From: Leptobacterium flavescens
GTDB lineage: Bacteria > Bacteroidota > Bacteroidia > Flavobacteriales > Flavobacteriaceae
DNA: 64,000 bases
Assembly (NCBI RefSeq): GCF_010671605.1
Contig: NZ_JAABOO010000002.1
Location: forward strand, 558,001 to 622,000
Reading direction: 5' to 3'
Of the stretch, positions 1 through 64,000 are shown in pieces. A model generated the notes under the pieces. That model saw only the letters and a list, made by a program, of their open reading frames with translations, was not told the origin of the DNA and ran no database searches. Position numbers and translations under genes: made by a program. Positions within the stretch are counted from its first letter, which is position 1; each line of letters opens with the position of its first letter.

Positions 1-1
1 C

Positions 2-601
2 GGAAAGCAAATTATAGGAGGAGTGAGTAGTGAAACCGGGCAATCTGAGGGTAAGACTGCCGATGTTCTCAGTATGGCGCTTCCGGTCTTAATGGGAGCT
101 ATGAAAAAGAACGCTGCATCCCCACAGGGAGCCGAGGGACTTATGGGGGCACTTTCGGGCAAACATGACGGAAGTATCCTGGATAACCTTGGAGGTCTTT
201 TTAGTGGTGGCGTGGATAAATCTGTTATGGATGATGGTGCAGGGATCCTGGGGCATGTCCTTGGAAACAGACAGGCAAGTGTCGAATCTGCATTAAGTCA
301 GAAGTCAGGAATGGATACCGGAACTATTGCACAGATCCTGAAGGTAGCTGCTCCTATCCTTATGGGATACCTGGGAAGGCAAAGTCGCCAGAGCAATGTG
401 AATAATGCAGGCGGACTTGGAAGTTTACTCGGAAGTGTAATGGGAAATCAGCCTAAGCAAAACCAGAGCCTTATAGAATCTCTGATCGATGCTGACGGAG
501 ACGGAAGTATTATAGATGATGTTGCAGGAATGGTCATGAGCGGCGGAAAGAAGAAAAGCGGTCTCGGCGGATTACTGGGAGGGCTCTTCGGAAAAAAATA
601 A
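2..601 (+). CDS. DUF937 family protein, 5' end outside the window
   Basis: The 3' part of a gene for a glycine-rich protein of the DUF937 family (function unknown). The frame is open from base 2. The residues before the first possible start (GTG at 23) read GKQIIGG, which flows into VSSETGQSEGK as in the N-terminal part of full-length family members, so that GTG is probably an internal valine and the true start lies a few codons before base 1. About 199 residues are visible. Conserved features are the segment with LPVLMGAM near the start, a second LGxxLGNRQ block, a partner VAAPILMGYLG motif, a DxDGDGSIIDD acidic motif, and a Gly/Lys-rich tail ending GGLFGKK. No signal peptide is visible. A strong terminator follows at 625-651. 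The family call is from memory of the sequence pattern. Confidence 0.85.
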   Translation, partial: GKQIIGGVSSETGQSEGKTADVLSMALPVLMGAMKKNAASPQGAEGLMGALSGKHDGSILDNLGGLFSGGVDKSVMDDGAGILGHVLGNRQASVESALSQKSGMDTGTIAQILKVAAPILMGYLGRQSRQSNVNNAGGLGSLLGSVMGNQPKQNQSLIESLIDADGDGSIIDDVAGMVMSGGKKKSGLGGLLGGLFGKK

Positions 602-624
602 TGGTATGAATATTGATGCTAATA

Positions 625-651
625 AACCGGGTAGATCACCCGGTTTTTTTG
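625..651 (+). terminator. Rho-independent terminator after the DUF937 gene
   Basis: Perfect 8-bp stem AACCGGGT / ACCCGGTT with a 5-nt loop (633-637), followed by a run of T. It lies 24 bp after the stop codon. Confidence 0.9.
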
Positions 652-706
652 TTAAAAACTTCTAAATCAACTGATAAATAAAGTTAATTTTAGTAATTTT
701 AAGCTT

Positions 707-1156
707 ATGAGATATGTAATTGGCCTTTTTATCGGAATTCTTTTTATTTCCTTGAGTTGTACTTCCACCAGGAGTACGGATACAGCTGTTATAGGCAAAG
801 AGAAAGAGGCTTTTAGTTCTAAAACCAAGGATACCGTACGTATAGCGAACGACAGTCTGGAATACGAGATCATTATCATTGAACCCGGCTTTAATTTCTG
901 GCTGAACAGTATTGCACGGCCACGCGGTTATTATTCTCAGAATTTCCTTGAAAACAGGAACCGCATCCTGGTGATTGAATACAATATCCGGGTAAATAGT
1001 CCTTTAAGGTTTGATCCTAATCTCTATCCATGGCGAATTGACTACAGCCCGGGGATTGATTACGGTTATGAAGTGAATTATCTTCTTTACAATTACTTTA
1101 TCTTTTTCCAGCGGAGGTACAACCAGCGGCTTTCCGGATTTGTTCCACGAGTATAA
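707..1156 (+). CDS. DUF6146-like lipoprotein
   Basis: A 149-residue protein of unknown function. Residues 1-17 form a signal peptide ending at a lipobox-type cysteine (LSC, Cys18), so it is probably lipid-anchored in the cell envelope. The mature part is rich in Tyr, Arg and Asn, with YNIRVNSP, a motif around FDPNLYPWRIDY and a C-terminal aromatic/basic YNYFIFFQRRYNQ segment. I associate this pattern with DUF6146, a family known to me from Flavobacteriia; the assignment is by memory only. It sits alone between a terminator and a clear promoter (1139-1169, which overlaps its 3' end), so it is probably a single-gene unit. Confidence 0.7.
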   Translation: MRYVIGLFIGILFISLSCTSTRSTDTAVIGKEKEAFSSKTKDTVRIANDSLEYEIIIIEPGFNFWLNSIARPRGYYSQNFLENRNRILVIEYNIRVNSPLRFDPNLYPWRIDYSPGIDYGYEVNYLLYNYFIFFQRRYNQRLSGFVPRV

Positions 1157-1169
1157 TTCCTTATTTTTG
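1139..1169 (+). promoter_or_regulatory. Bacteroidota-type promoter (TTTG-N19-TAttTTTG)
   Basis: TTTG at 1139-1142 and TATTTTTG at 1162-1169 are separated by 19 bases, the classical -33/-7 arrangement of the Bacteroidota housekeeping sigma factor. It ends 19 bases before the ATG at 1189. The -33 box lies inside the end of the upstream lipoprotein gene. Confidence 0.75.
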
Positions 1170-1188
1170 TGCCCTTTAAAAATGAGAA

Positions 1189-1491
1189 ATGGAAAAATTA
1201 AAGAAACGTTGGGGTATCCACTCTAATTTTCAAGTCCTTGTAATATTTATAGTATTTGCCATTACCGGAAGTGTTTCGGCTAAACTGGCAGCTCCCCTCA
1301 CCGAGTATATCGGCCTCACAAAAGAAAATACCAATGGCTGGATCTACTGGCCGGTCAGGATTTTATTGATCTTCCCGATCTATCAGGTTTTGTTGGTCTT
1401 CTTCGGATGGCTCTTCGGGCAGTTTAAATTTTTCTGGTCTTTTGAAAAGAAAATGCTTAAACGTATGGGACTTGGGAAGTTAGTCTCCTGA
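1189..1491 (+). CDS. DUF6787-like small inner-membrane protein
   Basis: A 100-residue protein with two predicted membrane helices (about residues 17-36 and 52-76) and a basic C-terminus. The motifs KKRWGI near the N-terminus, NTNGWIYWPVRI before the second helix and WSFEKKMLKRMG at the end match my recollection of DUF6787, a small Flavobacteriaceae family of unknown function. It has no operon partner: its own promoter precedes it and the next gene is 60 bp away with its own -7 box. No catalytic motif is visible. Confidence 0.7.
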   Translation: MEKLKKRWGIHSNFQVLVIFIVFAITGSVSAKLAAPLTEYIGLTKENTNGWIYWPVRILLIFPIYQVLLVFFGWLFGQFKFFWSFEKKMLKRMGLGKLVS

Positions 1492-1534
1492 AAATTTAAT
1501 TTTTAATTAACATTTTTTTATCTCTTTTTTTCCC

Positions 1535-1542
1535 TAAGTTTG
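1535..1542 (+). promoter_or_regulatory. -7 box for the TonB-receptor locus
   Basis: TAAGTTTG fits TAnnTTTG and ends 9 bases before the ATG at 1552, which implies a leader of only a few bases. No good -33 TTG lies at the usual distance. Confidence 0.45.
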
Positions 1543-1551
1543 TTGCTAATA

Positions 1552-1866
1552 ATGAAAAAGGGCATTTTCAGATTAGTTTCATTTGCTTTTTTGGCAGTTT
1601 TTGTCTTTGTTAAGATTGCCAATGCGCATACTTATTCTCATCTTTTTGGGGATGAGAATTCTATTGAAAATTGCCAGGTTTGTGAATATTATCAGGTACA
1701 GGAAGATAACGATCTTATTGTACCCTCCTTTACGGAAAGCTTTGAAATATTCAATCCTTATTTCCCTGAACCAACAGAGAGTTTCACTTTCGTTTTATTC
1801 GTACCTTCAAGCTCCGTTTCGGGAAAATATTTCAATCGCCCCCCTCCTGCCTCTTTATTAGGCTAA
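1552..1866 (+). CDS. Small secreted His/CxxC protein before a TonB-dependent receptor
   Basis: A 104-residue protein of unknown function. I chose ATG 1552 over an upstream TTG (1540) because the TTG overlaps the promoter box and the ATG gives a clean signal peptide (residues 1-25, ending IANA). The mature N-terminus carries His26, His30 and a CQVC motif (Cys41, Cys44), a plausible metal- or redox-binding patch. The C-terminus ends YFNRPPPASLLG. From memory, similar short proteins with a His/CxxC start and an FN(R/K)PPP end recur directly upstream of TonB-dependent receptors in flavobacteria. It lies 65 bp before the receptor, with an operator-like repeat in between. The role could be metal sensing or delivery; that is inference. 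Confidence 0.65.
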   Translation: MKKGIFRLVSFAFLAVFVFVKIANAHTYSHLFGDENSIENCQVCEYYQVQEDNDLIVPSFTESFEIFNPYFPEPTESFTFVLFVPSSSVSGKYFNRPPPASLLG

Positions 1867-1876
1867 TTCATTTTAA

Positions 1877-1907
1877 TATACCCTATCCAGGGGTATAGAC
1901 TATCCAG
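1877..1907 (+). promoter_or_regulatory. Operator-like inverted and direct repeat before the TonB receptor
   Basis: Perfect inverted repeat TATACCC (1877-1883) / GGGTATA (1891-1897) with a 7-base spacer, interleaved with a direct repeat CTATCCAG at 1883-1890 and 1900-1907. No T-run follows, so a terminator is unlikely. It lies 25 bp before the receptor start and may bind a regulator. Confidence 0.5.
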
Positions 1908-1931
1908 ATTACACATTTTTACGTATTTATT

Positions 1932-4352
1932 ATGAAATCATATTTGATGATTATCCTGTTGCTATTCGGGATATCAGAGACATTTTCACAGCAATGTGAA
2001 GCAAACCTTAAAGGTGAAATTATAGATTTTCACGATGGAACTCCACTGGTCGGTGCTACCGTAATCCTCTTAAAGGACGGAACCCCCTCAAAATCGGTCA
2101 TAACCGATCTGGAAGGGAAATTTTCCATCAAAAATATCTGTATAGGGACTTATGAGATCGAAGTATCACATCCTGAATGTAAATCCAAGATCGTCCCTGT
2201 TGAAATAGAAGGAAATACGTTCAAAAAAGTTCGTCTGGAGCATCATCTGGAAAAGTTAGGAGAAGTGGTAGTAACCGGAGATAACGGGCGTCAGGTAGCT
2301 GAAACCGTTAACTCTCAATCATTAAAAGCTGCAGAATTAGTTCAGTTTTCAGATGCTACCCTGGGAGATGCATTAAGAGAAATAAGTGGTGTTTCCTCTC
2401 TTAACACAGGGAGTACCATAGTAAAGCCCATTATTCAGGGATTAAACAGCAGTCGAATTCTTATTATTACCAATAATGTACGATTACAGGATCAGGAATG
2501 GGGTATAGAACACGCCCCGAATGTCGATCTGAATACTGCAGACAGGCTCACCGTTGTAAAAGGATCGGGAGCTTTGCAATACGGAGGTGATGCCATTGGT
2601 GGGATTGTCCTTGCCAAGCCAAGGCGGCTGGCTAATCACGATACTATTTTCGGAAAGACCATTCTTTCGGCTTCTTCAAACGGTCGCGGTGGAAGTATTA
2701 CCTCTTCCCTCGACAAAGGTTTTGATAACGGGTTAGGTGTCAGGGTACAAGGTACTTATAAAAAATTCGGGGATTTCAGAGCTCCAGATTACTTTTTAAC
2801 CAATACGGGAACCGAACAGAAATCTTTTTCCGTAAATCTCGGAATTAATAAATTTCAGTATGGAGCTGAGTTGTTTTACAGTTATTTCGATACAGCTATC
2901 GGTATCCTAAGAGCTGCGGATTTTGGGAATATCACAGATCTTGTAAGAGCTATTAATTCTCCGGTACCAGCATTTACCGATGATTTCTCATATACTATCA
3001 ACCCTCCAAGACAGGAAGTAAGTCATCATCTTCTGAAGGCAAGTGCATTTGTACGGCTGGAACGTTTTGGGAAGATCTCCCTTCAGTATGCTTTTCAGTT
3101 CAACGACCGCCAGGAGTTTGATAACCGAAGAGGTGAAGATGACGGAATACCAATTGTAGATCTTGAACTGACAACACATAACCTGGATCTTGTGGTAGAA
3201 ACCCATCCAACTAAAGACCTGGAAGTTACAGCTGGGGTCAGTGCAATATACCAGGAAAACTTTGCAGATCCGCTTACCGGGGTAAGACGTGTTATTCCTG
3301 ACTATGAAAAATACGGAATAGGAGTTTTCGGAGGATTGGCTTTTAATTTTAACGAATCCTTACTTCTGGACCTGGGAGCAAGAGTAGATTACACTAATAT
3401 AGATGCTGAGAAATTCTACAGAACCAGTTTCTTTGAATCGAGAGGATATGATGTCGACTTTGCAGATATCGTGGTACAGGATTTTGGAACTCAGTTATTG
3501 ACGAATCCGCAGTTTGATTACACCAACTTATCTGCAACCGTAGGGCTTAATTATAAAATTAAGGAGGATCTGGAATTACTCTTTAACTATGGCCTTGCCA
3601 GCAGACCCCCAAACCCTTCCGAACTTTTTAGTGAAGGCCTGAATCAGTCATCTGCTGCATTCGAGCTTGGAGATCTTCGTATCGATACGGAAATATCCAA
3701 TAAACTGTCCTTTTCTTTTCAGGGCAGGGCTTTGGACAAAAGGCTTAATTTTAACCTTACCCCCTACGCCAATTTTATTTCAGATTTTATTGTCCTGGAG
3801 CCTACCGGAGTTCTGGCTACAAGCCGTGGTACTTTCCAGGTATTTGAGTATTTGCAAAACGACGCTACACTCTATGGGGTAGATGTTGATGCTACCTACG
3901 ACCTCAATGAGCAATTTAGCTTTAAGACCAGCTTTTCTTATTTACGAGGGCAGGATACGGAAAGGGATCAGCCCATTATAAATATCCCTCAAACCAACTG
4001 GTTTAACACACTTTCCTATAAGAACGAAAAGTGGAAAAATTTACAGTTGAGTCTAAAAAGTGAGGCTTTTTTCAGGCAAAACAGGTTTCCCGATAACAAC
4101 TTCATTGCACAGGTAGTTGAAAACAATGAGTTTGTGGATGTCCTGGTAGATGTAAGCACACCGCCTCCTGGTTACCACTTGCTTCACTTTGACTCATCTG
4201 TGCAGTTTAAATTTGGCGGAACAGACATGGAACTAGGCTTCTCGGTAGAGAACATTTTTAATACGAATTACAGACAATACCTGAACAGGTTTCGCTTATT
4301 TGCCGACGACCTGGGCAGGAATTTCACCTTGAGACTTAAATTTAATTATTAA
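1932..4352 (+). CDS. TonB-dependent outer-membrane receptor
   Basis: An 806-residue outer-membrane receptor that should import a scarce solute using TonB energy. Order: signal peptide (1-19, MKSYLMIILLLFG...), a carboxypeptidase-regulatory-like beta-sandwich (about 23-105, with GTPLVGATVILLKDG), a plug domain (about 110-225, with SGVSSLNTGSTIVKPIIQGL and GSGALQYGGDAIGGIV), then a 22-stranded-barrel region ending in an aromatic residue (FTLRLKFNY). Length is typical for this receptor type. It is followed after 23 bp by a surface-type lipoprotein and preceded by a small His/CxxC protein, so the three probably form one uptake unit. It lacks the SusD partner of glycan systems. The substrate cannot be read from the sequence; a metal or metal chelate is my guess from the neighbours. 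Confidence 0.9.
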   Translation: MKSYLMIILLLFGISETFSQQCEANLKGEIIDFHDGTPLVGATVILLKDGTPSKSVITDLEGKFSIKNICIGTYEIEVSHPECKSKIVPVEIEGNTFKKVRLEHHLEKLGEVVVTGDNGRQVAETVNSQSLKAAELVQFSDATLGDALREISGVSSLNTGSTIVKPIIQGLNSSRILIITNNVRLQDQEWGIEHAPNVDLNTADRLTVVKGSGALQYGGDAIGGIVLAKPRRLANHDTIFGKTILSASSNGRGGSITSSLDKGFDNGLGVRVQGTYKKFGDFRAPDYFLTNTGTEQKSFSVNLGINKFQYGAELFYSYFDTAIGILRAADFGNITDLVRAINSPVPAFTDDFSYTINPPRQEVSHHLLKASAFVRLERFGKISLQYAFQFNDRQEFDNRRGEDDGIPIVDLELTTHNLDLVVETHPTKDLEVTAGVSAIYQENFADPLTGVRRVIPDYEKYGIGVFGGLAFNFNESLLLDLGARVDYTNIDAEKFYRTSFFESRGYDVDFADIVVQDFGTQLLTNPQFDYTNLSATVGLNYKIKEDLELLFNYGLASRPPNPSELFSEGLNQSSAAFELGDLRIDTEISNKLSFSFQGRALDKRLNFNLTPYANFISDFIVLEPTGVLATSRGTFQVFEYLQNDATLYGVDVDATYDLNEQFSFKTSFSYLRGQDTERDQPIINIPQTNWFNTLSYKNEKWKNLQLSLKSEAFFRQNRFPDNNFIAQVVENNEFVDVLVDVSTPPPGYHLLHFDSSVQFKFGGTDMELGFSVENIFNTNYRQYLNRFRLFADDLGRNFTLRLKFNY

Positions 4353-4375
4353 TCTTTTAAAAAAGACCAATTATC

Positions 4376-4942
4376 ATGAAAACGATTAAATTATTATCAT
4401 TATCAATGCTTGTTTTATTCATAGCTTCCTGTTCCAGCGACGATGACGGGGGACCTCAGATTGTGAATGAAGAAGAAGTAATTACCACCCTGACGCTAAC
4501 GCTTAGTCCGCAGGCAGGAGGAGCAGACATCGTATTCACAAGTCGTGATCTGGATGCAGACGGTCCTAACCCTCCAACGGTAACAGTTGCGGATCTGGCT
4601 CCCAATACTACCTATACAGGAGTTGTTCAGGTGCTGAATGAAACAGAGAACCCGGCAGAAGATATTACCGAAGAGGTAGAGGAAGAAGATGACGAACATC
4701 AGTTCTTTTATCAGGTAATCGGAAATGCGGCAGTTACGACAGCTTATACAGATCAGGACGGTGATGGAAATCCTGTTGGGATCCAGATTACTTTAACAAC
4801 CGGTGATGCAAGTACCGGGAATTTGGTAGTTACCCTTCGTCACCAACTGGATAAAAATGCTGCAGGAGTTTCCGATGGAGATATTACTAATGCAGGTGGG
4901 GATACTGACGTAGAAGTTACCTTCCCTGTAACCATTCAATAA
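4376..4942 (+). CDS. Surface-type lipoprotein paired with the TonB receptor
   Basis: A 188-residue lipoprotein with a signal peptide and lipobox (IASC, Cys19). The cysteine is followed by SSDDDGG, resembling the Ser/Asp lipoprotein export signal reported for flavobacteria, which suggests surface exposure. The mature domain has the beta-sandwich look of a fibronectin-type fold (TLTLSPQAGGADIVF, VADLAPNTTYTGVVQVLNE) and an acidic patch EEVEEEDDEHQF in its middle that could bind cations. It starts 23 bp after the receptor and probably works with it at the cell surface. Homologues are often labelled 'type 1 periplasmic binding fold', which I do not think is supported by what is visible here. Confidence 0.75.
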   Translation: MKTIKLLSLSMLVLFIASCSSDDDGGPQIVNEEEVITTLTLTLSPQAGGADIVFTSRDLDADGPNPPTVTVADLAPNTTYTGVVQVLNETENPAEDITEEVEEEDDEHQFFYQVIGNAAVTTAYTDQDGDGNPVGIQITLTTGDASTGNLVVTLRHQLDKNAAGVSDGDITNAGGDTDVEVTFPVTIQ

Positions 4943-4984
4943 ATTCTGTAGAACTAAGATCTAAAGATTTGATAGTTAGTGTTA

Positions 4985-5018
4985 AATCCTTTGAAGCTTC
5001 GGTGGATGAGGATTTTTC
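4985..5018 (+). terminator. Possible terminator of the TonB-receptor operon
   Basis: AATCC ... GGATT flank a purine/pyrimidine-rich loop and are followed by a TTTTCCTTTTT tract, before the convergent minus-strand gene. The stem is short. Confidence 0.35.
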
Positions 5019-5028
5019 CTTTTTATAC

Positions 5029-5331
5029 CTATACCTCTATTGCCTTGTCTGCTTTTTTCCCTCTTAGGACATAAGTATAGATCCACATCAGGGTAAAAGT
5101 AGGCACTATATCCAGGCCTGGCATCAGTTCTTCCACAAAAGCCACAACTCCCGCTATTTGCCCCGAGGTGCCCTTGTACATCCTGGTCATCAGCCAGGCG
5201 GCCAGCGGAGCCCAGATAATATCGGAAAACTCCCCTATTCCAGGAATAATAAAAGAAACATAGCCCATTGCATCAAAAACGAGCCCTAAGAATAATTTGG
5301 TAAATTTATTGGAGGAATTGTTTGTCGTCAT
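5029..5331 (-). CDS. Small conserved membrane protein
   Basis: A 100-residue protein of unknown function with about three hydrophobic segments (residues 11-32, 38-55 and 62-90) and a charged end GKKADKAIEV. The segment FIIPGIGEFSDIIWAPLAAW is highly patterned and looks conserved. I do not recognise an enzyme motif. It lies 50 bp downstream of folE on the same strand, but the spacer holds an 8-bp hairpin and a weak sigma-54-like motif, so separate expression is possible. Confidence 0.7.
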   Translation of the reverse strand: MTTNNSSNKFTKLFLGLVFDAMGYVSFIIPGIGEFSDIIWAPLAAWLMTRMYKGTSGQIAGVVAFVEELMPGLDIVPTFTLMWIYTYVLRGKKADKAIEV

Positions 5332-5354
5332 CTTATAAAATTAACATTTATAAG
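5332..5354 (-). promoter_or_regulatory. Inverted repeat abutting the start of the small membrane protein
   Basis: Perfect 8-bp inverted repeat CTTATAAA / TTTATAAG with a 7-base loop, ending one base before the ATG. It could be an operator or a leader hairpin that hides the start. Confidence 0.4.
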
Positions 5355-5360
5355 AACATA

Positions 5361-5376
5361 ACAACAAAAGTGCCAA
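5361..5376 (-). promoter_or_regulatory. Weak sigma-54-like promoter motif
   Basis: On the minus strand TTGGCAC followed by five bases and TTGT, i.e. GG-N10-GT. The -24 half is perfect; the -12 half lacks the consensus C. It ends 30 bases before the ATG at 5331. Compare the stronger pair at 27057 and 29028. Confidence 0.3.
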
Positions 5377-5381
5377 AAAAA

Positions 5382-5981
5382 TTATGAGAGATCAGAACTT
5401 ATCAGCTTTAAAAACTCGTTCCTGGTCTCTATTTTTTCAAACTGTCCTCTGAAACCGGAGGTAGTTGTTACCGAGTTCTGCTTCTGTACCCCGCGCATCA
5501 TCATACACATATGGGAAGCTTCAATAACCACTGCTACTCCTTTGGGTTTTAATGTGTTGTTTATACATTCCAGAATATCATGGGTCAGGCGTTCCTGAAC
5601 CTGTAATCTCCTGGCAAAAACATCTACCACCCGTGGTATTTTGCTCAATCCCACGATCTGTCCGTCAGGGATATAGGCAATATGAGCCTTTCCGAAGAAC
5701 GGAAGGATATGATGCTCACAAAGCGAATACAATTCTATATCCTTGATGATAACCATATCGTTATAATCTTCCTTGAACATAGCTCCTTTCAGGATCTCTG
5801 CCGGGTCCTTATAATAACCCTGGGTAAGGAACTGCATGGCTTTGGCTGCCCTTTCCGGGGTTTTCAGAAGTCCCTCTCTTTCCGGGTCCTCTCCTAATTC
5901 TGTAATGATTGTTTTATAACGGCCTTTCACCTCGTCGGTGATCTTGATATTGTATTCTTCGAAATTGTTATATGGAGACAT
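5382..5981 (-). CDS. folE: GTP cyclohydrolase I
   Basis: 199-residue GTP cyclohydrolase I, the first enzyme of tetrahydrofolate (and tetrahydropterin) synthesis, converting GTP to 7,8-dihydroneopterin triphosphate; cytoplasmic homodecamer. Visible hallmarks are [18 protein letters not shown], containing the zinc-binding Cys and His, [24 protein letters not shown], and MCMMMRGVQ with the second zinc Cys. Length is typical (about 200 residues). Its start overlaps the end of msrA by 14 bases, so the two are translated from one message, msrA first. Confidence 0.97.
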
Positions 5982-6531
5982 CAGGCGTCTTTAATTTATG
6001 TTGATAATACTTTTTTAAATGCCCTATTTTAGGGTTGATGATAAACTGACAATAAGGTTGTTTCCTGTTGGAATCGTAATAATCCTGATGCTCGTTTTCC
6101 GCCTTGTAAAAAACTTCCAAAGGCACCACCTCGGTGACAATCTTATTTTTAAACACTTTATCGGCATCCAATATAGCAATTAATTCTTCAGCTCTTTCCT
6201 TTTGCCAGTTATCGGAATAAAAAATAGCCGATCTGTACTGGGTTCCGACATCATTCCCCTGCCTGTTCAGACTGGTCGGATCGTGGGTCACAAAAAAGAT
6301 CTCCATCAGCTCCTCAAACCTGATTATTGTGGGATCGTAAGTTATCTGTACTGCTTCGGCATGCCCGGTGGTTCCCGTACATATTTCCCGATAGGTCGGA
6401 TTTTCAACATTTCCTCCCGTATAGCCGGATACAACTTCCTTTACCCCGTTCAGCCTTTTAAAAACCGCTTCCGTACACCAGAAACAACCTCCGGCAAAAG
6501 TGGCAACCCTTATTTTTGTATTGTCTTTCAT
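5968..6531 (-). CDS. msrA: Peptide-methionine (S)-S-oxide reductase
   Basis: 187-residue MsrA, which repairs oxidised methionine (S-sulfoxide) in proteins. The catalytic motif [10 protein letters not shown] lies near the N-terminus, followed by SGYTGG, the [21 protein letters not shown] block and EHQDY, all typical of the family. A C-terminal [11 protein letters not shown] cysteine may act as the resolving residue. No signal peptide, hence cytoplasmic. It is the first gene of a short operon with folE (14-base overlap). No MsrB domain is fused or adjacent. Confidence 0.96.
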
Positions 6532-6635
6532 ATCGTTTTTATCCTTAAAAGCAGAAAAGCGTTAATTCACAAAACATTAGAACAATTAACAGTTTTTTTA
6601 ACTTTTAATTGGGACTTTTATCTACTTCAGTCTTT

Positions 6636-6643
6636 TAGTTTTG
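6636..6643 (+). promoter_or_regulatory. -7 box for the DUF5916 gene
   Basis: TAGTTTTG fits TAnnTTTG, 43 bases before the ATG at 6687. A TTG at 6609-6611 lies 24 bases upstream, slightly farther than ideal. Confidence 0.5.
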
Positions 6644-6686
6644 TGTGCCGAAAACCAAGCTTAGAGAACCTTATTGTCCGTCATCA

Positions 6687-9113
6687 ATGTTACAAAAAAC
6701 ACTTGTCTTAATATTCCTTTTAAGTACACTATCCCTATTTTCCCAAACAGACAGGAAATCACTTAAGGCAACCCGTATAGATAATGCTCCTAAAATAGAT
6801 GGTAAGTTAGACGATGAAGTATGGGCCGACTTACCTGCCTACGGAGATTTTTTTATGTTCCAGCCCAGTAATACCGGAACGGAAAGAGAGACCCACAAAA
6901 CACAGGTAAAAATGGCTTATGATGATAAAGCCGTTTACTTTGCTGTATATCTTTACGACAATGAACCGGACAGGATCCTGAAGCAATTTAGCCAACGGGA
7001 CAATATTTTTGTTCAGTCCGATTTTTTCTCTGTAAATATCAATACCCTGAACGACGGGATCAACGAAACTGTTTTTTATGTTACCAGTGCCGGTACCATA
7101 GGTGATTCCCGGAGAGAGAACAACAGGGAAGATTTTAGCTTTAACGCGGTATTCCAGTGTAATATCTCCTATGATGAAAAAGGATGGTATGCAGAATACA
7201 GAATTCCATATAACGCCCTGCGTTTTCCGGAAGTGGAAGTACAGAACTGGAGTATTAACTTCTTCAGACAGGTAAGACATATTAACGAATCATACAGCTG
7301 GAACTATGTAGACCGACAGGTAGGGTCCAGAACACAATACAGCGGAACGGTAACCGGTTTAACAGATATCGATCCTCCTTTCAGATTAATCCTGTTTCCT
7401 TTTGCTCAGGGAAGCGCCTCTACTTTTGACGGTACCAGGAGCACGGATTTCAGTGCCGGTCTGGATGTAAAATACGGACTTAGTGATAATTTTACCCTGG
7501 ATGCTACCCTGATTCCGGATTTCGGGCAGGCGGCTTTTGACAATGTGGAGCTCAACCTGGGGCCTTTTGAACAGATATTCTCCGAAAACAGGCAGTTCTT
7601 TACCGAAGGGACCGAGCTCTTTAACCGCGGGGGTCTTTTCTTTAGCCGCAGGATCGGAAATGCGCCCACAAGAAGAGGAGCCGTGAGCGACCAACTGGAG
7701 GAAAATGAAGAGATCATCGATAATCCCGACGATGTAAACCTGCTTAACGCAGTAAAGATCTCAGGGCGTACCAAAAACAAACTGGGAATCGGTTTTCTGA
7801 ATGCCATTACCGAAAGGACAAATGCTACGGTACGGGATACCATTACCGGAGATATCAGGGAGGTAACCACAGAATCCTTTACCAATTACAATATTCTTGT
7901 ATTTGATCAGCAATTCAATCAGAATTCATCGGTTTCCCTGATCAATACCAATGTTACAAGAGCAGGAGATTTCAGAGATGCCAATGTTACGGGTCTTCTT
8001 TTTAATCTGTCCAACAAACAAAATTCCTATAACCTTGACGGTGGGATACGCTACAGTCATGTTAAGGATCTTGACGGGACCACTACCGGTATCCGTACTA
8101 ATCTGGGAATACGAAAGACCAAAGGGAATTTCAGATGGCGCCTTGCCAATTTCCTGGCCGACACGAATTATAACAGTAACGATTTCGGGATCCTGTTCCG
8201 AAACAACTTTAATAACTTTATGGGAGAGATCTCCTATGAGATCTTTAAGCCTACCAAGCGTTTTAATCGATACAGGTTGTCGTTGAGGGTAAATCACAGG
8301 AGGCTGTTCGATCCTTCGGTAGTTACACGTAACTCCATTTCCTTTAACTCCTTCTTCTCTACTCCAAAACGTTTTTCATTTGGCCTTAACGCCAATTACA
8401 ACAGTGATGATGACGATTATTTCGAACCGAGGATCGAAGGGCGTTTTGTAACCTTCAGTTCCAATTTCGGTGGAAGTGCCTTTGTATCATCAGATTTCAG
8501 AAAGAAATTCGCATACGATATAAATGTAGGTTACAGAAGCTGGTTTGCGGACCCACAGGTCAATTATTCCTTAAGGGTATCCCCGCGTTACCGCTTTTCC
8601 GATCACTTTTTGCTTATATGGAGTACCGATATCTCCAAACAGGACAACAACTTCGGTTATATCAGCGATGACGGGACCGATGTATTCCTGGGGCAAAGAG
8701 ATATTACCCGTGTAGAGAATTCCATGCAGGCGAGTTATAATTTTAATCCTTATAAAGCCATCAACCTGCGTTTCAGGAACTTCTGGAGTACTGCAGATTA
8801 CAGCGATGATATTTTCTTTATACTGAACGACGACGGTAGCAGGTCGGAAACAGATTTCGATATTTCGGAAAACAATCCGAATACCAACTTTAATATCTGG
8901 AACCTTGACCTGAGCTTTAACTGGAGGTTTGCTCCCGGAAGTGAGGCAATTCTATTGTACAGAAATGCCATTTTTAATCAGGACGATCAGTCACAGATCA
9001 ACTATTCAAGAAGTTTGAGTAATCTGTTCGATCAACCTATCAGGCATACCCTTTCTCTGCGTATTGTATACTTCCTGGATGTTAATAATATCAGGAACGC
9101 ATTTAAAAGCTAA
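6687..9113 (+). CDS. DUF5916 / carbohydrate-binding family 9-like outer-membrane protein
   Basis: 808-residue secreted protein. I chose ATG 6687 because it starts the signal peptide directly (MLQKTLVLIFLLSTLSLFSQ); an upstream start at 6645 would add 14 residues before it. An N-terminal CBM9-like beta-sandwich (about residues 25-205, with APKIDGKLDDEVWADLP and YRIPYNALRFP) is followed by a DUF5916 region (about 215-808) with FGQAAFDNVELNL, FFTEGTELFNRGGLFFSRRIG and many alternating aromatic strands, suggesting a C-terminal outer-membrane barrel. Proteins of this design are common in Bacteroidota; their ligand is not established as far as I know. It stands alone, followed by the LolD-type gene after 51 bp. 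Confidence 0.85.
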   Translation: MLQKTLVLIFLLSTLSLFSQTDRKSLKATRIDNAPKIDGKLDDEVWADLPAYGDFFMFQPSNTGTERETHKTQVKMAYDDKAVYFAVYLYDNEPDRILKQFSQRDNIFVQSDFFSVNINTLNDGINETVFYVTSAGTIGDSRRENNREDFSFNAVFQCNISYDEKGWYAEYRIPYNALRFPEVEVQNWSINFFRQVRHINESYSWNYVDRQVGSRTQYSGTVTGLTDIDPPFRLILFPFAQGSASTFDGTRSTDFSAGLDVKYGLSDNFTLDATLIPDFGQAAFDNVELNLGPFEQIFSENRQFFTEGTELFNRGGLFFSRRIGNAPTRRGAVSDQLEENEEIIDNPDDVNLLNAVKISGRTKNKLGIGFLNAITERTNATVRDTITGDIREVTTESFTNYNILVFDQQFNQNSSVSLINTNVTRAGDFRDANVTGLLFNLSNKQNSYNLDGGIRYSHVKDLDGTTTGIRTNLGIRKTKGNFRWRLANFLADTNYNSNDFGILFRNNFNNFMGEISYEIFKPTKRFNRYRLSLRVNHRRLFDPSVVTRNSISFNSFFSTPKRFSFGLNANYNSDDDDYFEPRIEGRFVTFSSNFGGSAFVSSDFRKKFAYDINVGYRSWFADPQVNYSLRVSPRYRFSDHFLLIWSTDISKQDNNFGYISDDGTDVFLGQRDITRVENSMQASYNFNPYKAINLRFRNFWSTADYSDDIFFILNDDGSRSETDFDISENNPNTNFNIWNLDLSFNWRFAPGSEAILLYRNAIFNQDDQSQINYSRSLSNLFDQPIRHTLSLRIVYFLDVNNIRNAFKS

Positions 9114-9164
9114 TTTGCAGGATCGGTCCGTAATTTTTACTTTCACACATTCTAAAGCGGTAAA

Positions 9165-9827
9165 ATGATCATTGCAAAAAACATTCACAAATATTTCGGG
9201 AAGCTGGAAGTGCTCAAAGGAGTGGACCTGCACATTAAAAAAGGAGAAGTCGTCTCTGTTGTAGGCGCCTCCGGAGCGGGAAAGACCACCTTGCTTCAGA
9301 TCCTCGGAACACTCGATAAAATGAGTGGTAACGGTGTGAGTGAGTTAAAGGTCAATGGTACGGATGTCAGCAAATTGAAGGATAAAGAGCTGGCAAAATT
9401 CCGGAATGAGCACATAGGCTTTATTTTTCAGTTCCATCAGTTATTACCTGAATTTACGGCCCTCGAAAATGTATGTATCCCCGCTTTTATAAAAAAGACC
9501 TCCAAAGCAGATGCCGAGAAAAAGGCCAGAGAATTACTGGATTTCCTGGGGCTTTCAGACAGGTATGATCATAAACCTTCCGAATTGTCGGGAGGAGAAC
9601 AACAAAGGGTAGCTGTAGCCAGGGCCCTTGTAAATGATCCTTCGGTTATTTTTGCTGATGAGCCCAGCGGGAATCTGGATTCGGAATCAGCCGAAAACCT
9701 GCATCAGTTGTTCTTTAAGCTCAGAGACAAATACGAGCAGACTTTTGTGATCGTTACCCACAACGAAGAGCTGGCAAATATGGCCGACAGGAAACTGGTC
9801 ATGAAAGACGGAAAAATTGTCTCCTAA
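9165..9827 (+). CDS. ABC transporter ATP-binding protein, LolD/MacB type
   Basis: 220-residue ATPase subunit. Walker [11 protein letters not shown]-loop [18 protein letters not shown], signature LSGGEQQR, Walker [13 protein letters not shown] and H-loop VTHNEE are all intact. The [16 protein letters not shown] and EPSGNLD patterns place it in the LolD/MacB/FtsE branch, whose members drive lipoprotein release or efflux through a LolC/E- or MacB-like permease. No permease is adjacent, so the partner is encoded elsewhere. The stop TAA is followed without a gap by the next start (TAAATG), so the two genes are translationally coupled. Confidence 0.9.
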
Positions 9828-10592
9828 ATGACCCGGGCCGAATTAAAAGAATTCCTGGACGAAAAAGTCGCCCTCTATAACCATCCCCGTTTTATAGAAT
9901 CCGATCCTATTCAGATCCCCCATCGTTATACCACTAAGGAGGATATCGAAATATGTGCTTTCCTCACCGCTACTATCGCCTGGGGAAACCGGAAAAGCAT
10001 TATTAAAAATGCCGACAGGATGATGCAGCTGATGGGAAATACTCCCTACGATTTTATCCTGGAACATTCGGAAGAAGATCTGGAACCCCTAAAAACTTTT
10101 GTTCACCGCACCTTTAACGGAGAAGATCTCAGCTATTTTGTCAAAAGCCTGAAAAACATTTACCGGAATCACGGGGGCCTTGAAGAAGTGTTTAAAGCAA
10201 ATGCCACAGAGGATTCTCTTCAACTCAGTATTCATCATTTTAAACAGGTCTTCTTTGAAACAGATCATCTGCAGAGAACAACCAAGCATATTTCCGATCC
10301 TTTAAAAGGCAGTGCTGCCAAACGTATTAATATGTTCCTTCGTTGGATGGTACGCCCCGGAGATACCGGAGTGGATTTTGGCATATGGAAAAGCCTTTCT
10401 CCTTCCCTCCTGTCCTGCCCTTTAGATGTACACAGCGGGAATGTGGCCCGTAAACTGGGAATTCTTAAAAGGAAACAGAATGATGCCAAAGCCCTGGCCG
10501 AGCTCGATACCAGCCTGAGGAAGATGGATCCCAAAGACCCTGTTAAGTACGACTTTGCGCTTTTTGGTCTGGGGGTGTTCGAGAAATTTTAA
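9828..10592 (+). CDS. TIGR02757 family protein
   Basis: 254-residue cytoplasmic protein of the conserved family TIGR02757 (function unknown). Recognisable blocks are YNHPRFIESDPIQIPHRY near the N-terminus, AFLTATIAWGNRKSI, the central KRINMFLRWMVR and LDVHSGNVARKLG, and PKDPVKYDFALFGLGV at the end. The helical pattern and the LDxH...R arrangement resemble helix-hairpin-helix DNA glycosylase-like folds, but that is only an impression. Its ATG immediately follows the stop of the LolD-type gene. Confidence 0.85.
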   Translation: MTRAELKEFLDEKVALYNHPRFIESDPIQIPHRYTTKEDIEICAFLTATIAWGNRKSIIKNADRMMQLMGNTPYDFILEHSEEDLEPLKTFVHRTFNGEDLSYFVKSLKNIYRNHGGLEEVFKANATEDSLQLSIHHFKQVFFETDHLQRTTKHISDPLKGSAAKRINMFLRWMVRPGDTGVDFGIWKSLSPSLLSCPLDVHSGNVARKLGILKRKQNDAKALAELDTSLRKMDPKDPVKYDFALFGLGVFEKF

Positions 10593-10761
10593 TATCTCAC
10601 CGGAATAGTGATCATATTTCTGGCCTCCAAACAAATACACCAGTTACAGATTTAACAATTTATCGCCGGTAAAGGTCATTGTCTTTGGTTGTGTTTACTT
10701 ATTTTTATGCTGAGAATGAGGAGCTGAGCTTCTCTTATAGCACAAACTAATTACAACCAAA

Positions 10762-12252
10762 ATGAGAAACACTCTAGCTATTTTTAGCCTGGCATTACTG
10801 TTGTTTACTTCAACCAATGCACAGGATCGTAAAATACCGATAGACACGACCGTCATCACCAAAAACGTAGTAACCATTAAAGGAAAGCAGATACCCTACA
10901 CTGCAACTACCGGAACTCAGCCCGTTTGGGATGAAAACGGTATGCCCATTGCTACTTTATTTTACACCTATTATCAACGATCTGATATTAAAAACAAGGA
11001 AAAACGTCCTCTTATTATGTCGTTTAACGGGGGACCGGGTTCTGCTTCGGTTTGGATGCACCTGGCCTATACAGGCCCGAAGATCCTGAAGATAGACGAT
11101 GAAGGCTACCCCATTCAGCCTTATGGTGTAAAAGACAATCCGAACTCCATACTGGATGTGGCCGATATTGTTTTTGTAAATCCCGCTAATACCGGATACT
11201 CAAGAACAATCCCTGCCAGTGGTAAGGAAGTGGACCGCTCCAGGTTTTTCGGGATCAATGCCGATATCAAATACCTGGCTGAATGGCTGAATACCTTTGT
11301 AAGCAGGAATAACCGGTGGTTATCGCCAAAATATATCATCGGAGAGAGTTATGGAGGTACCAGAGTAGCCGGACTGGCCCTGGAACTTCAGAACCGACAG
11401 TGGATGTACCTGAACGGAGTAATTATGGTATCTCCCGCAGATTATAAAGTACTAAGAGTTGGAGGCCCTGTTTCATCTGGGATCAACCTCCCCTATTTTG
11501 CAGCTGCAGCCTGGTATCAAAAGGCACTGCCGCCGGAGCTTCAGCAAAAGGATCTCCTGGAAGTTTTACCGGAAGTAGAGCAGTATGCCATCAACACCCT
11601 GATCCCGGCCCTGGCAAAAGGCGGTTTTATCTCCGCAAGTGAAAAACAGCAGGTAGCCAAGAAAATGGCTTATTATTCCGGACTTTCCGAAAAGGTCATC
11701 CTGCAGCATAACCTGGATGTTCCTACCCGTTTTTTCTGGAAAGAACTGTTACGTGACCGTGGCAGGACCATCGGAAGGCTGGATTCCCGTTATCTGGGGA
11801 TCGATAAAATGGATGCCGGAGATTCTCCCGATTACAATTCGGAGATCACTTCCTGGCTGCACTCCTTCACCCCTGCCATAAACTATTATATCAGGGAACA
11901 ACTTAACTTTAAGACCGATATCAAATACAATATGTTCGGGCCCGTACGTCCGTGGGATAACAGCAACGACAATACCAGGGATAACCTGCGTCAGGCCATG
12001 GCACAGAATCCTTATTTGCATGTGATGTACCAGTCCGGTTATTACGACGGTGCTACCACCTATTTTAATGCTAAATACAGTATGTGGCAACTGGATCCGA
12101 GCGGGAAGATGAAAGACAGGCTCAGCTTTAAAGGATACCGAAGCGGACATATGATGTATCTGAGGAATGAAGACCTTATAAATGCCAATCAGGATATCAG
12201 GGAATTTATTTTAAGAACAACACCGGGCAACAAGCCGGCTAAATACGACTAA
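10762..12252 (+). CDS. Secreted S10-family serine carboxypeptidase
   Basis: 496-residue peptidase of family S10, which removes C-terminal residues from peptides. Signal peptide 1-20 (ending TNAQ), so periplasmic or secreted. Seen: the substrate-binding FNGGPGSAS, the nucleophile motif GESYGG (Ser196), an aspartate in the YYDGATTYF block and a histidine in YRSGHMMYL near the C-terminus, giving a complete Ser-Asp-His triad. Length fits the family. It stands alone and is followed by a 12-bp-stem terminator. Confidence 0.93.
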   Translation: MRNTLAIFSLALLLFTSTNAQDRKIPIDTTVITKNVVTIKGKQIPYTATTGTQPVWDENGMPIATLFYTYYQRSDIKNKEKRPLIMSFNGGPGSASVWMHLAYTGPKILKIDDEGYPIQPYGVKDNPNSILDVADIVFVNPANTGYSRTIPASGKEVDRSRFFGINADIKYLAEWLNTFVSRNNRWLSPKYIIGESYGGTRVAGLALELQNRQWMYLNGVIMVSPADYKVLRVGGPVSSGINLPYFAAAAWYQKALPPELQQKDLLEVLPEVEQYAINTLIPALAKGGFISASEKQQVAKKMAYYSGLSEKVILQHNLDVPTRFFWKELLRDRGRTIGRLDSRYLGIDKMDAGDSPDYNSEITSWLHSFTPAINYYIREQLNFKTDIKYNMFGPVRPWDNSNDNTRDNLRQAMAQNPYLHVMYQSGYYDGATTYFNAKYSMWQLDPSGKMKDRLSFKGYRSGHMMYLRNEDLINANQDIREFILRTTPGNKPAKYD

Positions 12253-12273
12253 ATCAATATTTTAGAGACGGAT

Positions 12274-12322
12274 CGGGAGCTTTGCTAAATTTTAACTCTG
12301 TTGCAAAGCTCCCGTTTCTATT
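12274..12322 (+). terminator. Rho-independent terminator after the S10 peptidase
   Basis: Perfect 12-bp stem CGGGAGCTTTGC / GCAAAGCTCCCG (12274-12285 and 12303-12314) with a 17-base AT-rich loop, followed by TTTCTATTT. Confidence 0.85.
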
Positions 12323-12363
12323 TAAAAAAATCTTAATTAATACCGTATTATAGCTTAAAGATT

Positions 12364-12371
12364 TATATTTG
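12364..12371 (+). promoter_or_regulatory. -7 box for the BatA operon
   Basis: TATATTTG is a perfect TAnnTTTG match 17 bases before the ATG at 12389. No clear -33 TTG at the usual distance. Confidence 0.55.
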
Positions 12372-12388
12372 AGAAATTTTTAATAGGA

Positions 12389-14320
12389 ATGCAGTTTAAA
12401 CATCCGGAAATTCTTTGGGCACTACTACTACTGATCATTCCAATCCTTATTCATCTTTTTCAACTCAGAAGGTTCCAGAAAGTTCCCTTTACCAATGTTC
12501 AGTTCCTCAAGGAAGTGACCATACAAACTCGAAAAAGTTCTCAGCTTAAAAAATGGCTGGTCCTCTGCAGCAGGTTATTGTTATTTGCCGCTGCTGTCCT
12601 GGCTTTTGCCCAACCTTATTTTGCCAACCGGAATATAACCACCACGTCCAGGGAAACGGTTATCTATCTCGATAATTCTTTCAGCATGCAGATGAAAGGC
12701 GAAAAAGGCCCGCTTTTAGAAAGGGCGGTTCAGGAGTTATTGAGCAATATTCCGGATGAAGAGGAAATAACCCTTTTTACCAACGATAATTCCTTTCCGA
12801 AGGGGAGCATAAAAGCTATCAGAAATGAATTGCTGCAGCTTCCGTATTCTCCGGAACAGTTAGATATAAACGAGATCCTCTTAAAAGGACGGAATAGCTT
12901 CAGCAGAGACGGTAACAGCCTTAAGAATCTCCTGGTTATTTCTGATTTTCAGCAAAAGAACGGGAACAGCATTCCCGAAAGGGATTCCCTTATCAATGTA
13001 GAGGTCGTAAAACTATCGCCGGTAAGAACCGATAACATTTCTATAGACAGTATTTATATTTCGCGCACCACTCCATCCAATATAGAGCTGGAAGCCGTTT
13101 TAAGTACACATGGTAACCTTAACGGGGAATATCCTGTTTCTTTCTACAATCAGGATAAACTGATGGCGAAGGTAAGTGCCGATTTTAACGGGAATTCAGG
13201 GAGTGCTAAAGTTAACTTTACCATTCCTTCCAATGAGATCGTGAACGGACGCCTGACGGTAGAAGATGACGGGCTGCAATACGACAATAGCATGTATTTT
13301 AATATCAATGCTACCGAGAAAATAAACGTTATGGCCATTAACGGTACTGACGGAGATTTTCTGAACCGTATCTTTACACAGGACGAGTTCAATCTGGGTT
13401 CGTACGCATCCAATGAGTTAGATTATAGCGCTATAGAACGCCAGAATCTTATTGTTCTGAACGAACTGAAAGATATTCCGAATTCGCTTTCCAATGCCCT
13501 GGATGCCTTTTATAAAAAGGACGGGAAGATCATTCTTATCCCTTCTGCAGACCCTAATTTCTCTGATTATTCCAGATTTATGGGAACATTCGGACTGGGA
13601 GCTTTTACCACCGTAAATACCAATGAAAAAAGAATAACCGGGATACAGTTCTCTCATCCGGTATATCAGGATGTCTTTGATAAGCAGGTAAGTAATTTTC
13701 AGTATCCGAAGGTCTCGATGAGTTTTGACACCAGTGCCAGACTCCCCAGTCTGCTGGATTTTGAAGATGGAAACCCATTTCTGTATGAAAGGAATGGAAT
13801 ATATGTTTTTGCATCGCCCTTAAACAAGGATATATCTAATTTCAAGAACTCCCCTCTTATTGTACCAACCTTTTACAGTATCGGGAAAAAGAGCCTTCAG
13901 CTGGCCGAACTATATTATCTGACAGGAAGAGAGAACCAGGTAGATGTAAAGACTTCCATTCAGCAGGATGCTATTCTCAATATAGAGAACGGTTCTTCTC
14001 AGTTTATTCCGCTTCAACAGTCGTTCCCCGACAAGGTAACGATCACCACTAATGAAAATCCCAGTAAATCCGGGACCTATACGATTAAAAACAACGACAT
14101 CGAATTACAAAATATCAGTTTTAATTATCCGAGAAATGAAAGTAATTTAAGCTATCGTGATATCAGTGATTTTCAGGTTAATGCGATAAACGATTCGGTT
14201 GATGTTTCGCTAAGCCAGTTAAATGATGAGAACAATATTAATGAGCTTTGGAAATGGTTTGTTATTTTTGCACTGATATTCTTACTAGCTGAGATCCTTT
14301 TGCTGAAATATTTAAAATGA
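12389..14320 (+). CDS. BatA-domain membrane protein
   Basis: 643-residue inner-membrane protein. The N-terminal BatA segment is typical (FKHPEILWALLLLIIPILIHLFQLRR, helix about 8-25, then KKWLVLCSRLLLFAAAVLAFAQP, about 55-78). A VWA-like periplasmic or cytoplasmic region follows, starting with IYLDNSFSMQMKG, a DxSxS-like metal site written as DNSFS. A single C-terminal helix (about 620-640) anchors the end. The family is thought to act in envelope or stress functions linked to aerotolerance (Bat) proteins; the precise role is unknown. It heads a four-gene operon with a dihydroorotase-like protein (10 bp gap), a small membrane protein and an esterase. Confidence 0.85.
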   Translation: MQFKHPEILWALLLLIIPILIHLFQLRRFQKVPFTNVQFLKEVTIQTRKSSQLKKWLVLCSRLLLFAAAVLAFAQPYFANRNITTTSRETVIYLDNSFSMQMKGEKGPLLERAVQELLSNIPDEEEITLFTNDNSFPKGSIKAIRNELLQLPYSPEQLDINEILLKGRNSFSRDGNSLKNLLVISDFQQKNGNSIPERDSLINVEVVKLSPVRTDNISIDSIYISRTTPSNIELEAVLSTHGNLNGEYPVSFYNQDKLMAKVSADFNGNSGSAKVNFTIPSNEIVNGRLTVEDDGLQYDNSMYFNINATEKINVMAINGTDGDFLNRIFTQDEFNLGSYASNELDYSAIERQNLIVLNELKDIPNSLSNALDAFYKKDGKIILIPSADPNFSDYSRFMGTFGLGAFTTVNTNEKRITGIQFSHPVYQDVFDKQVSNFQYPKVSMSFDTSARLPSLLDFEDGNPFLYERNGIYVFASPLNKDISNFKNSPLIVPTFYSIGKKSLQLAELYYLTGRENQVDVKTSIQQDAILNIENGSSQFIPLQQSFPDKVTITTNENPSKSGTYTIKNNDIELQNISFNYPRNESNLSYRDISDFQVNAINDSVDVSLSQLNDENNINELWKWFVIFALIFLLAEILLLKYLK

Positions 14321-14330
14321 TAGTATACTA

Positions 14331-15590
14331 ATGAACATCCTAATCAAATCGGCCAGAATAATAGATCCTAAAGATTCTAAATTTCATCAGACGACTCAGG
14401 ATATTTTAATAGAAAACGGATTAATAAAAGAGATAGCTACTGCTATCGAAGCCAAAAAGGACTGGACGATCATTGAAAAAGAGAATCTTCATATTTCACG
14501 CGGATGGTTTGACAGTAGTGTTTCTTTAGGAGAACCGGGGTACGAAGACAGAGAGACCATTGAAAACGGACTCAATGTAGCGGCAAGAAGCGGTTTTACG
14601 GCTGTTGCGGTAAACCCTAACACCCACCCCATCCTCGACACGAATGCCGATATATCTTTTGTAAAATCACGTGCCTTTAACAAGGCGGTAGATCTATATC
14701 CCATTGGGGCATTAACGGTTAAAAGCGAAGGAAAGGACCTGGCAGAGCTATTCGATATGAAAAATGCCGGAGCAATTGCTTTTGGTGACTATCAACGATC
14801 GATCTCCAATCCTAACCTCCTTAAAATTGCCCTTCAGTATGTTCAGAGTTTTGACGGCCTGGTATTTTCCTTTCCACAGGAAGATCAGATCGCCGGAAAA
14901 GGAGTGGTTAACGAGGAAGTAAATGCAACTTTCCTCGGACTCAAGGGTATTCCTGCCCTAGCAGAGGAATTACAGATTGCCCGCGACCTCTTTATCCTTG
15001 AATATACCGGTGGAAAACTACATATCCCCACCATATCAACCGCAAAATCAGTATCTCTCATTCGGGAAGCTAAAGCAAAAGGTTTGGATGTTTCCTGTAG
15101 CGTAGCCATTCACAATCTATTACTGAGCGATAATGTGCTAAAGGAATTCAACACTCACTGTAAAGTACTTCCGCCACTCAGAACTGAAAACGATCTGCAG
15201 GCACTCCGCAAAGGACTTGAGGACGGAACCATAGATATTGTAACTTCCGATCATAATCCTATAGATGTGGAGCGTAAAAATGTAGAGTTTGATTATGCCC
15301 TGGACGGGACTATCGGACTGGAAAGCGCTTTTGGAGCTTTAAACTCGATCGTAGACACTGAGCTTGCAGTTTCCCTTTTGACCGGAGGCCAGGAGAGATT
15401 TGGTATCGCTTCACCCGGAATCGGTGTAGGAGAAAAAGCCAATCTGAGCCTGTTTAACCCGGATATTGAATACGAGTTCTCTGAAGACGATATCTTCTCC
15501 GCTTCTAAAAACTCTGCCTTTTTGGGGCGTCAGCTAAAAGGAAAAGCTTACGGGATCATTGCAAACGATCAGCTGATCTTAAACGACTAA
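14331..15590 (+). CDS. Dihydroorotase-like protein lacking the metal-binding histidines (probable pseudoenzyme)
   Basis: 419-residue protein of the type I dihydroorotase/amidohydrolase family. The fold is recognisable throughout: GWFDSSVSLGEPGYEDRETI, NPNTHPILD, a KVLPPLRT substrate-loop-like block and TSDHNPID. However, the HxH of active enzymes (DxHxHxRxPG) is S63-V-S65 here and the following Arg is Gly67; the second His site around 180-183 reads SFPQED with no His; and the HVxHxST-type site reads HIPTIST, giving Thr234. Asp153 and Asp307 are kept. Catalysis of dihydroorotate formation therefore looks impossible by the known two-zinc mechanism. Similar proteins in flavobacteria are usually labelled dihydroorotase. 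By analogy with the inactive PyrC' of Pseudomonas it could be structural, e.g. supporting aspartate transcarbamoylase. It is second in the BatA operon. Confidence 0.85.
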   Translation: MNILIKSARIIDPKDSKFHQTTQDILIENGLIKEIATAIEAKKDWTIIEKENLHISRGWFDSSVSLGEPGYEDRETIENGLNVAARSGFTAVAVNPNTHPILDTNADISFVKSRAFNKAVDLYPIGALTVKSEGKDLAELFDMKNAGAIAFGDYQRSISNPNLLKIALQYVQSFDGLVFSFPQEDQIAGKGVVNEEVNATFLGLKGIPALAEELQIARDLFILEYTGGKLHIPTISTAKSVSLIREAKAKGLDVSCSVAIHNLLLSDNVLKEFNTHCKVLPPLRTENDLQALRKGLEDGTIDIVTSDHNPIDVERKNVEFDYALDGTIGLESAFGALNSIVDTELAVSLLTGGQERFGIASPGIGVGEKANLSLFNPDIEYEFSEDDIFSASKNSAFLGRQLKGKAYGIIANDQLILND

Positions 15591-15592
15591 TC

Positions 15593-15922
15593 ATGGAAAA
15601 TCTAACTTATAAAGAAGGAAAAACGGCTGCTATTATCAGCTATATTACCATCGTCGGGACTATCATAGCCCTGTTTATGAATATGGAGCCTAAAAACGAG
15701 TTTGCCCGTTTTCATATCCGGCAGGCTTTCGGGATCAATATAGGGTTTTACGCTATCGGAATACTGGTGAGTCAGTTTGATAGCTGGACCATCTCTTCGG
15801 GTTTCTATCTGTTTTTTGTCGTTCTATGGATCTACGGATTTGTAGGGGCAGTACAGCTACGTAAAAACCTTATTCCTATCCTTGGCGAACAATTTCAAAA
15901 ATGGTTTACTTTTATTAAATAA
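15593..15922 (+). CDS. Small DUF4870-like membrane protein
   Basis: 109-residue protein with three hydrophobic segments (about 12-29, 45-62 and 68-92). The pattern NEFARFHIRQAFGIN between the first two helices is like that of the small 'import component' / DUF4870-type membrane proteins, where ARFHxxQAL is typical. Function unknown. Its ATG comes 2 bp after the stop of the dihydroorotase-like gene, and its own stop overlaps the next start by one base (TAATG), so it is translationally coupled on both sides. Confidence 0.75.
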   Translation: MENLTYKEGKTAAIISYITIVGTIIALFMNMEPKNEFARFHIRQAFGINIGFYAIGILVSQFDSWTISSGFYLFFVVLWIYGFVGAVQLRKNLIPILGEQFQKWFTFIK

Positions 15923-16584
15923 TGAATACCAAAGACCTCTCCCTTTATCATATCATCAGAGAACCTCTTCAAGCTAACGAAAAACCACCGGTGCTTTTTA
16001 TGTTTCACGGTTACGGAAGTAATGAAGAAGACCTTTATTCCTTTGCTCCCGAACTTCCCGGATCGCTTTTTGTGATCTCTGTCAGAGCACCTTATCCGTT
16101 GCAACCCTTCGGCCATGCCTGGTATGCAATTCATTTCGATAATACCAACGGGAAATGGAGTGATGATGAGCAGGCAAGATCATCCAGAGATGCCATTGCA
16201 AGTTTTATTGATGAGGCGATAGCAGCTTATGGGCTTGATGCTTCTAATGTAAGTTTGCTCGGATTCAGCCAGGGTACCATACTAAGTCTTGCGGTAGCTC
16301 TCACCTATCCTTCCAAAGTAAAAAATGTCATCGCCTTGAGCGGTTATCTGAATAAAGATATCCTTGGAGAAAATTATAAGGATTCTGATCATTCAGCCAT
16401 CGATATTTATTGCTCACATGGGTCGGTAGACCAGGTGATCCCTGTAGATTGGGCGAGGAATACATCTCCTGCACTAAAAGAACTCGGAATAAAACATATT
16501 TACGAAGAGTATCCGGCAGGTCACGGGGTGATGCCTCAGAATTTCTATGCCTTTAAAAAGTGGCTGGAAGAGCGTCTGGACTAG
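15922..16584 (+). CDS. Alpha/beta-hydrolase, phospholipase/carboxylesterase family
   Basis: 220-residue cytoplasmic esterase of the phospholipase/carboxylesterase family, which hydrolyses short acyl esters. Seen: the oxyanion HGYGSNEEDL block, nucleophile elbow GFSQGT, a catalytic-Asp candidate in CSHGSVDQVIP and the catalytic His in PAGHGVMP near the C-terminus. Length is typical (about 220). Last gene of the BatA operon; it overlaps the preceding gene by one base. The natural substrate is not evident. Confidence 0.9.
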   Translation: MNTKDLSLYHIIREPLQANEKPPVLFMFHGYGSNEEDLYSFAPELPGSLFVISVRAPYPLQPFGHAWYAIHFDNTNGKWSDDEQARSSRDAIASFIDEAIAAYGLDASNVSLLGFSQGTILSLAVALTYPSKVKNVIALSGYLNKDILGENYKDSDHSAIDIYCSHGSVDQVIPVDWARNTSPALKELGIKHIYEEYPAGHGVMPQNFYAFKKWLEERLD

Positions 16585-16587
16585 ATC

Positions 16588-17091
16588 TTAGAAGCCACTT
16601 CTTCCGTAGAGTAAGTGCTCCTTTACTTCGAAGGTAACACTCCTGTCTTCTTTAATTTCATAGGTGATAAACAATTCTCCCCAGAATTTCCCGTCACTAA
16701 AATCGGCAATGATCCATTTGTGATTCAATACCCTGATCTTATTGATCTTCATTGCTCCGCCATCGGTCATAGCCGCATAAGGTACCAGAGGGTTATCTCC
16801 CCCTTGCTCATTGGTTTCCAGCAATCGGTCTGAAATATAAAGCGGCAGGTCCTGAATACCGAGGTTGTCATAATACACAAGAGCATCGTCATTCCCCTCA
16901 AGGGCAAAATACTGAAGATCCAGATTGTCGAAGATCAGATCCTGAATAGAATCCTTCTGACTGGCCATATCCTTTTCCAGTTTTCCTATTTTGGCTTCGG
17001 TCGTCTTAAAATAATTCTTGCTGTTCACATATTGAAAGAGAACAAAAAGTAAGGTAAAAATAAATAGGTATAAAAAGATCCTGCTCTTCAT
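16588..17091 (-). CDS. Membrane-anchored protein of unknown function
   Basis: 167-residue protein. A single N-terminal hydrophobic segment (about 5-22) anchors it, followed by a short coiled-coil-like stretch rich in Lys and Glu (about 30-55) and a beta-rich domain with RVLNHKWIIADFSDGKFWGELFITYEI. I do not recognise a catalytic motif. It lies 21 bp downstream of the metallo-hydrolase on the same strand, so the two may be co-transcribed. It runs convergently with the esterase (3-bp gap), without an evident terminator between them. Confidence 0.7.
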   Translation of the reverse strand: MKSRIFLYLFIFTLLFVLFQYVNSKNYFKTTEAKIGKLEKDMASQKDSIQDLIFDNLDLQYFALEGNDDALVYYDNLGIQDLPLYISDRLLETNEQGGDNPLVPYAAMTDGGAMKINKIRVLNHKWIIADFSDGKFWGELFITYEIKEDRSVTFEVKEHLLYGRSGF

Positions 17092-17112
17092 GAGTATAAA
17101 ATTTCTATTCAG

Positions 17113-17877
17113 TTAAACGTCAATTACCAGATTATCATATGCGAGGAATACATTTTCGGGCAAAGTTTTTTCTACTTCGGCATGAAAACCCAGTAAATGA
17201 CTTATATGGGTAAGGTAAGCTCTTTCTGGCTGTATCCTTTCAATAAAGGCCAGAGCCTCCTCCAGGTTAAAATGAGAAGGGTGCGGGTCTATACGCAGAG
17301 CGTTAACCACCAATGCCTTGAGCCCTTGTAACTTCTTTATCTCTTCCTCCTCTACCCGTTTCACATCTGTGAGGTAAGCAAAGTCGCCAAAGCGGAATCC
17401 AAAGACCTGAAGTTGGTTATGCAACACATTAACGGGAATGATATCTATCCCTCCCAGTCTAAGCGGGCTGTTGTTTTTGATCTCGTATGTCTGCACGGAA
17501 GGTGCTCCGGGATATTTGTTCTCATTATCAAAAATATAGTCGAAACGCCTTTTAAGCCCTTCTAATACCCTTTTATGTGCATATACCGGAATATCACCCT
17601 GTCTGAAGAAAAAGGGACGGATATCATCTAATCCGGCGGTATGGTCGGCATGCTCGTGGGTAAACAGTATTCCGTCTATCTTTTCCACATTATTACTGAG
17701 CATTTGCTGGCGGAAATCAGGACCACAGTCAACCACATAAGTATGGGTCCCCCACTCTACAAGAATGGAAACCCTGAGACGCTTGTCCCGTGAATCCTCA
17801 CTGAGACAAACCGGATGTGTACTACCGATAATCGGGATTCCCTGAGAGGTTCCCGTGCCTAAAAAAGTAACTTTCAA
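17113..17877 (-). CDS. PhnP-type metallo-beta-lactamase-fold hydrolase
   Basis: 254-residue hydrolase of the PhnP-like branch of the metallo-beta-lactamase fold; these enzymes cleave phosphodiesters or cyclic phosphates. Seen: LGTGTSQGIPIIG at the start, a CGPDFRQQ block, the metal motif THEHADHTAGLDDIRPF, and later HNQLQVFGFRFG, YLTDVKR and the terminal THISH. I chose TTG 17877 (giving KVTFLGTG) rather than the farther TTG at 17898, because the latter lies inside a promoter -7 box at 17896-17903. No ATG is available. Followed by a membrane-anchored protein gene. Confidence 0.85.
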   Translation of the reverse strand: MKVTFLGTGTSQGIPIIGSTHPVCLSEDSRDKRLRVSILVEWGTHTYVVDCGPDFRQQMLSNNVEKIDGILFTHEHADHTAGLDDIRPFFFRQGDIPVYAHKRVLEGLKRRFDYIFDNENKYPGAPSVQTYEIKNNSPLRLGGIDIIPVNVLHNQLQVFGFRFGDFAYLTDVKRVEEEEIKKLQGLKALVVNALRIDPHPSHFNLEEALAFIERIQPERAYLTHISHLLGFHAEVEKTLPENVFLAYDNLVIDV

Positions 17878-17895
17878 ATGCGATAATAATTTTAA

Positions 17896-17903
17896 CAAAA
17901 ATA
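17896..17903 (-). promoter_or_regulatory. -7 box for the metallo-hydrolase gene
   Basis: TATTTTTG on the minus strand, 18 bases before TTG 17877. It rules out a start at 17898, which would sit inside it. Confidence 0.55.
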
Positions 17904-17913
17904 AATCTTATTT

Positions 17914-17943
17914 TTTGTTTACCATTCGGATTTAGTACTTTTG
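17914..17943 (+). promoter_or_regulatory. Bacteroidota-type promoter (TTTG-N18-TActTTTG)
   Basis: TTTG 17914-17917 and TACTTTTG 17936-17943 with 18 bases between; the ATG follows at 17976. It is divergent from the metallo-hydrolase promoter. Confidence 0.7.
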
Positions 17944-17975
17944 TTAACGGCTTTAAACTCTAAATTCCTATCATA

Positions 17976-19436
17976 ATGAGTGTCACACTGAAAGGGGATA
18001 AAGAAATTGAAAATATCCCCTCCATAAGGAGAAAAACACTACGCATTAATCTTAATGACTATATCTACGGAACTTTTGCAGAAATAGGCGCAGGTCAGGA
18101 AACAGTTCGTAACTTTTTCAGGGCCGGTGGAGCTTCGGGTACTATTGCGAAGGCTATGTCTGCCTATGATAAAGATTTTAGTGATGCGATTTACGGTGTA
18201 GAGGACGATCAGCGATATGTAACAGAATCGCGCTTAAAAAGGATGCTTCGCCATGAGGTAGAACTGATCGAAGACCGACTGAGCAGGAAGAAACATCCGG
18301 ACAAACTCTTTTTTAGTTACGCCAATACCGTAGCTACAATAGACTTTGCCAAAAAATTTAAAGGCCATGGATGGGTTGGTATCCGTTACCAACTGGATTC
18401 TTTGGAAGATTATAATGAAATTATCCTTCATATTCGGTTTCATCAGACCGATGCCCAGTCCCAGCAGGAAACCCTGGGGATCCTGGGGGTTAACCTTATC
18501 TACGGGGCTTTCTATATGTACGATCAGCCGAAGGAGCTCCTGAAATCGCTTTATCATCATTTAGACAGGTACCAGATCGAGATTGATATGATCAATTTCT
18601 CCGGACCCCGCTTTATGTATGTAGATAACCGCCTGATGAGTTTACAACTGGTTAAGAACGGAATGACCGATGCGGTAATGTTCGGTTCTGACGGCTTTAA
18701 CGTATTACCGGCACAGGTACTTTATAAAAAGAACCTTCTTGCATTGAGAGGTAGTTTCAGGCCTGTTACCAAGGTTAATATGGATATGCTCGAGAAGTCT
18801 TACGAAATGTTCGTAAACGAAAACCGGGTAGAAAAAGATAATACCCAGGTGGTCTTTGAGATCACCCTCTCCAATTTACGGGCGGAAGGAAAGATAGATG
18901 AGCGGGACTTCCTGGACAGGGCAGAATTACTGTGCTCGCTGGGACAGATCGTAATGATCTCTAATTTCCAGGAGTATTATAAGGTAGTTGATTACTTCTC
19001 GAGGTTTACCAAGAGTAGGATGGCTATTGCCATGGGAGTTACCAACCTTATCGACATTTTTGATGAGAAATACTATCGCAACCTCAGTGGAGGGATCCTC
19101 GAGGCCTTTGGTAAGTTGTTCTTCAGAGACCTGAAGATCTACCTGTATCCGTTTGTAGATCAGGAAACCAAGGAAGTGATGAACAGCGACAACCTGAAGG
19201 TTCATCCGCGTATGAAAGAATTGTACAAGTTCTTTAAATACAACGGGAAGATCGTCGATATTCAGGAATACAACGATAAGATCCTTAATATCTTCTCCAG
19301 AAAGGTGCTTTCTATGATCGCCAATCAGGAAGACGGTTGGGAAGAGATGTTACCAAAAGGGATTGCGGAACTTATTAAGGAGCATCGATTATTTGGATAT
19401 TCCAGAAGACGGGCAGCCCTGCAGAAGAAAAAATAG
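17976..19436 (+). CDS. Large conserved protein of unknown function
   Basis: 486-residue soluble protein, no signal peptide or membrane segment. It has the look of a highly conserved core protein (RKTLRINLNDYIYGTFAEIGAGQETVRNFF near the start, KLFFSYANTVATIDF, GVNLIYGAFY, VMFGSDGFNVLPAQVLYKKNLL, GVTNLIDIFDEKYY). I recall close relatives across Bacteroidota under unhelpful or misleading names such as TonB-dependent receptor or nicotinate-nucleotide adenylyltransferase; neither fits, as there is no barrel, signal peptide or nucleotide-transferase signature. A cytoplasmic enzyme is likely, but I cannot name the reaction. It has a strong own promoter and terminator and no operon partner. Confidence 0.85.
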   Translation: MSVTLKGDKEIENIPSIRRKTLRINLNDYIYGTFAEIGAGQETVRNFFRAGGASGTIAKAMSAYDKDFSDAIYGVEDDQRYVTESRLKRMLRHEVELIEDRLSRKKHPDKLFFSYANTVATIDFAKKFKGHGWVGIRYQLDSLEDYNEIILHIRFHQTDAQSQQETLGILGVNLIYGAFYMYDQPKELLKSLYHHLDRYQIEIDMINFSGPRFMYVDNRLMSLQLVKNGMTDAVMFGSDGFNVLPAQVLYKKNLLALRGSFRPVTKVNMDMLEKSYEMFVNENRVEKDNTQVVFEITLSNLRAEGKIDERDFLDRAELLCSLGQIVMISNFQEYYKVVDYFSRFTKSRMAIAMGVTNLIDIFDEKYYRNLSGGILEAFGKLFFRDLKIYLYPFVDQETKEVMNSDNLKVHPRMKELYKFFKYNGKIVDIQEYNDKILNIFSRKVLSMIANQEDGWEEMLPKGIAELIKEHRLFGYSRRRAALQKKK

Positions 19437-19499
19437 AACCATATTCAATTGATCTTAAATAACCTTTACGGTTTTACAGGATCAAATTCATAAAAAACA

Positions 19500-19535
19500 G
19501 ATCTCAGCAAAGCCTTATTTGCTGGGGTCTTTTTG
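19500..19535 (+). terminator. Terminator after the 486-residue protein
   Basis: GATCTCAGCAAA / TTTGCTGGGGTC stem (12 pairs with two G-U) and loop GCCTTA, followed by TTTTTG. Confidence 0.8.
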
Positions 19536-19536
19536 T

Positions 19537-20100
19537 TTTATGGAAGGCTGGTTTGGTTGTTGCTCCTACGCTGAAGCTTCAGAGCACGTTGGTGGTTGTT
19601 AGTTGTTAGTGGTTAGCGATGAGTATTGAGTACAAAGTATTGAGTCCCGATAGCTATCGGGATGAGAAAAATGTCACTTCGAGCGCAGTCGAGAAGTATG
19701 ATTGGAAATGTTGAATTTTGGTGCTTGGAGTTTGGAATTTGGTGGTTAGTAATGAGTATTGAGTACAAAGTATTAAGTCCCGATAGCTATCGGGATGAGA
19801 AAAATGTCAGTTCGAGTTTTTTCCGCAGGAAAAAGTATCGAGAACAGTTGAACATAGGTAAACACAAAATTTGATTCTCGATACAATCCTTTTGGGATCA
19901 CTCGAATTGACAAATTTTGTTCTCCCCTGGAGGGGAGAAAACAAGAGGGGGATAAAAAACCACCCCGCCTTTCCCTTCGACTGCGCTCAGGGTGACAAAA
20001 GGAAAGTTCCAATATTACCAGGCTTAAAAAATTCCTTCCCTTGTTAAGGGAAGGTGGCTTTAACGCAGTTAAAGACGGAAGGGTTTAAACAAAAAGAAGT
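19537..20100. repeat. Intergenic mosaic of dispersed repeat modules
   Basis: About 560 bp with no credible gene. It starts with GGTTGTTAG-type motifs (19581-19618), then module A (19622-19697: a GAGTATTGAGTACAAAGTATT-like run, palindrome, CACTTCGAGCGCAGTCGAGAAG). The first half of module A is repeated at 19754-19814. An 18-bp perfect palindrome TCCCGATAGCTATCGGGA occurs twice (19645-19662, 19778-19795). Two divergent copies of a TGTCA-TTCGAG...CGAGAA module face each other (19805-19844, 19875-19912). Further hairpins follow: TTCTCCCC/GGGGAGAA (19920-19939) and CCTTCCCTT/AAGGGAAGG (20034-20054). A partner mosaic with module A inverted lies at 40914-40974. Confidence 0.8.
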
Positions 20101-20106
20101 GGTATA

Positions 20107-20140
20107 ATAAAAAACAACCCTGACGATAAATGTCAGGGTT
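20107..20140 (-). terminator. Rho-independent terminator of bcp
   Basis: Perfect 9-bp stem AACCCTGAC (20116-20124) / GTCAGGGTT (20132-20140). On the minus strand it is followed by a T-run interrupted by one G. Confidence 0.85.
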
Positions 20141-20146
20141 TTATAT

Positions 20147-20596
20147 TTAGAGGATCTGTGCTGCGTGATCCTTGGTCTTTACTTTATCGATAACCCGTTC
20201 TACCGTTCCGCTTTCATCTATAATAAAGGTCTTTCTGTGAATTCCGTCGAATTCTCTTCCCATAAATTTTTTCGGTCCCCATACACCAAAAGCATCGATC
20301 ACTTCTTTTTCGGTATCTGCCAGCAGCGGAAAAGGAAAATCGTATTTATTCCTGAAATTGGTCTGTTTGCGCTGGGTATCTGCACTTACTCCCAGTAATT
20401 CATAGCCCGCAGCCTGAAGTTCGGAATAGTTATCCCTTAAGTTACAGGCCTCATCCGTACATCCCGGAGTGCTTGCCCTGGGATAGAAAAAAACCACCAG
20501 TTTCTTTCCTTTATAGTCTGATAATGAGATATCGTTTCCGTCCTGATCCTTAACTGTAAACTCAGGTACTTTATCACCTGCCTGAAGTGTATTCAT
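20147..20596 (-). CDS. bcp: Thioredoxin-dependent peroxiredoxin, Bcp/PrxQ type
   Basis: 149-residue peroxiredoxin of the Bcp (PrxQ) class, which reduces hydrogen peroxide and organic peroxides with electrons from thioredoxin; cytoplasmic. Start taken at the second ATG (MNTLQAGDKVP), with a possible start two codons upstream at 20602. Peroxidatic Cys in STPGCTDEAC, with the resolving Cys five residues later (TPGCTDEAC), as in typical Bcp. The usual PKDxTPGCT reads PRASTPGCT. Other marks are VVFFYP and FPLLAD. Transcribed divergently from the endonuclease III gene. Confidence 0.93.
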   Translation of the reverse strand: MNTLQAGDKVPEFTVKDQDGNDISLSDYKGKKLVVFFYPRASTPGCTDEACNLRDNYSELQAAGYELLGVSADTQRKQTNFRNKYDFPFPLLADTEKEVIDAFGVWGPKKFMGREFDGIHRKTFIIDESGTVERVIDKVKTKDHAAQIL

Positions 20597-20615
20597 AGTC
20601 AATTTTTAATTTGAT

Positions 20616-20623
20616 TATTTTTG
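20616..20623 (+). promoter_or_regulatory. -7 box for the endonuclease III gene
   Basis: TATTTTTG, 17 bases before the ATG at 20641. No TTG at the -33 distance. Confidence 0.45.
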
Positions 20624-20640
20624 CCTAAAAATAAAGAAAA

Positions 20641-21306
20641 ATGACCAAAGCTGAAAAAGTAGAATTTACTATCAACACCCTCGAAAAAATTTATCCGAAA
20701 ATACCCATTCCACTAGATCATAAAGACCCTTACACCCTCTTAATAGCAGTATTGCTCTCTGCCCAGAGTACCGATGTAAGAGTAAATCAGATCACTCCCC
20801 TGCTCTTCGAAAAAGCCGATAATCCTTATCGGATGATCAAATTATCTCAGGAAGAGATCAGGGAGATCATAAAACCCGTGGGGCTTTCCCCCATGAAATC
20901 CAAAGGGATCTATGAGCTATCCCATATTCTGATCGATAAATACAACGGAGAGGTGCCTCAGAGTTTTGAGGCTTTGGAATCCTTGCCGGCCGTAGGGCAC
21001 AAAACAGCCAGTGTGGTTATGTCGCAGGCTTTTGGCGTACCTGCCTTTCCGGTAGATACACACATACACCGTTTAATGTATCGATGGGGTTTCTCTAACG
21101 GAAAGAACGTTGTTCAGACCGAAAAAGATGCCAAGCGCCTCTTTCCGGAGGAAAAATGGAATAATCTGCACCTTCAGATCATTTGGTACGGAAGAGAATA
21201 TTCTCCGGCCCGCGGATGGGACCTGGAAAAGGATATCATTACAAAAACTATCGGAAGGAAAAGCGTATTGGACGAATACCGTGCAAAAACAAAAAAGGCT
21301 CGTTAA
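20641..21306 (+). CDS. nth: Endonuclease III without the iron-sulfur cluster
   Basis: 221-residue DNA glycosylase/AP lyase of the endonuclease III family, which removes oxidised pyrimidines. The helix-hairpin-helix reads LPAVGHKTASVV with catalytic Lys121, and the catalytic Asp139 lies in PVDTH. The C-terminal region that carries four cysteines for the [4Fe-4S] cluster in E. coli Nth reads GREYSPARGWDLEKDIITK here, and the whole protein contains no cysteine. The cluster is thus absent while the catalytic residues are kept. Length is family-typical (about 210-220), so it is not a truncation. Its stop codon lies inside a hairpin that serves the opposite strand. Confidence 0.93.
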   Translation: MTKAEKVEFTINTLEKIYPKIPIPLDHKDPYTLLIAVLLSAQSTDVRVNQITPLLFEKADNPYRMIKLSQEEIREIIKPVGLSPMKSKGIYELSHILIDKYNGEVPQSFEALESLPAVGHKTASVVMSQAFGVPAFPVDTHIHRLMYRWGFSNGKNVVQTEKDAKRLFPEEKWNNLHLQIIWYGREYSPARGWDLEKDIITKTIGRKSVLDEYRAKTKKAR

Positions 21307-21317
21307 AAACGAGCCTT
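21290..21317 (-). terminator. Terminator of the ECF sigma gene, embedded in the end of nth
   Basis: Perfect 10-bp stem AAGGCTCGTT (21295-21304) / AACGAGCCTT (21308-21317), 3-base loop. On the minus strand it is followed by TTTTTTG; on the plus strand no T-run follows. It overlaps the nth stop codon (TAA, 21304-21306). Confidence 0.7.
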
Positions 21318-21535
21318 CAACAAAGTTTAGTTTAGAAGCATTTCAAACTTCATTTTCTTATAATTAATAACACTTAAAGCTTTAGAATAATTTAATAAAA
21401 ATTCTATAGTTTCTTTTCGGGGTTTTAAGTTTTTCATCTCTGATGAATACCTAGAGTAAAGTTTTGCCATATGTGATTTTTAGATTATTATAAAATAATA
21501 ACGGGGCAAAACTTACTTTATTGTATTAGTTTGTA

Positions 21536-22117
21536 TTAGTTGGTTAAAACGATATTGTGCTTGTTGATTATTTTTCTCAGGTTAATGATCGCATAGCGCA
21601 TTCTACCTAAAGCAGTATTAATACTAACGCCTGTGATCTCCGATATTTCTTTAAAGCTCATATCCTTATACATACGCATGATCAACACCTCTTTCTGATC
21701 GGTGGGCAATTCTTCGATCAGTTTTCTCAGGTCGGTCTCCACCTGATCTTTAATGATTTGTTTTTCAGCGTTTAAGGACGAATCCCCAATAAGAGAAAAG
21801 ATATTAAAATCGTCATTTCCTTCGAACTTGGGCATTCTGTTGTTCTTTCTGAAATGATCGATCACAAGGTTGTGGGCGATTCTCATAACCCAGGGTAAAA
21901 ATTTACCCTCCTCGTTATAAGAGCCTCTTTTTAAGGTCTTAATTACCTTGATAAAAGTGTCCTGAAAAATGTCTTCAGCTACATCTTTGTCAAAAACTTT
22001 AGAAAAAATAAAACTGTAAATTCGTTGCGAGTGTCGGTTGATGAGAGTTTCCAATGCATTCTCATCTCCTGCTAGATACCATTCTAATAAGGTCGAATCT
22101 TGATGAAGTTGCTCCAT
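21536..22117 (-). CDS. ECF-type RNA polymerase sigma factor (orphan)
   Basis: 193-residue extracytoplasmic-function sigma factor. Region 2 (about 25-95) contains DVAEDIFQDTFIKVIKTL and FLPWVMRIAHNLVIDHFR; region 4 (about 130-185) has LPTDQKEVLIMRMYKDMSFKEISEITGVSINTALGR, a clear helix-turn-helix for the -35 element. No regions 1 or 3. No anti-sigma factor gene is adjacent, which is unusual for ECF factors. The leader holds a nested hairpin (22120-22197), and a terminator for it sits in the end of nth, 220 bp downstream. Confidence 0.93.
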   Translation of the reverse strand: MEQLHQDSTLLEWYLAGDENALETLINRHSQRIYSFIFSKVFDKDVAEDIFQDTFIKVIKTLKRGSYNEEGKFLPWVMRIAHNLVIDHFRKNNRMPKFEGNDDFNIFSLIGDSSLNAEKQIIKDQVETDLRKLIEELPTDQKEVLIMRMYKDMSFKEISEITGVSINTALGRMRYAIINLRKIINKHNIVLTN

Positions 22118-22119
22118 AC

Positions 22120-22197
22120 AATTACTTTTTAGGTTAAACTGGCAACACCATTCTGGCGAATGATGTTAAATAAAATTTGGTTGACTAAAAAGTAATT
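22120..22197 (-). promoter_or_regulatory. Nested inverted repeat in the leader of the ECF sigma gene
   Basis: Outer perfect 13-bp inverted repeat AATTACTTTTTAG (22120-22132) / CTAAAAAGTAATT (22185-22197). Inside it lies AACA-c-CATTC (22144-22153), loop TGGC, GAATG-a-TGTT (22158-22167). The structure begins 2 bases before the ATG (22117), so in RNA it would sit directly at the start codon; it could also be a two-site operator. Confidence 0.55.
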
Positions 22198-22337
22198 TTA
22201 TTGTATAAGCAAATAGTTTTGGTTCCTATAAGGATTCCAAATATAAGGTGATTGCAACCGAAAATGCAAATTTTTTTTTGTTTTTTTTAACTATAAATCT
22301 TTTTAAGCCATCATTTTACAGGACGGAATCAGATTAG

Positions 22338-22345
22338 TATCTTTG
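22338..22345 (+). promoter_or_regulatory. -7 box for uvrA
   Basis: TATCTTTG, a perfect TAnnTTTG match, 16 bases before the ATG at 22362. Confidence 0.5.
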
Positions 22346-22361
22346 GCTTTTGTTTACTGCT

Positions 22362-25139
22362 ATGAACGATATTTCACTTCTAGATCCTAAGGAAAATATA
22401 CTTATAAAAGGGGCCAAACTTCATAACCTTAAAAATATAGATGTTTGCATCCCGAGAAATAAATTAGTGGTTATTACCGGGCTTTCGGGCTCCGGGAAAT
22501 CCAGCCTCGCCTTCGATACGCTCTATGCCGAGGGGCAAAGGCGCTATGTGGAAAGCCTGTCTTCCTATGCACGTCAGTTTTTAGGGCGATTGGACAAACC
22601 CAAGGTAGATTATATAAAAGGTATTGCTCCGGCAATTGCTATTGAGCAAAAGGTGAACTCCACCAATCCGAGATCTACCGTAGGTACCACCACAGAAATA
22701 TACGATTACCTTAAATTGTTATATGCCAGGATCGGGAAGACCTACTCCCCTGTTTCGGGTAAGGAAGTAAAAAAACACACGGTTTCCGATATTATAGATT
22801 TTGTCATCTCTTTTCCGGAACGCTCAAAACTGCTTTTATTATCGCCGGTTCATGTTCCTGAGGAGCGAGATACCCTTCAGACACTTAAGATCCTTGCACA
22901 ACAGGGATACGCCCGTATTAAATATAAAGGCGAAGTCCTGCGTATTGACGAAATAACCGAAGAGATCGATCACGATTTTTTCCTGGTAGTAGATCGTATC
23001 GTGGTACAAAAGGATGAAGATTTTCAGAATCGACTGGCCGATGCCGCAGATACCGCATTCTTCGAAGGAAAAGGAGGCTGTATCATTGAAGAAGTGGATT
23101 CGGGTAAGCAAACGGAATTCAGTAACAGGTTCGAATTAGACGGGATGCAGTTCCCGGAGCCCAATGTACACCTGTTCAGTTTTAATAACCCCTTCGGTGC
23201 CTGTTCTAAATGTGAAGGTTACGGAGATGTGATCGGGATCGATGAAAATCTGGTAATCCCGAATACGGCCCTGTCGGTTTATGAGAATGCCGTTTTCCCA
23301 TGGAGAGGTGAAAGCATGAGCTGGTACAGGGATCAGCTGGTAAACAATGCCTATAAATTTGACTTCCCCATCCACAAACCGTGGTTTGAACTCAGCGAGG
23401 AACAAAAACAACTGGTATGGGATGGAAATGAGCATTTTGAAGGTCTGAACGACTTCTTTTCCTTCCTGGAAGAGAAAAGTTATAAAATACAGAATCGGGT
23501 AATGCTTTCCAGATACAGAGGGAAGACCCGTTGTATCGAGTGTAAAGGCAAGCGCCTCCGTCCGGAAGCTAATTATGTGAAAATTGGCGGAAAGACCATT
23601 ACCGATCTGGTGGAAATGCCATTAAATAAACTGGCTGATTTCTTTAAAGATCTCAGTTTTAATAAATACGATCAGAAAATTGCTTCCCGCCTGCTAAAGG
23701 AGATCAACAACAGATTGATGTTCCTTTCGAATGTGGGACTGGAATACCTCACCCTGAACCGTAAATCGAATACACTTTCGGGAGGGGAATCCCAACGTAT
23801 TAACCTGGCTACTTCTCTTGGGAGCAGTCTGGTAGGGTCTATGTATATCCTCGATGAACCCAGTATTGGTCTGCATCCGAAGGATACAGAGAAACTGATA
23901 ACCGTTCTGAAATCGCTTAGAGATCTAGGGAATACGGTAATTGTTGTAGAGCATGATGAGGATATTATGAGGGCTGCGGATGAAATTATCGATATAGGGC
24001 CCGAAGCAGGAATAAATGGAGGTCATGTGGTAGCTACCGGCGATTTCGATACCATTTTAAGCAATGAAACCCTTACGGCTGGTTACCTGAGCGGAAAAAT
24101 GGAGATCAAAGTCCCTGAAAACCGCCGTACTTCAAGGAGTCATATCCGTATCCTGGGAGCCAGAGAGAACAATCTGAAGAATATAGATGTAACCTTCCCT
24201 CTAAATATGCTTACGGTTGTAACCGGAGTATCAGGAAGTGGAAAAAGTACCCTAATTAAAAAGATCCTTTATCCGGCAATCCTGAAAGAAACAGGAGGTT
24301 ATGGAGAAAAAGCCGGGCAGTTTACTTCTATTGAAGGGAAATACGATGGCGTTGGTACGGTAGAATTTGTAGATCAGAACCCTATTGGTCGCTCTTCCCG
24401 TTCCAATCCTGTTACCTATATCAAGGCTTATGATGATATCAGAAGCCTGTTTGCTTCTCAGAAATTATCTAAAATAAGAGGGTATCAGGCCAAACATTTC
24501 TCTTTCAATGTTGATGGAGGGCGATGTGAAACCTGTAAAGGTGAAGGCGAAGTAACTATAGAAATGCAGTTTATGGCCGATGTACACCTTCAGTGTGAGA
24601 CCTGTGGAGGGAAACGCTTTAAAAAGGATGTACTGGAGGTGAAATTTGAAGATAAGAATATAGATGATATTTTAAACCTCACCATAGATGAGGCCATCGA
24701 TTTCTTCGGTCAGCACAAGCAAAACAAGATAATAAACAAGATCAAAGCCCTGCAGGACGTAGGTCTCGGTTATGTGACTTTAGGTCAGTCTTCCTCTACC
24801 CTTTCCGGAGGTGAAGCGCAGCGTATAAAACTGGCTTCCTTTCTGATTAAAGGAAAAACCAAGGAAAAAGCCTTGTTTATTTTTGATGAGCCTACCACAG
24901 GGCTTCATTTTCACGATATACAAAAATTGCTGACCTCTTTTAATGCATTGATAGAAAAAGGACATTCCATTATTGTGATAGAACACAATATAGAACTGAT
25001 CAAATGCGCCGATTATATTGTAGACCTGGGTCCGCACGGAGGTGAGAACGGAGGCACACTGGTGGCTGAAGGGACTCCGGAAGAAGTCATTCAGAATAAA
25101 GAATCCTTTACTGCACAGTATTTAAAGGAAAAGCTTTAA
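22362..25139 (+). CDS. uvrA: Excinuclease ABC subunit A
   Basis: 925-residue UvrA, the damage-recognition ATPase of nucleotide excision repair. ATG 22362 is preferred to a TTG four codons upstream, next to the -7 box. Two ABC modules: Walker [10 protein letters not shown] followed by [14 protein letters not shown], and Walker [10 protein letters not shown]; signatures LSGGESQR and LSGGEAQR; Walker [12 protein letters not shown] and [11 protein letters not shown]. Zinc-binding CxxC pairs are [24 protein letters not shown] and CETCGGKR. Length is that of the full protein. It overlaps the convergent DUF3667 gene by 4 bases at the 3' ends. Confidence 0.97.
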
Positions 25140-26206
25140 TACAATAAGAAGGTTGCCAGTACCATAACTCCGAAAGAGAAAGGCAGGACAAACATCAGAT
25201 AGGTAAAAGAAAGTATCCACAGTTTTATAATGGTTATAAAATACCCCTGGCCATAGAACCGTTTGAGGCTTATGAGGAGGTAGAATATCGTGGAGAGTGC
25301 GACCAGCCAGTCGATCCAATCCGGGATATCTACAACAAAATTAACCAGTAAGATCAGGCTGAGTACAATAAAAAGGAAGGTGAAAAAGTAAAAACTAAAC
25401 ACCATACTATGTGCAAAACGGCTCCTCCTGTAGTACAATAACTTGAGAATAAGTGCAAAGATCGGAATAAGGAAGAACATAGAAATGGGAATGGTATCGT
25501 AAAAAGCCGCCAGGATCCCCTGCCCGCTGCTCTCATATAATTTTAATCCCTGAGTAGCCATCGTTCGTGCAAAAACGCCTGTGCTATCGGTCACTCCAAA
25601 GACAGCCAGTTTTTCTTTCTTGGTAGCTCCTGCGGCAATAAGCGAGTCCAGTTTTCTCGTATTAAGGCTATTCCCTTCAATATCGCTAAGGCTGGCATTT
25701 ACTGTTCTCGATCTTTTTAAGGAATCCAGCACCTCCAGATCTTCTTTCGGAATATTCAGATTGGGATTTTCTAATATTTCCATCGATTTTGCCAGGGCCA
25801 GCGAATCTACTACTTTAACTGCACTCAGGGAATCGGCAGCAAAAGCACGGCCGCTCTCCATGCCCTTTTGCAACATCTTATCTACATTCTCCTGTCCGCT
25901 TCTTGTACTGATAGAGAACAAAAAGAAGAATACCACCGAAACAAATAAATAGTACTGCGCCGGATGCAGGTATTTGAGTCGCTTTCCGTTTACAAATTGC
26001 CTGGCAATAAAGCCCGGTTTGAACACCAGGGGAACAAAGCTCTTTAAAAAACGGGCATCATAAGAGAAATAGTTACTGATCGTGTTGTTAAACAGGACCC
26101 CGAATGTCAGGTCTTCAACTGTTTTCTGGCCACAATTAGGGCAATACGAAAAAGAACCCTCCATGGGGGATTCACAATTCTGGCAAATGGTCTGCTGTTC
26201 TTCCAA
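25136..26206 (-). CDS. DUF3667 membrane protein with a zinc ribbon
   Basis: 356-residue protein. An N-terminal zinc ribbon (CQNC, Cys8/Cys11, and CPNC, Cys22/Cys25) is followed by the DUF3667 block (about 30-115: NYFSYDARFLKSF, KPGFIARQFVNGKRLKYLHPAQYYLFVS) and a first membrane helix (about 100-118). A charged region of roughly 115 residues, rich in Ser, Asp and Leu, sits between this helix and the next. Then come about four C-terminal helices (about 235-355). Function unknown; the N-terminus is cytoplasmic by pattern. Its 3' end overlaps that of uvrA by 4 bases. Confidence 0.85.
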   Translation of the reverse strand: MEEQQTICQNCESPMEGSFSYCPNCGQKTVEDLTFGVLFNNTISNYFSYDARFLKSFVPLVFKPGFIARQFVNGKRLKYLHPAQYYLFVSVVFFFLFSISTRSGQENVDKMLQKGMESGRAFAADSLSAVKVVDSLALAKSMEILENPNLNIPKEDLEVLDSLKRSRTVNASLSDIEGNSLNTRKLDSLIAAGATKKEKLAVFGVTDSTGVFARTMATQGLKLYESSGQGILAAFYDTIPISMFFLIPIFALILKLLYYRRSRFAHSMVFSFYFFTFLFIVLSLILLVNFVVDIPDWIDWLVALSTIFYLLISLKRFYGQGYFITIIKLWILSFTYLMFVLPFSFGVMVLATFLLY

Positions 26207-26372
26207 GGCTCTGATCAGTTAAGGAAATTAAAAATATAAAAAATTTAACATTTGCCAAACTAATCCTGGCCGGAAGAAGTTTAAAGAATAACAAAAATTT
26301 AATAGTAAAACTTGTAAAGCATTAAGACTGAGAACGCCTAATATTCTAATAAAACAAGTAAAAAATTATACT

Positions 26373-27017
26373 ATGAGTTTAAAAGATCAGTTGGAAGCAC
26401 GTCTTACCGCTTCCAAAAAAGCTATTCCGGCAGAAAAAAGGGTAATAATGGAAAATGCCACTAATGAACTTTTAGCCAAAGAAATATCCAGAAGCGCATT
26501 GGGTGAAGGAGATACAGCACCTGATTTCAGGCTGTCCAATGCCACCGGAAAGCAAGTGTCCCTATCGGAAGTATTAAAAGAAAAAATAGCCGTGGTTTCT
26601 TTCTATCGCGGTGGATGGTGTCCCTATTGTAATATAGAATTAAAAGCGCTTCAAAGTGTATTGCCACAGATCAAGAAAAACGGGGCACAGCTTATTGCCA
26701 TTTCCCCGGAACAGCCGGATAAATCCCTGTCTACCCAGGAAAAAAACGAATTGAGTTTTGAAGTACTGAGTGATGTTAACAATAAGACCGCTAAAGATTT
26801 CGGTCTGGTATTCAGAATGCCTGATGAATTACAGAAACTCTATCACGAGTTCGGTCTTCATGTAGACGATTATAACGGGAATGACGATTACGAATTACCA
26901 ATGCCTGCTACCTATGTAATTGATAAAGACAGGAAGATCATTTACAGTTTTACCCATGAAGATTACACGAAGAGAGCAGAGCCTTCAAAGATCATCGCCG
27001 TACTTGAATCATTGTAA
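26373..27017 (+). CDS. Peroxiredoxin-like protein (AhpC/TSA family)
   Basis: 214-residue thioredoxin-fold protein, probably a peroxiredoxin-like reductase. A helical N-terminal region (1-40) precedes DTAPDFRLSNATGKQVSLSEVL, then VVSFYRGGWCPYCNIELKALQ: a redox CPYC pair in the position of the peroxidatic Cys. AISPEQPDKS and PATYVIDKDRKIIYSF complete the fold. Cytoplasmic, no signal peptide. From memory, this 'peroxiredoxin-like family' with RGGWCPYC is common in Bacteroidota, often next to transcription regulators; no such partner is seen here. Confidence 0.88.
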   Translation: MSLKDQLEARLTASKKAIPAEKRVIMENATNELLAKEISRSALGEGDTAPDFRLSNATGKQVSLSEVLKEKIAVVSFYRGGWCPYCNIELKALQSVLPQIKKNGAQLIAISPEQPDKSLSTQEKNELSFEVLSDVNNKTAKDFGLVFRMPDELQKLYHEFGLHVDDYNGNDDYELPMPATYVIDKDRKIIYSFTHEDYTKRAEPSKIIAVLESL

Positions 27018-27056
27018 CAAACTGATATAAAATAAGTTAGATTCTTTTCATATTTT

Positions 27057-27072
27057 TTGGCACGCTGTTTGG
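27057..27072 (+). promoter_or_regulatory. Sigma-54-like promoter (copy 1)
   Basis: TTGGCACGCTGTTTGG: the -24 half TTGGCACG is perfect; the -12 half is TTGG (consensus TTGC), with GG-N10-GG spacing. It ends 66 bases before the ATG at 27139. Fifteen of its 16 bases recur at 29028-29043 before the paralogous gene, although the flanking sequences differ. Confidence 0.6.
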
Positions 27073-27138
27073 TTTATGAGAGGTAAATAGCGTAAGCCGA
27101 AAAGCTAAAGAGTAGGCGTAACCCAAAATTTATGCACT

Positions 27139-27759
27139 ATGAAAAGAGTTTTACTTTTAACAACAAGTTTACTATTAGTTAGTACAATTGCATTAGCAGG
27201 AGGAGTCGTTCCTGTAAAACACGGAAAAACTAAAGGGTTAACCAAACGCTATCGTTATACAAAGCCTATTAAGTTTGTGGAGCGTGGTGTTGAATTCTTT
27301 GTTTTCCCAAATGGTGAATTCGATTACAACACTTCAGGAGTAGCCTATTACAGAGGAAGAACTAATCTTAATGTAAGTATCGGTACTTCAGGAACAAGAG
27401 TTCATTACAGATCTCCCAAGAGAAGACACAGAGGTGTTCGTGTTGAGTACGATTATTACGGGAGAGTACACCGAATAGGTAATGTATTCATTAACTACGA
27501 CAGACGAGGAAGGATTAAAAGAGCAGGTACCGTATATATCGGTTATAACCGAAGAGGTTTGGCTTCAAATATCGGTGGACTCTATATCCACTATGACAGA
27601 TGGGGAAGAATTGTAGATACCAGCGGTTATGTAAGTGAGGAATGTGGTTATGAGTACTGGGATGATTACAGAGATGATTATTACTATAAAAAAGATCCTT
27701 ATTACTATAAAAATAAGAAACGTAAAAGGTACAAAAAAGGACATCGTTACGATGATTAA
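27139..27759 (+). CDS. Secreted Tyr/Arg-rich YDxxGR-repeat protein
   Basis: 206-residue secreted protein of unknown function. Signal peptide 1-20 (ending ALAGG). The mature protein is very rich in Tyr, Arg, Gly and Asp. A head FVERGVEFFVFPNGEFDYN (about 51-69) is followed by four imperfect repeats of about 20 residues centred on Y(D/N)xxGR (YDYYGRVHRIG, YDRRGRIKRAG, YNRRGLASNIG, YDRWGRIVDTS). The C-terminus is a run of Asp, Tyr and Lys. The same head and repeats occur in the larger paralogue at 29098-30399. Both genes follow a sigma-54-like promoter, suggesting shared regulation. It ends before a strong terminator. Confidence 0.8.
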   Translation: MKRVLLLTTSLLLVSTIALAGGVVPVKHGKTKGLTKRYRYTKPIKFVERGVEFFVFPNGEFDYNTSGVAYYRGRTNLNVSIGTSGTRVHYRSPKRRHRGVRVEYDYYGRVHRIGNVFINYDRRGRIKRAGTVYIGYNRRGLASNIGGLYIHYDRWGRIVDTSGYVSEECGYEYWDDYRDDYYYKKDPYYYKNKKRKRYKKGHRYDD

Positions 27760-27807
27760 TTGACCTTATCTAAGGTTCATTTTAAATTTTTTAGTTGGTT
27801 AGTTTTA

Positions 27808-27836
27808 CACCCCTGCTTTCGGCAGGGGTGTTTTTG
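27808..27836 (+). terminator. Rho-independent terminator
   Basis: Perfect 9-bp stem CACCCCTGC / GCAGGGGTG with loop TTTCG, followed by TTTTTG. Confidence 0.9.
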
Positions 27837-27939
27837 TGTTATTATTTTAGAATTGGCTATTAGGTTTTAAGTATCATTTAGTTTACCATTGCTTTTTGAA
27901 CCGGGAATATTCTTGTATAAACGCACTTATATCTATAAA

Positions 27940-28464
27940 TTATCTTTTCCTATAGCCAATTTTAGGACGAGCCCTGGAGTTTTCCGTTTTAAGAATAAGT
28001 TTGTCAAGGCAATCAAAAATCAGCTCAATATTTTTGTTTTGTTTGGAGATTTTATTTTTTATACGTTCGATCTCCATTTTAAGGCTTTTGTTATCAACTA
28101 ACATCTTACGCAACCTGACAAAAATTCTCATGATCTGTATATTAACTGCAATAGCCCGTTCGCTATTCAGTATACCGGATAACATTAATACCCCATGTTC
28201 GGTAAAAGCATAGGGTTCGCTTCTTCGCCCGCCCCAACTTGAAGTCGCGTATTGCGACTTCAAGCTTGTCCACTCTTCCTTGGTTAACCGGAACATGAAA
28301 TCAGATGGAAAGCGATCTGCATTCCTTTTTACTTGTTCATTAAGTCTTTTGGTAGCTACCTGATAGAGTTCTGCCAGATCGCTATCCAACATTACTTTTT
28401 GATTTCTGACATGGTAAATCCTGCGAACTACCGTTTCCTCTGGAATAGTCAGTTTTTCAATCAT
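27940..28464 (-). CDS. ORF6N-domain DNA-binding protein
   Basis: 174-residue protein with an ORF6N (KilA-N-type) domain over residues about 8-100: VVRRIYHVRNQKVMLDSDLAELYQV, RNADRFPSDFMFRLTKEEW, YAFTEHGVLMLSGILNS. The family occurs in phages and as scattered chromosomal genes in Bacteroidota, and is thought to bind DNA. The C-terminal part (105-174) is helical and Lys-rich, coiled-coil-like. The codons for LKSQYATSS form a perfect 11-bp hairpin (28238-28264). It lies between the two paralogous Tyr/Arg-rich genes on the opposite strand, in AT-rich surroundings, and may be a later insertion. Confidence 0.9.
   Translation of the reverse strand: MIEKLTIPEETVVRRIYHVRNQKVMLDSDLAELYQVATKRLNEQVKRNADRFPSDFMFRLTKEEWTSLKSQYATSSWGGRRSEPYAFTEHGVLMLSGILNSERAIAVNIQIMRIFVRLRKMLVDNKSLKMEIERIKNKISKQNKNIELIFDCLDKLILKTENSRARPKIGYRKR
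28238..28264. repeat. Perfect 11-bp inverted repeat inside the ORF6N gene
   Basis: CTTGAAGTCGC (28238-28248) / GCGACTTCAAG (28254-28264) with a 5-base loop, read in frame as LKSQYATSS. There is no T-run, so it is not a terminator. Confidence 0.85.
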
Positions 28465-29027
28465 ATTAACACAAGATAATTTCCATATGAATAAAAAAGG
28501 CGGAATTCCAAATAAGATATGTTTTAGCTAATTCAACTTCGAGAACCAATATGCAGCAGATGTGGTATAACACGATCTTTACATATTTGTTTAGTGGATT
28601 TCGATGAGTCGGGATATCTTAGAAAGTTCCGCCTGATTATGATCACCAAACAACCTTAAATAATTCACAAATAAACATCTGCGCTAAAAGTGATCATATG
28701 TTAATTGAGGCATTAAATTAGAAATTAATAAGACTGTTTATTTCTTTTTTCACGCATCGATATTTTCTTTCATCAAAAGAAAAATAAGGTACTGTATATC
28801 AGCAGTTTAATTATTTCATGAAAAAATAATGTTTCATGTAATTTCAAAATTTTAACACCTAAAAATAAGTGTGAAGTCATTCAACTTTTCCTCCCCTCAT
28901 CAAAATCGTAATCTTAGACTATTTTAATACATCGGCAATCTTCTCTTTTTAACATTTAATCATAATTAACTGATTATCAATTAAATAATAACAAAAATCA
29001 TATAGATCAAAATCTCTCTTCCGGTTT
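28465..29027. other. AT-rich intergenic region, no gene seen
   Basis: About 560 bp between the ORF6N gene start and the second sigma-54-like promoter. No ORF with a credible start or composition and no tRNA-like structure. It holds an imperfect AT hairpin TTTTCTTT / AAAGAAAA (28763-28783). The left end must include the ORF6N promoter, but I found no TAnnTTTG match close to it. Confidence 0.6.
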
Positions 29028-29043
29028 TTGGCACGCTGTTTGA
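29028..29043 (+). promoter_or_regulatory. Sigma-54-like promoter (copy 2)
   Basis: TTGGCACGCTGTTTGA, identical to copy 1 (27057-27072) except for the last base. It ends 54 bases before the ATG at 29098. Confidence 0.6.
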
Positions 29044-29097
29044 TTCTTATAAAGCAGTTCCAACCAATAAAGTTTAATAAACATTAAAACCACAGTT

Positions 29098-30399
29098 ATG
29101 AGAAAACTATTATTACTCTTCACAGCAGTCGTCTTTAGCAGTTACTCCCTGAGTGCTGCAGACGCAGACCGTTACCGCTACGACTATGGGGATTCTTTTA
29201 TCTTCGTTGAAGGTGGAGTTACCTTCTCTGTCTTTCCGGACGGTCAATTTGATTTTTATGCTGACGGGGGACCTTTTATTGGTGCGAACGTAGATCTGGG
29301 AGCTGTAAACATCAGTTTTAACTCCGGATATAATTACGATGCCTTTGTGCAGTATGACGATTACGGAGCCGTGATCCAGATTGAGAATGTTCCTATCTTC
29401 TACGATTACTACGGAAGAGTTTCACGAATCGGATCTGTAAATATCTACTATAATGCCGGAAGATTGATCCGTGTGGGTGGGCTCTACGTTCACTATAACA
29501 GATACGGCGTATACAGTCACTATACAGGATATATAAACATCTATAACAGACGCTTTGTATACAGACCCTATTATAGATACTTCAGAAGACCTTACAGAGA
29601 TTTTTGTATTATTGACTACCGTCCTTACAGAAGGTATTACGCTCCGGTACGATATACTTATTACAGACCTTACAGGTATAATAAGAGAGTGAGATATGTA
29701 AATGTTGGAAGAGAGTACAGATACAGAGATAATAACAGAAGAAGGTCTATCTATAGAAATGACAGACGTGTAACCCGAAAAGATTACGGTTATGTGAATT
29801 CCAGAAGAGGAAGTAGTAACAGGGACTATGCAGATAACCGCAGAGGTGTTAGAAGGAATGATGCCATTACCGGAAGGAACGGCAGAGTGGAGAGAAGAAC
29901 TACCACGAGTAGAAGGAACACCGATAACGGAAATGTACAGCGCAGGACCACGACTACCAGAAGAAATAACAATAATGGGAATGTTCAGCGAAGAACAACC
30001 ACTACAAGAAGAAATAATAACAACGGGAATGTTCAGCGAAGAACAACAACGACCAGAAGAAACCCTTCTAACGGAAATGTTCAGCGTAGAACCACTACCA
30101 CAAGACGAAATGACAATGGTAATATTCAACGAAGAACGACAACGACTAGAAAAAATTCCGGCAATAATTCAGTTCAACGAAGAACAACAACGGCCAGAAG
30201 AAATTCAAATAGCACGAGAACGCAACAGAGAAGCGTAAGCAGAAAGTCGGAAGTAAAAAGAAACAGTAACAGCAGAAGCAGATCGCAGGTAAGAAAACCG
30301 TCTTCATCTAAAAGACAGGTAAGTTCTTCCAGAAGTCGTTCTACTAAAAAAAATAACTCCGGAAGCAGAAGATCATCAGATCGCAGAGGAAGAAATTAA
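29098..30399 (+). CDS. Large secreted Tyr/Arg-rich protein with 16-residue tandem repeats
   Basis: 433-residue secreted, extremely basic protein of unknown function. Signal peptide 1-20 (ending LSAAD). The N-terminal part (about 30-150) is homologous to the neighbour at 27139 (FVEGGVTFSVFPDGQFDFY, YDYYGRVSRIG, GGLYVHYNRYG). A Tyr/Arg-rich linker follows (about 155-260), then seven tandem repeats of about 16 residues with the consensus NVQRRTTTTRRNNNNG (bases 29884-30216), then a Ser/Arg/Lys-rich tail to the end. The basic low-complexity half could bind nucleic acid or acidic polysaccharide at the cell surface; that is inference. The gene ends before a terminator shared with the convergent flippase gene. 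Confidence 0.8.
   Translation: MRKLLLLFTAVVFSSYSLSAADADRYRYDYGDSFIFVEGGVTFSVFPDGQFDFYADGGPFIGANVDLGAVNISFNSGYNYDAFVQYDDYGAVIQIENVPIFYDYYGRVSRIGSVNIYYNAGRLIRVGGLYVHYNRYGVYSHYTGYINIYNRRFVYRPYYRYFRRPYRDFCIIDYRPYRRYYAPVRYTYYRPYRYNKRVRYVNVGREYRYRDNNRRRSIYRNDRRVTRKDYGYVNSRRGSSNRDYADNRRGVRRNDAITGRNGRVERRTTTSRRNTDNGNVQRRTTTTRRNNNNGNVQRRTTTTRRNNNNGNVQRRTTTTRRNPSNGNVQRRTTTTRRNDNGNIQRRTTTTRKNSGNNSVQRRTTTARRNSNSTRTQQRSVSRKSEVKRNSNSRSRSQVRKPSSSKRQVSSSRSRSTKKNNSGSRRSSDRRGRN
29884..30216 (+). repeat. Tandem 48-bp coding repeats (seven units)
   Basis: Seven units encoding about 16 residues each, one shortened by a codon; the core RRTTTTRR is kept while the linker N-rich part drifts. Likely to vary in copy number by slippage without shifting the frame. 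Confidence 0.85.
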
Positions 30400-30423
30400 G
30401 ATTTTTGGTTGGTTAGTTTTAGA

Positions 30424-30455
30424 AAACCCGTTAGTCGAACTTTAGACTGCGGGTT
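30424..30455. terminator. Terminator between convergent genes
   Basis: AACCCG-t-AGTC / GACT-g-CGGGTT stem with loop GAACTTTA and T-run TTTTT on the plus strand. On the minus strand AAAA precedes, giving weak bidirectionality. Confidence 0.7.
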
Positions 30456-30459
30456 TTTC

Positions 30460-31917
30460 CTATTTTATAAAGCGGGAGATCAGGGCCGAAATATCTCCCG
30501 ATATCGCCAGTCGATGTACCGCCAATACATAGCTCCCTCCTATCAACAGCGATTTTAAACCTATATTGATAAGCGGGTGAAAAGGAAAGTTCCAGAAGTA
30601 AAAGATCCCGAAAACAAGTAATAACAGCCCCGCGGTCTTTAAACTTCCTCCGGAAAAAGGATGCATTCCGAATTTTTTATACACAAACCATATTTTCAGA
30701 CTGTTATAGATCAGAAAAGCCATTAAACTCGCAAATGCAGCTCCTCTTATTCCCCAGATCGGAATATAGATCATATTCAGGATCACTGTTAATACAGCCA
30801 GTAATACTCCGAAAAGCAGCATCATACGGTAATAATCGGAATTAAAAATAATGGAATTATTATTCCCCAGCAGGGTATCCGACAGTTTTGCCAGACCCAC
30901 CAGGAAAACCACCATTATCGCTTCTTTTCCTCCATATTCCGCAGGGACGATCTTATACAACTCTCCAATATTAAGAGCGATAAGAAGAAAAATAGCTCCT
31001 CCAATAATAAAAAGAGTAAGCGAACTCTTTTTATACAGTTCTCCCAGTTCCTTCATCTTCCGTTCATTCATCAGCTTGGCCGTGATCGGATAGGTGATCT
31101 GGTGCATGGAACGCGAAGGCACCGTAATAACCATCACTATAAAAATAGCCACCGAGTAAAAAGCTACATTCTCCAGGATCAGGTACTGTCCGATCATAAA
31201 CTTATCAACCTCCAGCAAAACATTGGCAACAGAACCGGCCAGAATGATCAAAGCCGTATATTTCAGAATACTTTTCGAATTTGATGGTAATGCCCATTTA
31301 AAACGGGGCTTACTGGTTGAAAGGGTAACCAGAAACATAAGAACAGTTCTTATCGCATACATCACTACTGTAGCCAGGATAAACTGGTTGGCATCCATAT
31401 ATCCCAGATATACCAGAAATAAAAGGACCATGACTACCACCCGGTGAAAGACTTCTTTTAAAAAATTCCCGAAAACCGTTCTCATATGTACTTTAGACCA
31501 GGCAAAGAAGACTTCAAAATAGGCAATGGCCGCAGCTATGGCGTAGATGGTCCATACATAACCTTCAACCAGAGTATTCTCTTTAGACAGCCATTGTGTA
31601 ATACCCGAATAGAACAGGATTCCTATCAATCCAACAGGAATAATAATAGCCAGCGGCAACAACAGCATAAAACTCACAAAGCCCTGTTGTTCCTTCCCTT
31701 CCTTATAGGTCGAAAAAAATTTGATAAAGCTGTTATGCACCCCAAAAGTGAGTAAAGGCATAACAATATTGGCTGCCGACAACAGATAGGTAACCAGGCC
31801 GTAATATTCTTCGGTTAGAAAATTTGTATAAAGGAAAAGGGCATTGATCGCGCCAAAAGCAAATCCGAGATAGGTAAAAAAAGTATTCTTTAACGACTGG
31901 TTTACAATGATTCCCAT
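30460..31917 (-). CDS. Polysaccharide flippase (Wzx/MATE-like)
   Basis: 485-residue integral membrane protein with about 12-14 helices, of the oligosaccharide flippase (Wzx, MOP superfamily) type, expected to move lipid-linked sugar units across the inner membrane. Seen: an N-terminal LKNTFFTYLGFAFGAINALFLYTNFLTEEYYGLV, the typical first helix with the following loop, and repeated GPI/AF helices. No motif gives the sugar. Last gene of the operon; its ATG directly follows the stop of the glycosyltransferase gene (no gap), so they are coupled. Confidence 0.88.
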   Translation of the reverse strand: MGIIVNQSLKNTFFTYLGFAFGAINALFLYTNFLTEEYYGLVTYLLSAANIVMPLLTFGVHNSFIKFFSTYKEGKEQQGFVSFMLLLPLAIIIPVGLIGILFYSGITQWLSKENTLVEGYVWTIYAIAAAIAYFEVFFAWSKVHMRTVFGNFLKEVFHRVVVMVLLFLVYLGYMDANQFILATVVMYAIRTVLMFLVTLSTSKPRFKWALPSNSKSILKYTALIILAGSVANVLLEVDKFMIGQYLILENVAFYSVAIFIVMVITVPSRSMHQITYPITAKLMNERKMKELGELYKKSSLTLFIIGGAIFLLIALNIGELYKIVPAEYGGKEAIMVVFLVGLAKLSDTLLGNNNSIIFNSDYYRMMLLFGVLLAVLTVILNMIYIPIWGIRGAAFASLMAFLIYNSLKIWFVYKKFGMHPFSGGSLKTAGLLLLVFGIFYFWNFPFHPLINIGLKSLLIGGSYVLAVHRLAISGDISALISRFIK

Positions 31918-33201
31918 TTAAGATCCCTTATGAATTATAGACGCCAGCTTTTGTGTAAGCGACTTTCTGCTGTACTGCTGCAAGCCGATAGGGTGCGATT
32001 CCAGAGCTCCCCTTTTATAATCTTCGTAACAAGATACTATCTTTTCTTTTAATTCTGTTTTTTGCTCATAGGAAAAAGACACTCCCGTATTGGTGTCCTT
32101 CAATATATCCCGTACATCCCAATTCTCGGGGCCTATTGCAAGAATAGGCCTCCCGGCAACCATATATTCGAATAGTTTCCCGGGAATAATGCATTCGGTC
32201 TCTTTACTGTTTATCTCTATAAGTAACAGTAAACGGGCCGATCTTTGCATTTTCAGTGCATCTTCATGAGAGAGATATCCCGGCATATTAAGATAAGGCT
32301 TTAAGCCCTGTGCTTCTATGCTTTTTAAAATATCCTCGCTTACCACTCCTGCGAGCTTTAATTCCAGGTCCTTTTTAAAATCCTCCCGCTCCCTGGTTAA
32401 TTCGGAGAGACTTTGCCAGAGGATCTCCGGATTTCTTCCCGACAGGAGAGAGCCGATATGAGATAAACTAAATAATTTATCAGGTTCTGTGGCACGACCT
32501 CCATGACGGTCATAACCGTTGGTGATCACTTCTATGGGTTGCTGAGTGATGGCTTCAAACTCCTTTTTAGTGGTTTTACTGGTTACCACGATCTGATCTG
32601 AGTTTCTAAGCACTTCTCTTTCCAACTGTTTATGCTTCCTTCTGGAAGATCCGGTGAGCTTAAGCCTTTTGTGATAGCCTATAGTGGTCCACGGATCCCT
32701 GAAATCACTGATCCATCGTACTCCGCATTTCTCTTTCAGTTGCATCCCTATCAGATGTACACTGTGAGGCGGCCCTGTGGTGATAATGGTATCTATATTG
32801 TTTTCTTTCAGATAGGTGCTTAAAAAGCGTACTGAGGGTTTAACCCAGAACTTCCTTGCATCCGGGATGAAGAAGTTTCCCCGTATCCATAATAAAAGCC
32901 GCTCGGTAAAGGATTGTTTTTTTTCGCTGATGATCCCCGAGCTCAGTTGCTGCGATTTCTTTTTAGAAAAGACCGATGCAAGTGCATAAGGTTCAAAGAT
33001 CGGATGTCTTAATACTGTAATATCTTCAGGAACTTCCCCAAGGAAGCTTTCATCTTTAAAAGGATAATCCGGATTTTCAGGGATATAAACAACAGGATCT
33101 ACCTCAAAATCTCTCAGGTATTTAACAAACTTCAACCATCGCTGTACTCCGGGCCCTCCGGCAGGTGGCCAATAATACGTTATGATCAACGTTTTTTTCA
33201 C
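31918..33201 (-). CDS. Glycosyltransferase family 4-type protein
   Basis: 427-residue GT-B glycosyltransferase, probably transferring a sugar from a nucleotide sugar onto a lipid-linked or surface glycan. Seen: N-terminal TYYWPPAGGPGVQRWLKFVKYL, typical of this subfamily, TTGPPHSVHLIG, VRWISDFRDPWT, VITNGYD, the mid-C-terminal HIGSLLSGRNPEIL, and a donor-binding KLFEYMVAGRPILAIG. Cytoplasmic, membrane-associated by family. Downstream of yfhO-like gene (32-bp gap) and directly followed by the flippase gene. Confidence 0.9.
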   Translation of the reverse strand: MKKTLIITYYWPPAGGPGVQRWLKFVKYLRDFEVDPVVYIPENPDYPFKDESFLGEVPEDITVLRHPIFEPYALASVFSKKKSQQLSSGIISEKKQSFTERLLLWIRGNFFIPDARKFWVKPSVRFLSTYLKENNIDTIITTGPPHSVHLIGMQLKEKCGVRWISDFRDPWTTIGYHKRLKLTGSSRRKHKQLEREVLRNSDQIVVTSKTTKKEFEAITQQPIEVITNGYDRHGGRATEPDKLFSLSHIGSLLSGRNPEILWQSLSELTREREDFKKDLELKLAGVVSEDILKSIEAQGLKPYLNMPGYLSHEDALKMQRSARLLLLIEINSKETECIIPGKLFEYMVAGRPILAIGPENWDVRDILKDTNTGVSFSYEQKTELKEKIVSCYEDYKRGALESHPIGLQQYSRKSLTQKLASIIHKGS

Positions 33202-33233
33202 GAATTTGTTTTTTATTGGATCAAAGCCTCTGA

Positions 33234-35690
33234 TTACTCATCGGCAGCAGGGAGTTTCCCTTTTTTCTTCCATTCAAGATACAGGCCTCCGGCCAGTAAG
33301 ATCAGAAATACAAGTGAGCTTCCCAGGGTGATCAGACTTCCTTTTTTCACCACGGTAGGTTCGAACTTAAATTCGATCTCATGTTTTCCCGCCGGGATCT
33401 CCATCGCCCTGAGCACATAATCTACCCTGTAATGAGGAACCTTATTCCCGTCTATATAGGCATTCCATCCATGCGGGTAATGCATATCGGAGAATACGGC
33501 AAACTGATCTTTCTCTGAGGAAGATTCGTATTTCAGTTGATTCGGTTGATAGGAAGTCAGGTTGATGACCGCTGTAGAATCTTTCTCGAAACTCTTAGAC
33601 CATACGGCCTCGGGTGCATCATTCCTGTTGATCACAGCCTTTGTTTTCCCATCCAGATCGGTCAGAGCCTTAATTTCTTCATCGGCCGAACTGACTACCT
33701 CAAGGCTATCGACAAACCAGGCATTACCATTGGCAAAGGGGTTTGTAGCAGGATAGGCCTGTCCCTGCTCATTTCGCTGGATAATGTATTTTACATTCAG
33801 CATATTAAGGACGCCTACATTGTTTTTAGCTATCTGATGGTAGAATAACTCTTCCATCCGCCTGGGTTTAGCCGCGTGGTAACCTCCGATAGATTTATGG
33901 AAATAGGAAGTTCTAGCACCATTCAGCCCAACTGCAGGGTCAAAAACCCTGTAATATCCTTTATTTTTGAGGATCTCGGTATCTATCGGACTTTGCTGAA
34001 AAGGTTTTTCCATTACCCTGGCCTGTACAAAATCTTCTTTATTTACATATCTCTTATCCACGCTGCCCAGATCGAAAACGATTAGGCCTGCAAAAACAGC
34101 TATTAAAAAGGTCTCTTTCAGCTTCCCTTTGAGGCTGAGCCAAAGAGCACCGATAGAAATAGCCACCAGCAGGAAGGATCTCAGCAGATCCTGATTATAC
34201 ATCGATTTCCTGTCTATCACGATAAAATCCATCAGTTCGGGAAGTCCGATCTGTCCGAATTGCTGGCGATAGGAAGCATCCCGTATTCCTTGAAAATCAA
34301 AGCTTCCCTTAAAGAGAAACAAAACAATTATGATCCCCAGCGTGGTAGCTGAGGCCAGTTTTAAAGCTTTTAATTTGTTTTCAGCACTTTCTTTTCCTTT
34401 TATGAGTTCGTATAATCCCAGAATAGCAAGGATAGGAATACAGAGTTCCAGAATCACCTGTATAGATGAAACCGCCCGGAACTTGCTGTAAAGAGGGAAA
34501 TAATCGATCATAAAATCGGTTAGCGGCATAAAGTTCTTTCCCCAGGAAAGCAAAAGCGAGAGTACCACTCCCAGTGACAGCCACCATTTTAAAGGGCTTT
34601 TTATCAGGAAGAGTGCCAGAATAAAAAGGAAAATGACCACTGCGCCAACATAGGCGGGAGCTTCCACTCCGGGCTGATCTCCCCAATAAGTGGGGGCATC
34701 TGCAACAAACTCCTTAGCCTGTGCCCGCGGAACTCCCTGTTGTACCAGGTACTGATAGGTTTCGGAGCTTTCATCCAACCCTTCTAAGCTTCCACCTCCG
34801 AAAAGCCTGGATGCAAAAAGATTGAGTGACTCGCTAATTCCGTAACTGTAATGAGTTATATAATCTTTGGAAAGTCCGCTTGTAGCTTCCTTCGGGCTTC
34901 CGTCTTCATTGATCGTAAGTTCACTCTGTCCCCTGGTACTCCATTTTACATATTCCTGAGTAGCCAGGATGTTGGAAGCATTGGCGGCTATAGATAATAC
35001 TACAGCTGCTGCCAGGATCCCAACCGATTTAAAAAAATGTGGTAATTCCTTTTTCTTATAAAAATCTACCAGGTATACGGCACCCATTACCAAAACAAGT
35101 AACATAAGGTAATAGGTCATCTGAAAGTGATTCGCCCCTATCTCCAATGCCATGGCAAAAGCCGTAAGCAGGAAACCATAGAGGTATTTCCTCTGAAAAG
35201 TAAGGAGGATCCCCGCCAAAACCAACGGAAAATAACCGATAGCATGCGCCTTGGCATTATGTCCTACTCCCAGAATAATGACCAGGTAGGTGGAAAGGCC
35301 AAAGGCCAGCGACCCAAGAATAGCATACTTATAATCTATTTTTAAAACAAGAAGCAGGGCATAGAACCCGATAAAATACAAAAAGAGGTAATCTGCAGGC
35401 CTGGGTAAAAACCGGATGAGCCTGTCTACTTTTTTTACGTAATTATGAGGGTAATTAGCCCCTAACTGATAGGTTGGCATGCCTCCAAACGCACTGTTTG
35501 TCCAGTAAGGTTCTTCTCCGGTGGCCTTGCGATAATCGTTCTGCTCTTTGGCCATACCGGTATACTGCGCAATATCACTCTGAAAGATCTTCTTTCCCTG
35601 TAAAACAGGAGAAAAGTAGATCAGGGAAGCAATTATAAATAAAAGAATGGCAATAGCATGCGGAAATAGCTTCTTGAAGTCTAGGTTCAT
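33234..35690 (-). CDS. YfhO family membrane protein
   Basis: 818-residue inner-membrane protein with about 12-13 helices in the first 550 residues and a C-terminal extracytoplasmic domain of about 230 residues before one last helix (about 785-805). YfhO proteins are GT-C-fold-like and are implicated in glycosylating lipoteichoic acid in Firmicutes; in Bacteroidota they occur in glycan loci. Typical blocks are GKKIFQSDIAQYTGMAKEQNDYR, TNSAFGGMPTYQLGANYPHNY and AINRNDAPEAVW. Its start is 15 bp after the DUF4834 stop, its end 32 bp before the glycosyltransferase start, so it is in the four-gene operon. Confidence 0.88.
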   Translation of the reverse strand: MNLDFKKLFPHAIAILLFIIASLIYFSPVLQGKKIFQSDIAQYTGMAKEQNDYRKATGEEPYWTNSAFGGMPTYQLGANYPHNYVKKVDRLIRFLPRPADYLFLYFIGFYALLLVLKIDYKYAILGSLAFGLSTYLVIILGVGHNAKAHAIGYFPLVLAGILLTFQRKYLYGFLLTAFAMALEIGANHFQMTYYLMLLVLVMGAVYLVDFYKKKELPHFFKSVGILAAAVVLSIAANASNILATQEYVKWSTRGQSELTINEDGSPKEATSGLSKDYITHYSYGISESLNLFASRLFGGGSLEGLDESSETYQYLVQQGVPRAQAKEFVADAPTYWGDQPGVEAPAYVGAVVIFLFILALFLIKSPLKWWLSLGVVLSLLLSWGKNFMPLTDFMIDYFPLYSKFRAVSSIQVILELCIPILAILGLYELIKGKESAENKLKALKLASATTLGIIIVLFLFKGSFDFQGIRDASYRQQFGQIGLPELMDFIVIDRKSMYNQDLLRSFLLVAISIGALWLSLKGKLKETFLIAVFAGLIVFDLGSVDKRYVNKEDFVQARVMEKPFQQSPIDTEILKNKGYYRVFDPAVGLNGARTSYFHKSIGGYHAAKPRRMEELFYHQIAKNNVGVLNMLNVKYIIQRNEQGQAYPATNPFANGNAWFVDSLEVVSSADEEIKALTDLDGKTKAVINRNDAPEAVWSKSFEKDSTAVINLTSYQPNQLKYESSSEKDQFAVFSDMHYPHGWNAYIDGNKVPHYRVDYVLRAMEIPAGKHEIEFKFEPTVVKKGSLITLGSSLVFLILLAGGLYLEWKKKGKLPAADE

Positions 35691-35705
35691 TTAAGAAATA
35701 TTTGG

Positions 35706-35966
35706 TTAGTCAATTTCCTCAAAATCAATATACTCTCCAACTTCCTTGCTTGATTTTGATCTTTTTTCAGGTTGTTTGTCTATGGTAACCTCCCCTTCAC
35801 GGTTCGGTCCTGCTGAGTATTGTTGCTGCTGTCCAAATCTTTCATTAAAACGTTTTTCAGCTTTTCTTGTTGCATATCCAAAAAGTGCCGGGCCGAAAAT
35901 TCTTCCGAGAATTTTCATCAGATAGTATACTAAAACAATAAAAAATAATGTTCTTAATAATCCCAT
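35706..35966 (-). CDS. DUF4834-like small membrane protein
   Basis: 86-residue protein with one N-terminal membrane helix (about 3-20) followed by a basic segment (YATRKAEKRFNERFGQQQQ) and an acidic end (VGEYIDFEEID). This matches my recollection of DUF4834, a short flavobacterial family of unknown function. First gene of the minus-strand operon with YfhO, glycosyltransferase and flippase; a -7 box lies 25 bases upstream of its ATG. Confidence 0.75.
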   Translation of the reverse strand: MGLLRTLFFIVLVYYLMKILGRIFGPALFGYATRKAEKRFNERFGQQQQYSAGPNREGEVTIDKQPEKRSKSSKEVGEYIDFEEID

Positions 35967-35990
35967 GGATATCTAAATTTTAACAATATT

Positions 35991-35998
35991 CAAAAATA
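35991..35998 (-). promoter_or_regulatory. -7 box for the DUF4834-YfhO operon
   Basis: TATTTTTG on the minus strand, 24 bases before the ATG at 35966. Confidence 0.5.
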
Positions 35999-36053
35999 CG
36001 ACTCTAATATCTGAAAAAATAGCTTGTTCTCTTAAAAAAATAATAAATTCTCC

Positions 36054-36061
36054 TATATTTG
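36054..36061 (+). promoter_or_regulatory. -7 box for the outer-membrane transporter gene
   Basis: TATATTTG, perfect TAnnTTTG, 15 bases before ATG 36077. It overlaps the alternative TTG start at 36059, arguing against that start. Confidence 0.55.
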
Positions 36062-36076
36062 ACTAAAACCTATACA

Positions 36077-37060
36077 ATGAAACACCTGCCAAATTTAATA
36101 TGCATAGCGTTTTTTTTACTAAGCCCCTCTCTTTATGCTCAATACACAGAAGTTATCAATTCTAACCGCCCGGGAGTCTCTACGGGAGCCTATGCCGTAG
36201 GGAAAAATGTACTGCAAGGTGAGTTCGGGCTTGTTTACGAAAAAAGGGAACACGACGGTCTTCGAACAGAATCGAGGGATTTTGCTGTCGATTTTGCGAT
36301 CCGCTACGGATTGCTTCTCGAAGAGCTTGAAGTAATATGGGAAGGGACCTATACTTTCCAGGAATTGACATTAAATGGTGTTAATCCTCCGGTAGTACTT
36401 AATAACAGTAACTTTCTGAGACATACCCTCGGTGTTAAATACCTGATATTCGATCCTTATAAAAATCCTGAAAATACCAAGCCTAATCTGTATAGCTGGA
36501 AGGCCAATAATTCTTTTAAATGGAAAGACCTTATTCCGGCCATTTCCCTATATGCAGGTGCCAATATTATTTTCTCCGGAAATCCGTTTTTACCGGAAGA
36601 TCCTTCCATCAGCCCGAGAGTGGCCATCGCTACTCAAAGCCATATTGCCGGAAGATGGGTGGTTATAGGGAATATTATTTACGATAAATTCACTACAGAC
36701 GATCCTATCCTGAGTTACGTTCTTAGTGTTACTCATAACCTCAGAAATCCAAAATGGTCTGTATTCCTGGAAAACCAGGGAATAAACAGTGATGCCTTTG
36801 CCGATATCTCTCTCAGAGGAGGAGCAGCCCGCCTGATCAATGAGAACTTTCAGGTAGATGCTTCCATTGGAACGAGCTTTAAAGACACGCCTTCTCGTTT
36901 ATTCGGTACTATCGGGGTTTCCTATCGCCTGGATAACCACACTGATGAACCTAAGACCTTCGACAGCAGACCTCCTAAAAGAAGGAAGAAAAACAAGAGA
37001 AGCAGAAAAAAAGACAACGAAAAAAATAATTCAGACAACAACCCTTTTCAACAGCGGTAG
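36077..37060 (+). CDS. Outer-membrane beta-barrel protein (MetA-pathway-like transporter)
   Basis: 327-residue secreted protein. ATG 36077 gives a clean signal peptide (MKHLPNLICIAFFLLSPSLYAQ). The mature part has regular alternating strands with VINSNRPGVSTGAYAVGKNVLQGEFGLVYE and IRYGLLLEELEVIWEGTYTFQE near the N-terminus. This pattern is that of the family called 'putative MetA-pathway of phenol degradation' or simply 'transporter', about 300 residues, an outer-membrane barrel of unknown substrate. A very basic Lys/Arg tail with an Asn-rich end (about 295-327) follows. The GNAT-like gene starts 19 bp later, probably co-transcribed. Confidence 0.8.
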   Translation: MKHLPNLICIAFFLLSPSLYAQYTEVINSNRPGVSTGAYAVGKNVLQGEFGLVYEKREHDGLRTESRDFAVDFAIRYGLLLEELEVIWEGTYTFQELTLNGVNPPVVLNNSNFLRHTLGVKYLIFDPYKNPENTKPNLYSWKANNSFKWKDLIPAISLYAGANIIFSGNPFLPEDPSISPRVAIATQSHIAGRWVVIGNIIYDKFTTDDPILSYVLSVTHNLRNPKWSVFLENQGINSDAFADISLRGGAARLINENFQVDASIGTSFKDTPSRLFGTIGVSYRLDNHTDEPKTFDSRPPKRRKKNKRSRKKDNEKNNSDNNPFQQR

Positions 37061-37079
37061 AAATCATAATTAATAGTGT

Positions 37080-38198
37080 ATGATCATTGTAAATGAAGTA
37101 ACGAAGAAGAATGATTTAAAAACATTTGTAAAATTTCCATTTCAATTATATAAGAATTCCGAATACTGGGTACCTCCTATCATCAATGAAGAACTGGAGA
37201 GTATGGACAAGGACAAAAACCCGGTTTTCAAAAATGCGGAAGCCCGTTTCTTCCTGGCATATAAAGATAACAAGGTTGTTGGCAGGATAGCAGCCATTGT
37301 TAACTGGGTTGAAGTAAAGGAGCAGCAAAAAAAGAAGATCCGTTTTGGCTGGTTTGATACTGTAGACGATATAGAGGTCACCTCTGCCCTTCTTGAAAAA
37401 GTCTACGAAATAGGCAGGGAACAGCAATTGGAATATATTGAAGGCCCTGTAGGTTTTTCCAATATGGATAAAGCGGGAATGCTGACAGAAGGTTTTGAGG
37501 AATTGAATACCATGATCACCTGGTATAACTACCCTTATTACAAAGATCATTTTGAGCAACTGGGCTTTGAAAAAGCCGCCGAATGGGTGGAATACAGAAT
37601 AGATATCCCTGACAGCGCGCCGGAAAAAGTGACAAAGTTTTCCAAAATGGTGATGGAGAGATATAAACTTAAGCTCCTGATTTTTAAATCTTCTAAAGAG
37701 ATCATTCCTTATGTGGATGAAATGTTCGGCCTGCTTAACAAGACGTATAATTCCCTGCAGACCTTTGTTCCGATACAACAATACCAGATAGATCATTACA
37801 AAGAAAAATACATTCGCTATATACATCCGGAATTCATCAACTGTGTAACCGACGAAACAGGCAAACTTATTGCTTTCGCCATTACAATGCCCTCTTTTTC
37901 GAAGGCGCTTCAGAAGGTAAACGGCAAGCTCTTCCCTTTCGGTTTTATTCATATCCTCAGAGCGCAGAAAAAAAATGATACAGCTTCCTTTTATCTTATC
38001 GGTATTGATCCCGAATATCAGAACAAAGGAGTTACAGCTATTATTTTTAAGGAAATGCTGAAAGTATTCCACCGCCGGGGAATCACCAGGGTTGAAACCA
38101 ATCCGGAATTGGAAGAGAATAAAGCTATCCAGGCCTTGTGGAACAGTTATGATCACCGATTGCACAAGCGAAGGAGAACCTACAGAAAGACACTGTAA
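37080..38198 (+). CDS. GNAT-like acyltransferase
   Basis: 372-residue cytoplasmic protein with two GNAT-like halves. N-terminal: FVKFPFQLYKNSEYWVPPI, RFFLAYKDNKVVGRIAAIVN and EYIEGPVGFSNMDKAGML. C-terminal: GKLIAFAITMPSFS, SFYLIGIDPEYQNKGVTAIIFKEML and VETNPELEENKAIQALWNSYDHRLHKRRRTY. The acetyl-CoA loop (QNKGVTA) is only partly like the R/Q-xx-G-x-G/A consensus. From memory, close relatives in Bacteroidota are annotated as GTP cyclohydrolase or hypothetical; I see no GTP cyclohydrolase feature. The substrate is unknown. Terminates at a bidirectional hairpin shared with the convergent oxoamine synthase gene. Confidence 0.75.
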   Translation: MIIVNEVTKKNDLKTFVKFPFQLYKNSEYWVPPIINEELESMDKDKNPVFKNAEARFFLAYKDNKVVGRIAAIVNWVEVKEQQKKKIRFGWFDTVDDIEVTSALLEKVYEIGREQQLEYIEGPVGFSNMDKAGMLTEGFEELNTMITWYNYPYYKDHFEQLGFEKAAEWVEYRIDIPDSAPEKVTKFSKMVMERYKLKLLIFKSSKEIIPYVDEMFGLLNKTYNSLQTFVPIQQYQIDHYKEKYIRYIHPEFINCVTDETGKLIAFAITMPSFSKALQKVNGKLFPFGFIHILRAQKKNDTASFYLIGIDPEYQNKGVTAIIFKEMLKVFHRRGITRVETNPELEENKAIQALWNSYDHRLHKRRRTYRKTL

Positions 38199-38202
38199 AC
38201 AA

Positions 38203-38240
38203 AAAACCCCTGACAATGAATATCAGGGGTTTTGTTTTTT
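38203..38240. terminator. Bidirectional terminator
   Basis: Perfect 11-bp stem AAAACCCCTGA (38203-38213) / TCAGGGGTTTT (38223-38233), 9-base loop, with A-run before and T-run after. Confidence 0.9.
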
Positions 38241-38253
38241 ATGCGGATGGAGA

Positions 38254-39513
38254 TTATTCTCCCATAGCAGCAGCTACAGCAGCCGATAATCTCTTATAGG
38301 TACCATTTACAAGGCGATCCCTGATAGCAGAGAAAGCATCCAGTGTATCCTTAACATCCTCCAGCGTATGTGTAGCCGTCGGGATCATCCTCAGAAGGAT
38401 AAGCCCTTTTGGAATTACAGGATATACTACAATAGAACAGAAGATCCCGTAATTTTCTCTCAGATCCTTAACCAGGGCCATTGCTTCCGGAATACTTCCT
38501 TTAAGGTATACAGGAGTAACACAACTCTGGGTTGTTCCTATATCGAAACCTCTTTCTTTTAATCCGTTCTGCAATGCATTTACATTCTCCCATAGTTTTT
38601 CTCTAAGTTCAGGCATAGTGCGAAGCATATCAAGACGCTTTAAAGCACCTACCACTAACTGCATCTGAAGGGATTTTGCGAACATCTGAGAACGCAGGTT
38701 GTATTTTAAGTAATCTATGACTTCCTTATCTCCGGCAATAAAAGCACCGGTACTGGCCATAGATTTAGCAAAAGTTGCAAAATAAACGTCTATATCGTCC
38801 TGAACTCCCTGTTCTTCTCCTGCTCCTGCTCCGGTTTTTCCAAGAGTTCCAAAACCATGAGCATCATCTACCAGCAGACGGAAGTTATATTTCTTTTTAA
38901 GCGCTACGATATCTTTCAGGATCCCCTGCTCTCCACGCATTCCGAATACACCTTCGGAAATAACCAGGATCCCTCCTCCTGTTTGTTCGGCCATGTTCTT
39001 GGCACGCTCCAGGTTCTTTTCTATACTCTCAATATCATTGTGCTTATAGGTAAAACGTTTTCCCATATGCAGACGTACCCCATCTATGATACAGGCATGG
39101 GAATCTACGTCGTAAACAATAATATCGTCTTTGGTTACCAGGGCATCTATAGTTGATACCATTCCCTGATACCCGAAATTTAAAAGATAAGCTGCTTCCT
39201 TGTTAACAAATGCTGCCAGTTCATCCTGCAGTTGCTCGTGAAGATCGGTATGCCCGGACATCATCCTGGCCCCCATCGGGTAAGCCGAACCGTAGTTTGC
39301 AGCTGCTTCCGCATCTACTTTTCTTATTTCCGGATGATTGGCTAAACCTAAATAATCATTGATACTCCATGTAATCACATCCTTTCCCTGGAACTTCATT
39401 CTATTCGAAATCTCCCCCTCAATCTTCGGAAATACGAAATAACCTTCGGCTTGAGATGCCCATTTTCCAAGAGGTCCTTTATTCTTTATAATCCTATCAA
39501 ATAAATCTTTCAT
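38254..39513 (-). CDS. Alpha-oxoamine synthase (serine palmitoyltransferase/KBL type)
   Basis: 419-residue PLP enzyme of the alpha-oxoamine synthase family, condensing an amino acid with an acyl-CoA under decarboxylation. Seen: NDYLGLANHPE, GSAYPMGARMMSGHTDLHEQLQDELA, LLVDDAHGFGTLGKTGAGAGEEQGV and the PLP Lys in FATFAKSMAST. Family members make KAPA (BioF), 2-amino-3-ketobutyrate (KBL), 3-ketosphinganine (SPT) or capnine precursors. Long N-terminal segment KWASQAEGYFVFPKIEGEISNRM and lack of other biotin genes argue for an SPT- or cysteate-acyltransferase-like enzyme in sphingolipid or sulfonolipid synthesis. It is 119 bp downstream of an SDR reductase, though with its own -7 box. Confidence 0.85.
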   Translation of the reverse strand: MKDLFDRIIKNKGPLGKWASQAEGYFVFPKIEGEISNRMKFQGKDVITWSINDYLGLANHPEIRKVDAEAAANYGSAYPMGARMMSGHTDLHEQLQDELAAFVNKEAAYLLNFGYQGMVSTIDALVTKDDIIVYDVDSHACIIDGVRLHMGKRFTYKHNDIESIEKNLERAKNMAEQTGGGILVISEGVFGMRGEQGILKDIVALKKKYNFRLLVDDAHGFGTLGKTGAGAGEEQGVQDDIDVYFATFAKSMASTGAFIAGDKEVIDYLKYNLRSQMFAKSLQMQLVVGALKRLDMLRTMPELREKLWENVNALQNGLKERGFDIGTTQSCVTPVYLKGSIPEAMALVKDLRENYGIFCSIVVYPVIPKGLILLRMIPTATHTLEDVKDTLDAFSAIRDRLVNGTYKRLSAAVAAAMGE

Positions 39514-39560
39514 TTAGGTCTGAGGTGTTTATTAAATAAATGTTAATTTTTTCCAAGAGG

Positions 39561-39568
39561 CAAAAATA
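39561..39568 (-). promoter_or_regulatory. -7 box for the oxoamine synthase gene
   Basis: TATTTTTG on the minus strand, 47 bases before the ATG at 39513. Confidence 0.45.
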
Positions 39569-39632
39569 ATTATTTTTCATCGGGTTTCATAATTATTGGT
39601 TTGAATATTACGACTGTCAGAAATATCCATTA

Positions 39633-40478
39633 TTATTCGCCCCTGAGTTTTTTGAGTTGTTTAAAGAACATTTTGTCCAACATGCGATCCGGGAATACAT
39701 GAATTGCCAGCCAAACCATCCATTTCTTTGGGGCTATCAGGTATCTGGCCCTGTTCTTTTTGCGATATGCAATGGTATAAAGAAGATTGGCCAGTTGTTC
39801 TGTCGGGATTGCATTGTCTTCTATCTGATCTATAGCAGCGCTCAGATTTGAGTACTGAGCTGCGTAAGGTGTATCGGCATAACTGTTGTCGTATTGTTTT
39901 GCCTTGGACCATATTTTGGATTTAATAGGCCCGGGTTCTACCAGCACAAGGTCTATCCCAAAAGCCATTAATTCGCGGCGCCAGGCATCCGAAATGGCTT
40001 CTACGGCGTGCTTGGAAGCAGCATACGGCCCCATAAACGGCCTGGTAACCCTTCCTGCGGCAGATCCTATATTGATGATCTTTCCCTTCTTTCTTTCATT
40101 GTTAAAACCAAGTAGAGGAAGAAATATCTGCGTAACACGTATAAGTCCGTAAATGTTTATATCGAACTGTTTTTTGAACTCTTCTATGCTTACATAGGCC
40201 ATAGGCCCGTTTACAGACATTCCTGCATTATTGATCAGGCAATGAAGGTGGGCATCTCCTATAATTCCGGCTACTTTTTCCCTGGCTTCCCCTATAGCTT
40301 TTTCATCGGTTATATCGAATAACAGGGGAACAAACATTTCTCCGAATTCTGCAGATAATGACCGGGCATCTTCTTCTTTTCTCACACTCCCAAATACCCT
40401 GTCTCCGCTACGCAAAAACTTTAAAGCGGTTTCATGTCCTATTCCACTTGAAACCCCCGTAATCAGAATATTATTCAT
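39633..40478 (-). CDS. SDR-family oxidoreductase
   Basis: 281-residue short-chain dehydrogenase/reductase using NAD(P)H. Seen: TGVSSGIGHETA (TGxxxGIG cofactor motif), NNAGMSVNG (NNAG), the catalytic serine in NIGSAAGR and YAASK (YxxxK), VEPGPIKSKIW. A C-terminal basic/hydrophobic stretch (about 240-281, ARYLIAPKKWMVWLAIHVFPDRM) suggests membrane association, as in 11-beta-HSD or 3-ketosphinganine reductase-like SDRs. Its start overlaps the end of the cupin remnant by 8 bases and the oxoamine synthase gene lies downstream. The 3-keto product of such a synthase would be a plausible substrate; that is inference. Confidence 0.9.
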   Translation of the reverse strand: MNNILITGVSSGIGHETALKFLRSGDRVFGSVRKEEDARSLSAEFGEMFVPLLFDITDEKAIGEAREKVAGIIGDAHLHCLINNAGMSVNGPMAYVSIEEFKKQFDINIYGLIRVTQIFLPLLGFNNERKKGKIINIGSAAGRVTRPFMGPYAASKHAVEAISDAWRRELMAFGIDLVLVEPGPIKSKIWSKAKQYDNSYADTPYAAQYSNLSAAIDQIEDNAIPTEQLANLLYTIAYRKKNRARYLIAPKKWMVWLAIHVFPDRMLDKMFFKQLKKLRGE

Positions 40479-40764
40479 TAATTATTTTTTTTAAGGCATT
40501 ATCGGCCTTTTTCCGGGCCTTTTTATACTTCCATTTCTTCCATCTTTCCCTTAAGAGAAAGTTCATACTATTATCTATAGTAAATAAACGGATAATATTA
40601 TACATTCCCTTTAATTTTGTCGAAAATTTATTATTTACCCTGAGTGCAAGAGAATACCCTACCCTGGAGTAATAAACATAATGCCACCACAACTGAGGGA
40701 TAAACAGCGTTTCTCCGTGATTGATCACCGCTTCATATCCCTTTGTATATTTAAAAGCAGGGAC
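40471..40764 (-). pseudogene. 3' remnant of a cupin-like (JmjC-type) domain gene
   Basis: Only the last ~95 residues of a cupin-like protein are present. The segment KGYEAVINHGETLFIPQLWWHYVYYSRVGYSLALRV matches the end of the double-stranded beta-helix of the cupin_8/JmjC-like family (GEtLfiPxxwWHy), followed by a basic tail. Full-length members are about 290 residues; the first ~200 are missing. Upstream (at base 40765) coding sequence stops at a heptanucleotide repeat tract, through which the frame stays open but encodes low-complexity PTN/Q residues. A GTG at 40728 could start an 85-residue protein but would lack the iron-binding HxD. The 3' end overlaps the SDR start by 8 bases, so it was once the first gene of this operon. 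Confidence 0.7.
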
Positions 40765-40765
40765 T

Positions 40766-40821
40766 GGTTGTTGGTTGTTGGTTGATGGTTGGTGGTTGGT
40801 GGTTGGTGGTTGGTGGTTGAT
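40766..40821. repeat. Heptanucleotide tandem repeat (8 units)
   Basis: Eight units of GGTTGNT: GGTTGTT twice, GGTTGAT, GGTTGGT four times, GGTTGAT. It abuts the cupin remnant. Related GGTTGTTAG motifs occur at 19581-19618. Confidence 0.9.
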
Positions 40822-40980
40822 AATTGGAATTTGGAATTTGGGTGTTGGTTGATAGCATTAGCCAGAGATATATTTCAGCATTTAACACTCAACATTCATC
40901 ATTTCCCAACCGTACTTCTCGACTGCGCTCGAAGTGACATTCTTCTCACTACTTAATACTCTGTACTCAATACTAATAGC
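40822..40980. repeat. Mosaic intergenic repeat, module A inverted
   Basis: GGAATTTGGAATTTGGG-type sequence followed by 40914-40974, the reverse complement of the module at 19622-19697 (CTTCTCGACTGCGCTCGAAGTGACAT ... CTCAATACT), lacking the TCCCGATAGCTATCGGGA palindrome insert. No gene seen. Confidence 0.8.
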
Positions 40981-41017
40981 CAAAAAAACCGCCCGAAATA
41001 TTATTCCGGACGGTCCT
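40981..41017 (-). terminator. Terminator of the cysteine-synthase-like gene
   Basis: On the minus strand ACCG-t-CCGGAA / TTTCGGG-CGGT stem with one mismatch, followed by a T-run of seven (AAAAAAA at 40982-40988). Confidence 0.75.
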
Positions 41018-41039
41018 TATTTAAATTTGTTTGGTCTCT

Positions 41040-42080
41040 TTATTTTATATATTCGATTTTCTGAGCTGCCTCACTGTGCTTGCTGTCATAGAATCCCTGT
41101 TCGTTCATCCAGTGATCACAATAGATCTTACTCATATACCTGGATCCGTGATCCGGGAATATAACCACTACTTTGCTGTTCTCATCAAACTCCCCTTCTG
41201 CTGCAAGTTGTTTTACCGCCTGCATGGCTGCTCCGGAGGTATATCCGACAAATATCCCTTCTGTTTTGGAAATTTCTCTTGCCGTATGGGCGCTTTCCTC
41301 ATCGGATACCTTGGTAAACTTATCGATCATATCAAAATCCGTAGCTGTCGGGATCAGGTTTTTCCCAAGACCTTCAATTCTGTACGGATAGATCTCGTTT
41401 GAATCGAATTCTCTGGTTTCGTGATATTTTTTAAGTACGGAACCAAAAGCATCTACTCCCAGGATCCTGATGTTCGGATTCTGCTCCTTTAGGAACTTTG
41501 CAGTTCCGGAAATAGTTCCTCCCGTACCGCTACATGCTACCAAGTGGGTGATCTGCCCTTTGGTTTGCTCCCAGATTTCAGGTCCGGTGGTAACAAAATG
41601 AGCGTTTATATTAAGTTCGTTAAAATACTGGTTGATATATACAGACCCTTTTATCTCCTCGTGCATTCTTTTGGCTACCTGGTAGTACGATCTAGGATCA
41701 TCTGCACTTACGTGCGCAGGACAAACAAATACTTTTGCTCCCATAGAACGCAGCATATCTATTTTGTCCTTAGACGATTTAGAACTCACCGCCAGAACGC
41801 ACTCGTATCCTTTAATGATACTTACCATGGCAATACTAAAACCGGTATTCCCGGAAGTAGTCTCTATAATCGTATCTCCGGGCTTTAATATCCCTGCGCG
41901 CTCCGCCTCCTCCAGAATATGCAAAGCTATCCTGTCTTTGGTAGAGTGCCCTGGGTTAAAAGCTTCTACTTTCGCGTAAAAATCGCCGGGGATCTCCTTG
42001 GTAATAGTATTTAACTTTATGAGTGGAGTATTGCCTATAAGTTCGAGGATATTATTATAAGCGTCTATCTTTTTTTCCAT
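41040..42080 (-). CDS. PLP-dependent cysteine synthase / cystathionine beta-synthase
   Basis: 346-residue PLP enzyme of the beta family (tryptophan synthase fold II). Seen: [11 protein letters not shown], the PLP Lys in [11 protein letters not shown], the substrate loop [17 protein letters not shown] for the phosphate group, and the C-terminal [12 protein letters not shown]. These enzymes make cysteine from O-acetylserine or sulfide, or cystathionine from serine and homocysteine. The NPGHSTKDR and DHGSRYxSK patterns are closer to cystathionine beta-synthase than to CysK, but the call between them is not firm. No CBS regulatory domain. Stands alone with its own promoter and terminator. Confidence 0.9.
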
Positions 42081-42128
42081 ATAAGTCGATTAGGTATAGG
42101 ATGTGTTTTGAAATATAACAAAACAGTG

Positions 42129-42136
42129 CAAATTTA
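42129..42136 (-). promoter_or_regulatory. -7 box for the cysteine-synthase-like gene
   Basis: TAAATTTG on the minus strand, 48 bases before the ATG at 42080. Confidence 0.5.
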
Positions 42137-42150
42137 GTTATTTTTTTTTA

Positions 42151-44286
42151 TTAGCCTTTTATTCCTTCCATATCCAGTAAAAAGGCATATTCCTCAGCTA
42201 TTTCCTTCAGAGCTTCAAAACGTCCCGATGCTCCTCCGTGACCCGCATCCATATTAATACGGAACAGAAGGATATTCGAATCCGTCTTCAGTTCTCTCAG
42301 TTTAGCTACCCATTTTGCCGGCTCCCAGTACTGTACCTGAGAATCGTGATAGCCCGTAGTTATAAGGATATTAGGGTATTCCTGTGCCCTTACATTATCA
42401 TAAGGCGAATAGGATTTCATATAATCATAAAATTCTTTCTTATTCGGATTTCCCCATTCGTCGTATTCTCCGGTGGTTAGCGGAATAGAATCATCCAGCA
42501 TCGTGGTAACCACATCTACAAAAGGTACCGAAGCCACTATCCCGTTATACAATTCCGGGGCCATATTCAGTACTGCTCCCATTAGCAATCCGCCTGCAGA
42601 GCCTCCCATGGCATAAAGATGATCTGCCGAGGTATAATTCTGTTCTATAAGGTAAGCGGAGCAATCTATAAAATCGGTAAATGTATTTTTCTTGCTCAGG
42701 AGTTTTCCGTTCTCATACCAATCCCTTCCGAGATATTCTCCACCTCTGATATGGGCTATAGCATAAATAAAGCCCCTGTCCAGCAGGCTTAGCCGGGTTG
42801 TGGAAAAATACGGATCTACCGTAGCCCCGTAAGAACCGTATCCGTACAGCAGCAAAGGGTTGTTTCCTGTTTTACTGATGCCCTTTCGATACACGAGAGA
42901 GATCGGGATCCTGGAACCGTCACGGGCAGTTGCCCATACCCTTTCGGATGTATAGTTATCCTTGGAAAACTTTCCTCCGAGGACTTCCTGTTCTTTTTTA
43001 ACCTCTTTTTCCCTGCTTCGCATATCAAAATCGATCGTAGAATTAGGGGTGGTCATAGAATTATACCTATATCTTAAAATGTGGGTCTCAAAATCCAGAT
43101 TGGTCGCCGTATAGGCAGTATAGGTCTCATTATCGAAAGGCAGGTAATAATCTTCGCTTCCGTCCCAGGTCTGTATTCTTATTTTGTTCAGGCCGTTATC
43201 CCGCTCATTAATAACCAGGTAATCCTTAAAGATATCTATATCTTCCAGGAGTACACCCTTTCTGTGAGGAATAACCTCTTTCCAGTTCTCTTTCCCAGTC
43301 GCTGTGTCGGGAGTGACCATCAATTTAAAATTGGTGGCCTTATCGGCATTGGTCAGTACATAAAAACTGCCATTATAGTGATAAATATTGTATTCCAATC
43401 CTCTTATGCGTCGCTGGAATATCTTAAAATCCCTTTCCGGATGATCTGCATCCAGGATCCTGTATTCCGAAGTCAGCGTGCTGCTAGATCCTATAACTAT
43501 ATATTTCCTGGACTTCGTTTTATAGACAAAAGAATAGAAAGTCTCATCTTCTTCCTTAAACACCTGCATATCGTTTGTAGGATCTGTTCCCAAAAGGTGT
43601 TTATAGATCCTGTCTGAACGGAGGGTCTGTTCATCCTTTCTTGTGTAAAAGAGGGTTTTATTGTCATTCGCCCAGGTACTGCCACCGGTTGTATTCTCTA
43701 TTTTAAGCGGATAGATCTCTCCTGTTTCCAGGTTTTTCACCTGAATGGTATATATCCTCCGGCTTACCGTATCTACTCCGAAAGCAGCTAATTTGTTGTC
43801 CGGACTAATATTAATCCCTCCAAGATTAAAATAGGCATGACCTTCAGCCATTTCATTACAATCGAATAAAATTTCCTCAGGGGCATCCAGGCTTTCCTTT
43901 TTTCTCAGATAAACAGGATAATCCTTTCCTTCCTCATAACGGGTAATATACCAGTATCCGTTGAATTTATAGGGTACAGATTCATCATCTTCCTTTATCC
44001 TCGCTTTCATTTCCTCGAAAAGGTCTGTTTGAAAATCCCTGGTATGGGCCGTCATTTTATCGCAATAATCGTTTTCTCGTTCCAGATAGTCAATCACTTC
44101 GGGATTATCTCTGTCATTCATCCAGAAATAGTTATCGATCCTGATATCCTCGTGCTTCTCCAGGGTAGTCGGGATCTTGTCTGCCGATGGTGGAATTATA
44201 TGTTCTGCCACTTGTGTCTTATTATTTTGTTTACAGGAAGCTGCAAAAATAAGATATATTACTAAGATAGATATGAGCTTTTTCAT
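42151..44286 (-). CDS. ptrB: Oligopeptidase B (S9 family), lipoprotein-like
   Basis: 711-residue serine peptidase of the prolyl oligopeptidase family, subgroup oligopeptidase B (cleaves peptides after Arg or Lys). An N-terminal beta-propeller (about 70-430) is followed by an alpha/beta-hydrolase domain with the nucleophile motif GGSAGG, TTMLDDSIPLTTGEYDEWGNP, the catalytic Asp in YHDSQVQYWEPAKWV, and His in MDAGHGGASGR. All three catalytic residues are present. Residues 1-17 form a signal peptide with a cysteine (AASC, Cys18), so it is an envelope lipoprotein rather than cytoplasmic as in E. coli. Stands alone, divergent from ebfC. Confidence 0.93.
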   Translation of the reverse strand: MKKLISILVIYLIFAASCKQNNKTQVAEHIIPPSADKIPTTLEKHEDIRIDNYFWMNDRDNPEVIDYLERENDYCDKMTAHTRDFQTDLFEEMKARIKEDDESVPYKFNGYWYITRYEEGKDYPVYLRKKESLDAPEEILFDCNEMAEGHAYFNLGGINISPDNKLAAFGVDTVSRRIYTIQVKNLETGEIYPLKIENTTGGSTWANDNKTLFYTRKDEQTLRSDRIYKHLLGTDPTNDMQVFKEEDETFYSFVYKTKSRKYIVIGSSSTLTSEYRILDADHPERDFKIFQRRIRGLEYNIYHYNGSFYVLTNADKATNFKLMVTPDTATGKENWKEVIPHRKGVLLEDIDIFKDYLVINERDNGLNKIRIQTWDGSEDYYLPFDNETYTAYTATNLDFETHILRYRYNSMTTPNSTIDFDMRSREKEVKKEQEVLGGKFSKDNYTSERVWATARDGSRIPISLVYRKGISKTGNNPLLLYGYGSYGATVDPYFSTTRLSLLDRGFIYAIAHIRGGEYLGRDWYENGKLLSKKNTFTDFIDCSAYLIEQNYTSADHLYAMGGSAGGLLMGAVLNMAPELYNGIVASVPFVDVVTTMLDDSIPLTTGEYDEWGNPNKKEFYDYMKSYSPYDNVRAQEYPNILITTGYHDSQVQYWEPAKWVAKLRELKTDSNILLFRINMDAGHGGASGRFEALKEIAEEYAFLLDMEGIKG

Positions 44287-44331
44287 GAAAGAATTTAGGT
44301 TGTTTATTTATCATAAAACGAATCTATTTAA

Positions 44332-44339
44332 TAGTTTTG
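44332..44339 (+). promoter_or_regulatory. -7 box for the EbfC gene
   Basis: TAGTTTTG, 27 bases before ATG 44367. Confidence 0.5.
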
Positions 44340-44366
44340 TATACCTAATTTTTAAAATCAGTACAC

Positions 44367-44690
44367 ATGTTAGGAGATATGATGGGCATGATGGGGAAAC
44401 TCAAGGAAACCCAGGCCAAAATTGAAGAGACTAAAAACAGGTTGAATACCGTAATGGTGGAAGAAACCTCTCCTAATGGAGAAATTTCCGTAACCATGAC
44501 GGCCAACAGGGAGATTAAATCTATAAATATTTCTGACGAATTATTGGAAGATAAGGAGCAACTGGAGGATTTTCTTATTCTTACACTGAACAAAGTGATA
44601 GAAAAAGCCACTAAAGTTCAGGAAGCCGAACTGGCTGCGGTTGCCAAGGAAGGGATGCCGAATATTCCCGGACTCGATCTCTTTAAATGA
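44367..44690 (+). CDS. ebfC: YbaB/EbfC family nucleoid-associated protein
   Basis: 107-residue protein of the YbaB/EbfC family, small dimeric DNA-binding proteins that associate with the nucleoid and often sit in dnaX-recR operons. Seen: [19 protein letters not shown] (N-terminal helix), [25 protein letters not shown] (sheet), and the helix [35 protein letters not shown], ending NIPGLDLFK as in the family. Neither dnaX nor recR is adjacent. Followed after about 90 bp by a DUF1508 gene on the same strand. Confidence 0.92.
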
Positions 44691-44778
44691 TCTGTCAAAA
44701 GGATTGATAAAAAAATCAACAATTGTAGATATATTTTATTATTTTTATAACAATATCAATTTTCAAATCAATAAGAAT

Positions 44779-45108
44779 ATGTTCGAGTTATTTCAAAGTG
44801 AAAACAATCAGAAGTACTACTTCAACCTGAAAGCTAAGAACGGACAGGTTATTTTATCCAGTCAGGGGTATGCTGACAGAAACGGCGCCAGAAACGGGAT
44901 CGATTCTATCAAGACAAACTGTGGGGATGACAGCAAATACGAGCGTAAAACTGCTTCTAACGGAAAATTCCATTTTAACTTAAAAGCTGCTAACGGTCAG
45001 ATTATCGGAAGTAGCCAGATGTATGCATCTGAAGCAGGAATGGAAAACGGAATAGAATCTGTTAAGACCAATGCTCCCGATGCCGATGTTAATGACGCTA
45101 CGGAGTAA
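44779..45108 (+). CDS. DUF1508 (YegP-like) protein, two tandem repeats
   Basis: 109-residue protein. The ATG at 44779 is the natural start (MFELFQSENNQKYYFNLKAKNGQVILSSQGY). Two consecutive DUF1508 repeats: YYFNLKAKNGQVILSSQGYADRNGARNGIDSIKTNC (about 13-48) and FHFNLKAANGQIIGSSQMYASEAGMENGIESVKTNA (about 64-99). E. coli YegP has the same tandem organisation; function not established. Cytoplasmic, no signal peptide. Ends before a bidirectional terminator. Confidence 0.92.
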   Translation: MFELFQSENNQKYYFNLKAKNGQVILSSQGYADRNGARNGIDSIKTNCGDDSKYERKTASNGKFHFNLKAANGQIIGSSQMYASEAGMENGIESVKTNAPDADVNDATE

Positions 45109-45136
45109 TTTGAATATTTAACTCGTAAAAAATTAT

Positions 45137-45168
45137 AAAAAAGTATAGTCTTCCGACTATACTTTTTT
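45137..45168. terminator. Bidirectional terminator overlapping the aldolase stop
   Basis: Perfect 10-bp stem AAGTATAGTC (45141-45150) / GACTATACTT (45155-45164), loop TTCC, with A-run before and T-run after. The stem's right arm holds the stop codon of the minus-strand aldolase gene (45157-45159). Confidence 0.9.
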
Positions 45169-46191
45169 TATGGCCAGACCCTGCAGTATTTCAAGCAAAC
45201 GCTTATGCATGGCATCTGTATAATCAAGGTGGGTAACTATTCTGAGTTTCCCCTGTCCCATTCCGATAATATGTATATCATTTTCCTTTAGTGTATTCAG
45301 GAACTCACCTTCCTCAATTCCATCTTCCAGGTTAAAAATGATAATATTGGTCTCTATTGGTTCCACACTCTTAATGTACGGAAGGGTTTCCAGTAGTTTA
45401 CCGATCTCCTTTGCTTTCCTGTGATCTTCGGCAAGGCGGCTTATATTATTGTCAAGGGCGTATACCGCAGCAGCAGCCAGATATCCTGCCTGTCTCATTC
45501 CTCCACCCAGTATCTTGCGGATGCGAAGTGCCTTATCCATAAAATCCTTACTTCCTACCAGCACAGAACCAACCGGGCATCCGAGGCCTTTAGAGAAACA
45601 AACCGAAATACTGTCGAATATTTCCCCGTATTGTCTCGGCGACTCATTTTTAGCTACCAGGGCATTCCACAGACGGGCGCCATCCAAATGATAGCCCAGT
45701 TTATTATCATCACAAACTTTTCTGATCTTCTCTATTTCGCTAAAATCCCAGCAGGCACCTCCTCCTTTATTGGTTGTGTTTTCAATACATACCAGAGAAC
45801 TTAGCGGACTGTGATAAAAGTCGGGAGGGTTGATCGATGCCGCCACCTGTTCTGCCGTCATCATTCCCCGGTCTCCATCTACCAGTTTACAGGATACTCC
45901 CCCGTTAAAACTCACACCTCCGCCTTCATAATTGTATACGTGGGCGTATTTATCGCATATTAACTGATCTCCGGGCTGTGTATGTACTTTAATAGCTGTC
46001 TGATTTGCCATGGTCCCGCTGGGGAAGAAAAGAGCAGCCTCCATCCCGAAAAGATCGGCTACCTTAGCTTCCAGAAGGTTAATGGTCTCATCTTCCTTAA
46101 ACACATCATCCCCTACTCTGGCATTCATCATAGCATCCAGCATTCCCGGTGTAGGATGTGTAGTAGTGTCGCTGATTAAATTGATTTTCAT
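45157..46191 (-). CDS. Threonine-aldolase-family PLP enzyme
   Basis: 344-residue PLP enzyme of the low-specificity threonine aldolase / GntG family (cleaves threonine or related beta-hydroxy amino acids to glycine and an aldehyde). Seen: [60 protein letters not shown], the PLP Lys in [12 protein letters not shown], and [11 protein letters not shown]. Length typical. Starts 47 bp after the metalloprotease gene on the same strand; co-transcription is possible. Confidence 0.92.
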
Positions 46192-46238
46192 TGATTCTTT
46201 AGTTATAATTTATATTCTTTTTCTAGCATTATTCAATT

Positions 46239-48647
46239 TTAAAACCCGTTAAAATCGCAGGCCGGCATACCTATAGGAGAACCGTCAGGAATCTGAGGAG
46301 CCGGGGTATTTTTAAAGCCTTTAGGATTCTTCAGGAACTTATCTATTTCACTGCTCATCAATGCTGCCGAAGCATCACCAGTCCTGGTTTTCAGCCAATC
46401 CCTCAATTCGGCAAGTTTGTAATCGGTAATGGCTTTTAGCTGAGAAGGTCCTTGCTCTCCTGCAGATAAGTTGATGATATGCCTTAATACACTGTAATTC
46501 ACTGCACGCTGGATCTCTCCTTCATACCCACTTTGTGCTTTTGCCTTTATGGTATTGGAGATAAGCTCGTCCAGTACCTCTTCCAGTCCCAGTTGTCTTT
46601 TGTCGATCGCTTTTTGCTGGATCAATCTTGTTGCTCTTTGCGGATGAAGAAGAAGTCCCAGGGTCATATCGCTGGCAGTAGAAGCAGCGCTTACAGGATC
46701 GAAAGCCACTCCCGCCTTGCTTCTGAACGATTCCCTGCTTCTTCCGTAGCCCATAGCTCTTGGAGGAAAAAGTGCCAGCTTGTCTTCGGGAATGATCAGT
46801 ACTTCCGTACTCAGGGTATTAAGCAGCCCGTCCAGCGCTTTTTTCTGCTCTTTGCTGTCAACTACTTTCGTGATCTGTTGCCCATCTCCTTTTACCGCAT
46901 AATTATAATCCAGACCACCAATAAGCTTTACAGCAGCTTCCGTTTGGTACCTGTGGAAGAAATACAGGGGTACAAAAACATCTTCCAGAACCGAATAGGG
47001 TTCGTTCGTCCTGATATTGTCTTTAGAGAAATTAGAGATCGCTGTTTTCCTTACTTCCAGAACATTTTCCAGCTCGTTTACAGCATCTGCTCCGTTATCC
47101 CATAAATGTGCAAGGGCATGCGCACCACCTCTTGGCCGTGCATCGCTGTCGGAAATAAATCTAAGACCGTCCTGTCCTGCTTTGGCAAGGATAGCGTTCA
47201 ACGCATTTCTTTCATTCGTTCCCTGAGGGAATTGACTGTACGAGTATGCTACGGTTACCTTATCCCATTCTCCGATCCCCGTGTCATAGGCATTACTAAA
47301 ATCGATCTCTCCGTTATTTACACTGAATTGAGGATGAGGATAATCCATTACCGATGCTCTTCCGCTTACACTGGCAGCAAAATTATGGGCAAAACCGATC
47401 GTATGTCCTATCTCGTGCGCCGAAAGCTGGCGTATCCTGGCCAGTGCCAGCTCCAGCATGGGTTGGTAATTATCATCTCTTTCTGCAAAAGGCTTGTTCA
47501 TCAGGGCCTGTGCAATAAGGAAGTCCTGACGGATCCTGAGGCTTCCAAGACTTACGTGTCCTTTAAGGATCTCTCCCGTTCTCGGATCTATCACGCTTCC
47601 ACCGTAACTCCATCCCCTGGTAGAACGGTGTACCCACTGAATAACGTTATATCTTACATCCATCGGATCTGCATCATCGGGTAATATTTTCACCTGGAAA
47701 GCATCTTTAAAACCAATAGCTTCAAAAGCCTGGTTCCACCATTTTCCTCCCTCTAACAAAGCCGATCGGATCGGTTCGGGAGTACCGTTGTCCAGGTAAT
47801 AAACAATGGGTTCTTTAGCTTCGCTCACAGCTGCATTCGGATCCTTTTTCTCCAGTCTGTGACGAATGATATATCTTTTTCTGATAGGCTCAAATACCGG
47901 GGTTGCGTAATCCAGATAAGAAATGGAAATAGCTCCGCTTCTCGGATCGAAGATCCTTTTTTCGTAATTCGCATCCGGAAGCTCAATAAAAGAATGATGT
48001 TCTATAACCGAAACCAGATTGGGGTTCGGGGTTACCGAACGGATATTTCCTCCTCTTGCCTCTCCCTTAAAAGTAAGAAGGGCTTCGAACTCTACATTTT
48101 TAGGGAAAGCTTTGGTGCGTTCCATGGCCAGGGCACTCTTGGAAGCATCTACGCTGTAGTTCCCCTGGTTTTGCTGTGCCAGGCGCCTTTTAACACCATG
48201 AGCGTCCTGAAGAAGGAAAGAAGTAATATCTATGACAAACTTCCCGTTTTTCTCCTCTTCTATCTTAAAACCGTAAAGAACCGACTTGGCAAATGCCTGC
48301 TCTACAGAGCGGCGCTCCAGTTCATTATCGGTAATAGCTCTGTAATCCAGGTTGGGTTGTACCAGTAAGAGCTTATTCCCTGCCCTTTGAAATTTTACTA
48401 CCTGTTCGTTCCCCAATTGTCCCCTGTCCAGGCCAATATCGTTACTTCCCACTCCGCTGCTAAGCGAATAAACATAAAGGAATTCCTTATTCAGATCGGA
48501 TACTTCCAGGAATATTTTATCTTCTTTCTGACTGTAATAAAAATCAAAAAAACCTTCGTATTTCTTAAGGTCTTTCTTTTTTTCCAGGAATTGGGCGTGC
48601 GTTACGAAGCCTGTGAAGACTGCGAGCAGGAGTAGAATTTTTTTCAT
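46239..48647 (-). CDS. Secreted zinc-dependent metalloprotease (DUF5117/DUF4953 type)
   Basis: 802-residue zincin of the large Bacteroidota family with DUF5117 and DUF4953 domains. ATG 48647 gives a compact signal peptide ([20 protein letters not shown]); an ATG 8 codons upstream (48671) is also possible. The N-terminal DUF5118/5117-like part (to about 290) is followed by the zinc motif [16 protein letters not shown] (HExxHxxGxxH, two His plus a third) and a Met-turn candidate [10 protein letters not shown]. Probably acts in the periplasm or outside the cell. Substrate unknown. The third zinc ligand His is followed by Asn, as in family members. Confidence 0.92.
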
Positions 48648-48799
48648 TCTGAAATATTTTAATGTTTTCATTTTTTAATGCAAATGGCAACACAAACCGA
48701 AAATATCTTTCACTTTATGTACGCTCATTTCATATCAATTTTTTGGTTGAAGAAGCTATAAAATTATACAAAATAGTTTTCTTACCATCACGTAAATAG

Positions 48800-48807
48800 T
48801 ATTTTTG
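48800..48807 (+). promoter_or_regulatory. -7 box for prfB
   Basis: TATTTTTG, 17 bases before ATG 48825; a TTTT (not TTTG) lies 19 bases upstream in the -33 position. Confidence 0.45.
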
Positions 48808-48824
48808 TTCAAAATTGAATTTAT

Positions 48825-49923
48825 ATGGTAACTACAGATCAGATAAAGGATCTTATGGAACGCCTTGGCGCGTTAAGGAGGTATCTTTGACATTGATGCC
48901 AAACTGATAGAAATAACCAACGAAGAAGAAAAAACTTTTGCTCCCGATTTCTGGGAGAAACCCAAGGAAGCCGAACTTTTAATGCGATCTCTCCGAAGCA
49001 AGAAAAAGTGGGTGGAAGATTATGAAACTGCCAAGACCCTGGTGGGAGATCTGGAGGTTCTCTATGAATTCCACAAAGAAGGAGAAGCTTCCGAAGAGGA
49101 TGTGGATCAGCAATTTGAAAAAGCATCAGTACATATAGAGAATATAGAATTCCGGAACATGCTTTCGGAAGAGGGAGATCAGATGAGTGCCGTACTGCAG
49201 ATCACGGCCGGTGCCGGAGGAACGGAAAGTTGTGATTGGGCCTCCATGCTTATGAGAATGTATATGATGTGGAGCGAGAAGAGCGGCTACAAGATCAAGG
49301 AACTTAACTTTCAGGAAGGCGATGTTGCCGGAATAAAGACCGTTACCCTGGAGATCGAGGGCGAATACGCTTTTGGTTACCTCAAGGGAGAGAACGGGGT
49401 ACACCGACTGGTTCGTATTTCTCCTTTCGACAGTAATGCCAAACGCCATACTTCTTTTGCTTCGGTATATGTATATCCCCTGGTGGATGATTCTATTGAA
49501 ATAGACATCAATCCGGCAGATATTTCATGGGATTTTGCCAGATCGAGCGGAGCTGGAGGGCAAAATGTAAACAAGGTAGAGACCAAAGCTATTCTTACTC
49601 ACCATCCTTCGGGGATCGTGATCCATAACTCTGAGACCCGTTCTCAGCTGGAAAACAGGGAAAAAGCCATGCAAATGCTGAAATCTCAGTTGTATGAGAT
49701 AGAGTTGAGAAAACGCCAGGCTGCCCGTGATGAGATCGAATCTTCCAAAATGAAGATCGAATGGGGGTCGCAGATCAGGAATTATGTGCTTCACCCCTAT
49801 AAACTGGTAAAAGACGTAAGAACGGGATATGAAACCGGAAATACGGATGCTGTTATGAACGGAGGGATAGACGAGTTCTTAAAAGCCTATTTGATGATGA
49901 TGGGGCAAAAAGTAGAGGAATAA
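48825..49923 (+). CDS. prfB: Peptide chain release factor 2, with programmed +1 frameshift
   Basis: 365-residue RF2, which ends translation at UGA and UAA. Frame 1 (48825-48887) encodes 21 residues, MVTTDQIKDLMERLGALRRYL, then an in-frame TGA (48888-48890). A +1 shift after CTT continues with GAC at 48889. The product then matches RF2: SPF tripeptide for codon recognition (RISPFDSN), and the GGQ motif of the peptidyl-tRNA hydrolysis site (GAGGQNVNKVETKA). The combined length equals E. coli RF2. Reading only the second frame would suggest a false start at 48982. Downstream HAD gene starts 16 bp after the stop. Confidence 0.95.
48876..48891 (+). promoter_or_regulatory. prfB autoregulatory frameshift site
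   Basis: AGGAGG (48876-48881), three bases TAT, then CTT TGA C (48885-48891): the classic RF2 arrangement, a Shine-Dalgarno-like element three bases before the CUU slippery codon and a UGA. When RF2 is scarce, the ribosome shifts +1 and makes more RF2. Confidence 0.93.
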
Positions 49924-49939
49924 ACCAAAACCAGCCATT

Positions 49940-50557
49940 TTGAAAACAATAAACACCATTATCTTCGACCTAGGAGGCGTTTTGATCGATTGGAACCCGG
50001 AATATGTATACCTGGATGTTTTTAAAGGAGACAGAGAAAAGATGCAGTGGTTCTTCGAACATATCTGCACTTCCGACTGGAACGAAGAACAGGATGCAGG
50101 CAGACCGCTTAAAACCGCTACCGAAGAACGTATAGCGCTTTTTCCGGAACATGAAGAACTGATCAGGATGTATTACGGCAGATGGGAAGAAATGCTGGGA
50201 GGCCCGATTGATGAAACGGTAAGCCTTCTGAAATCTCTTTTCGACAAAGACAGTTACGAGATCTATGCGCTTACCAACTGGAGTGCCGAGACCTTCCCTG
50301 TTGCGCTGGAACGCTATGAATTCCTGCACTGGTTTAAGGATATTGTTGTTTCAGGGGCAGAAAATACCCGAAAGCCTTTTAAGGAGATCTATGATATTGC
50401 CATAGATCGTTTTAATATTAAGCCCGAAAACACCCTCTTTATCGATGATAATCAGAGAAATATAGAAGGAGCTGAAGCCCTGGGGATAAACGGAATACGT
50501 TTTACTTCTGCTTCAGACCTGAAAACAAGTTTAAACGAATACGGAATTACACTTTAA
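49940..50557 (+). CDS. HAD-family hydrolase
   Basis: 205-residue HAD phosphatase-like enzyme. Motif I FDLGGVLIDWN (nucleophile Asp), motif II-like ALTNWSAE (Thr), a Lys in ENTRKPFKEIYD, and motif IV FIDDNQRNIEGA are present. The FDLGGVLIDWNPEYVY pattern is that of the YihX/beta-phosphoglucomutase-like subgroup. Starts with TTG at 49940 (no ATG is available in-frame before motif I; the residues KTINTIIFDLGG fit a family start). It is 16 bp after prfB and 4 bp before the ArsC-like gene, so the three may be one operon. Substrate unknown. Confidence 0.88.
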   Translation: MKTINTIIFDLGGVLIDWNPEYVYLDVFKGDREKMQWFFEHICTSDWNEEQDAGRPLKTATEERIALFPEHEELIRMYYGRWEEMLGGPIDETVSLLKSLFDKDSYEIYALTNWSAETFPVALERYEFLHWFKDIVVSGAENTRKPFKEIYDIAIDRFNIKPENTLFIDDNQRNIEGAEALGINGIRFTSASDLKTSLNEYGITL

Positions 50558-50561
50558 AAAA

Positions 50562-50903
50562 ATGATTAAAATATACCACAATCCAAGATGTAGTAAATCA
50601 AGGCAAGGCCTTGAAATACTGGAGAATTCAGGAAAAGAATACGAAGTTGTAAAATATCTGGAAGATGTACCTACCGAGAAGGAGTTAAGAGATATTCTCA
50701 ATATTCTCGATATTAAACCGGAGCATCTTATCAGGAAAAATGAAGCTATCTGGAAAGAACAATTTAAAGGAAAATTGTTAAATGACGAACAACTCATCAG
50801 CATCATGATAGAAAATCCAAAACTTATTGAGCGGCCTATCGTCATTAACGGAACTAAAGCCGTTATTGGAAGACCGCCCGAAAGTATAATCGATATTATT
50901 TAG
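50562..50903 (+). CDS. arsC: ArsC-family arsenate reductase-like protein
   Basis: 113-residue protein of the glutaredoxin-dependent ArsC/Spx family. The catalytic motif HNPRCSKSRQGLE is present with the active Cys, followed by IKPEHLIRKNE and the C-terminal RPIVINGTKAVIGRPPE block, which holds the oxyanion-binding Arg. In other bacteria ArsC reduces arsenate; without arsenic transport genes here that function is not assured. No Spx-type CxxC. Ends before a weak terminator. Confidence 0.9.
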   Translation: MIKIYHNPRCSKSRQGLEILENSGKEYEVVKYLEDVPTEKELRDILNILDIKPEHLIRKNEAIWKEQFKGKLLNDEQLISIMIENPKLIERPIVINGTKAVIGRPPESIIDII

Positions 50904-50923
50904 CAATACACTTTTTTGAATAC

Positions 50924-50953
50924 AAAATCGGTGTAAAAATGCCGGTTTTTTAT
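50924..50953 (+). terminator. Possible terminator after the ArsC-like gene
   Basis: AAAATCGG / CCGGTTTT stem (one G-T pair) with loop TGTAAAAATG, followed by TTTTTATTT. Confidence 0.55.
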
Positions 50954-51035
50954 TTAACAAATATTTAACCAAGGCCCATTAAACCTTCATTTACTTTAGC
51001 AATCTAAAGCTCAGTAACTCTAACAAACACCACTA

Positions 51036-51437
51036 ATGAAAACACTAAGACTTGTTCTTTTTTTCCTTCTTTTCTGCGGGTTATCTTCTTCTGTTCAGGC
51101 CCAGCAAGGGCAGGGCAAGAAATGGAATCAGAAAGACATCGAGAATTTTATTGATGACCAGGTAGAAAAATACGGAAAAGAGTTAGAATTAGATGACCTC
51201 CAAAAAGCGCTTTTGAAAAGTAATTTCCTGAAGTACAACAAAAAGACCCAGGAAATCCTTGACAAAAGGGAAACCCAGGGGGTTACCGGTGAAATGATGC
51301 GAGCACTTCGGGAAGAACAACGTACCGAACTGGCAACATTCCTTTCTGAAGAGCAACTTACCAAATTGGAAGAACTCCAGGAAAAAGAGAGAAAAAGTAG
51401 AAGAACCCGATCCAGAAGGGGTAGGAGACGGTTTTAA
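51036..51437 (+). CDS. Small periplasmic Spy/CpxP-like helical protein
   Basis: 133-residue secreted protein. Signal peptide 1-22 (ending SSVQAQ). The mature part is helical and highly charged: KKWNQKDIENFIDDQVEKYGKELELDDLQKALLKSNFLKYNKKTQEILDKRE and a run EEQRTELATFLSEEQLTKLEELQEKE, ending in an Arg/Ser-rich tail. The pattern (LDDLQKA, LSEEQLTKLEEL) is that of heavy-metal-resistor or Spy-type chaperones, but no metal-binding His cluster is seen. The outer-membrane receptor gene starts 25 bp later, so it is probably co-transcribed and may help fold or stabilise it. Confidence 0.7.
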   Translation: MKTLRLVLFFLLFCGLSSSVQAQQGQGKKWNQKDIENFIDDQVEKYGKELELDDLQKALLKSNFLKYNKKTQEILDKRETQGVTGEMMRALREEQRTELATFLSEEQLTKLEELQEKERKSRRTRSRRGRRRF

Positions 51438-51462
51438 TAGAAATTGCTAACTAAACACTAAA

Positions 51463-53949
51463 ATGAAGAAAATTTTGATGTTGATCGTAGCCGTCCTGGC
51501 TGCATCAAACCTTTCTCTGGCACAACAACGTCAGGGGTTTAAAAAAGTAAAAATATCAGGTACCGTCTTGGATAAAGACACCAATCAGCCTTTGGAGTAT
51601 GCAACGGTGAGCTTGCAGCATACCCAAAGGGCAAACCTCCTTACAGGGGGTATTACAGATGAACAAGGGGCCTTTGAAATCGAGATCTTTCCCGGTACCT
51701 ACAATATAAAAGTAGAATATATCTCCTTTAAATCTGTGGAGATCAAGGATAAACAGATCAGAGGAAATATGGATCTCGGGCCTATCTCCCTTCAGCTGGA
51801 TGTAGCCGCCCTGGATGAAGTTGAAGTAGTTGCAGAGCGCACCCAGGTAGAGATCAGGCTGGATAAAAAAATATACAATGTCGGAAAGGACCTTACCGTA
51901 AAAGGAGGAACTATAAGTGATGTACTGGATAATGTTCCTTCGGTTTCCGTTGATGTTGAGGGAAATGTGTCGTTAAGAGGGAATGACAATGTAAGGATCC
52001 TTATTAACGGAAAACCTTCCGGACTGGTAGGATTGAGTTCTACCGATGCCCTGCGTCAGCTTCCGGCAGACGCCATAGAAAAAGTAGAGGTGATCACCTC
52101 CCCTTCTGCAAGATACGATGCGGAAGGTACTGTAGGGATCCTGAATATCATCCTTAAAAGAGGAAAAGCACAGGGCTTGAACGGTTCCGTAAGTGTGAAT
52201 ACAGGGGTCCCCGACAATCACGGAGCTTCTGTAAACCTTAATTACCGAAGCAAGAACTTTAACCTTTTCAACACTTCCGGTTATAATTACAGGGAAGTTC
52301 CCGGAAACGCAGAAAACAACTCAGAAAACTTCTTCAGTGATAACCGTTTTATTGAAGAAGACAGGAATTTTGACAGGATACGAAAAGGATTTAATACCAA
52401 TCTCGGCCTGGAATATTTCCTTTCCGATAAGATCACCATTATCAACTCTGTATTCTACAGGAATAGTAACAACTCAAGCACTACAGATAACAATACGCTC
52501 AGGTTCGATCCTAACAGGGCCCTGACGAGTAGAAGTTTGCGTATAGACAATGAAGATGAAGAGGACAAGACCTTTCAGTACTCCTTTAATTACAGTCAGA
52601 ACTTTAAAAAGGACGGTCATACCCTCACCGTAGACTTCCAGGTAGAGAACAGTCAGGAAGATGAGTTCTCGATCATTACGGAAGAAGAGTTTATCGCAGC
52701 TACTCCGGACGAACTGGAAAATGTACAAACCCTGGAAGACCAGAGCAGGATCCTGCTTCAGGCAGATTATGTACTTCCTATCGGAGAAAATGCACAGTTT
52801 GAAGCCGGATATCGAGGGAATTTCAGAGAACTGGATACCGATTTCAGTGTGGATACCTTAAATATCAACACAGGGGTTCTGGACAGAGATACCAACCTGT
52901 CTAACCGCCTTATCTATGATGAGGATGTAAACGCATTTTACTCTCAGTTCGGTAGCAAGGTAGGAAAACTGTCTTTCCTTTTAGGTCTGAGAACGGAAGT
53001 GACCAATGTGGTGGTTAATCAGGTAACGACCAACGATGTGTCTACACAGAATTATACCAGCCTCTTCCCTACTGTTAACCTGGGTTATGAATTTAACCAG
53101 ACCGAAAGCATTACTTTTGGTTATAACAGAAGGATCAGAAGGCCGAGATCACGTTTTATCAACCCTTTCCCATCAAGAAGTAGTGAAGCGAACCTCTTCC
53201 AGGGAAATCCGGATATACAGCCGGCATTTACCAATGGTTTTGACCTGGGTTATTTAAAGCGATGGAAAAAATTCACCTTTAACGGATCTATCTTCTATCA
53301 GAGATCTACAGATGTATTCCAGTTTATCACCTTTACGGATCCGGATCAAAGAACGGATAACGGAGATCTTATCAATATAAGATTCCCCACCAACTTGTCT
53401 ACCAACGACCGTTATGGAGTTGAGTTTACGCTTTCATACAGCCCGTACAAATGGTGGAGACTGAACGGGAACTTCAATCTCTTCTATTCGGTAACAGACG
53501 GCGATTTCACCTTTGTAAATGACGACGGTGACGAATTCTTCCAGAATTTCGACAATTCCAATGTCAGCTGGTTCGCCAGATTGAATTCGACCATTAATTT
53601 ACCGGCTAAGATCGACTGGCAAACCCGTTTGTTCTACAGAGGTCCAAATGAGAATGCTCAGACAAAGACCCAGGGACTATTTTCACTTAACCTGGCATTC
53701 AGCAAAGATGTCTTAAAAGATAAAGGATCCATATCTCTCAATATAAGCGACGTGTTCAATTCTTCGAGAAGGCGAAGTGAAACCCTTACCGATTTTAATT
53801 TTATAGACAGTGAGTTCCAGTTCAGGCAAACGACAGCCAGATTGGCATTCACCTACAGATTTAATCAGAGTAAGAGAGATTCTCAGCGTAGAAACAGACG
53901 CGGACAGCAACAGGATTTTGAAGAAGGAGAAGAATTCGGAAGGCCTTAA
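51463..53949 (+). CDS. Outer-membrane beta-barrel receptor (TonB-dependent type)
   Basis: 828-residue outer-membrane protein. Signal peptide 1-20 (ending LSLAQ), carboxypeptidase-regulatory-like domain (about 28-115, GTVLDKDTNQPLEYATVSLQ), TonB-plug-like region (about 120-230, ISDVLDNVPSVSVDVEGNVSLRGNDNVRILINGKPSG), barrel to the end with an extended charged tail (SQRRNRRGQQQDFEEGEEFGRP). It belongs to the OMP_b-brl_3 type of receptor, which has the plug and a reduced TonB box. Substrate not evident. Preceded by a Spy-like helical protein, followed by a bidirectional terminator. Confidence 0.9.
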   Translation: MKKILMLIVAVLAASNLSLAQQRQGFKKVKISGTVLDKDTNQPLEYATVSLQHTQRANLLTGGITDEQGAFEIEIFPGTYNIKVEYISFKSVEIKDKQIRGNMDLGPISLQLDVAALDEVEVVAERTQVEIRLDKKIYNVGKDLTVKGGTISDVLDNVPSVSVDVEGNVSLRGNDNVRILINGKPSGLVGLSSTDALRQLPADAIEKVEVITSPSARYDAEGTVGILNIILKRGKAQGLNGSVSVNTGVPDNHGASVNLNYRSKNFNLFNTSGYNYREVPGNAENNSENFFSDNRFIEEDRNFDRIRKGFNTNLGLEYFLSDKITIINSVFYRNSNNSSTTDNNTLRFDPNRALTSRSLRIDNEDEEDKTFQYSFNYSQNFKKDGHTLTVDFQVENSQEDEFSIITEEEFIAATPDELENVQTLEDQSRILLQADYVLPIGENAQFEAGYRGNFRELDTDFSVDTLNINTGVLDRDTNLSNRLIYDEDVNAFYSQFGSKVGKLSFLLGLRTEVTNVVVNQVTTNDVSTQNYTSLFPTVNLGYEFNQTESITFGYNRRIRRPRSRFINPFPSRSSEANLFQGNPDIQPAFTNGFDLGYLKRWKKFTFNGSIFYQRSTDVFQFITFTDPDQRTDNGDLINIRFPTNLSTNDRYGVEFTLSYSPYKWWRLNGNFNLFYSVTDGDFTFVNDDGDEFFQNFDNSNVSWFARLNSTINLPAKIDWQTRLFYRGPNENAQTKTQGLFSLNLAFSKDVLKDKGSISLNISDVFNSSRRRSETLTDFNFIDSEFQFRQTTARLAFTYRFNQSKRDSQRRNRRGQQQDFEEGEEFGRP

Positions 53950-53972
53950 GAAATACCCCGACCCCTATAAAC

Positions 53973-54000
53973 AAAAAAGAAGCCAAATGGCTTCTTTTTT
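53973..54000. terminator. Bidirectional terminator
   Basis: Perfect 12-bp stem AAAAAAGAAGCC (53973-53984) / GGCTTCTTTTTT (53989-54000), loop AAAT. It separates the receptor gene from the convergent small membrane protein gene. Confidence 0.9.
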
Positions 54001-54225
54001 TTATTCGATTCGTCTGGCTTTTTTAGCTTCTTTTCGCTCTTTAAGAAGCTCGATAACCGAACCACCTATCCAATAAGGGATAACGAAGGTTAACAAAAAG
54101 ATCATTAACCAAAAACCTATGGTAAGGATGGTCAAAAATGCTAAAAAGCCTAAGTATTGATCAAAATCAAACATAATTTCCGGAAATTTTCGAATTCGAG
54201 CCCAAAGATATTGCATAAAATCCAT
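54001..54225 (-). CDS. Small membrane protein of unknown function
   Basis: 74-residue protein with two hydrophobic segments (about 24-45 and 46-58) and a strongly basic C-terminus (LLKERKEAKKARRIE). Its first residues, MDFMQYLWARIRKFPEIMFDFDQYLGF, are amphipathic. I do not recognise the family. The ATG at 54216 is an alternative start three codons downstream. The stop sits directly next to the terminator hairpin, which suggests a real gene with its own 3' end. Confidence 0.65.
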   Translation of the reverse strand: MDFMQYLWARIRKFPEIMFDFDQYLGFLAFLTILTIGFWLMIFLLTFVIPYWIGGSVIELLKERKEAKKARRIE

Positions 54226-54338
54226 TTTTCATAAGCATTCCGGGCATTTTTAAAATTTTCTTGAGGCCTTAAAAATCCGATCGTTCGTACTTTGTTAAAA
54301 AAAGCAGTAAAGCCGGAAGCAAATAGACGACAAAATAG

Positions 54339-54346
54339 TAAATTTG
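54339..54346 (+). promoter_or_regulatory. -7 box for fumC
   Basis: TAAATTTG, perfect TAnnTTTG, 23 bases before ATG 54370. Confidence 0.5.
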
Positions 54347-54369
54347 TAGCACTAAAATTAACAGTCATA

Positions 54370-55767
54370 ATGGAATTCAGAATAGAAAAAGATACCATGG
54401 GCGAGGTAAAAGTACCCGCCGATAAATTATGGGGAGCCCAGACCGAACGTTCCCGAAATAATTTTAAGATCGGACCATCGGCTTCAATGCCTTTGGAAAT
54501 TGTATACGGTTTTGCCTATTTAAAAAAGGCAGCTGCTTATACGAATTGTGAATTGGGGGTATTACCCGTCGAAAAACGAGATCTGATCGCCCAGGTATGT
54601 GATGAAATTCTGGAAGGAAAACACGATGATCAATTTCCGTTGGTGATCTGGCAAACAGGTTCGGGGACACAGAGCAATATGAATGTTAATGAGGTTATTG
54701 CCAACAGAGCCCATCAGCTTGCCGGAAAAGTAATCGGTGAAGGTGAAAAGACGATCCAGCCTAATGACGATGTAAACAAATCTCAATCTTCCAACGATAC
54801 CTTTCCCACGGGGATGCACATTGCGGCCTATAAAAAGATCGTAGAAGTTACGATCCCGGGAGTTACCCGGTTAAGAGATACACTTAAAAGAAAGTCGGAA
54901 GAATTTAAAGATGTGGTGAAGATTGGAAGGACCCACCTGATGGATGCCACTCCCCTCACCCTCGGGCAGGAATTCTCCGGTTATGTTTCCCAACTGGACC
55001 ACGGATTAAAGGCGCTGAACAATACTTTGGATCACCTTTCCGAACTGGCATTGGGAGGTACTGCAGTAGGAACCGGATTAAATACGCCGGAAGGTTATGC
55101 AGAAAAGGTTGCAGAATTTATTGCCACTTTTACGGAATTGCCGTTTAAAACTGCGGAAAATAAATTTGAAGCTTTAGCTTCTCACGACGGGATCGTTGAA
55201 ACGCACGGAGCACTTAAGCAACTGGCAGTTTCCCTGAACAAGATTGCCAATGATATCCGTTTAATGGCTTCCGGGCCAAGAAGTGGTATCGGAGAGATCA
55301 TTATCCCGGCCAACGAACCAGGAAGTTCTATTATGCCTGGAAAAGTAAACCCAACCCAGGCAGAAGCCATTACCATGGTATGTGCTCAGGTTATGGGGAA
55401 TGATGTAGCTGTTACCGTTGGTGGAACACAAGGACATTACGAATTAAACGTATTCAAACCCGTGATGGCTGCTAACCTGCTTCAGTCTGCCCAGTTACTG
55501 GGAGATGCCTGTGTTTCTTTTGAAGAGCACTGCGCTTCCGGTATTGAGCCCAACCACACCCGAATAAAGGAGTTACTGAACAATTCGCTTATGCTGGTTA
55601 CCGCTCTTAACACCAAGATAGGTTATTACAAGGCGGCAGAAATAGCTAATACAGCACATAAGAATGGAACTACCCTGAAGGAAGAAGCCATCAACTTAGG
55701 CTATGTAAGTCCGGAAGAATATGATGAATGGGTAAGACCCGAAGACATGACAGGATCTCTTAAATAA
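54370..55767 (+). CDS. fumC: Class II fumarate hydratase
   Basis: 465-residue fumarase, converting fumarate to malate in the TCA cycle; cytoplasmic homotetramer. ATG 54370 is used ([28 protein letters not shown]); an upstream TTG at 54292 would add 26 residues that fit no family member. Signature [13 protein letters not shown] is present, with [20 protein letters not shown] and the catalytic TxxSxN-type [11 protein letters not shown] motif. Length typical (about 465). A terminator follows. Confidence 0.97.
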
Positions 55768-55791
55768 GAGTTTTTGAAAATACAAAAAGAG

Positions 55792-55822
55792 ACCCTGGCA
55801 TTACCGTCAGGGTTTTTCTTTT
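55792..55822 (+). terminator. Rho-independent terminator of fumC
   Basis: ACCCTGGC / GTCAGGGT stem (one G-T pair), loop ATTACC, followed by TTTTTCTTTTT. Confidence 0.85.
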
Positions 55823-55855
55823 TAATTACCTTTAAACCGAATAATTTAGATTTTG

Positions 55856-57097
55856 ATGAACTTACTAATAACGAACATAAAAGAATTACTACAGATACGG
55901 GATCAGAGCGTAAAAAAGGTGGCCGGAGAAGAAATGAAATCGCTCCCCAGCCTTAAAAAGGCCTATGTCTATGTAAAGGACGGAAAGATTGAGGATTTCG
56001 GCCTGATGAGCAATCTGGATACTTCAGGAATGCAGGTAGATAAGATCATAGATGCTGAGGGGAGAATTGTCATGCCCGGATGGTGTGACAGCCATACTCA
56101 TATTGTCTATGCCGGAAACAGAGAACAGGAGTTCGTAGATCGGATCAACGGTCTTAGTTATGAAGAAATAGCCAAACGTGGCGGTGGTATTCTCAATTCG
56201 GCAAAAAAGCTTCAGGAAGCTTCCGAAAGCGAACTCTACGAGCAATCGAGGTTGCGTTTGGAAACAGCAATATGTCAGGGAACAACGGCTATAGAAATAA
56301 AATCGGGATACGGACTCAACCCGGAGGCCGAAATTAAAATGCTAAAGGTTATTCAGCGTTTAAAAAGGAATTACGAGCTTCCTGTACGAGCTACTTTTCT
56401 AGGGGCACATGCTCTACCCTCCGACTTTAAATCGGATAAAGACGGATATCTGGACCAGGTTATTTCCATGCTCCCGGAAATTGCAGAGCAGAAACTCGCC
56501 GATTATATAGATATTTTCTGTGAAGAAGGGTATTTTTCCGTAGCCGATACGGAACGTCTCTTAAAAGCAGGGCAGGAACACGGACTTATCCCTAAGATCC
56601 ACGTCAATCAGTTTAATGCTATCGGAGGGGTTCAGGCCGGGATAAAATACAATGCACTATCGGTAGACCATCTGGAAGAAATGAGGACAGAGGATATAGA
56701 TAGCCTGCTTCAGGCAGAGGCTACAATGCCCGTTGCTTTACCCGCCTGTTCTTATTTTTTGAGTATCCCCTATACTCCGGCAAGGAAAATGATAGATGCG
56801 GGTCTGGCACTTGCACTGGCCACCGATTACAATCCGGGTTCATCTCCCAGCGGAAATATGAACTTTGTCGTAAGTACAGCCTGTATTAAAATGAAAATGA
56901 CCCCTGAAGAGGCAATTAATGCAGCAACCATTAACGGTGCCTATGCCATGGGAATAAGCGACACCCACGGAAGTATTACAGAAGGTAAGGCCGCCAACCT
57001 TATCATAACAAAAAAGATATCTTCCTACTACTATCTCCCCTATTCCTTTGGGGAAGACCTGATATATAAGGTTCTGGTAAACGGAAAACTTCAGTAA
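55856..57097 (+). CDS. hutI: Imidazolonepropionase
   Basis: 413-residue amidohydrolase-fold enzyme of histidine degradation, converting 4-imidazolone-5-propanoate to N-formimidoyl-glutamate. ATG 55856 is preferred over a TTG one codon upstream. Metal site DSHTHIVYAG (HxH), substrate-site GGGILNSA, further metal sites LGAHALP and KIHVNQFNA with SVDHLEEM, and ATDYNPGSSPSGN are all present. Length fits the family (about 410). hutG lies 1.1 kb downstream, but hutH and hutU are not in the window. A terminator follows directly. Confidence 0.96.
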   Translation: MNLLITNIKELLQIRDQSVKKVAGEEMKSLPSLKKAYVYVKDGKIEDFGLMSNLDTSGMQVDKIIDAEGRIVMPGWCDSHTHIVYAGNREQEFVDRINGLSYEEIAKRGGGILNSAKKLQEASESELYEQSRLRLETAICQGTTAIEIKSGYGLNPEAEIKMLKVIQRLKRNYELPVRATFLGAHALPSDFKSDKDGYLDQVISMLPEIAEQKLADYIDIFCEEGYFSVADTERLLKAGQEHGLIPKIHVNQFNAIGGVQAGIKYNALSVDHLEEMRTEDIDSLLQAEATMPVALPACSYFLSIPYTPARKMIDAGLALALATDYNPGSSPSGNMNFVVSTACIKMKMTPEEAINAATINGAYAMGISDTHGSITEGKAANLIITKKISSYYYLPYSFGEDLIYKVLVNGKLQ

Positions 57098-57104
57098 AAA
57101 GCAT

Positions 57105-57135
57105 AAAAAAACGCTCCCGATGGGAGCGTTTTTCA
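57105..57135. terminator. Bidirectional terminator after hutI
   Basis: Perfect stem AAAAACGCTCCC / GGGAGCGTTTTT (8-bp GC-rich core 57111-57118 / 57122-57129), 3-base loop, with A-run before and T-run after; serves hutI and the convergent coiled-coil gene. Confidence 0.9.
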
Positions 57136-57155
57136 GTTATTGATTAGTGAATTGC

Positions 57156-58043
57156 TTACTTAAGTGCAAATTTTGAAGTACTTAACTCTCTTAGTTTAGC
57201 ATCGTAAACTTTTACTTCATAATTTCCCTTAGCAAATTTATCACCTGATTTGCTTACGTAATCACAAACATCCAGTGCACTGTTCTCATAGAAGAAATTA
57301 GAAACTTTACTGTAGGTAACGCTCTGTCCTTCTTCTGTAGAAGCTGTTCCGTTTTCTCCAAGAATGTTTCCTGCAGGATCAACTACCTGAATATAGAATT
57401 GTCTGTCTCCTGAAGTTGCAATGTTGTTTCCTGCAACTGTATAACAAATTTTAATTTTATCAGCTCTGGTAGCTCTGTTGGTAGAAACCAGTTTTCCGCT
57501 TGTACGCTCTTTTACAGCGTCGATTGAGAATTTAGAAAGATTCAGTGCAGAACCTATCTCTACTACTTTAGCTAACTGCGTGTTCTGTGTAACAAGAGAA
57601 TCCGATAAAATTGTTTGTTTCTCCAAAGCTACAAAGGTGCTGTCACGCTCCATAGCTAATAAAGTGTTCGACTTACGCAATGAATCATTTTGAGCTAAAA
57701 GAAACTCTCTTTCCTTTTCAAGAGATCTCACCTGTCTTCTGTATCTGTAAAGTGCAGAGATATCTGCCTTCATAGTTTTAACAGAGTCGATGTATTGTGC
57801 TATTCTGTTTCTAGCTTCTACAAGTTCCTGATTTGTGGTTTCGCTCTCTTCGATAGCTCGATCGTAATCAGCTTTAAGATTGTTTAGATCCTCAACAACC
57901 AAATTTTTCTCGTTTGTGAGTTTTGCAGTAGTCTCTTTTTTATCGTTGTAAAGACTAGCCGTATAGAATAATGTTCCGGCCAAAACCACACCAAGTAAAA
58001 TTGCAATTACTTTTAATCCATTGTTGTTTTTAGATTCAGTCAT
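57156..58043 (-). CDS. Membrane-anchored coiled-coil protein
   Basis: 295-residue protein with one N-terminal membrane helix (about 9-29), a long coiled coil (about 35-165, rich in Glu, Asn, Lys, with LYRYRRQVRSLEKEREFLLAQNDSLRKS) and a C-terminal beta-rich domain (about 175-295, ICYTVAGNNIATSGDRQFYIQVVDPAGNILGENGTAS). The C-terminal domain should be outside the cytoplasm. The pattern is conserved in flavobacteria; homologues are sometimes mislabelled as chromosome partitioning protein ParA, which lacks support as no Walker motif is visible. Function unknown. It sits between hutI and hutG on the opposite strand. Confidence 0.8.
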   Translation of the reverse strand: MTESKNNNGLKVIAILLGVVLAGTLFYTASLYNDKKETTAKLTNEKNLVVEDLNNLKADYDRAIEESETTNQELVEARNRIAQYIDSVKTMKADISALYRYRRQVRSLEKEREFLLAQNDSLRKSNTLLAMERDSTFVALEKQTILSDSLVTQNTQLAKVVEIGSALNLSKFSIDAVKERTSGKLVSTNRATRADKIKICYTVAGNNIATSGDRQFYIQVVDPAGNILGENGTASTEEGQSVTYSKVSNFFYENSALDVCDYVSKSGDKFAKGNYEVKVYDAKLRELSTSKFALK

Positions 58044-58171
58044 AATATTTCGATTTTAAATTCGCGCTTTTTTTTTTAACGTTTTTGCGCTTGTTTTGTA
58101 TATACGAGTTAAAATAGTTTTTTAGATTTACAGATAGTTTATTTTTTCAAATTTACAACTTTAAAGATTCC

Positions 58172-59194
58172 ATGTACCAATACCTGAAGACTTATTCTCA
58201 CAAAGAAATTAACACCTATATCAATAAGAGGAAGGGAGAAACCAAGTTTGGAGAGAAGATAGAACTCCCCTCTCCCGATATGGAAATAGGCGATCAACTC
58301 AGGGCTTCAAAGGCCAGGTTCGTACTGTTGGGTATTCCGGAAGATCTTGGTGTAGTAGGCAATCTAGGCAAGCCGGGAACAAGATATGCCTGGGAAACCG
58401 GCCTGCGTTCCCTGCTGAATATTCAATACACATCCTACCTCAAAGAATCTAAAATGTTCTTAATGGGATATCTCGATTTCAGCAAAGAGATGGAAGCATT
58501 GGAAAAATTAGATAAGGATCCGCTGGAAAAAGTAAAAGTCGCCAGAAAATTTACGGATACGATAGATAAAGAAGTGGTTTTTATTATCCAGACCATCGTC
58601 TCTGCCGGAAAGATCCCTGTTGTTATAGGAGGCGGTCATAATAATGCCTATGGTATCATCAAGGGAGTGGCATTAGGATTGGGGCGTTCCGTAAATGCCA
58701 TCAATATCGACGCTCATACCGATCTGAGAGATCGCGAGGGCAGGCATAGCGGGAACGGATTTACCTTTGCGATGAAGGAAGGTTTTCTGAAAAATTACTT
58801 TATCTACGGTATTCATGAAAATTATACTTCCAAAGCTGTTTTTCAGCTTATGGAAAAGGATAGAAGGGTTAAATACGCAACCTTCGAAAGCTTGAAACTC
58901 AGAAAAACGGTTGATGAGACCAGGGCTTTTGAAAAGATCAGGGATTTTATCTGCGGAAATAACTTCGGGATCGAAATAGATTGCGATGCCATAGAAAATG
59001 TTCCCAGCAGTGCTATGACCCCCTCAGGCTTTAGCAGCACGGAGGTCAGGCGAATGATCCATAATCTGGGGGCTATGAAAACGGCCTCTTATATTCATAT
59101 CTGTGAAGCTGCCCCCAACCCGGAAGATGCCAGGGAAACACAGCAGACCGGGAAACTTATCAGTTACCTTATTTCCGATTTTATTAAAAAATAG
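58172..59194 (+). CDS. hutG: Formimidoylglutamase-like protein of the arginase family
   Basis: 340-residue protein of the arginase/agmatinase/formiminoglutamase family. The manganese motifs are GGGHNNAYG, NIDAHTDLRDREG and EIDCDAIENV (D-x-D), all intact. Given hutI about 1 kb upstream, formimidoylglutamate hydrolysis to glutamate and formamide, the last step of the short histidine-degradation route, is the best call; agmatinase is the alternative. The family-typical N-terminal region is extended by an amphipathic head. It is transcribed on its own; the MarR-GNAT gene starts 63 bp downstream. Confidence 0.85.
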   Translation: MYQYLKTYSHKEINTYINKRKGETKFGEKIELPSPDMEIGDQLRASKARFVLLGIPEDLGVVGNLGKPGTRYAWETGLRSLLNIQYTSYLKESKMFLMGYLDFSKEMEALEKLDKDPLEKVKVARKFTDTIDKEVVFIIQTIVSAGKIPVVIGGGHNNAYGIIKGVALGLGRSVNAINIDAHTDLRDREGRHSGNGFTFAMKEGFLKNYFIYGIHENYTSKAVFQLMEKDRRVKYATFESLKLRKTVDETRAFEKIRDFICGNNFGIEIDCDAIENVPSSAMTPSGFSSTEVRRMIHNLGAMKTASYIHICEAAPNPEDARETQQTGKLISYLISDFIKK

Positions 59195-59224
59195 ACTCTT
59201 CCCTTTTGTTTTGATTAAAATTAT

Positions 59225-59232
59225 TATATTTG
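59225..59232 (+). promoter_or_regulatory. -7 box for the MarR-GNAT gene
   Basis: TATATTTG, perfect; TTTG at 59205-59208 lies 16 bases upstream. The start ATG is 25 bases downstream. Confidence 0.6.
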
Positions 59233-59233
59233 C

Positions 59234-59259
59234 ATAAGTACTTATATAAATATTTATAT
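59234..59259 (+). promoter_or_regulatory. Tandem palindromic operator at the MarR-GNAT start
   Basis: Two tandem 12-mers, TAAGTACTTATA and TAAATATTTATA (59235-59246, 59247-59258; 10 of 12 bases equal), each nested in a palindrome: ATAAGTACTTAT (59234-59245) and ATATAAATATTTATAT (59244-59259). They span from the -7 box to the ATG (59258), as expected for an autorepressing MarR protein. Confidence 0.6.
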
Positions 59260-60208
59260 GGATGTATTTAATACTTATAAAGAACTAGGATTAGGGTCGC
59301 GAATGGCCCGGTTAAGTGAGCGGGTAATGAAAGAGATCCAACTGGTTTATGACAGAGCAAATATAGATTTCGATCCTTACCACTTCCCTATCTTCAAGAT
59401 CATTGTAGATCAGGAAATTACCACGACTACTCAGATCAAGGAGTTATTGCATATTTCACAACCAGCTGTTACACAGGCAATTAACAAACTAAAAAAGAAA
59501 CAGCTGATCGAATTTGCAGATGATAAAACCGATGGAAGGATCAAACTTATCAGTCTTAGTTCACAAGGAAAAGCACTCCTGCCAGAATTAAAAGTACTAT
59601 GGAGAGTTATTGAAAGTGAAGTAAAACAACTCACTCAAAAGCAAACAGACAATCTTATTGAACATTTACATCATTTTGAAACACAAATGGAAAAAGAAAA
59701 ACTAAGCGACAGGATCATGAATAAATATCAGACCACATTGACACAGGAAATGGAGATCATTCCATTTGAAACCAGATATGCAGAAGATTTTAAAGAACTG
59801 AATGTAGCCTGGCTAAAGAAATATTTTGTTGTTGAACCTCACGACGAAGATCTGCTGAGCAGATGTGAGGAGAATATAATTAACAAAGGCGGACATATTT
59901 TCTTTGCGAGAATGGGCGAGGAAATAGCAGGCACTTTTTCTCTTATCAAGGTAGAAGAAGGGGTTTACGAATTAGGAAAGATGGCTGTTGACCCTAAATT
60001 CCAGGGGCAAAGGATAGGCCAGAAACTAATGGAATTCTGTATTGATTTTTCCAGGAAACAGTCGTGGGACAAGCTTCTTCTCTACTCCAACACCAAATTA
60101 GAGAACGCAATACACATTTACAGAAAATACGGTTTTAAAGAAATTGAATTGGAGAAGAATGTACCTTATTTAAGGAGCAATATAAAGATGGAATTACCAC
60201 TTAGCTAA
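59258..60208 (+). CDS. MarR-family regulator fused to a GNAT acetyltransferase
   Basis: 316-residue fusion. N-terminal MarR winged helix (about 1-145) with the recognition region ITTTTQIKELLHISQPAVTQAINKLKKKQLIEF and the wing DDKTDGRIKLISLSSQG. C-terminal GNAT domain (about 155-316) with the acetyl-CoA loop GKMAVDPKFQGQRIGQKLMEF. Such fusions are widespread; the acetyltransferase substrate is not known. Operator-like palindromes at its start suggest autorepression. Its 3' end overlaps the convergent hybrid kinase gene by 8 bases. Confidence 0.9.
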   Translation: MDVFNTYKELGLGSRMARLSERVMKEIQLVYDRANIDFDPYHFPIFKIIVDQEITTTTQIKELLHISQPAVTQAINKLKKKQLIEFADDKTDGRIKLISLSSQGKALLPELKVLWRVIESEVKQLTQKQTDNLIEHLHHFETQMEKEKLSDRIMNKYQTTLTQEMEIIPFETRYAEDFKELNVAWLKKYFVVEPHDEDLLSRCEENIINKGGHIFFARMGEEIAGTFSLIKVEEGVYELGKMAVDPKFQGQRIGQKLMEFCIDFSRKQSWDKLLLYSNTKLENAIHIYRKYGFKEIELEKNVPYLRSNIKMELPLS

Positions 60209-62474
60209 CACTCATTTTTTTTTTACCTGCCCTCCTGTTGATATTTCTGATAATTACCTTGTAGAATTCGCTTTTATCGAAAGGTTTATTGATAATATCA
60301 TCGATACCGGCCCTGATAATATCTTCCTTAACATCCTCAATTTCTACGGCGGTAAGAGCAACTATAGGGGTTTCCTGGTCAAATTCCCTGATTTTGGCCG
60401 AAGCCTCTATTCCGCTCATCAGCGGCATATTCAGATCCATCAGCACCAGGTCGAATTTGCTGTTCTTAACGTATTCTATAGCTGAGAGTCCGTTATCTAC
60501 CACCTCGCATTCAAAACTCTCTCTAAGGAGGATATTTTTAGTTACGATCTGATTGATCTTGTTATCTTCTACGATAAGCACTCTGTAACCCTTGCCGAAA
60601 ATACTTTCCGAAGGCATAGTGCTGGGAGCAGATACACTTTCTGTCTGACGCCTTTCAATGGCAGCATTGCTCTCTTTAACGGTATCGAACTTAAGGTTAA
60701 AACTGAAGGTAGCTCCTTCTCCTTCATCGCTTATCAGCTTGATCTCTCCCTGAAGAAGGTCAACCAGCTTCTTTACAATAGACAATCCGAGCCCTGTACC
60801 CTGATATTCGTTGTTCTCTCTGTCCAGTTGAGAGAAATTCTCAAAGATCTCATCGTGTTTTTCCTTGGGTATACCTGGTCCGTCATCTTTTATAATAAAG
60901 TTGATAGCCGCCGTTTCTTCCGAAATATTCGTCAGTTTTAAGAAGATCCAGATATTTCCGTAAGAGGTGAACTTTACGGCATTCCCGATAAGGTTGATCA
61001 GTATCTGGGAAAGAGGCACCTCATCTCCACGAAGGAACGGAGGGATCTTTTTATCGATATACAGGTGGATCTTGTTATTTTTCTGATCCAGCTGGAATTT
61101 AAACGAACTGATCACATCCTCAACCAGGTCGCGGATATTGAAAGGACGTTTTTCCAGGATCACTTTATTAGATTCTATCTTACTCAGGTGAAGGATATCG
61201 TTAATCAGGTTTAAAAGGTAATCCCCGGAGAATTTAAGGGATTTTAAATACTGATTCTCCTCAGATGACAAGGTATTTCCTTCCAGTAAGAGGGAAGTCA
61301 ACCCGACAACTCCGTACAGCGGTGTTCTCAACTCGTGACTTACCGTAGAAATGAACTGCGACTTTAATCGGGAAAGTTTTTCGGCTTCTTCCTTGGCTTC
61401 TTCCAGGTGCTCATTTCTCGTTTCCAGCATATCGGTCAGTCTTTTTTGCGACTTTCTGCTTCGGTATACAATTACAGAAACAACTGCAGCAAACGCCAAC
61501 CCGAGTAAAGCATAAATAATAAGTTGTTTGTATTTTTCAAAGAAACCTGCATCTTCATCCGGGCCCGCTACCGGGTCTCCGTTCCTTCTATCCCTGCTTT
61601 CCGTAGCCGTGATCTCATCTTTATTATTAGACTCAACAATAGCCAGTTGCTTTAGATTTTCTATATCGGAAACCTGAAGCCTGTATTCATAATACTTTTC
61701 CAGGGCTGCTGTTTCCCTTGTTGGCTCATTGATCGAAGCAAATAACTTTGACTGCGCCAGATACACATCGGAGAGTTCCAGAAAACTACCCAGGCGCTCC
61801 CCTATTGCAATGGCGTTGTTAAAGCTTTCCATTGCCTGTCCGTATTCCCTGTTCTTGGTATGGTATATTCCGAAGAGGTAATTAATATAGATATGATCAT
61901 CAAGCTCGTCCAGTAACTCTATATAGCTTTTTGCACTGGTCAGGTAACTAAAGGCTGTTTCCAGCTCATCTCTGTCCAGATGGTTCCAGGCAAGGTTCAA
62001 TGTAGGCGGGATCACCTCTCTTATGTCGTTTTGCTTACTGGCAATGTCGATAGACTTATTGTAATATTCATTACTCTTGTCAAAATCGTCGTATGCCATA
62101 TATTCTATATTCCCCAGGTTGTTATAGATCCGCCCTGTAAGGGTATCGTTCTTTATCTTTAACGCATGGGAAAGAGCACTGTTATAACTGTCCTGTGCCT
62201 TCTGAAAATCTAAGATGGTCTCGTAATTAATACCTATTAAGTTATAGGCGATACTTTGGTAGTAGCTGTTTTCCAGGCGTTTAGCCAAACGGATGACATC
62301 GAATGCTTTTTCCGTAGAGTTCACCAGCTGATATCTGGCCTGATACTCTTCTGCTAGAGAAAAAGCACTGTGTATGCTGTCCATAACGCGACTGTTATCT
62401 TCCTGTGCCCTTACAGAAAAACAGCATAAAAATACAAGTATTGAAATGAGGATTCTTTTCAATTTTTTGAACAA
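60201..62474 (-). CDS. TPR-containing hybrid histidine kinase
   Basis: 757-residue hybrid sensor kinase. Order: signal peptide (about 1-24, MFKKLKRILISILVFLCCF), tetratricopeptide repeats (about 35-270), a membrane helix (about 318-337), HisKA with FISTVSHELRTPLYG (phospho-His380), HATPase (NLIGNAVKF, DDGPGIP, GTGLGLSIVKKL), and a C-terminal receiver (VLIVEDNKINQ, phospho-Asp680 in LVLMDLNMPLMSG, Lys in INKPF). The TPR part should be outside the cytoplasm. It has no DNA-binding domain, so phosphate must pass to another regulator. The start is TTG (62474); a TTG 4 codons downstream (62462, KRILISIL) is also possible. Confidence 0.93.
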   Translation of the reverse strand: MFKKLKRILISILVFLCCFSVRAQEDNSRVMDSIHSAFSLAEEYQARYQLVNSTEKAFDVIRLAKRLENSYYQSIAYNLIGINYETILDFQKAQDSYNSALSHALKIKNDTLTGRIYNNLGNIEYMAYDDFDKSNEYYNKSIDIASKQNDIREVIPPTLNLAWNHLDRDELETAFSYLTSAKSYIELLDELDDHIYINYLFGIYHTKNREYGQAMESFNNAIAIGERLGSFLELSDVYLAQSKLFASINEPTRETAALEKYYEYRLQVSDIENLKQLAIVESNNKDEITATESRDRRNGDPVAGPDEDAGFFEKYKQLIIYALLGLAFAAVVSVIVYRSRKSQKRLTDMLETRNEHLEEAKEEAEKLSRLKSQFISTVSHELRTPLYGVVGLTSLLLEGNTLSSEENQYLKSLKFSGDYLLNLINDILHLSKIESNKVILEKRPFNIRDLVEDVISSFKFQLDQKNNKIHLYIDKKIPPFLRGDEVPLSQILINLIGNAVKFTSYGNIWIFLKLTNISEETAAINFIIKDDGPGIPKEKHDEIFENFSQLDRENNEYQGTGLGLSIVKKLVDLLQGEIKLISDEGEGATFSFNLKFDTVKESNAAIERRQTESVSAPSTMPSESIFGKGYRVLIVEDNKINQIVTKNILLRESFECEVVDNGLSAIEYVKNSKFDLVLMDLNMPLMSGIEASAKIREFDQETPIVALTAVEIEDVKEDIIRAGIDDIINKPFDKSEFYKVIIRNINRRAGKKKMSVS

Positions 62475-62763
62475 TAACCGAACAATTTTAAGGATTTAAA
62501 TGCAGCCAAAAAATTTTTCGACCAATTAGACGATAAAATGATTAATTTCTTGGAAGTAATGTTAAAAATCGTCTATATGAGTTGGATTTTTTTCCTGAAA
62601 AGAAGCAAATTTTATAGAACGGGAAAAAGTCAAAAAAATTATTCGGGAGTGAAAAATTTCTTTTTTTGCATTTATAAAGAAAACATCCGTCTGTAAATCT
62701 GTTTTAAAAACGCCCTGATTACCATATAAAAGAAGAAGCAACTATCTTTATAAAAAAAGAATC
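62475..62763. other. AT-rich spacer between the kinase and metallo-hydrolase genes
   Basis: About 290 bp between divergent genes. No coding or RNA feature seen. TATCTTTA at 62742-62749, a near match to the -7 box, lies 14 bases before ATG 62764; it would be the promoter of the metallo-hydrolase gene. Confidence 0.5.
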
Positions 62764-63501
62764 ATGAAAAAACTAATTATCCTTCCCGTATTATTAATGG
62801 TCACTACGGTATTTTCACAACGTATCAGTCCGGATAAAATAGATGATATCAGTATTCACCCTATTACTCACGGTACTTTGGCCCTTGAATGGAACAATAA
62901 AGTAATATATGTGGATCCCTTTGGCGGAGGCGCCAAGTTTGAAGGCCTGAAGGCCCCCGATATTATTTTGATCACTGATATACACGGAGATCACCTCAAT
63001 CCCGCTACTTTAAAAGCCATAGAAACGTCCAAAGCTACATTTGTAGTTCCTCAGGCTGTTGCAGACAGACTACCGGGAGAATTCAAAAAAACACTGGTGG
63101 TCATTAATAATGGTGAGAAAAAAGACATTCAGAATATTAATATCGAAGCCATTCCTATGTATAACCTTCCGGAAGATGAAACTTCACGCCATACCAAAGG
63201 CAGAGGTAACGGATATGTGGTAAAACTGGGTAAAAACAGGATCTATCTGAGCGGGGATACCGAGGATATCCCGGAAATGAGGGCGCTGAAGAATATTGAT
63301 ATTGCTTTTGTATGTATGAACCTTCCGTTTACCATGAACGTGGAGCAGGCAGCAGATGCAGTTCTCGATTTTAAACCTAAGATCGTATATCCTTATCATT
63401 ACAGGGGAAGGCCCAACATAAGCGATACCCAGGCTTTTAAAAAGCTTGTAAATGATAAAAACAAGAAAATAGAGGTTCGTTTAAGGAACTGGTATCAATA
63501 A
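62764..63501 (+). CDS. Secreted UlaG-like metallo-beta-lactamase-fold hydrolase
   Basis: 245-residue hydrolase of the metallo-beta-lactamase fold, UlaG-like branch (L-ascorbate lactonase-type). Signal peptide 1-18 (ending TVFSQ), so probably periplasmic, unlike cytoplasmic UlaG. The fold's HxHxDH metal motif reads D72-I-H74-G-D76-H77: the first His is Asp. Further metal ligands are in YLSGDTED and the terminal YPYHYRGRPN. The Asp substitution is, from memory, frequent in this Bacteroidota subgroup (LITDIHGDH). Substrate unknown. Confidence 0.88.
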   Translation: MKKLIILPVLLMVTTVFSQRISPDKIDDISIHPITHGTLALEWNNKVIYVDPFGGGAKFEGLKAPDIILITDIHGDHLNPATLKAIETSKATFVVPQAVADRLPGEFKKTLVVINNGEKKDIQNINIEAIPMYNLPEDETSRHTKGRGNGYVVKLGKNRIYLSGDTEDIPEMRALKNIDIAFVCMNLPFTMNVEQAADAVLDFKPKIVYPYHYRGRPNISDTQAFKKLVNDKNKKIEVRLRNWYQ

Positions 63502-63503
63502 TA

Positions 63504-63998
63504 TTATTGTTTTCCCGCAGGCAGGCTGTCTGATAGCTTCAGACTGTCTGTCTCTGCTTTAATTTCCGCCCGTTTGTCCATAACAACAGAATCCAGCTCC
63601 TTTAGCGGTAATTCCGGAACAGAATCCTTTAACCGGTTTTCCTCCTGAAAATAATGTCCGATCTTCTCAGAAGACCTCCATACTTCATTTAATTGTGTAT
63701 AAATACTTTTATCCCAGTCTGAAGGGTGTTTTGCATCTATCCAGATCACATCTCTGTATTCTACATCTACCAAAGCCAGATCCGGAGTGGCCGATCCGTC
63801 AAATTTCTTGCTCTCGTCCCGTTTGGCAGCTATAGTGGTCAGGACGAACATTCTTTTCCTTCCGGCTATTTCCTTTATATACGGTCTGAATTCTACCGGG
63901 GCATTTACAGACCAGTCGTATTCTTTTTTAGATTCCATTACCTTTAAAGGCATTGCAGATACTCCTGCCTTACCTTCTTTCTTTTTGGCGTGGTTGTA
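63504..63998 (-). CDS. Uncharacterised protein, 5' end outside the window
   Basis: 3' part of a gene running out of the window. From the ATG at 63953 to the stop it encodes 149 residues, but the frame stays open to the edge (YNHAKKKEGKAGVSA before MPLKVMESKKEYDWSVNAPVEF), so the ATG is probably internal. The visible part has beta-type KRMFVLTTIAAKRDESKKFDGSATPDLALVDVEYRDVIWIDAKHPSDWDKS and an acidic helical tail (LKELDSVVMDKRAEIKAETDSLKLSDSLPAGKQ). I do not recognise the family. Convergent with the metallo-hydrolase gene (2-bp gap). Confidence 0.65.
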   Translation of the reverse strand, partial: YNHAKKKEGKAGVSAMPLKVMESKKEYDWSVNAPVEFRPYIKEIAGRKRMFVLTTIAAKRDESKKFDGSATPDLALVDVEYRDVIWIDAKHPSDWDKSIYTQLNEVWRSSEKIGHYFQEENRLKDSVPELPLKELDSVVMDKRAEIKAETDSLKLSDSLPAGKQ

Positions 63999-64000
63999 AT

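Follow-up and report, generated by a model that had tools for sequence, protein, structure and literature searches.

A dihydroorotase (DHO) homologue that has lost its metal centre raises the question of what it is kept for. The question is posed by the window, that is, the whole stretch of 64,000 nucleotides analyzed here (G000:C2:558001-622000 of the 4.21-Mb genome of Leptobacterium flavescens), in which this homologue, hereafter pDHO, is encoded within an operon (coordinates are those of the window):

12389 to 14320, forward strand: membrane protein of the BatA type, 643 aa, with a Pfam BatA match over residues 1-76; its gene immediately precedes that of pDHO
14331 to 15590, forward strand: pDHO, a predicted non-catalytic homologue of type-I DHOs, 419 aa (open reading frame, homology and predicted fold)
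15593 to 15922, forward strand: small membrane protein, 109 aa, in the same operon as pDHO
15922 to 16584, forward strand: esterase (Abhydrolase_2), 220 aa, in the same operon as pDHO in its own family

The BatA-type gene ends 11 bp before the pDHO gene, that of the small membrane protein begins 3 bp after it, and the esterase start overlaps the stop of the latter, just as the first-pass annotation of this DNA had described the operon. The small membrane protein had zero Pfam or NCBIfam matches. The BatA-type gene is itself preceded, at a distance of 137 bp, by a gene (10762-12252) for a secreted-looking Peptidase_S10 (serine-carboxypeptidase-family) protein.

Metal centre and predicted fold

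Over its full length, pDHO is homologous to type-I DHOs (E 5.2e-58 with Aquifex 3d6n), and its best solved sequence relatives are the Aquifex DHO entries 4bjh and 3d6n. It scored under the NCBIfam cut-off in all 25 listed of 33 families (TIGR00857, 253.9 vs 279.05). Its active-site residues were mapped by alignment to the numbering of Aquifex DHO:

14517 to 14531, forward strand: codons of Ser63, Ser65 and Gly67, which replace Aquifex His61, His63 and Arg65
14790 to 14792, forward strand: codon of Tyr154, which replaces the metal-ligand Asp153 of Aquifex
14871 to 14873, forward strand: codon of Phe181, which replaces the beta-site His180 of Aquifex
15030 to 15032, forward strand: codon of Thr234, which replaces the beta-site His232 of Aquifex
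15249 to 15251, forward strand: codon of Asp307, the equivalent of Aquifex Asp305, kept

Five of the six metal-centre positions are replaced, Asp307 being the sole one kept. The first-pass annotation had read all four histidine ligands as replaced and the Arg after HxH as Gly67, and the alignment agrees with it (Ser63, Ser65, Phe181 and Thr234 for Aquifex His61, His63, His180 and His232; Gly67 for Arg65). It had also listed Asp153 and Asp307 as kept, which holds for Asp307; Asp153 arose from a one-residue misalignment, as around the ligand Asp the Aquifex segment AFTDDGSP aligns with AFGDYQRS of pDHO, where Asp153 corresponds to Aquifex Asp152 and the ligand position is Tyr154. Passages of PMC3880350 state that Aquifex zinc (alpha-site) depends on His61, His63 and Asp153, and that the double mutant His180Ala/His232Ala retains activity. 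Because this double mutant is active, the decisive losses are those of His61, His63, Asp153 and Arg65. Neither the alpha-site triad nor the substrate Arg65 of a catalytic type-I DHO was found in pDHO; judged from its sequence, pDHO is a pseudoenzyme, and the case for its inactivity rests on the lost alpha-site and Arg65.

An AlphaFold2 model of pDHO, built with 32 relatives, had a mean pLDDT of 93.5 and a pTM of 0.92. In Foldseek, it matched 3d6n, the Aquifex DHO bound to aspartate transcarbamoylase (ATCase), with TM 0.94/0.93, the lowest E-value being that of another bacterial DHO; VIA gave Z 55.7 and rmsd 1.8 over 414 residues for 3d6n, tied with 4bjh. The type-I DHO fold is thus complete in pDHO, and the metal centre is absent. 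CRMP/dihydropyrimidinase-related proteins, which are non-catalytic, share a related amidohydrolase fold (Foldseek matches) and are more distant from pDHO; to our knowledge, they have no link to pyrimidine enzymes.

Spread of the loss and selection

The loss was followed in two samples, both including the own genome: an order sample of 60 genomes, with a pDHO match at E<=1e-10 in 55 (54 proteins were examined, a contig-edge fragment from G016 being left out), and a class sample of 149 Bacteroidia genomes, with a match at E<=1e-30 in 128, all examined. The alpha-site was intact in 0 of the 54 order-level relatives and in 1 of the 128 Bacteroidia matches (L213 of G113), so that the first-pass annotation was right to recall the loss in other flavobacterial DHOs, and the loss extends more widely. 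An oddity local to the own genome is ruled out by this class-wide loss, as are chance or sequencing error by alpha-site loss in 54/54 order and 127/128 class matches. Among 20 phylum loci outside the class, from different families, 17 had all seven residues and three did not (L301, L307, L318). In a 104-row DHO tree, the 75 class rows without an intact site (hereafter dead) formed one clade (SH-aLRT 98) beside an intact phylum clade, with the family f78 pair and L318 placed apart from it; the dead rows represent three changes on the best tree by a quick method, and they may share one origin.

Selection on pDHO is strongly purifying, with a median dN/dS of 0.057 (23 finite values of 26 pairs, many with dS near saturation). 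A decaying pseudogene is ruled out by the open frames and by the dN/dS range of 0.027-0.100.

In families f33, f42, f56 and f64 (L218, L219, L220, L225, L226, L231, L237), the dead DHO is so degenerate that it is barely recognizable, Pfam matches being absent for L226 and L237, whereas the native-type PyrB described below remains in f42, f56 and f64 despite this degeneration. The dead DHO of G112 (L490) is split in two overlapping ORFs, which is a frameshift or an assembly error. Among the matches listed in a full-text search, no published dead DHO in Bacteroidota was found by title or abstract opening.

PyrB, the BatA-type neighbour and the second DHO

PyrB of the own genome (C2:864266; 317.7 bits, above cut-off) is encoded about 291 kb from the pDHO gene, and no match for PyrI was obtained in this genome by a search whose control found PyrI in 7 of 14 genomes, including Bacteroides. 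In the class sample, PyrI was above cut-off in 5 of the 149 genomes, and all five belong to a group of 21 in which pDHO gave no match at E<=1e-30 (Fisher p 3.6e-5); a sixth match, in G183, was sub-threshold and broken by stops. A profile search recovered degenerate pDHO in 9 of these 21 genomes: G076, G085, G156, G099 (in pieces), G136, G166, G195, G150 (backed by profile comparison, 97.3%) and G179 (a weak match, E 5e-9). The 12 class genomes left without pDHO comprised five with PyrI, two with unrelated PyrB (G148, G040), four in which PyrB was not found either (G082, G095, G133, G163), and G116 with a native-type PyrB. Close relatives of G116 (G150, G179) carry very degenerate pDHO, and G116 is probably the one exception to the rule that pDHO and native PyrB go together. 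Native PyrB was present in 135 of the 137 DHO-positive class genomes (intact G113 included) versus 1 of the 12 DHO-lacking ones (Fisher 6.7e-14, relatedness ignored), native status being assumed from the family score for the class genomes off a 58-row PyrB tree, which are most of them. The order sample gave the same picture: with 479 bits or more counted as native PyrB, 52/55 genomes with pDHO had it versus 0/5 of those without pDHO, again with relatedness ignored. The pDHO-lacking genomes span ten families (f3, f5, f10, f16, f31, f39, f46, f52, f69, f74).

In the 58-row PyrB tree, the PyrI-type PyrBs, the PyrB of G148 and an extra PyrB of G204 formed one separate group (100/100), the native rows accompany dead or intact DHO, and the PyrB of G040 sat on a 4.05-long branch of unsure placement; the G040 gene precedes carA- and carB-like genes, as read by eye. 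G204 has a native PyrB and pDHO besides its extra PyrI-type PyrB, and in G148, which is listed under the same genus, the foreign type is the only PyrB and pDHO is missing. The PyrI-type PyrB genes of this one genus (L066 in G204, L071 in G148) are without adjacent PyrI.

Outside the class, pyrB adjoins the DHO gene in 7 of the 20 loci, five of them intact (L303, L305, L309, L314, L320) and two dead, the latter being those of family f78, from the same phylum, in which the dead DHO genes (L301, L307) are 3 bp from pyrB. Among class loci with 1.5-4 kb of flank, pyrB lies directly beside DHO only in L213, the intact type-I DHO gene of G113, 70 bp away in a genome where the usual second DHO is absent; in L113, it is 2.7 kb from the dead DHO, on the opposite strand.

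With the DHO fold kept, the metal and substrate residues lost, purifying selection acting, and pDHO inherited with native-type PyrB, we consider that pDHO is probably a non-catalytic scaffold subunit of the organism's own ATCase, similar to Pseudomonas PyrC'/pDHO in class A2. The first-pass annotation had proposed a structural or new role, which these results support; its preference for an envelope rather than a pyrimidine role is not supported by the joint inheritance with native-type PyrB or by the seven pyrB-adjoining loci outside the class. Several observations weigh against the scaffold reading. pDHO is present and PyrB was not found in G041 (88% complete), G046 (99%), G050 (98%), G076 (230 contigs) and G200 (360 contigs), and missing data poorly explain the absence in G046, which is 99% complete in two contigs. 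The own pyrB is distant, and the conserved neighbour of pDHO is the BatA-type gene, not pyrB. Mirror-tree partial correlations (pDHO–PyrB, 0.24, permutation p 0.012; pDHO–BatA, 0.21, p 0.056) did not separate the partners, and, by median distance, pDHO evolves some 3.5-fold faster than PyrB, a high rate for a tight partner.

The link between the BatA-type gene and pDHO is real as gene order: the former immediately precedes the latter, in the same orientation, in 46/54 order, 103/124 class and 79/80 named loci (overlapping samples; the single miss among the named loci is a contig edge), with a median gap of -3 to +6 bp, and is thus no accident of the own genome. The operon is conserved in part, as the BatA-type neighbour is found class-wide, but pDHO has the small membrane protein and the esterase beside it mainly within the own family. 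In control adjacencies, PyrB had an upstream PRTase-domain (PyrR-like) gene in 33/41 cases, and the second DHO discussed below had an upstream glycosyltransferase in 17/30 and DUF4296 in 16/30; the BatA–pDHO adjacency equals the first pair and exceeds the other two, and its strength thus matches that of genes commonly regarded as functional partners. After the dead DHO gene, 119 class and order loci (including L134, L144, L154, L158, L180, L190) had a DUF4199-like membrane gene in 23 cases, DUF4199 being the name that we presume for it, and a family-2 glycosyltransferase in 21. One passage of PMC10722149 places an insertion in PA0401, a "noncatalytic dihydroorotase-like protein" of P. aeruginosa, among the mutants of a membrane-vesicle screen.

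Such gene order could mean that pDHO works with the BatA-type protein in an envelope or membrane task outside pyrimidines, and that its persistence with PyrB reflects shared ancestry. This is consistent with the five genomes above, all of which keep the BatA–pDHO pair without detected PyrB, with the lack of a BatA-type gene beside DHO in the 20 loci outside the class and at the intact G113 locus, and with the distribution of BatA, which tracks pDHO to some extent: among tested class genomes, it was detected in 11 of the 15 carrying pDHO, in part as N-terminal matches only, versus 5 of the 15 lacking it (G113 and genomes outside the class excluded). However, full-length BatA relatives occur without pDHO in G148, G189, G095, G133 and G163, the neighbour is missing at 8/54 and 21/124 pDHO loci (some at contig edges), and native PyrB is found without pDHO in just one genome, G116. 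We regard a purely envelope-related task as unlikely.

pDHO might still be an enzyme, with metal bound by other residues or a metal-free reaction, as its strong purifying selection and the good conservation of Asp307, His308, Lys316 and Gly326 could suggest. In 174 dead proteins, we scored the 80 positions that do not vary among 20 intact proteins and Aquifex; the dead set left out the paralogue L002, the intact L213 and the fragmentary or aberrant L111, L150, L179 and L211. Positions 65, 95 and 309 were included as what we take to be active-site positions. The remainder of the active-site list was drawn from passages of PMC3880350. The 11 active-site positions were kept at 29% on average, versus 75% for the 69 others (Mann-Whitney p 2.7e-4), and a few positions beyond the active-site list were likewise freed. 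The former active-site positions are thus the least kept among the invariants, the residues replacing them vary from family to family, and some orthologues (f56, f64) have lost more still; with these letters varying freely between families, we discarded the idea that another metal or active site has arisen, and we consider retained catalysis highly improbable.

A second DHO, whose presence the first-pass annotation had proposed to check, is encoded in the own genome (L002, C3:430843; NCBIfam PRK09236, 735.5 bits vs a cut-off of 535). This PRK09236-type DHO (compare 2gwn) belongs to the same superfamily and the same genome as pDHO, but is presumed, from its sequence, to be the catalytic DHO. 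At E<=1e-60, a second DHO was found in 140 of the 149 class genomes; of the 128 that had a DHO match, 124 carry it and four lack it (G080, G081, G113 and G143). It was not found within the pDHO loci of about 9 kb, so no common operon was seen. The second DHOs (L002:1495-2829, L245-L274) have Gln at the position of the first HxH histidine (DDQVHFREPG), a feature shared with P. gingivalis 2gwn; in those of PyrI genomes, His is found in L221, L222, L224 and L227, and Gln in G157 (L230). That pDHO regulates or stabilizes this catalytic DHO instead of PyrB might be read from their joint presence and from the highest mirror-tree partial correlation among the pairs tested (0.60 in 39 genomes), but is very improbable, given that 49 genomes favour PyrB (0.44 vs 0.29) and that five PyrI genomes, G148 and G040 have the second DHO and no pDHO.

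Known systems and the role of pDHO

Passages of PMC7053772 define class A1 ATCase as PyrB with an active DHO and class A2 as PyrB with an inactive DHO, and describe the pDHO of P. aeruginosa as inactive yet required for ATCase activity. Similar to the Pseudomonas arrangement, which according to the same passages combines an inactive type-I DHO homologue, a separate active DHO and PyrB, the own genome has a full-length DHO fold with lost zinc ligands, a second DHO, and PyrB without PyrI. Unlike Pseudomonas PyrC', the Bacteroidia pDHO is class-wide and its gene is beside a BatA-type gene rather than pyrB, and its partnership with PyrB is one that we infer. Aquifex DHO–ATCase (class A1; 3d6n, 4bjh) provides, bound to PyrB, the solved fold nearest to that of pDHO, but Aquifex DHO is catalytic with its ligands kept. 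A zinc-ligand-free DHO fold tied to ATCase is also described, in passages of PMC7053772 and PMC4581275, for the fungal Ura2/CAD-like pseudo-DHO, which is a fused domain, whereas pDHO is a free-standing protein.

As a scaffold subunit, pDHO would be needed by PyrB trimers for assembly or stability, probably in a dodecamer of two PyrB trimers and three pDHO dimers by analogy with Aquifex and Pseudomonas, and DHO catalysis would have been handed over to the separate PRK09236-type enzyme (L002). The class ancestor may have had PyrB with an active DHO (A1-like), with the DHO activity then lost and the subunit retained for its structural job. The account needing the fewest assumptions is that the DHO chain held on to its task for PyrB once a second DHO had assumed catalysis, and that lineages acquiring a PyrB independent of pDHO then lost pDHO. 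Both kinds of arrangement seem to occur in the phylum: an A1-like one, with pyrB beside an intact DHO gene, and A2-like ones, of which there are at least two, with the dead gene beside pyrB in f78 and moved beside BatA in Bacteroidia. A bolder version, which we consider rather unlikely, is that the dead DHO is an adaptor tying ATCase to the membrane via the BatA-type protein, so that the first committed pyrimidine step would be placed or regulated at the envelope, and the loss of catalysis and the move from pyrB to the BatA operon would be one change in the class ancestor.

The lineages that carry another, acquired PyrB have no dead DHO and provide a natural control for the scaffold reading. 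The constant BatA-type neighbour points to a specific connection of nucleotide synthesis with the membrane that can be put to the test. If the scaffold reading is right, "dihydroorotase" annotations across most of Bacteroidia would be wrong, and with them the metabolic models and drug-target lists that rely on them; the ATCase of Bacteroidia would be a two-protein enzyme, and pDHO would represent a very large and old case of an enzyme retained as a scaffold after the loss of catalysis.
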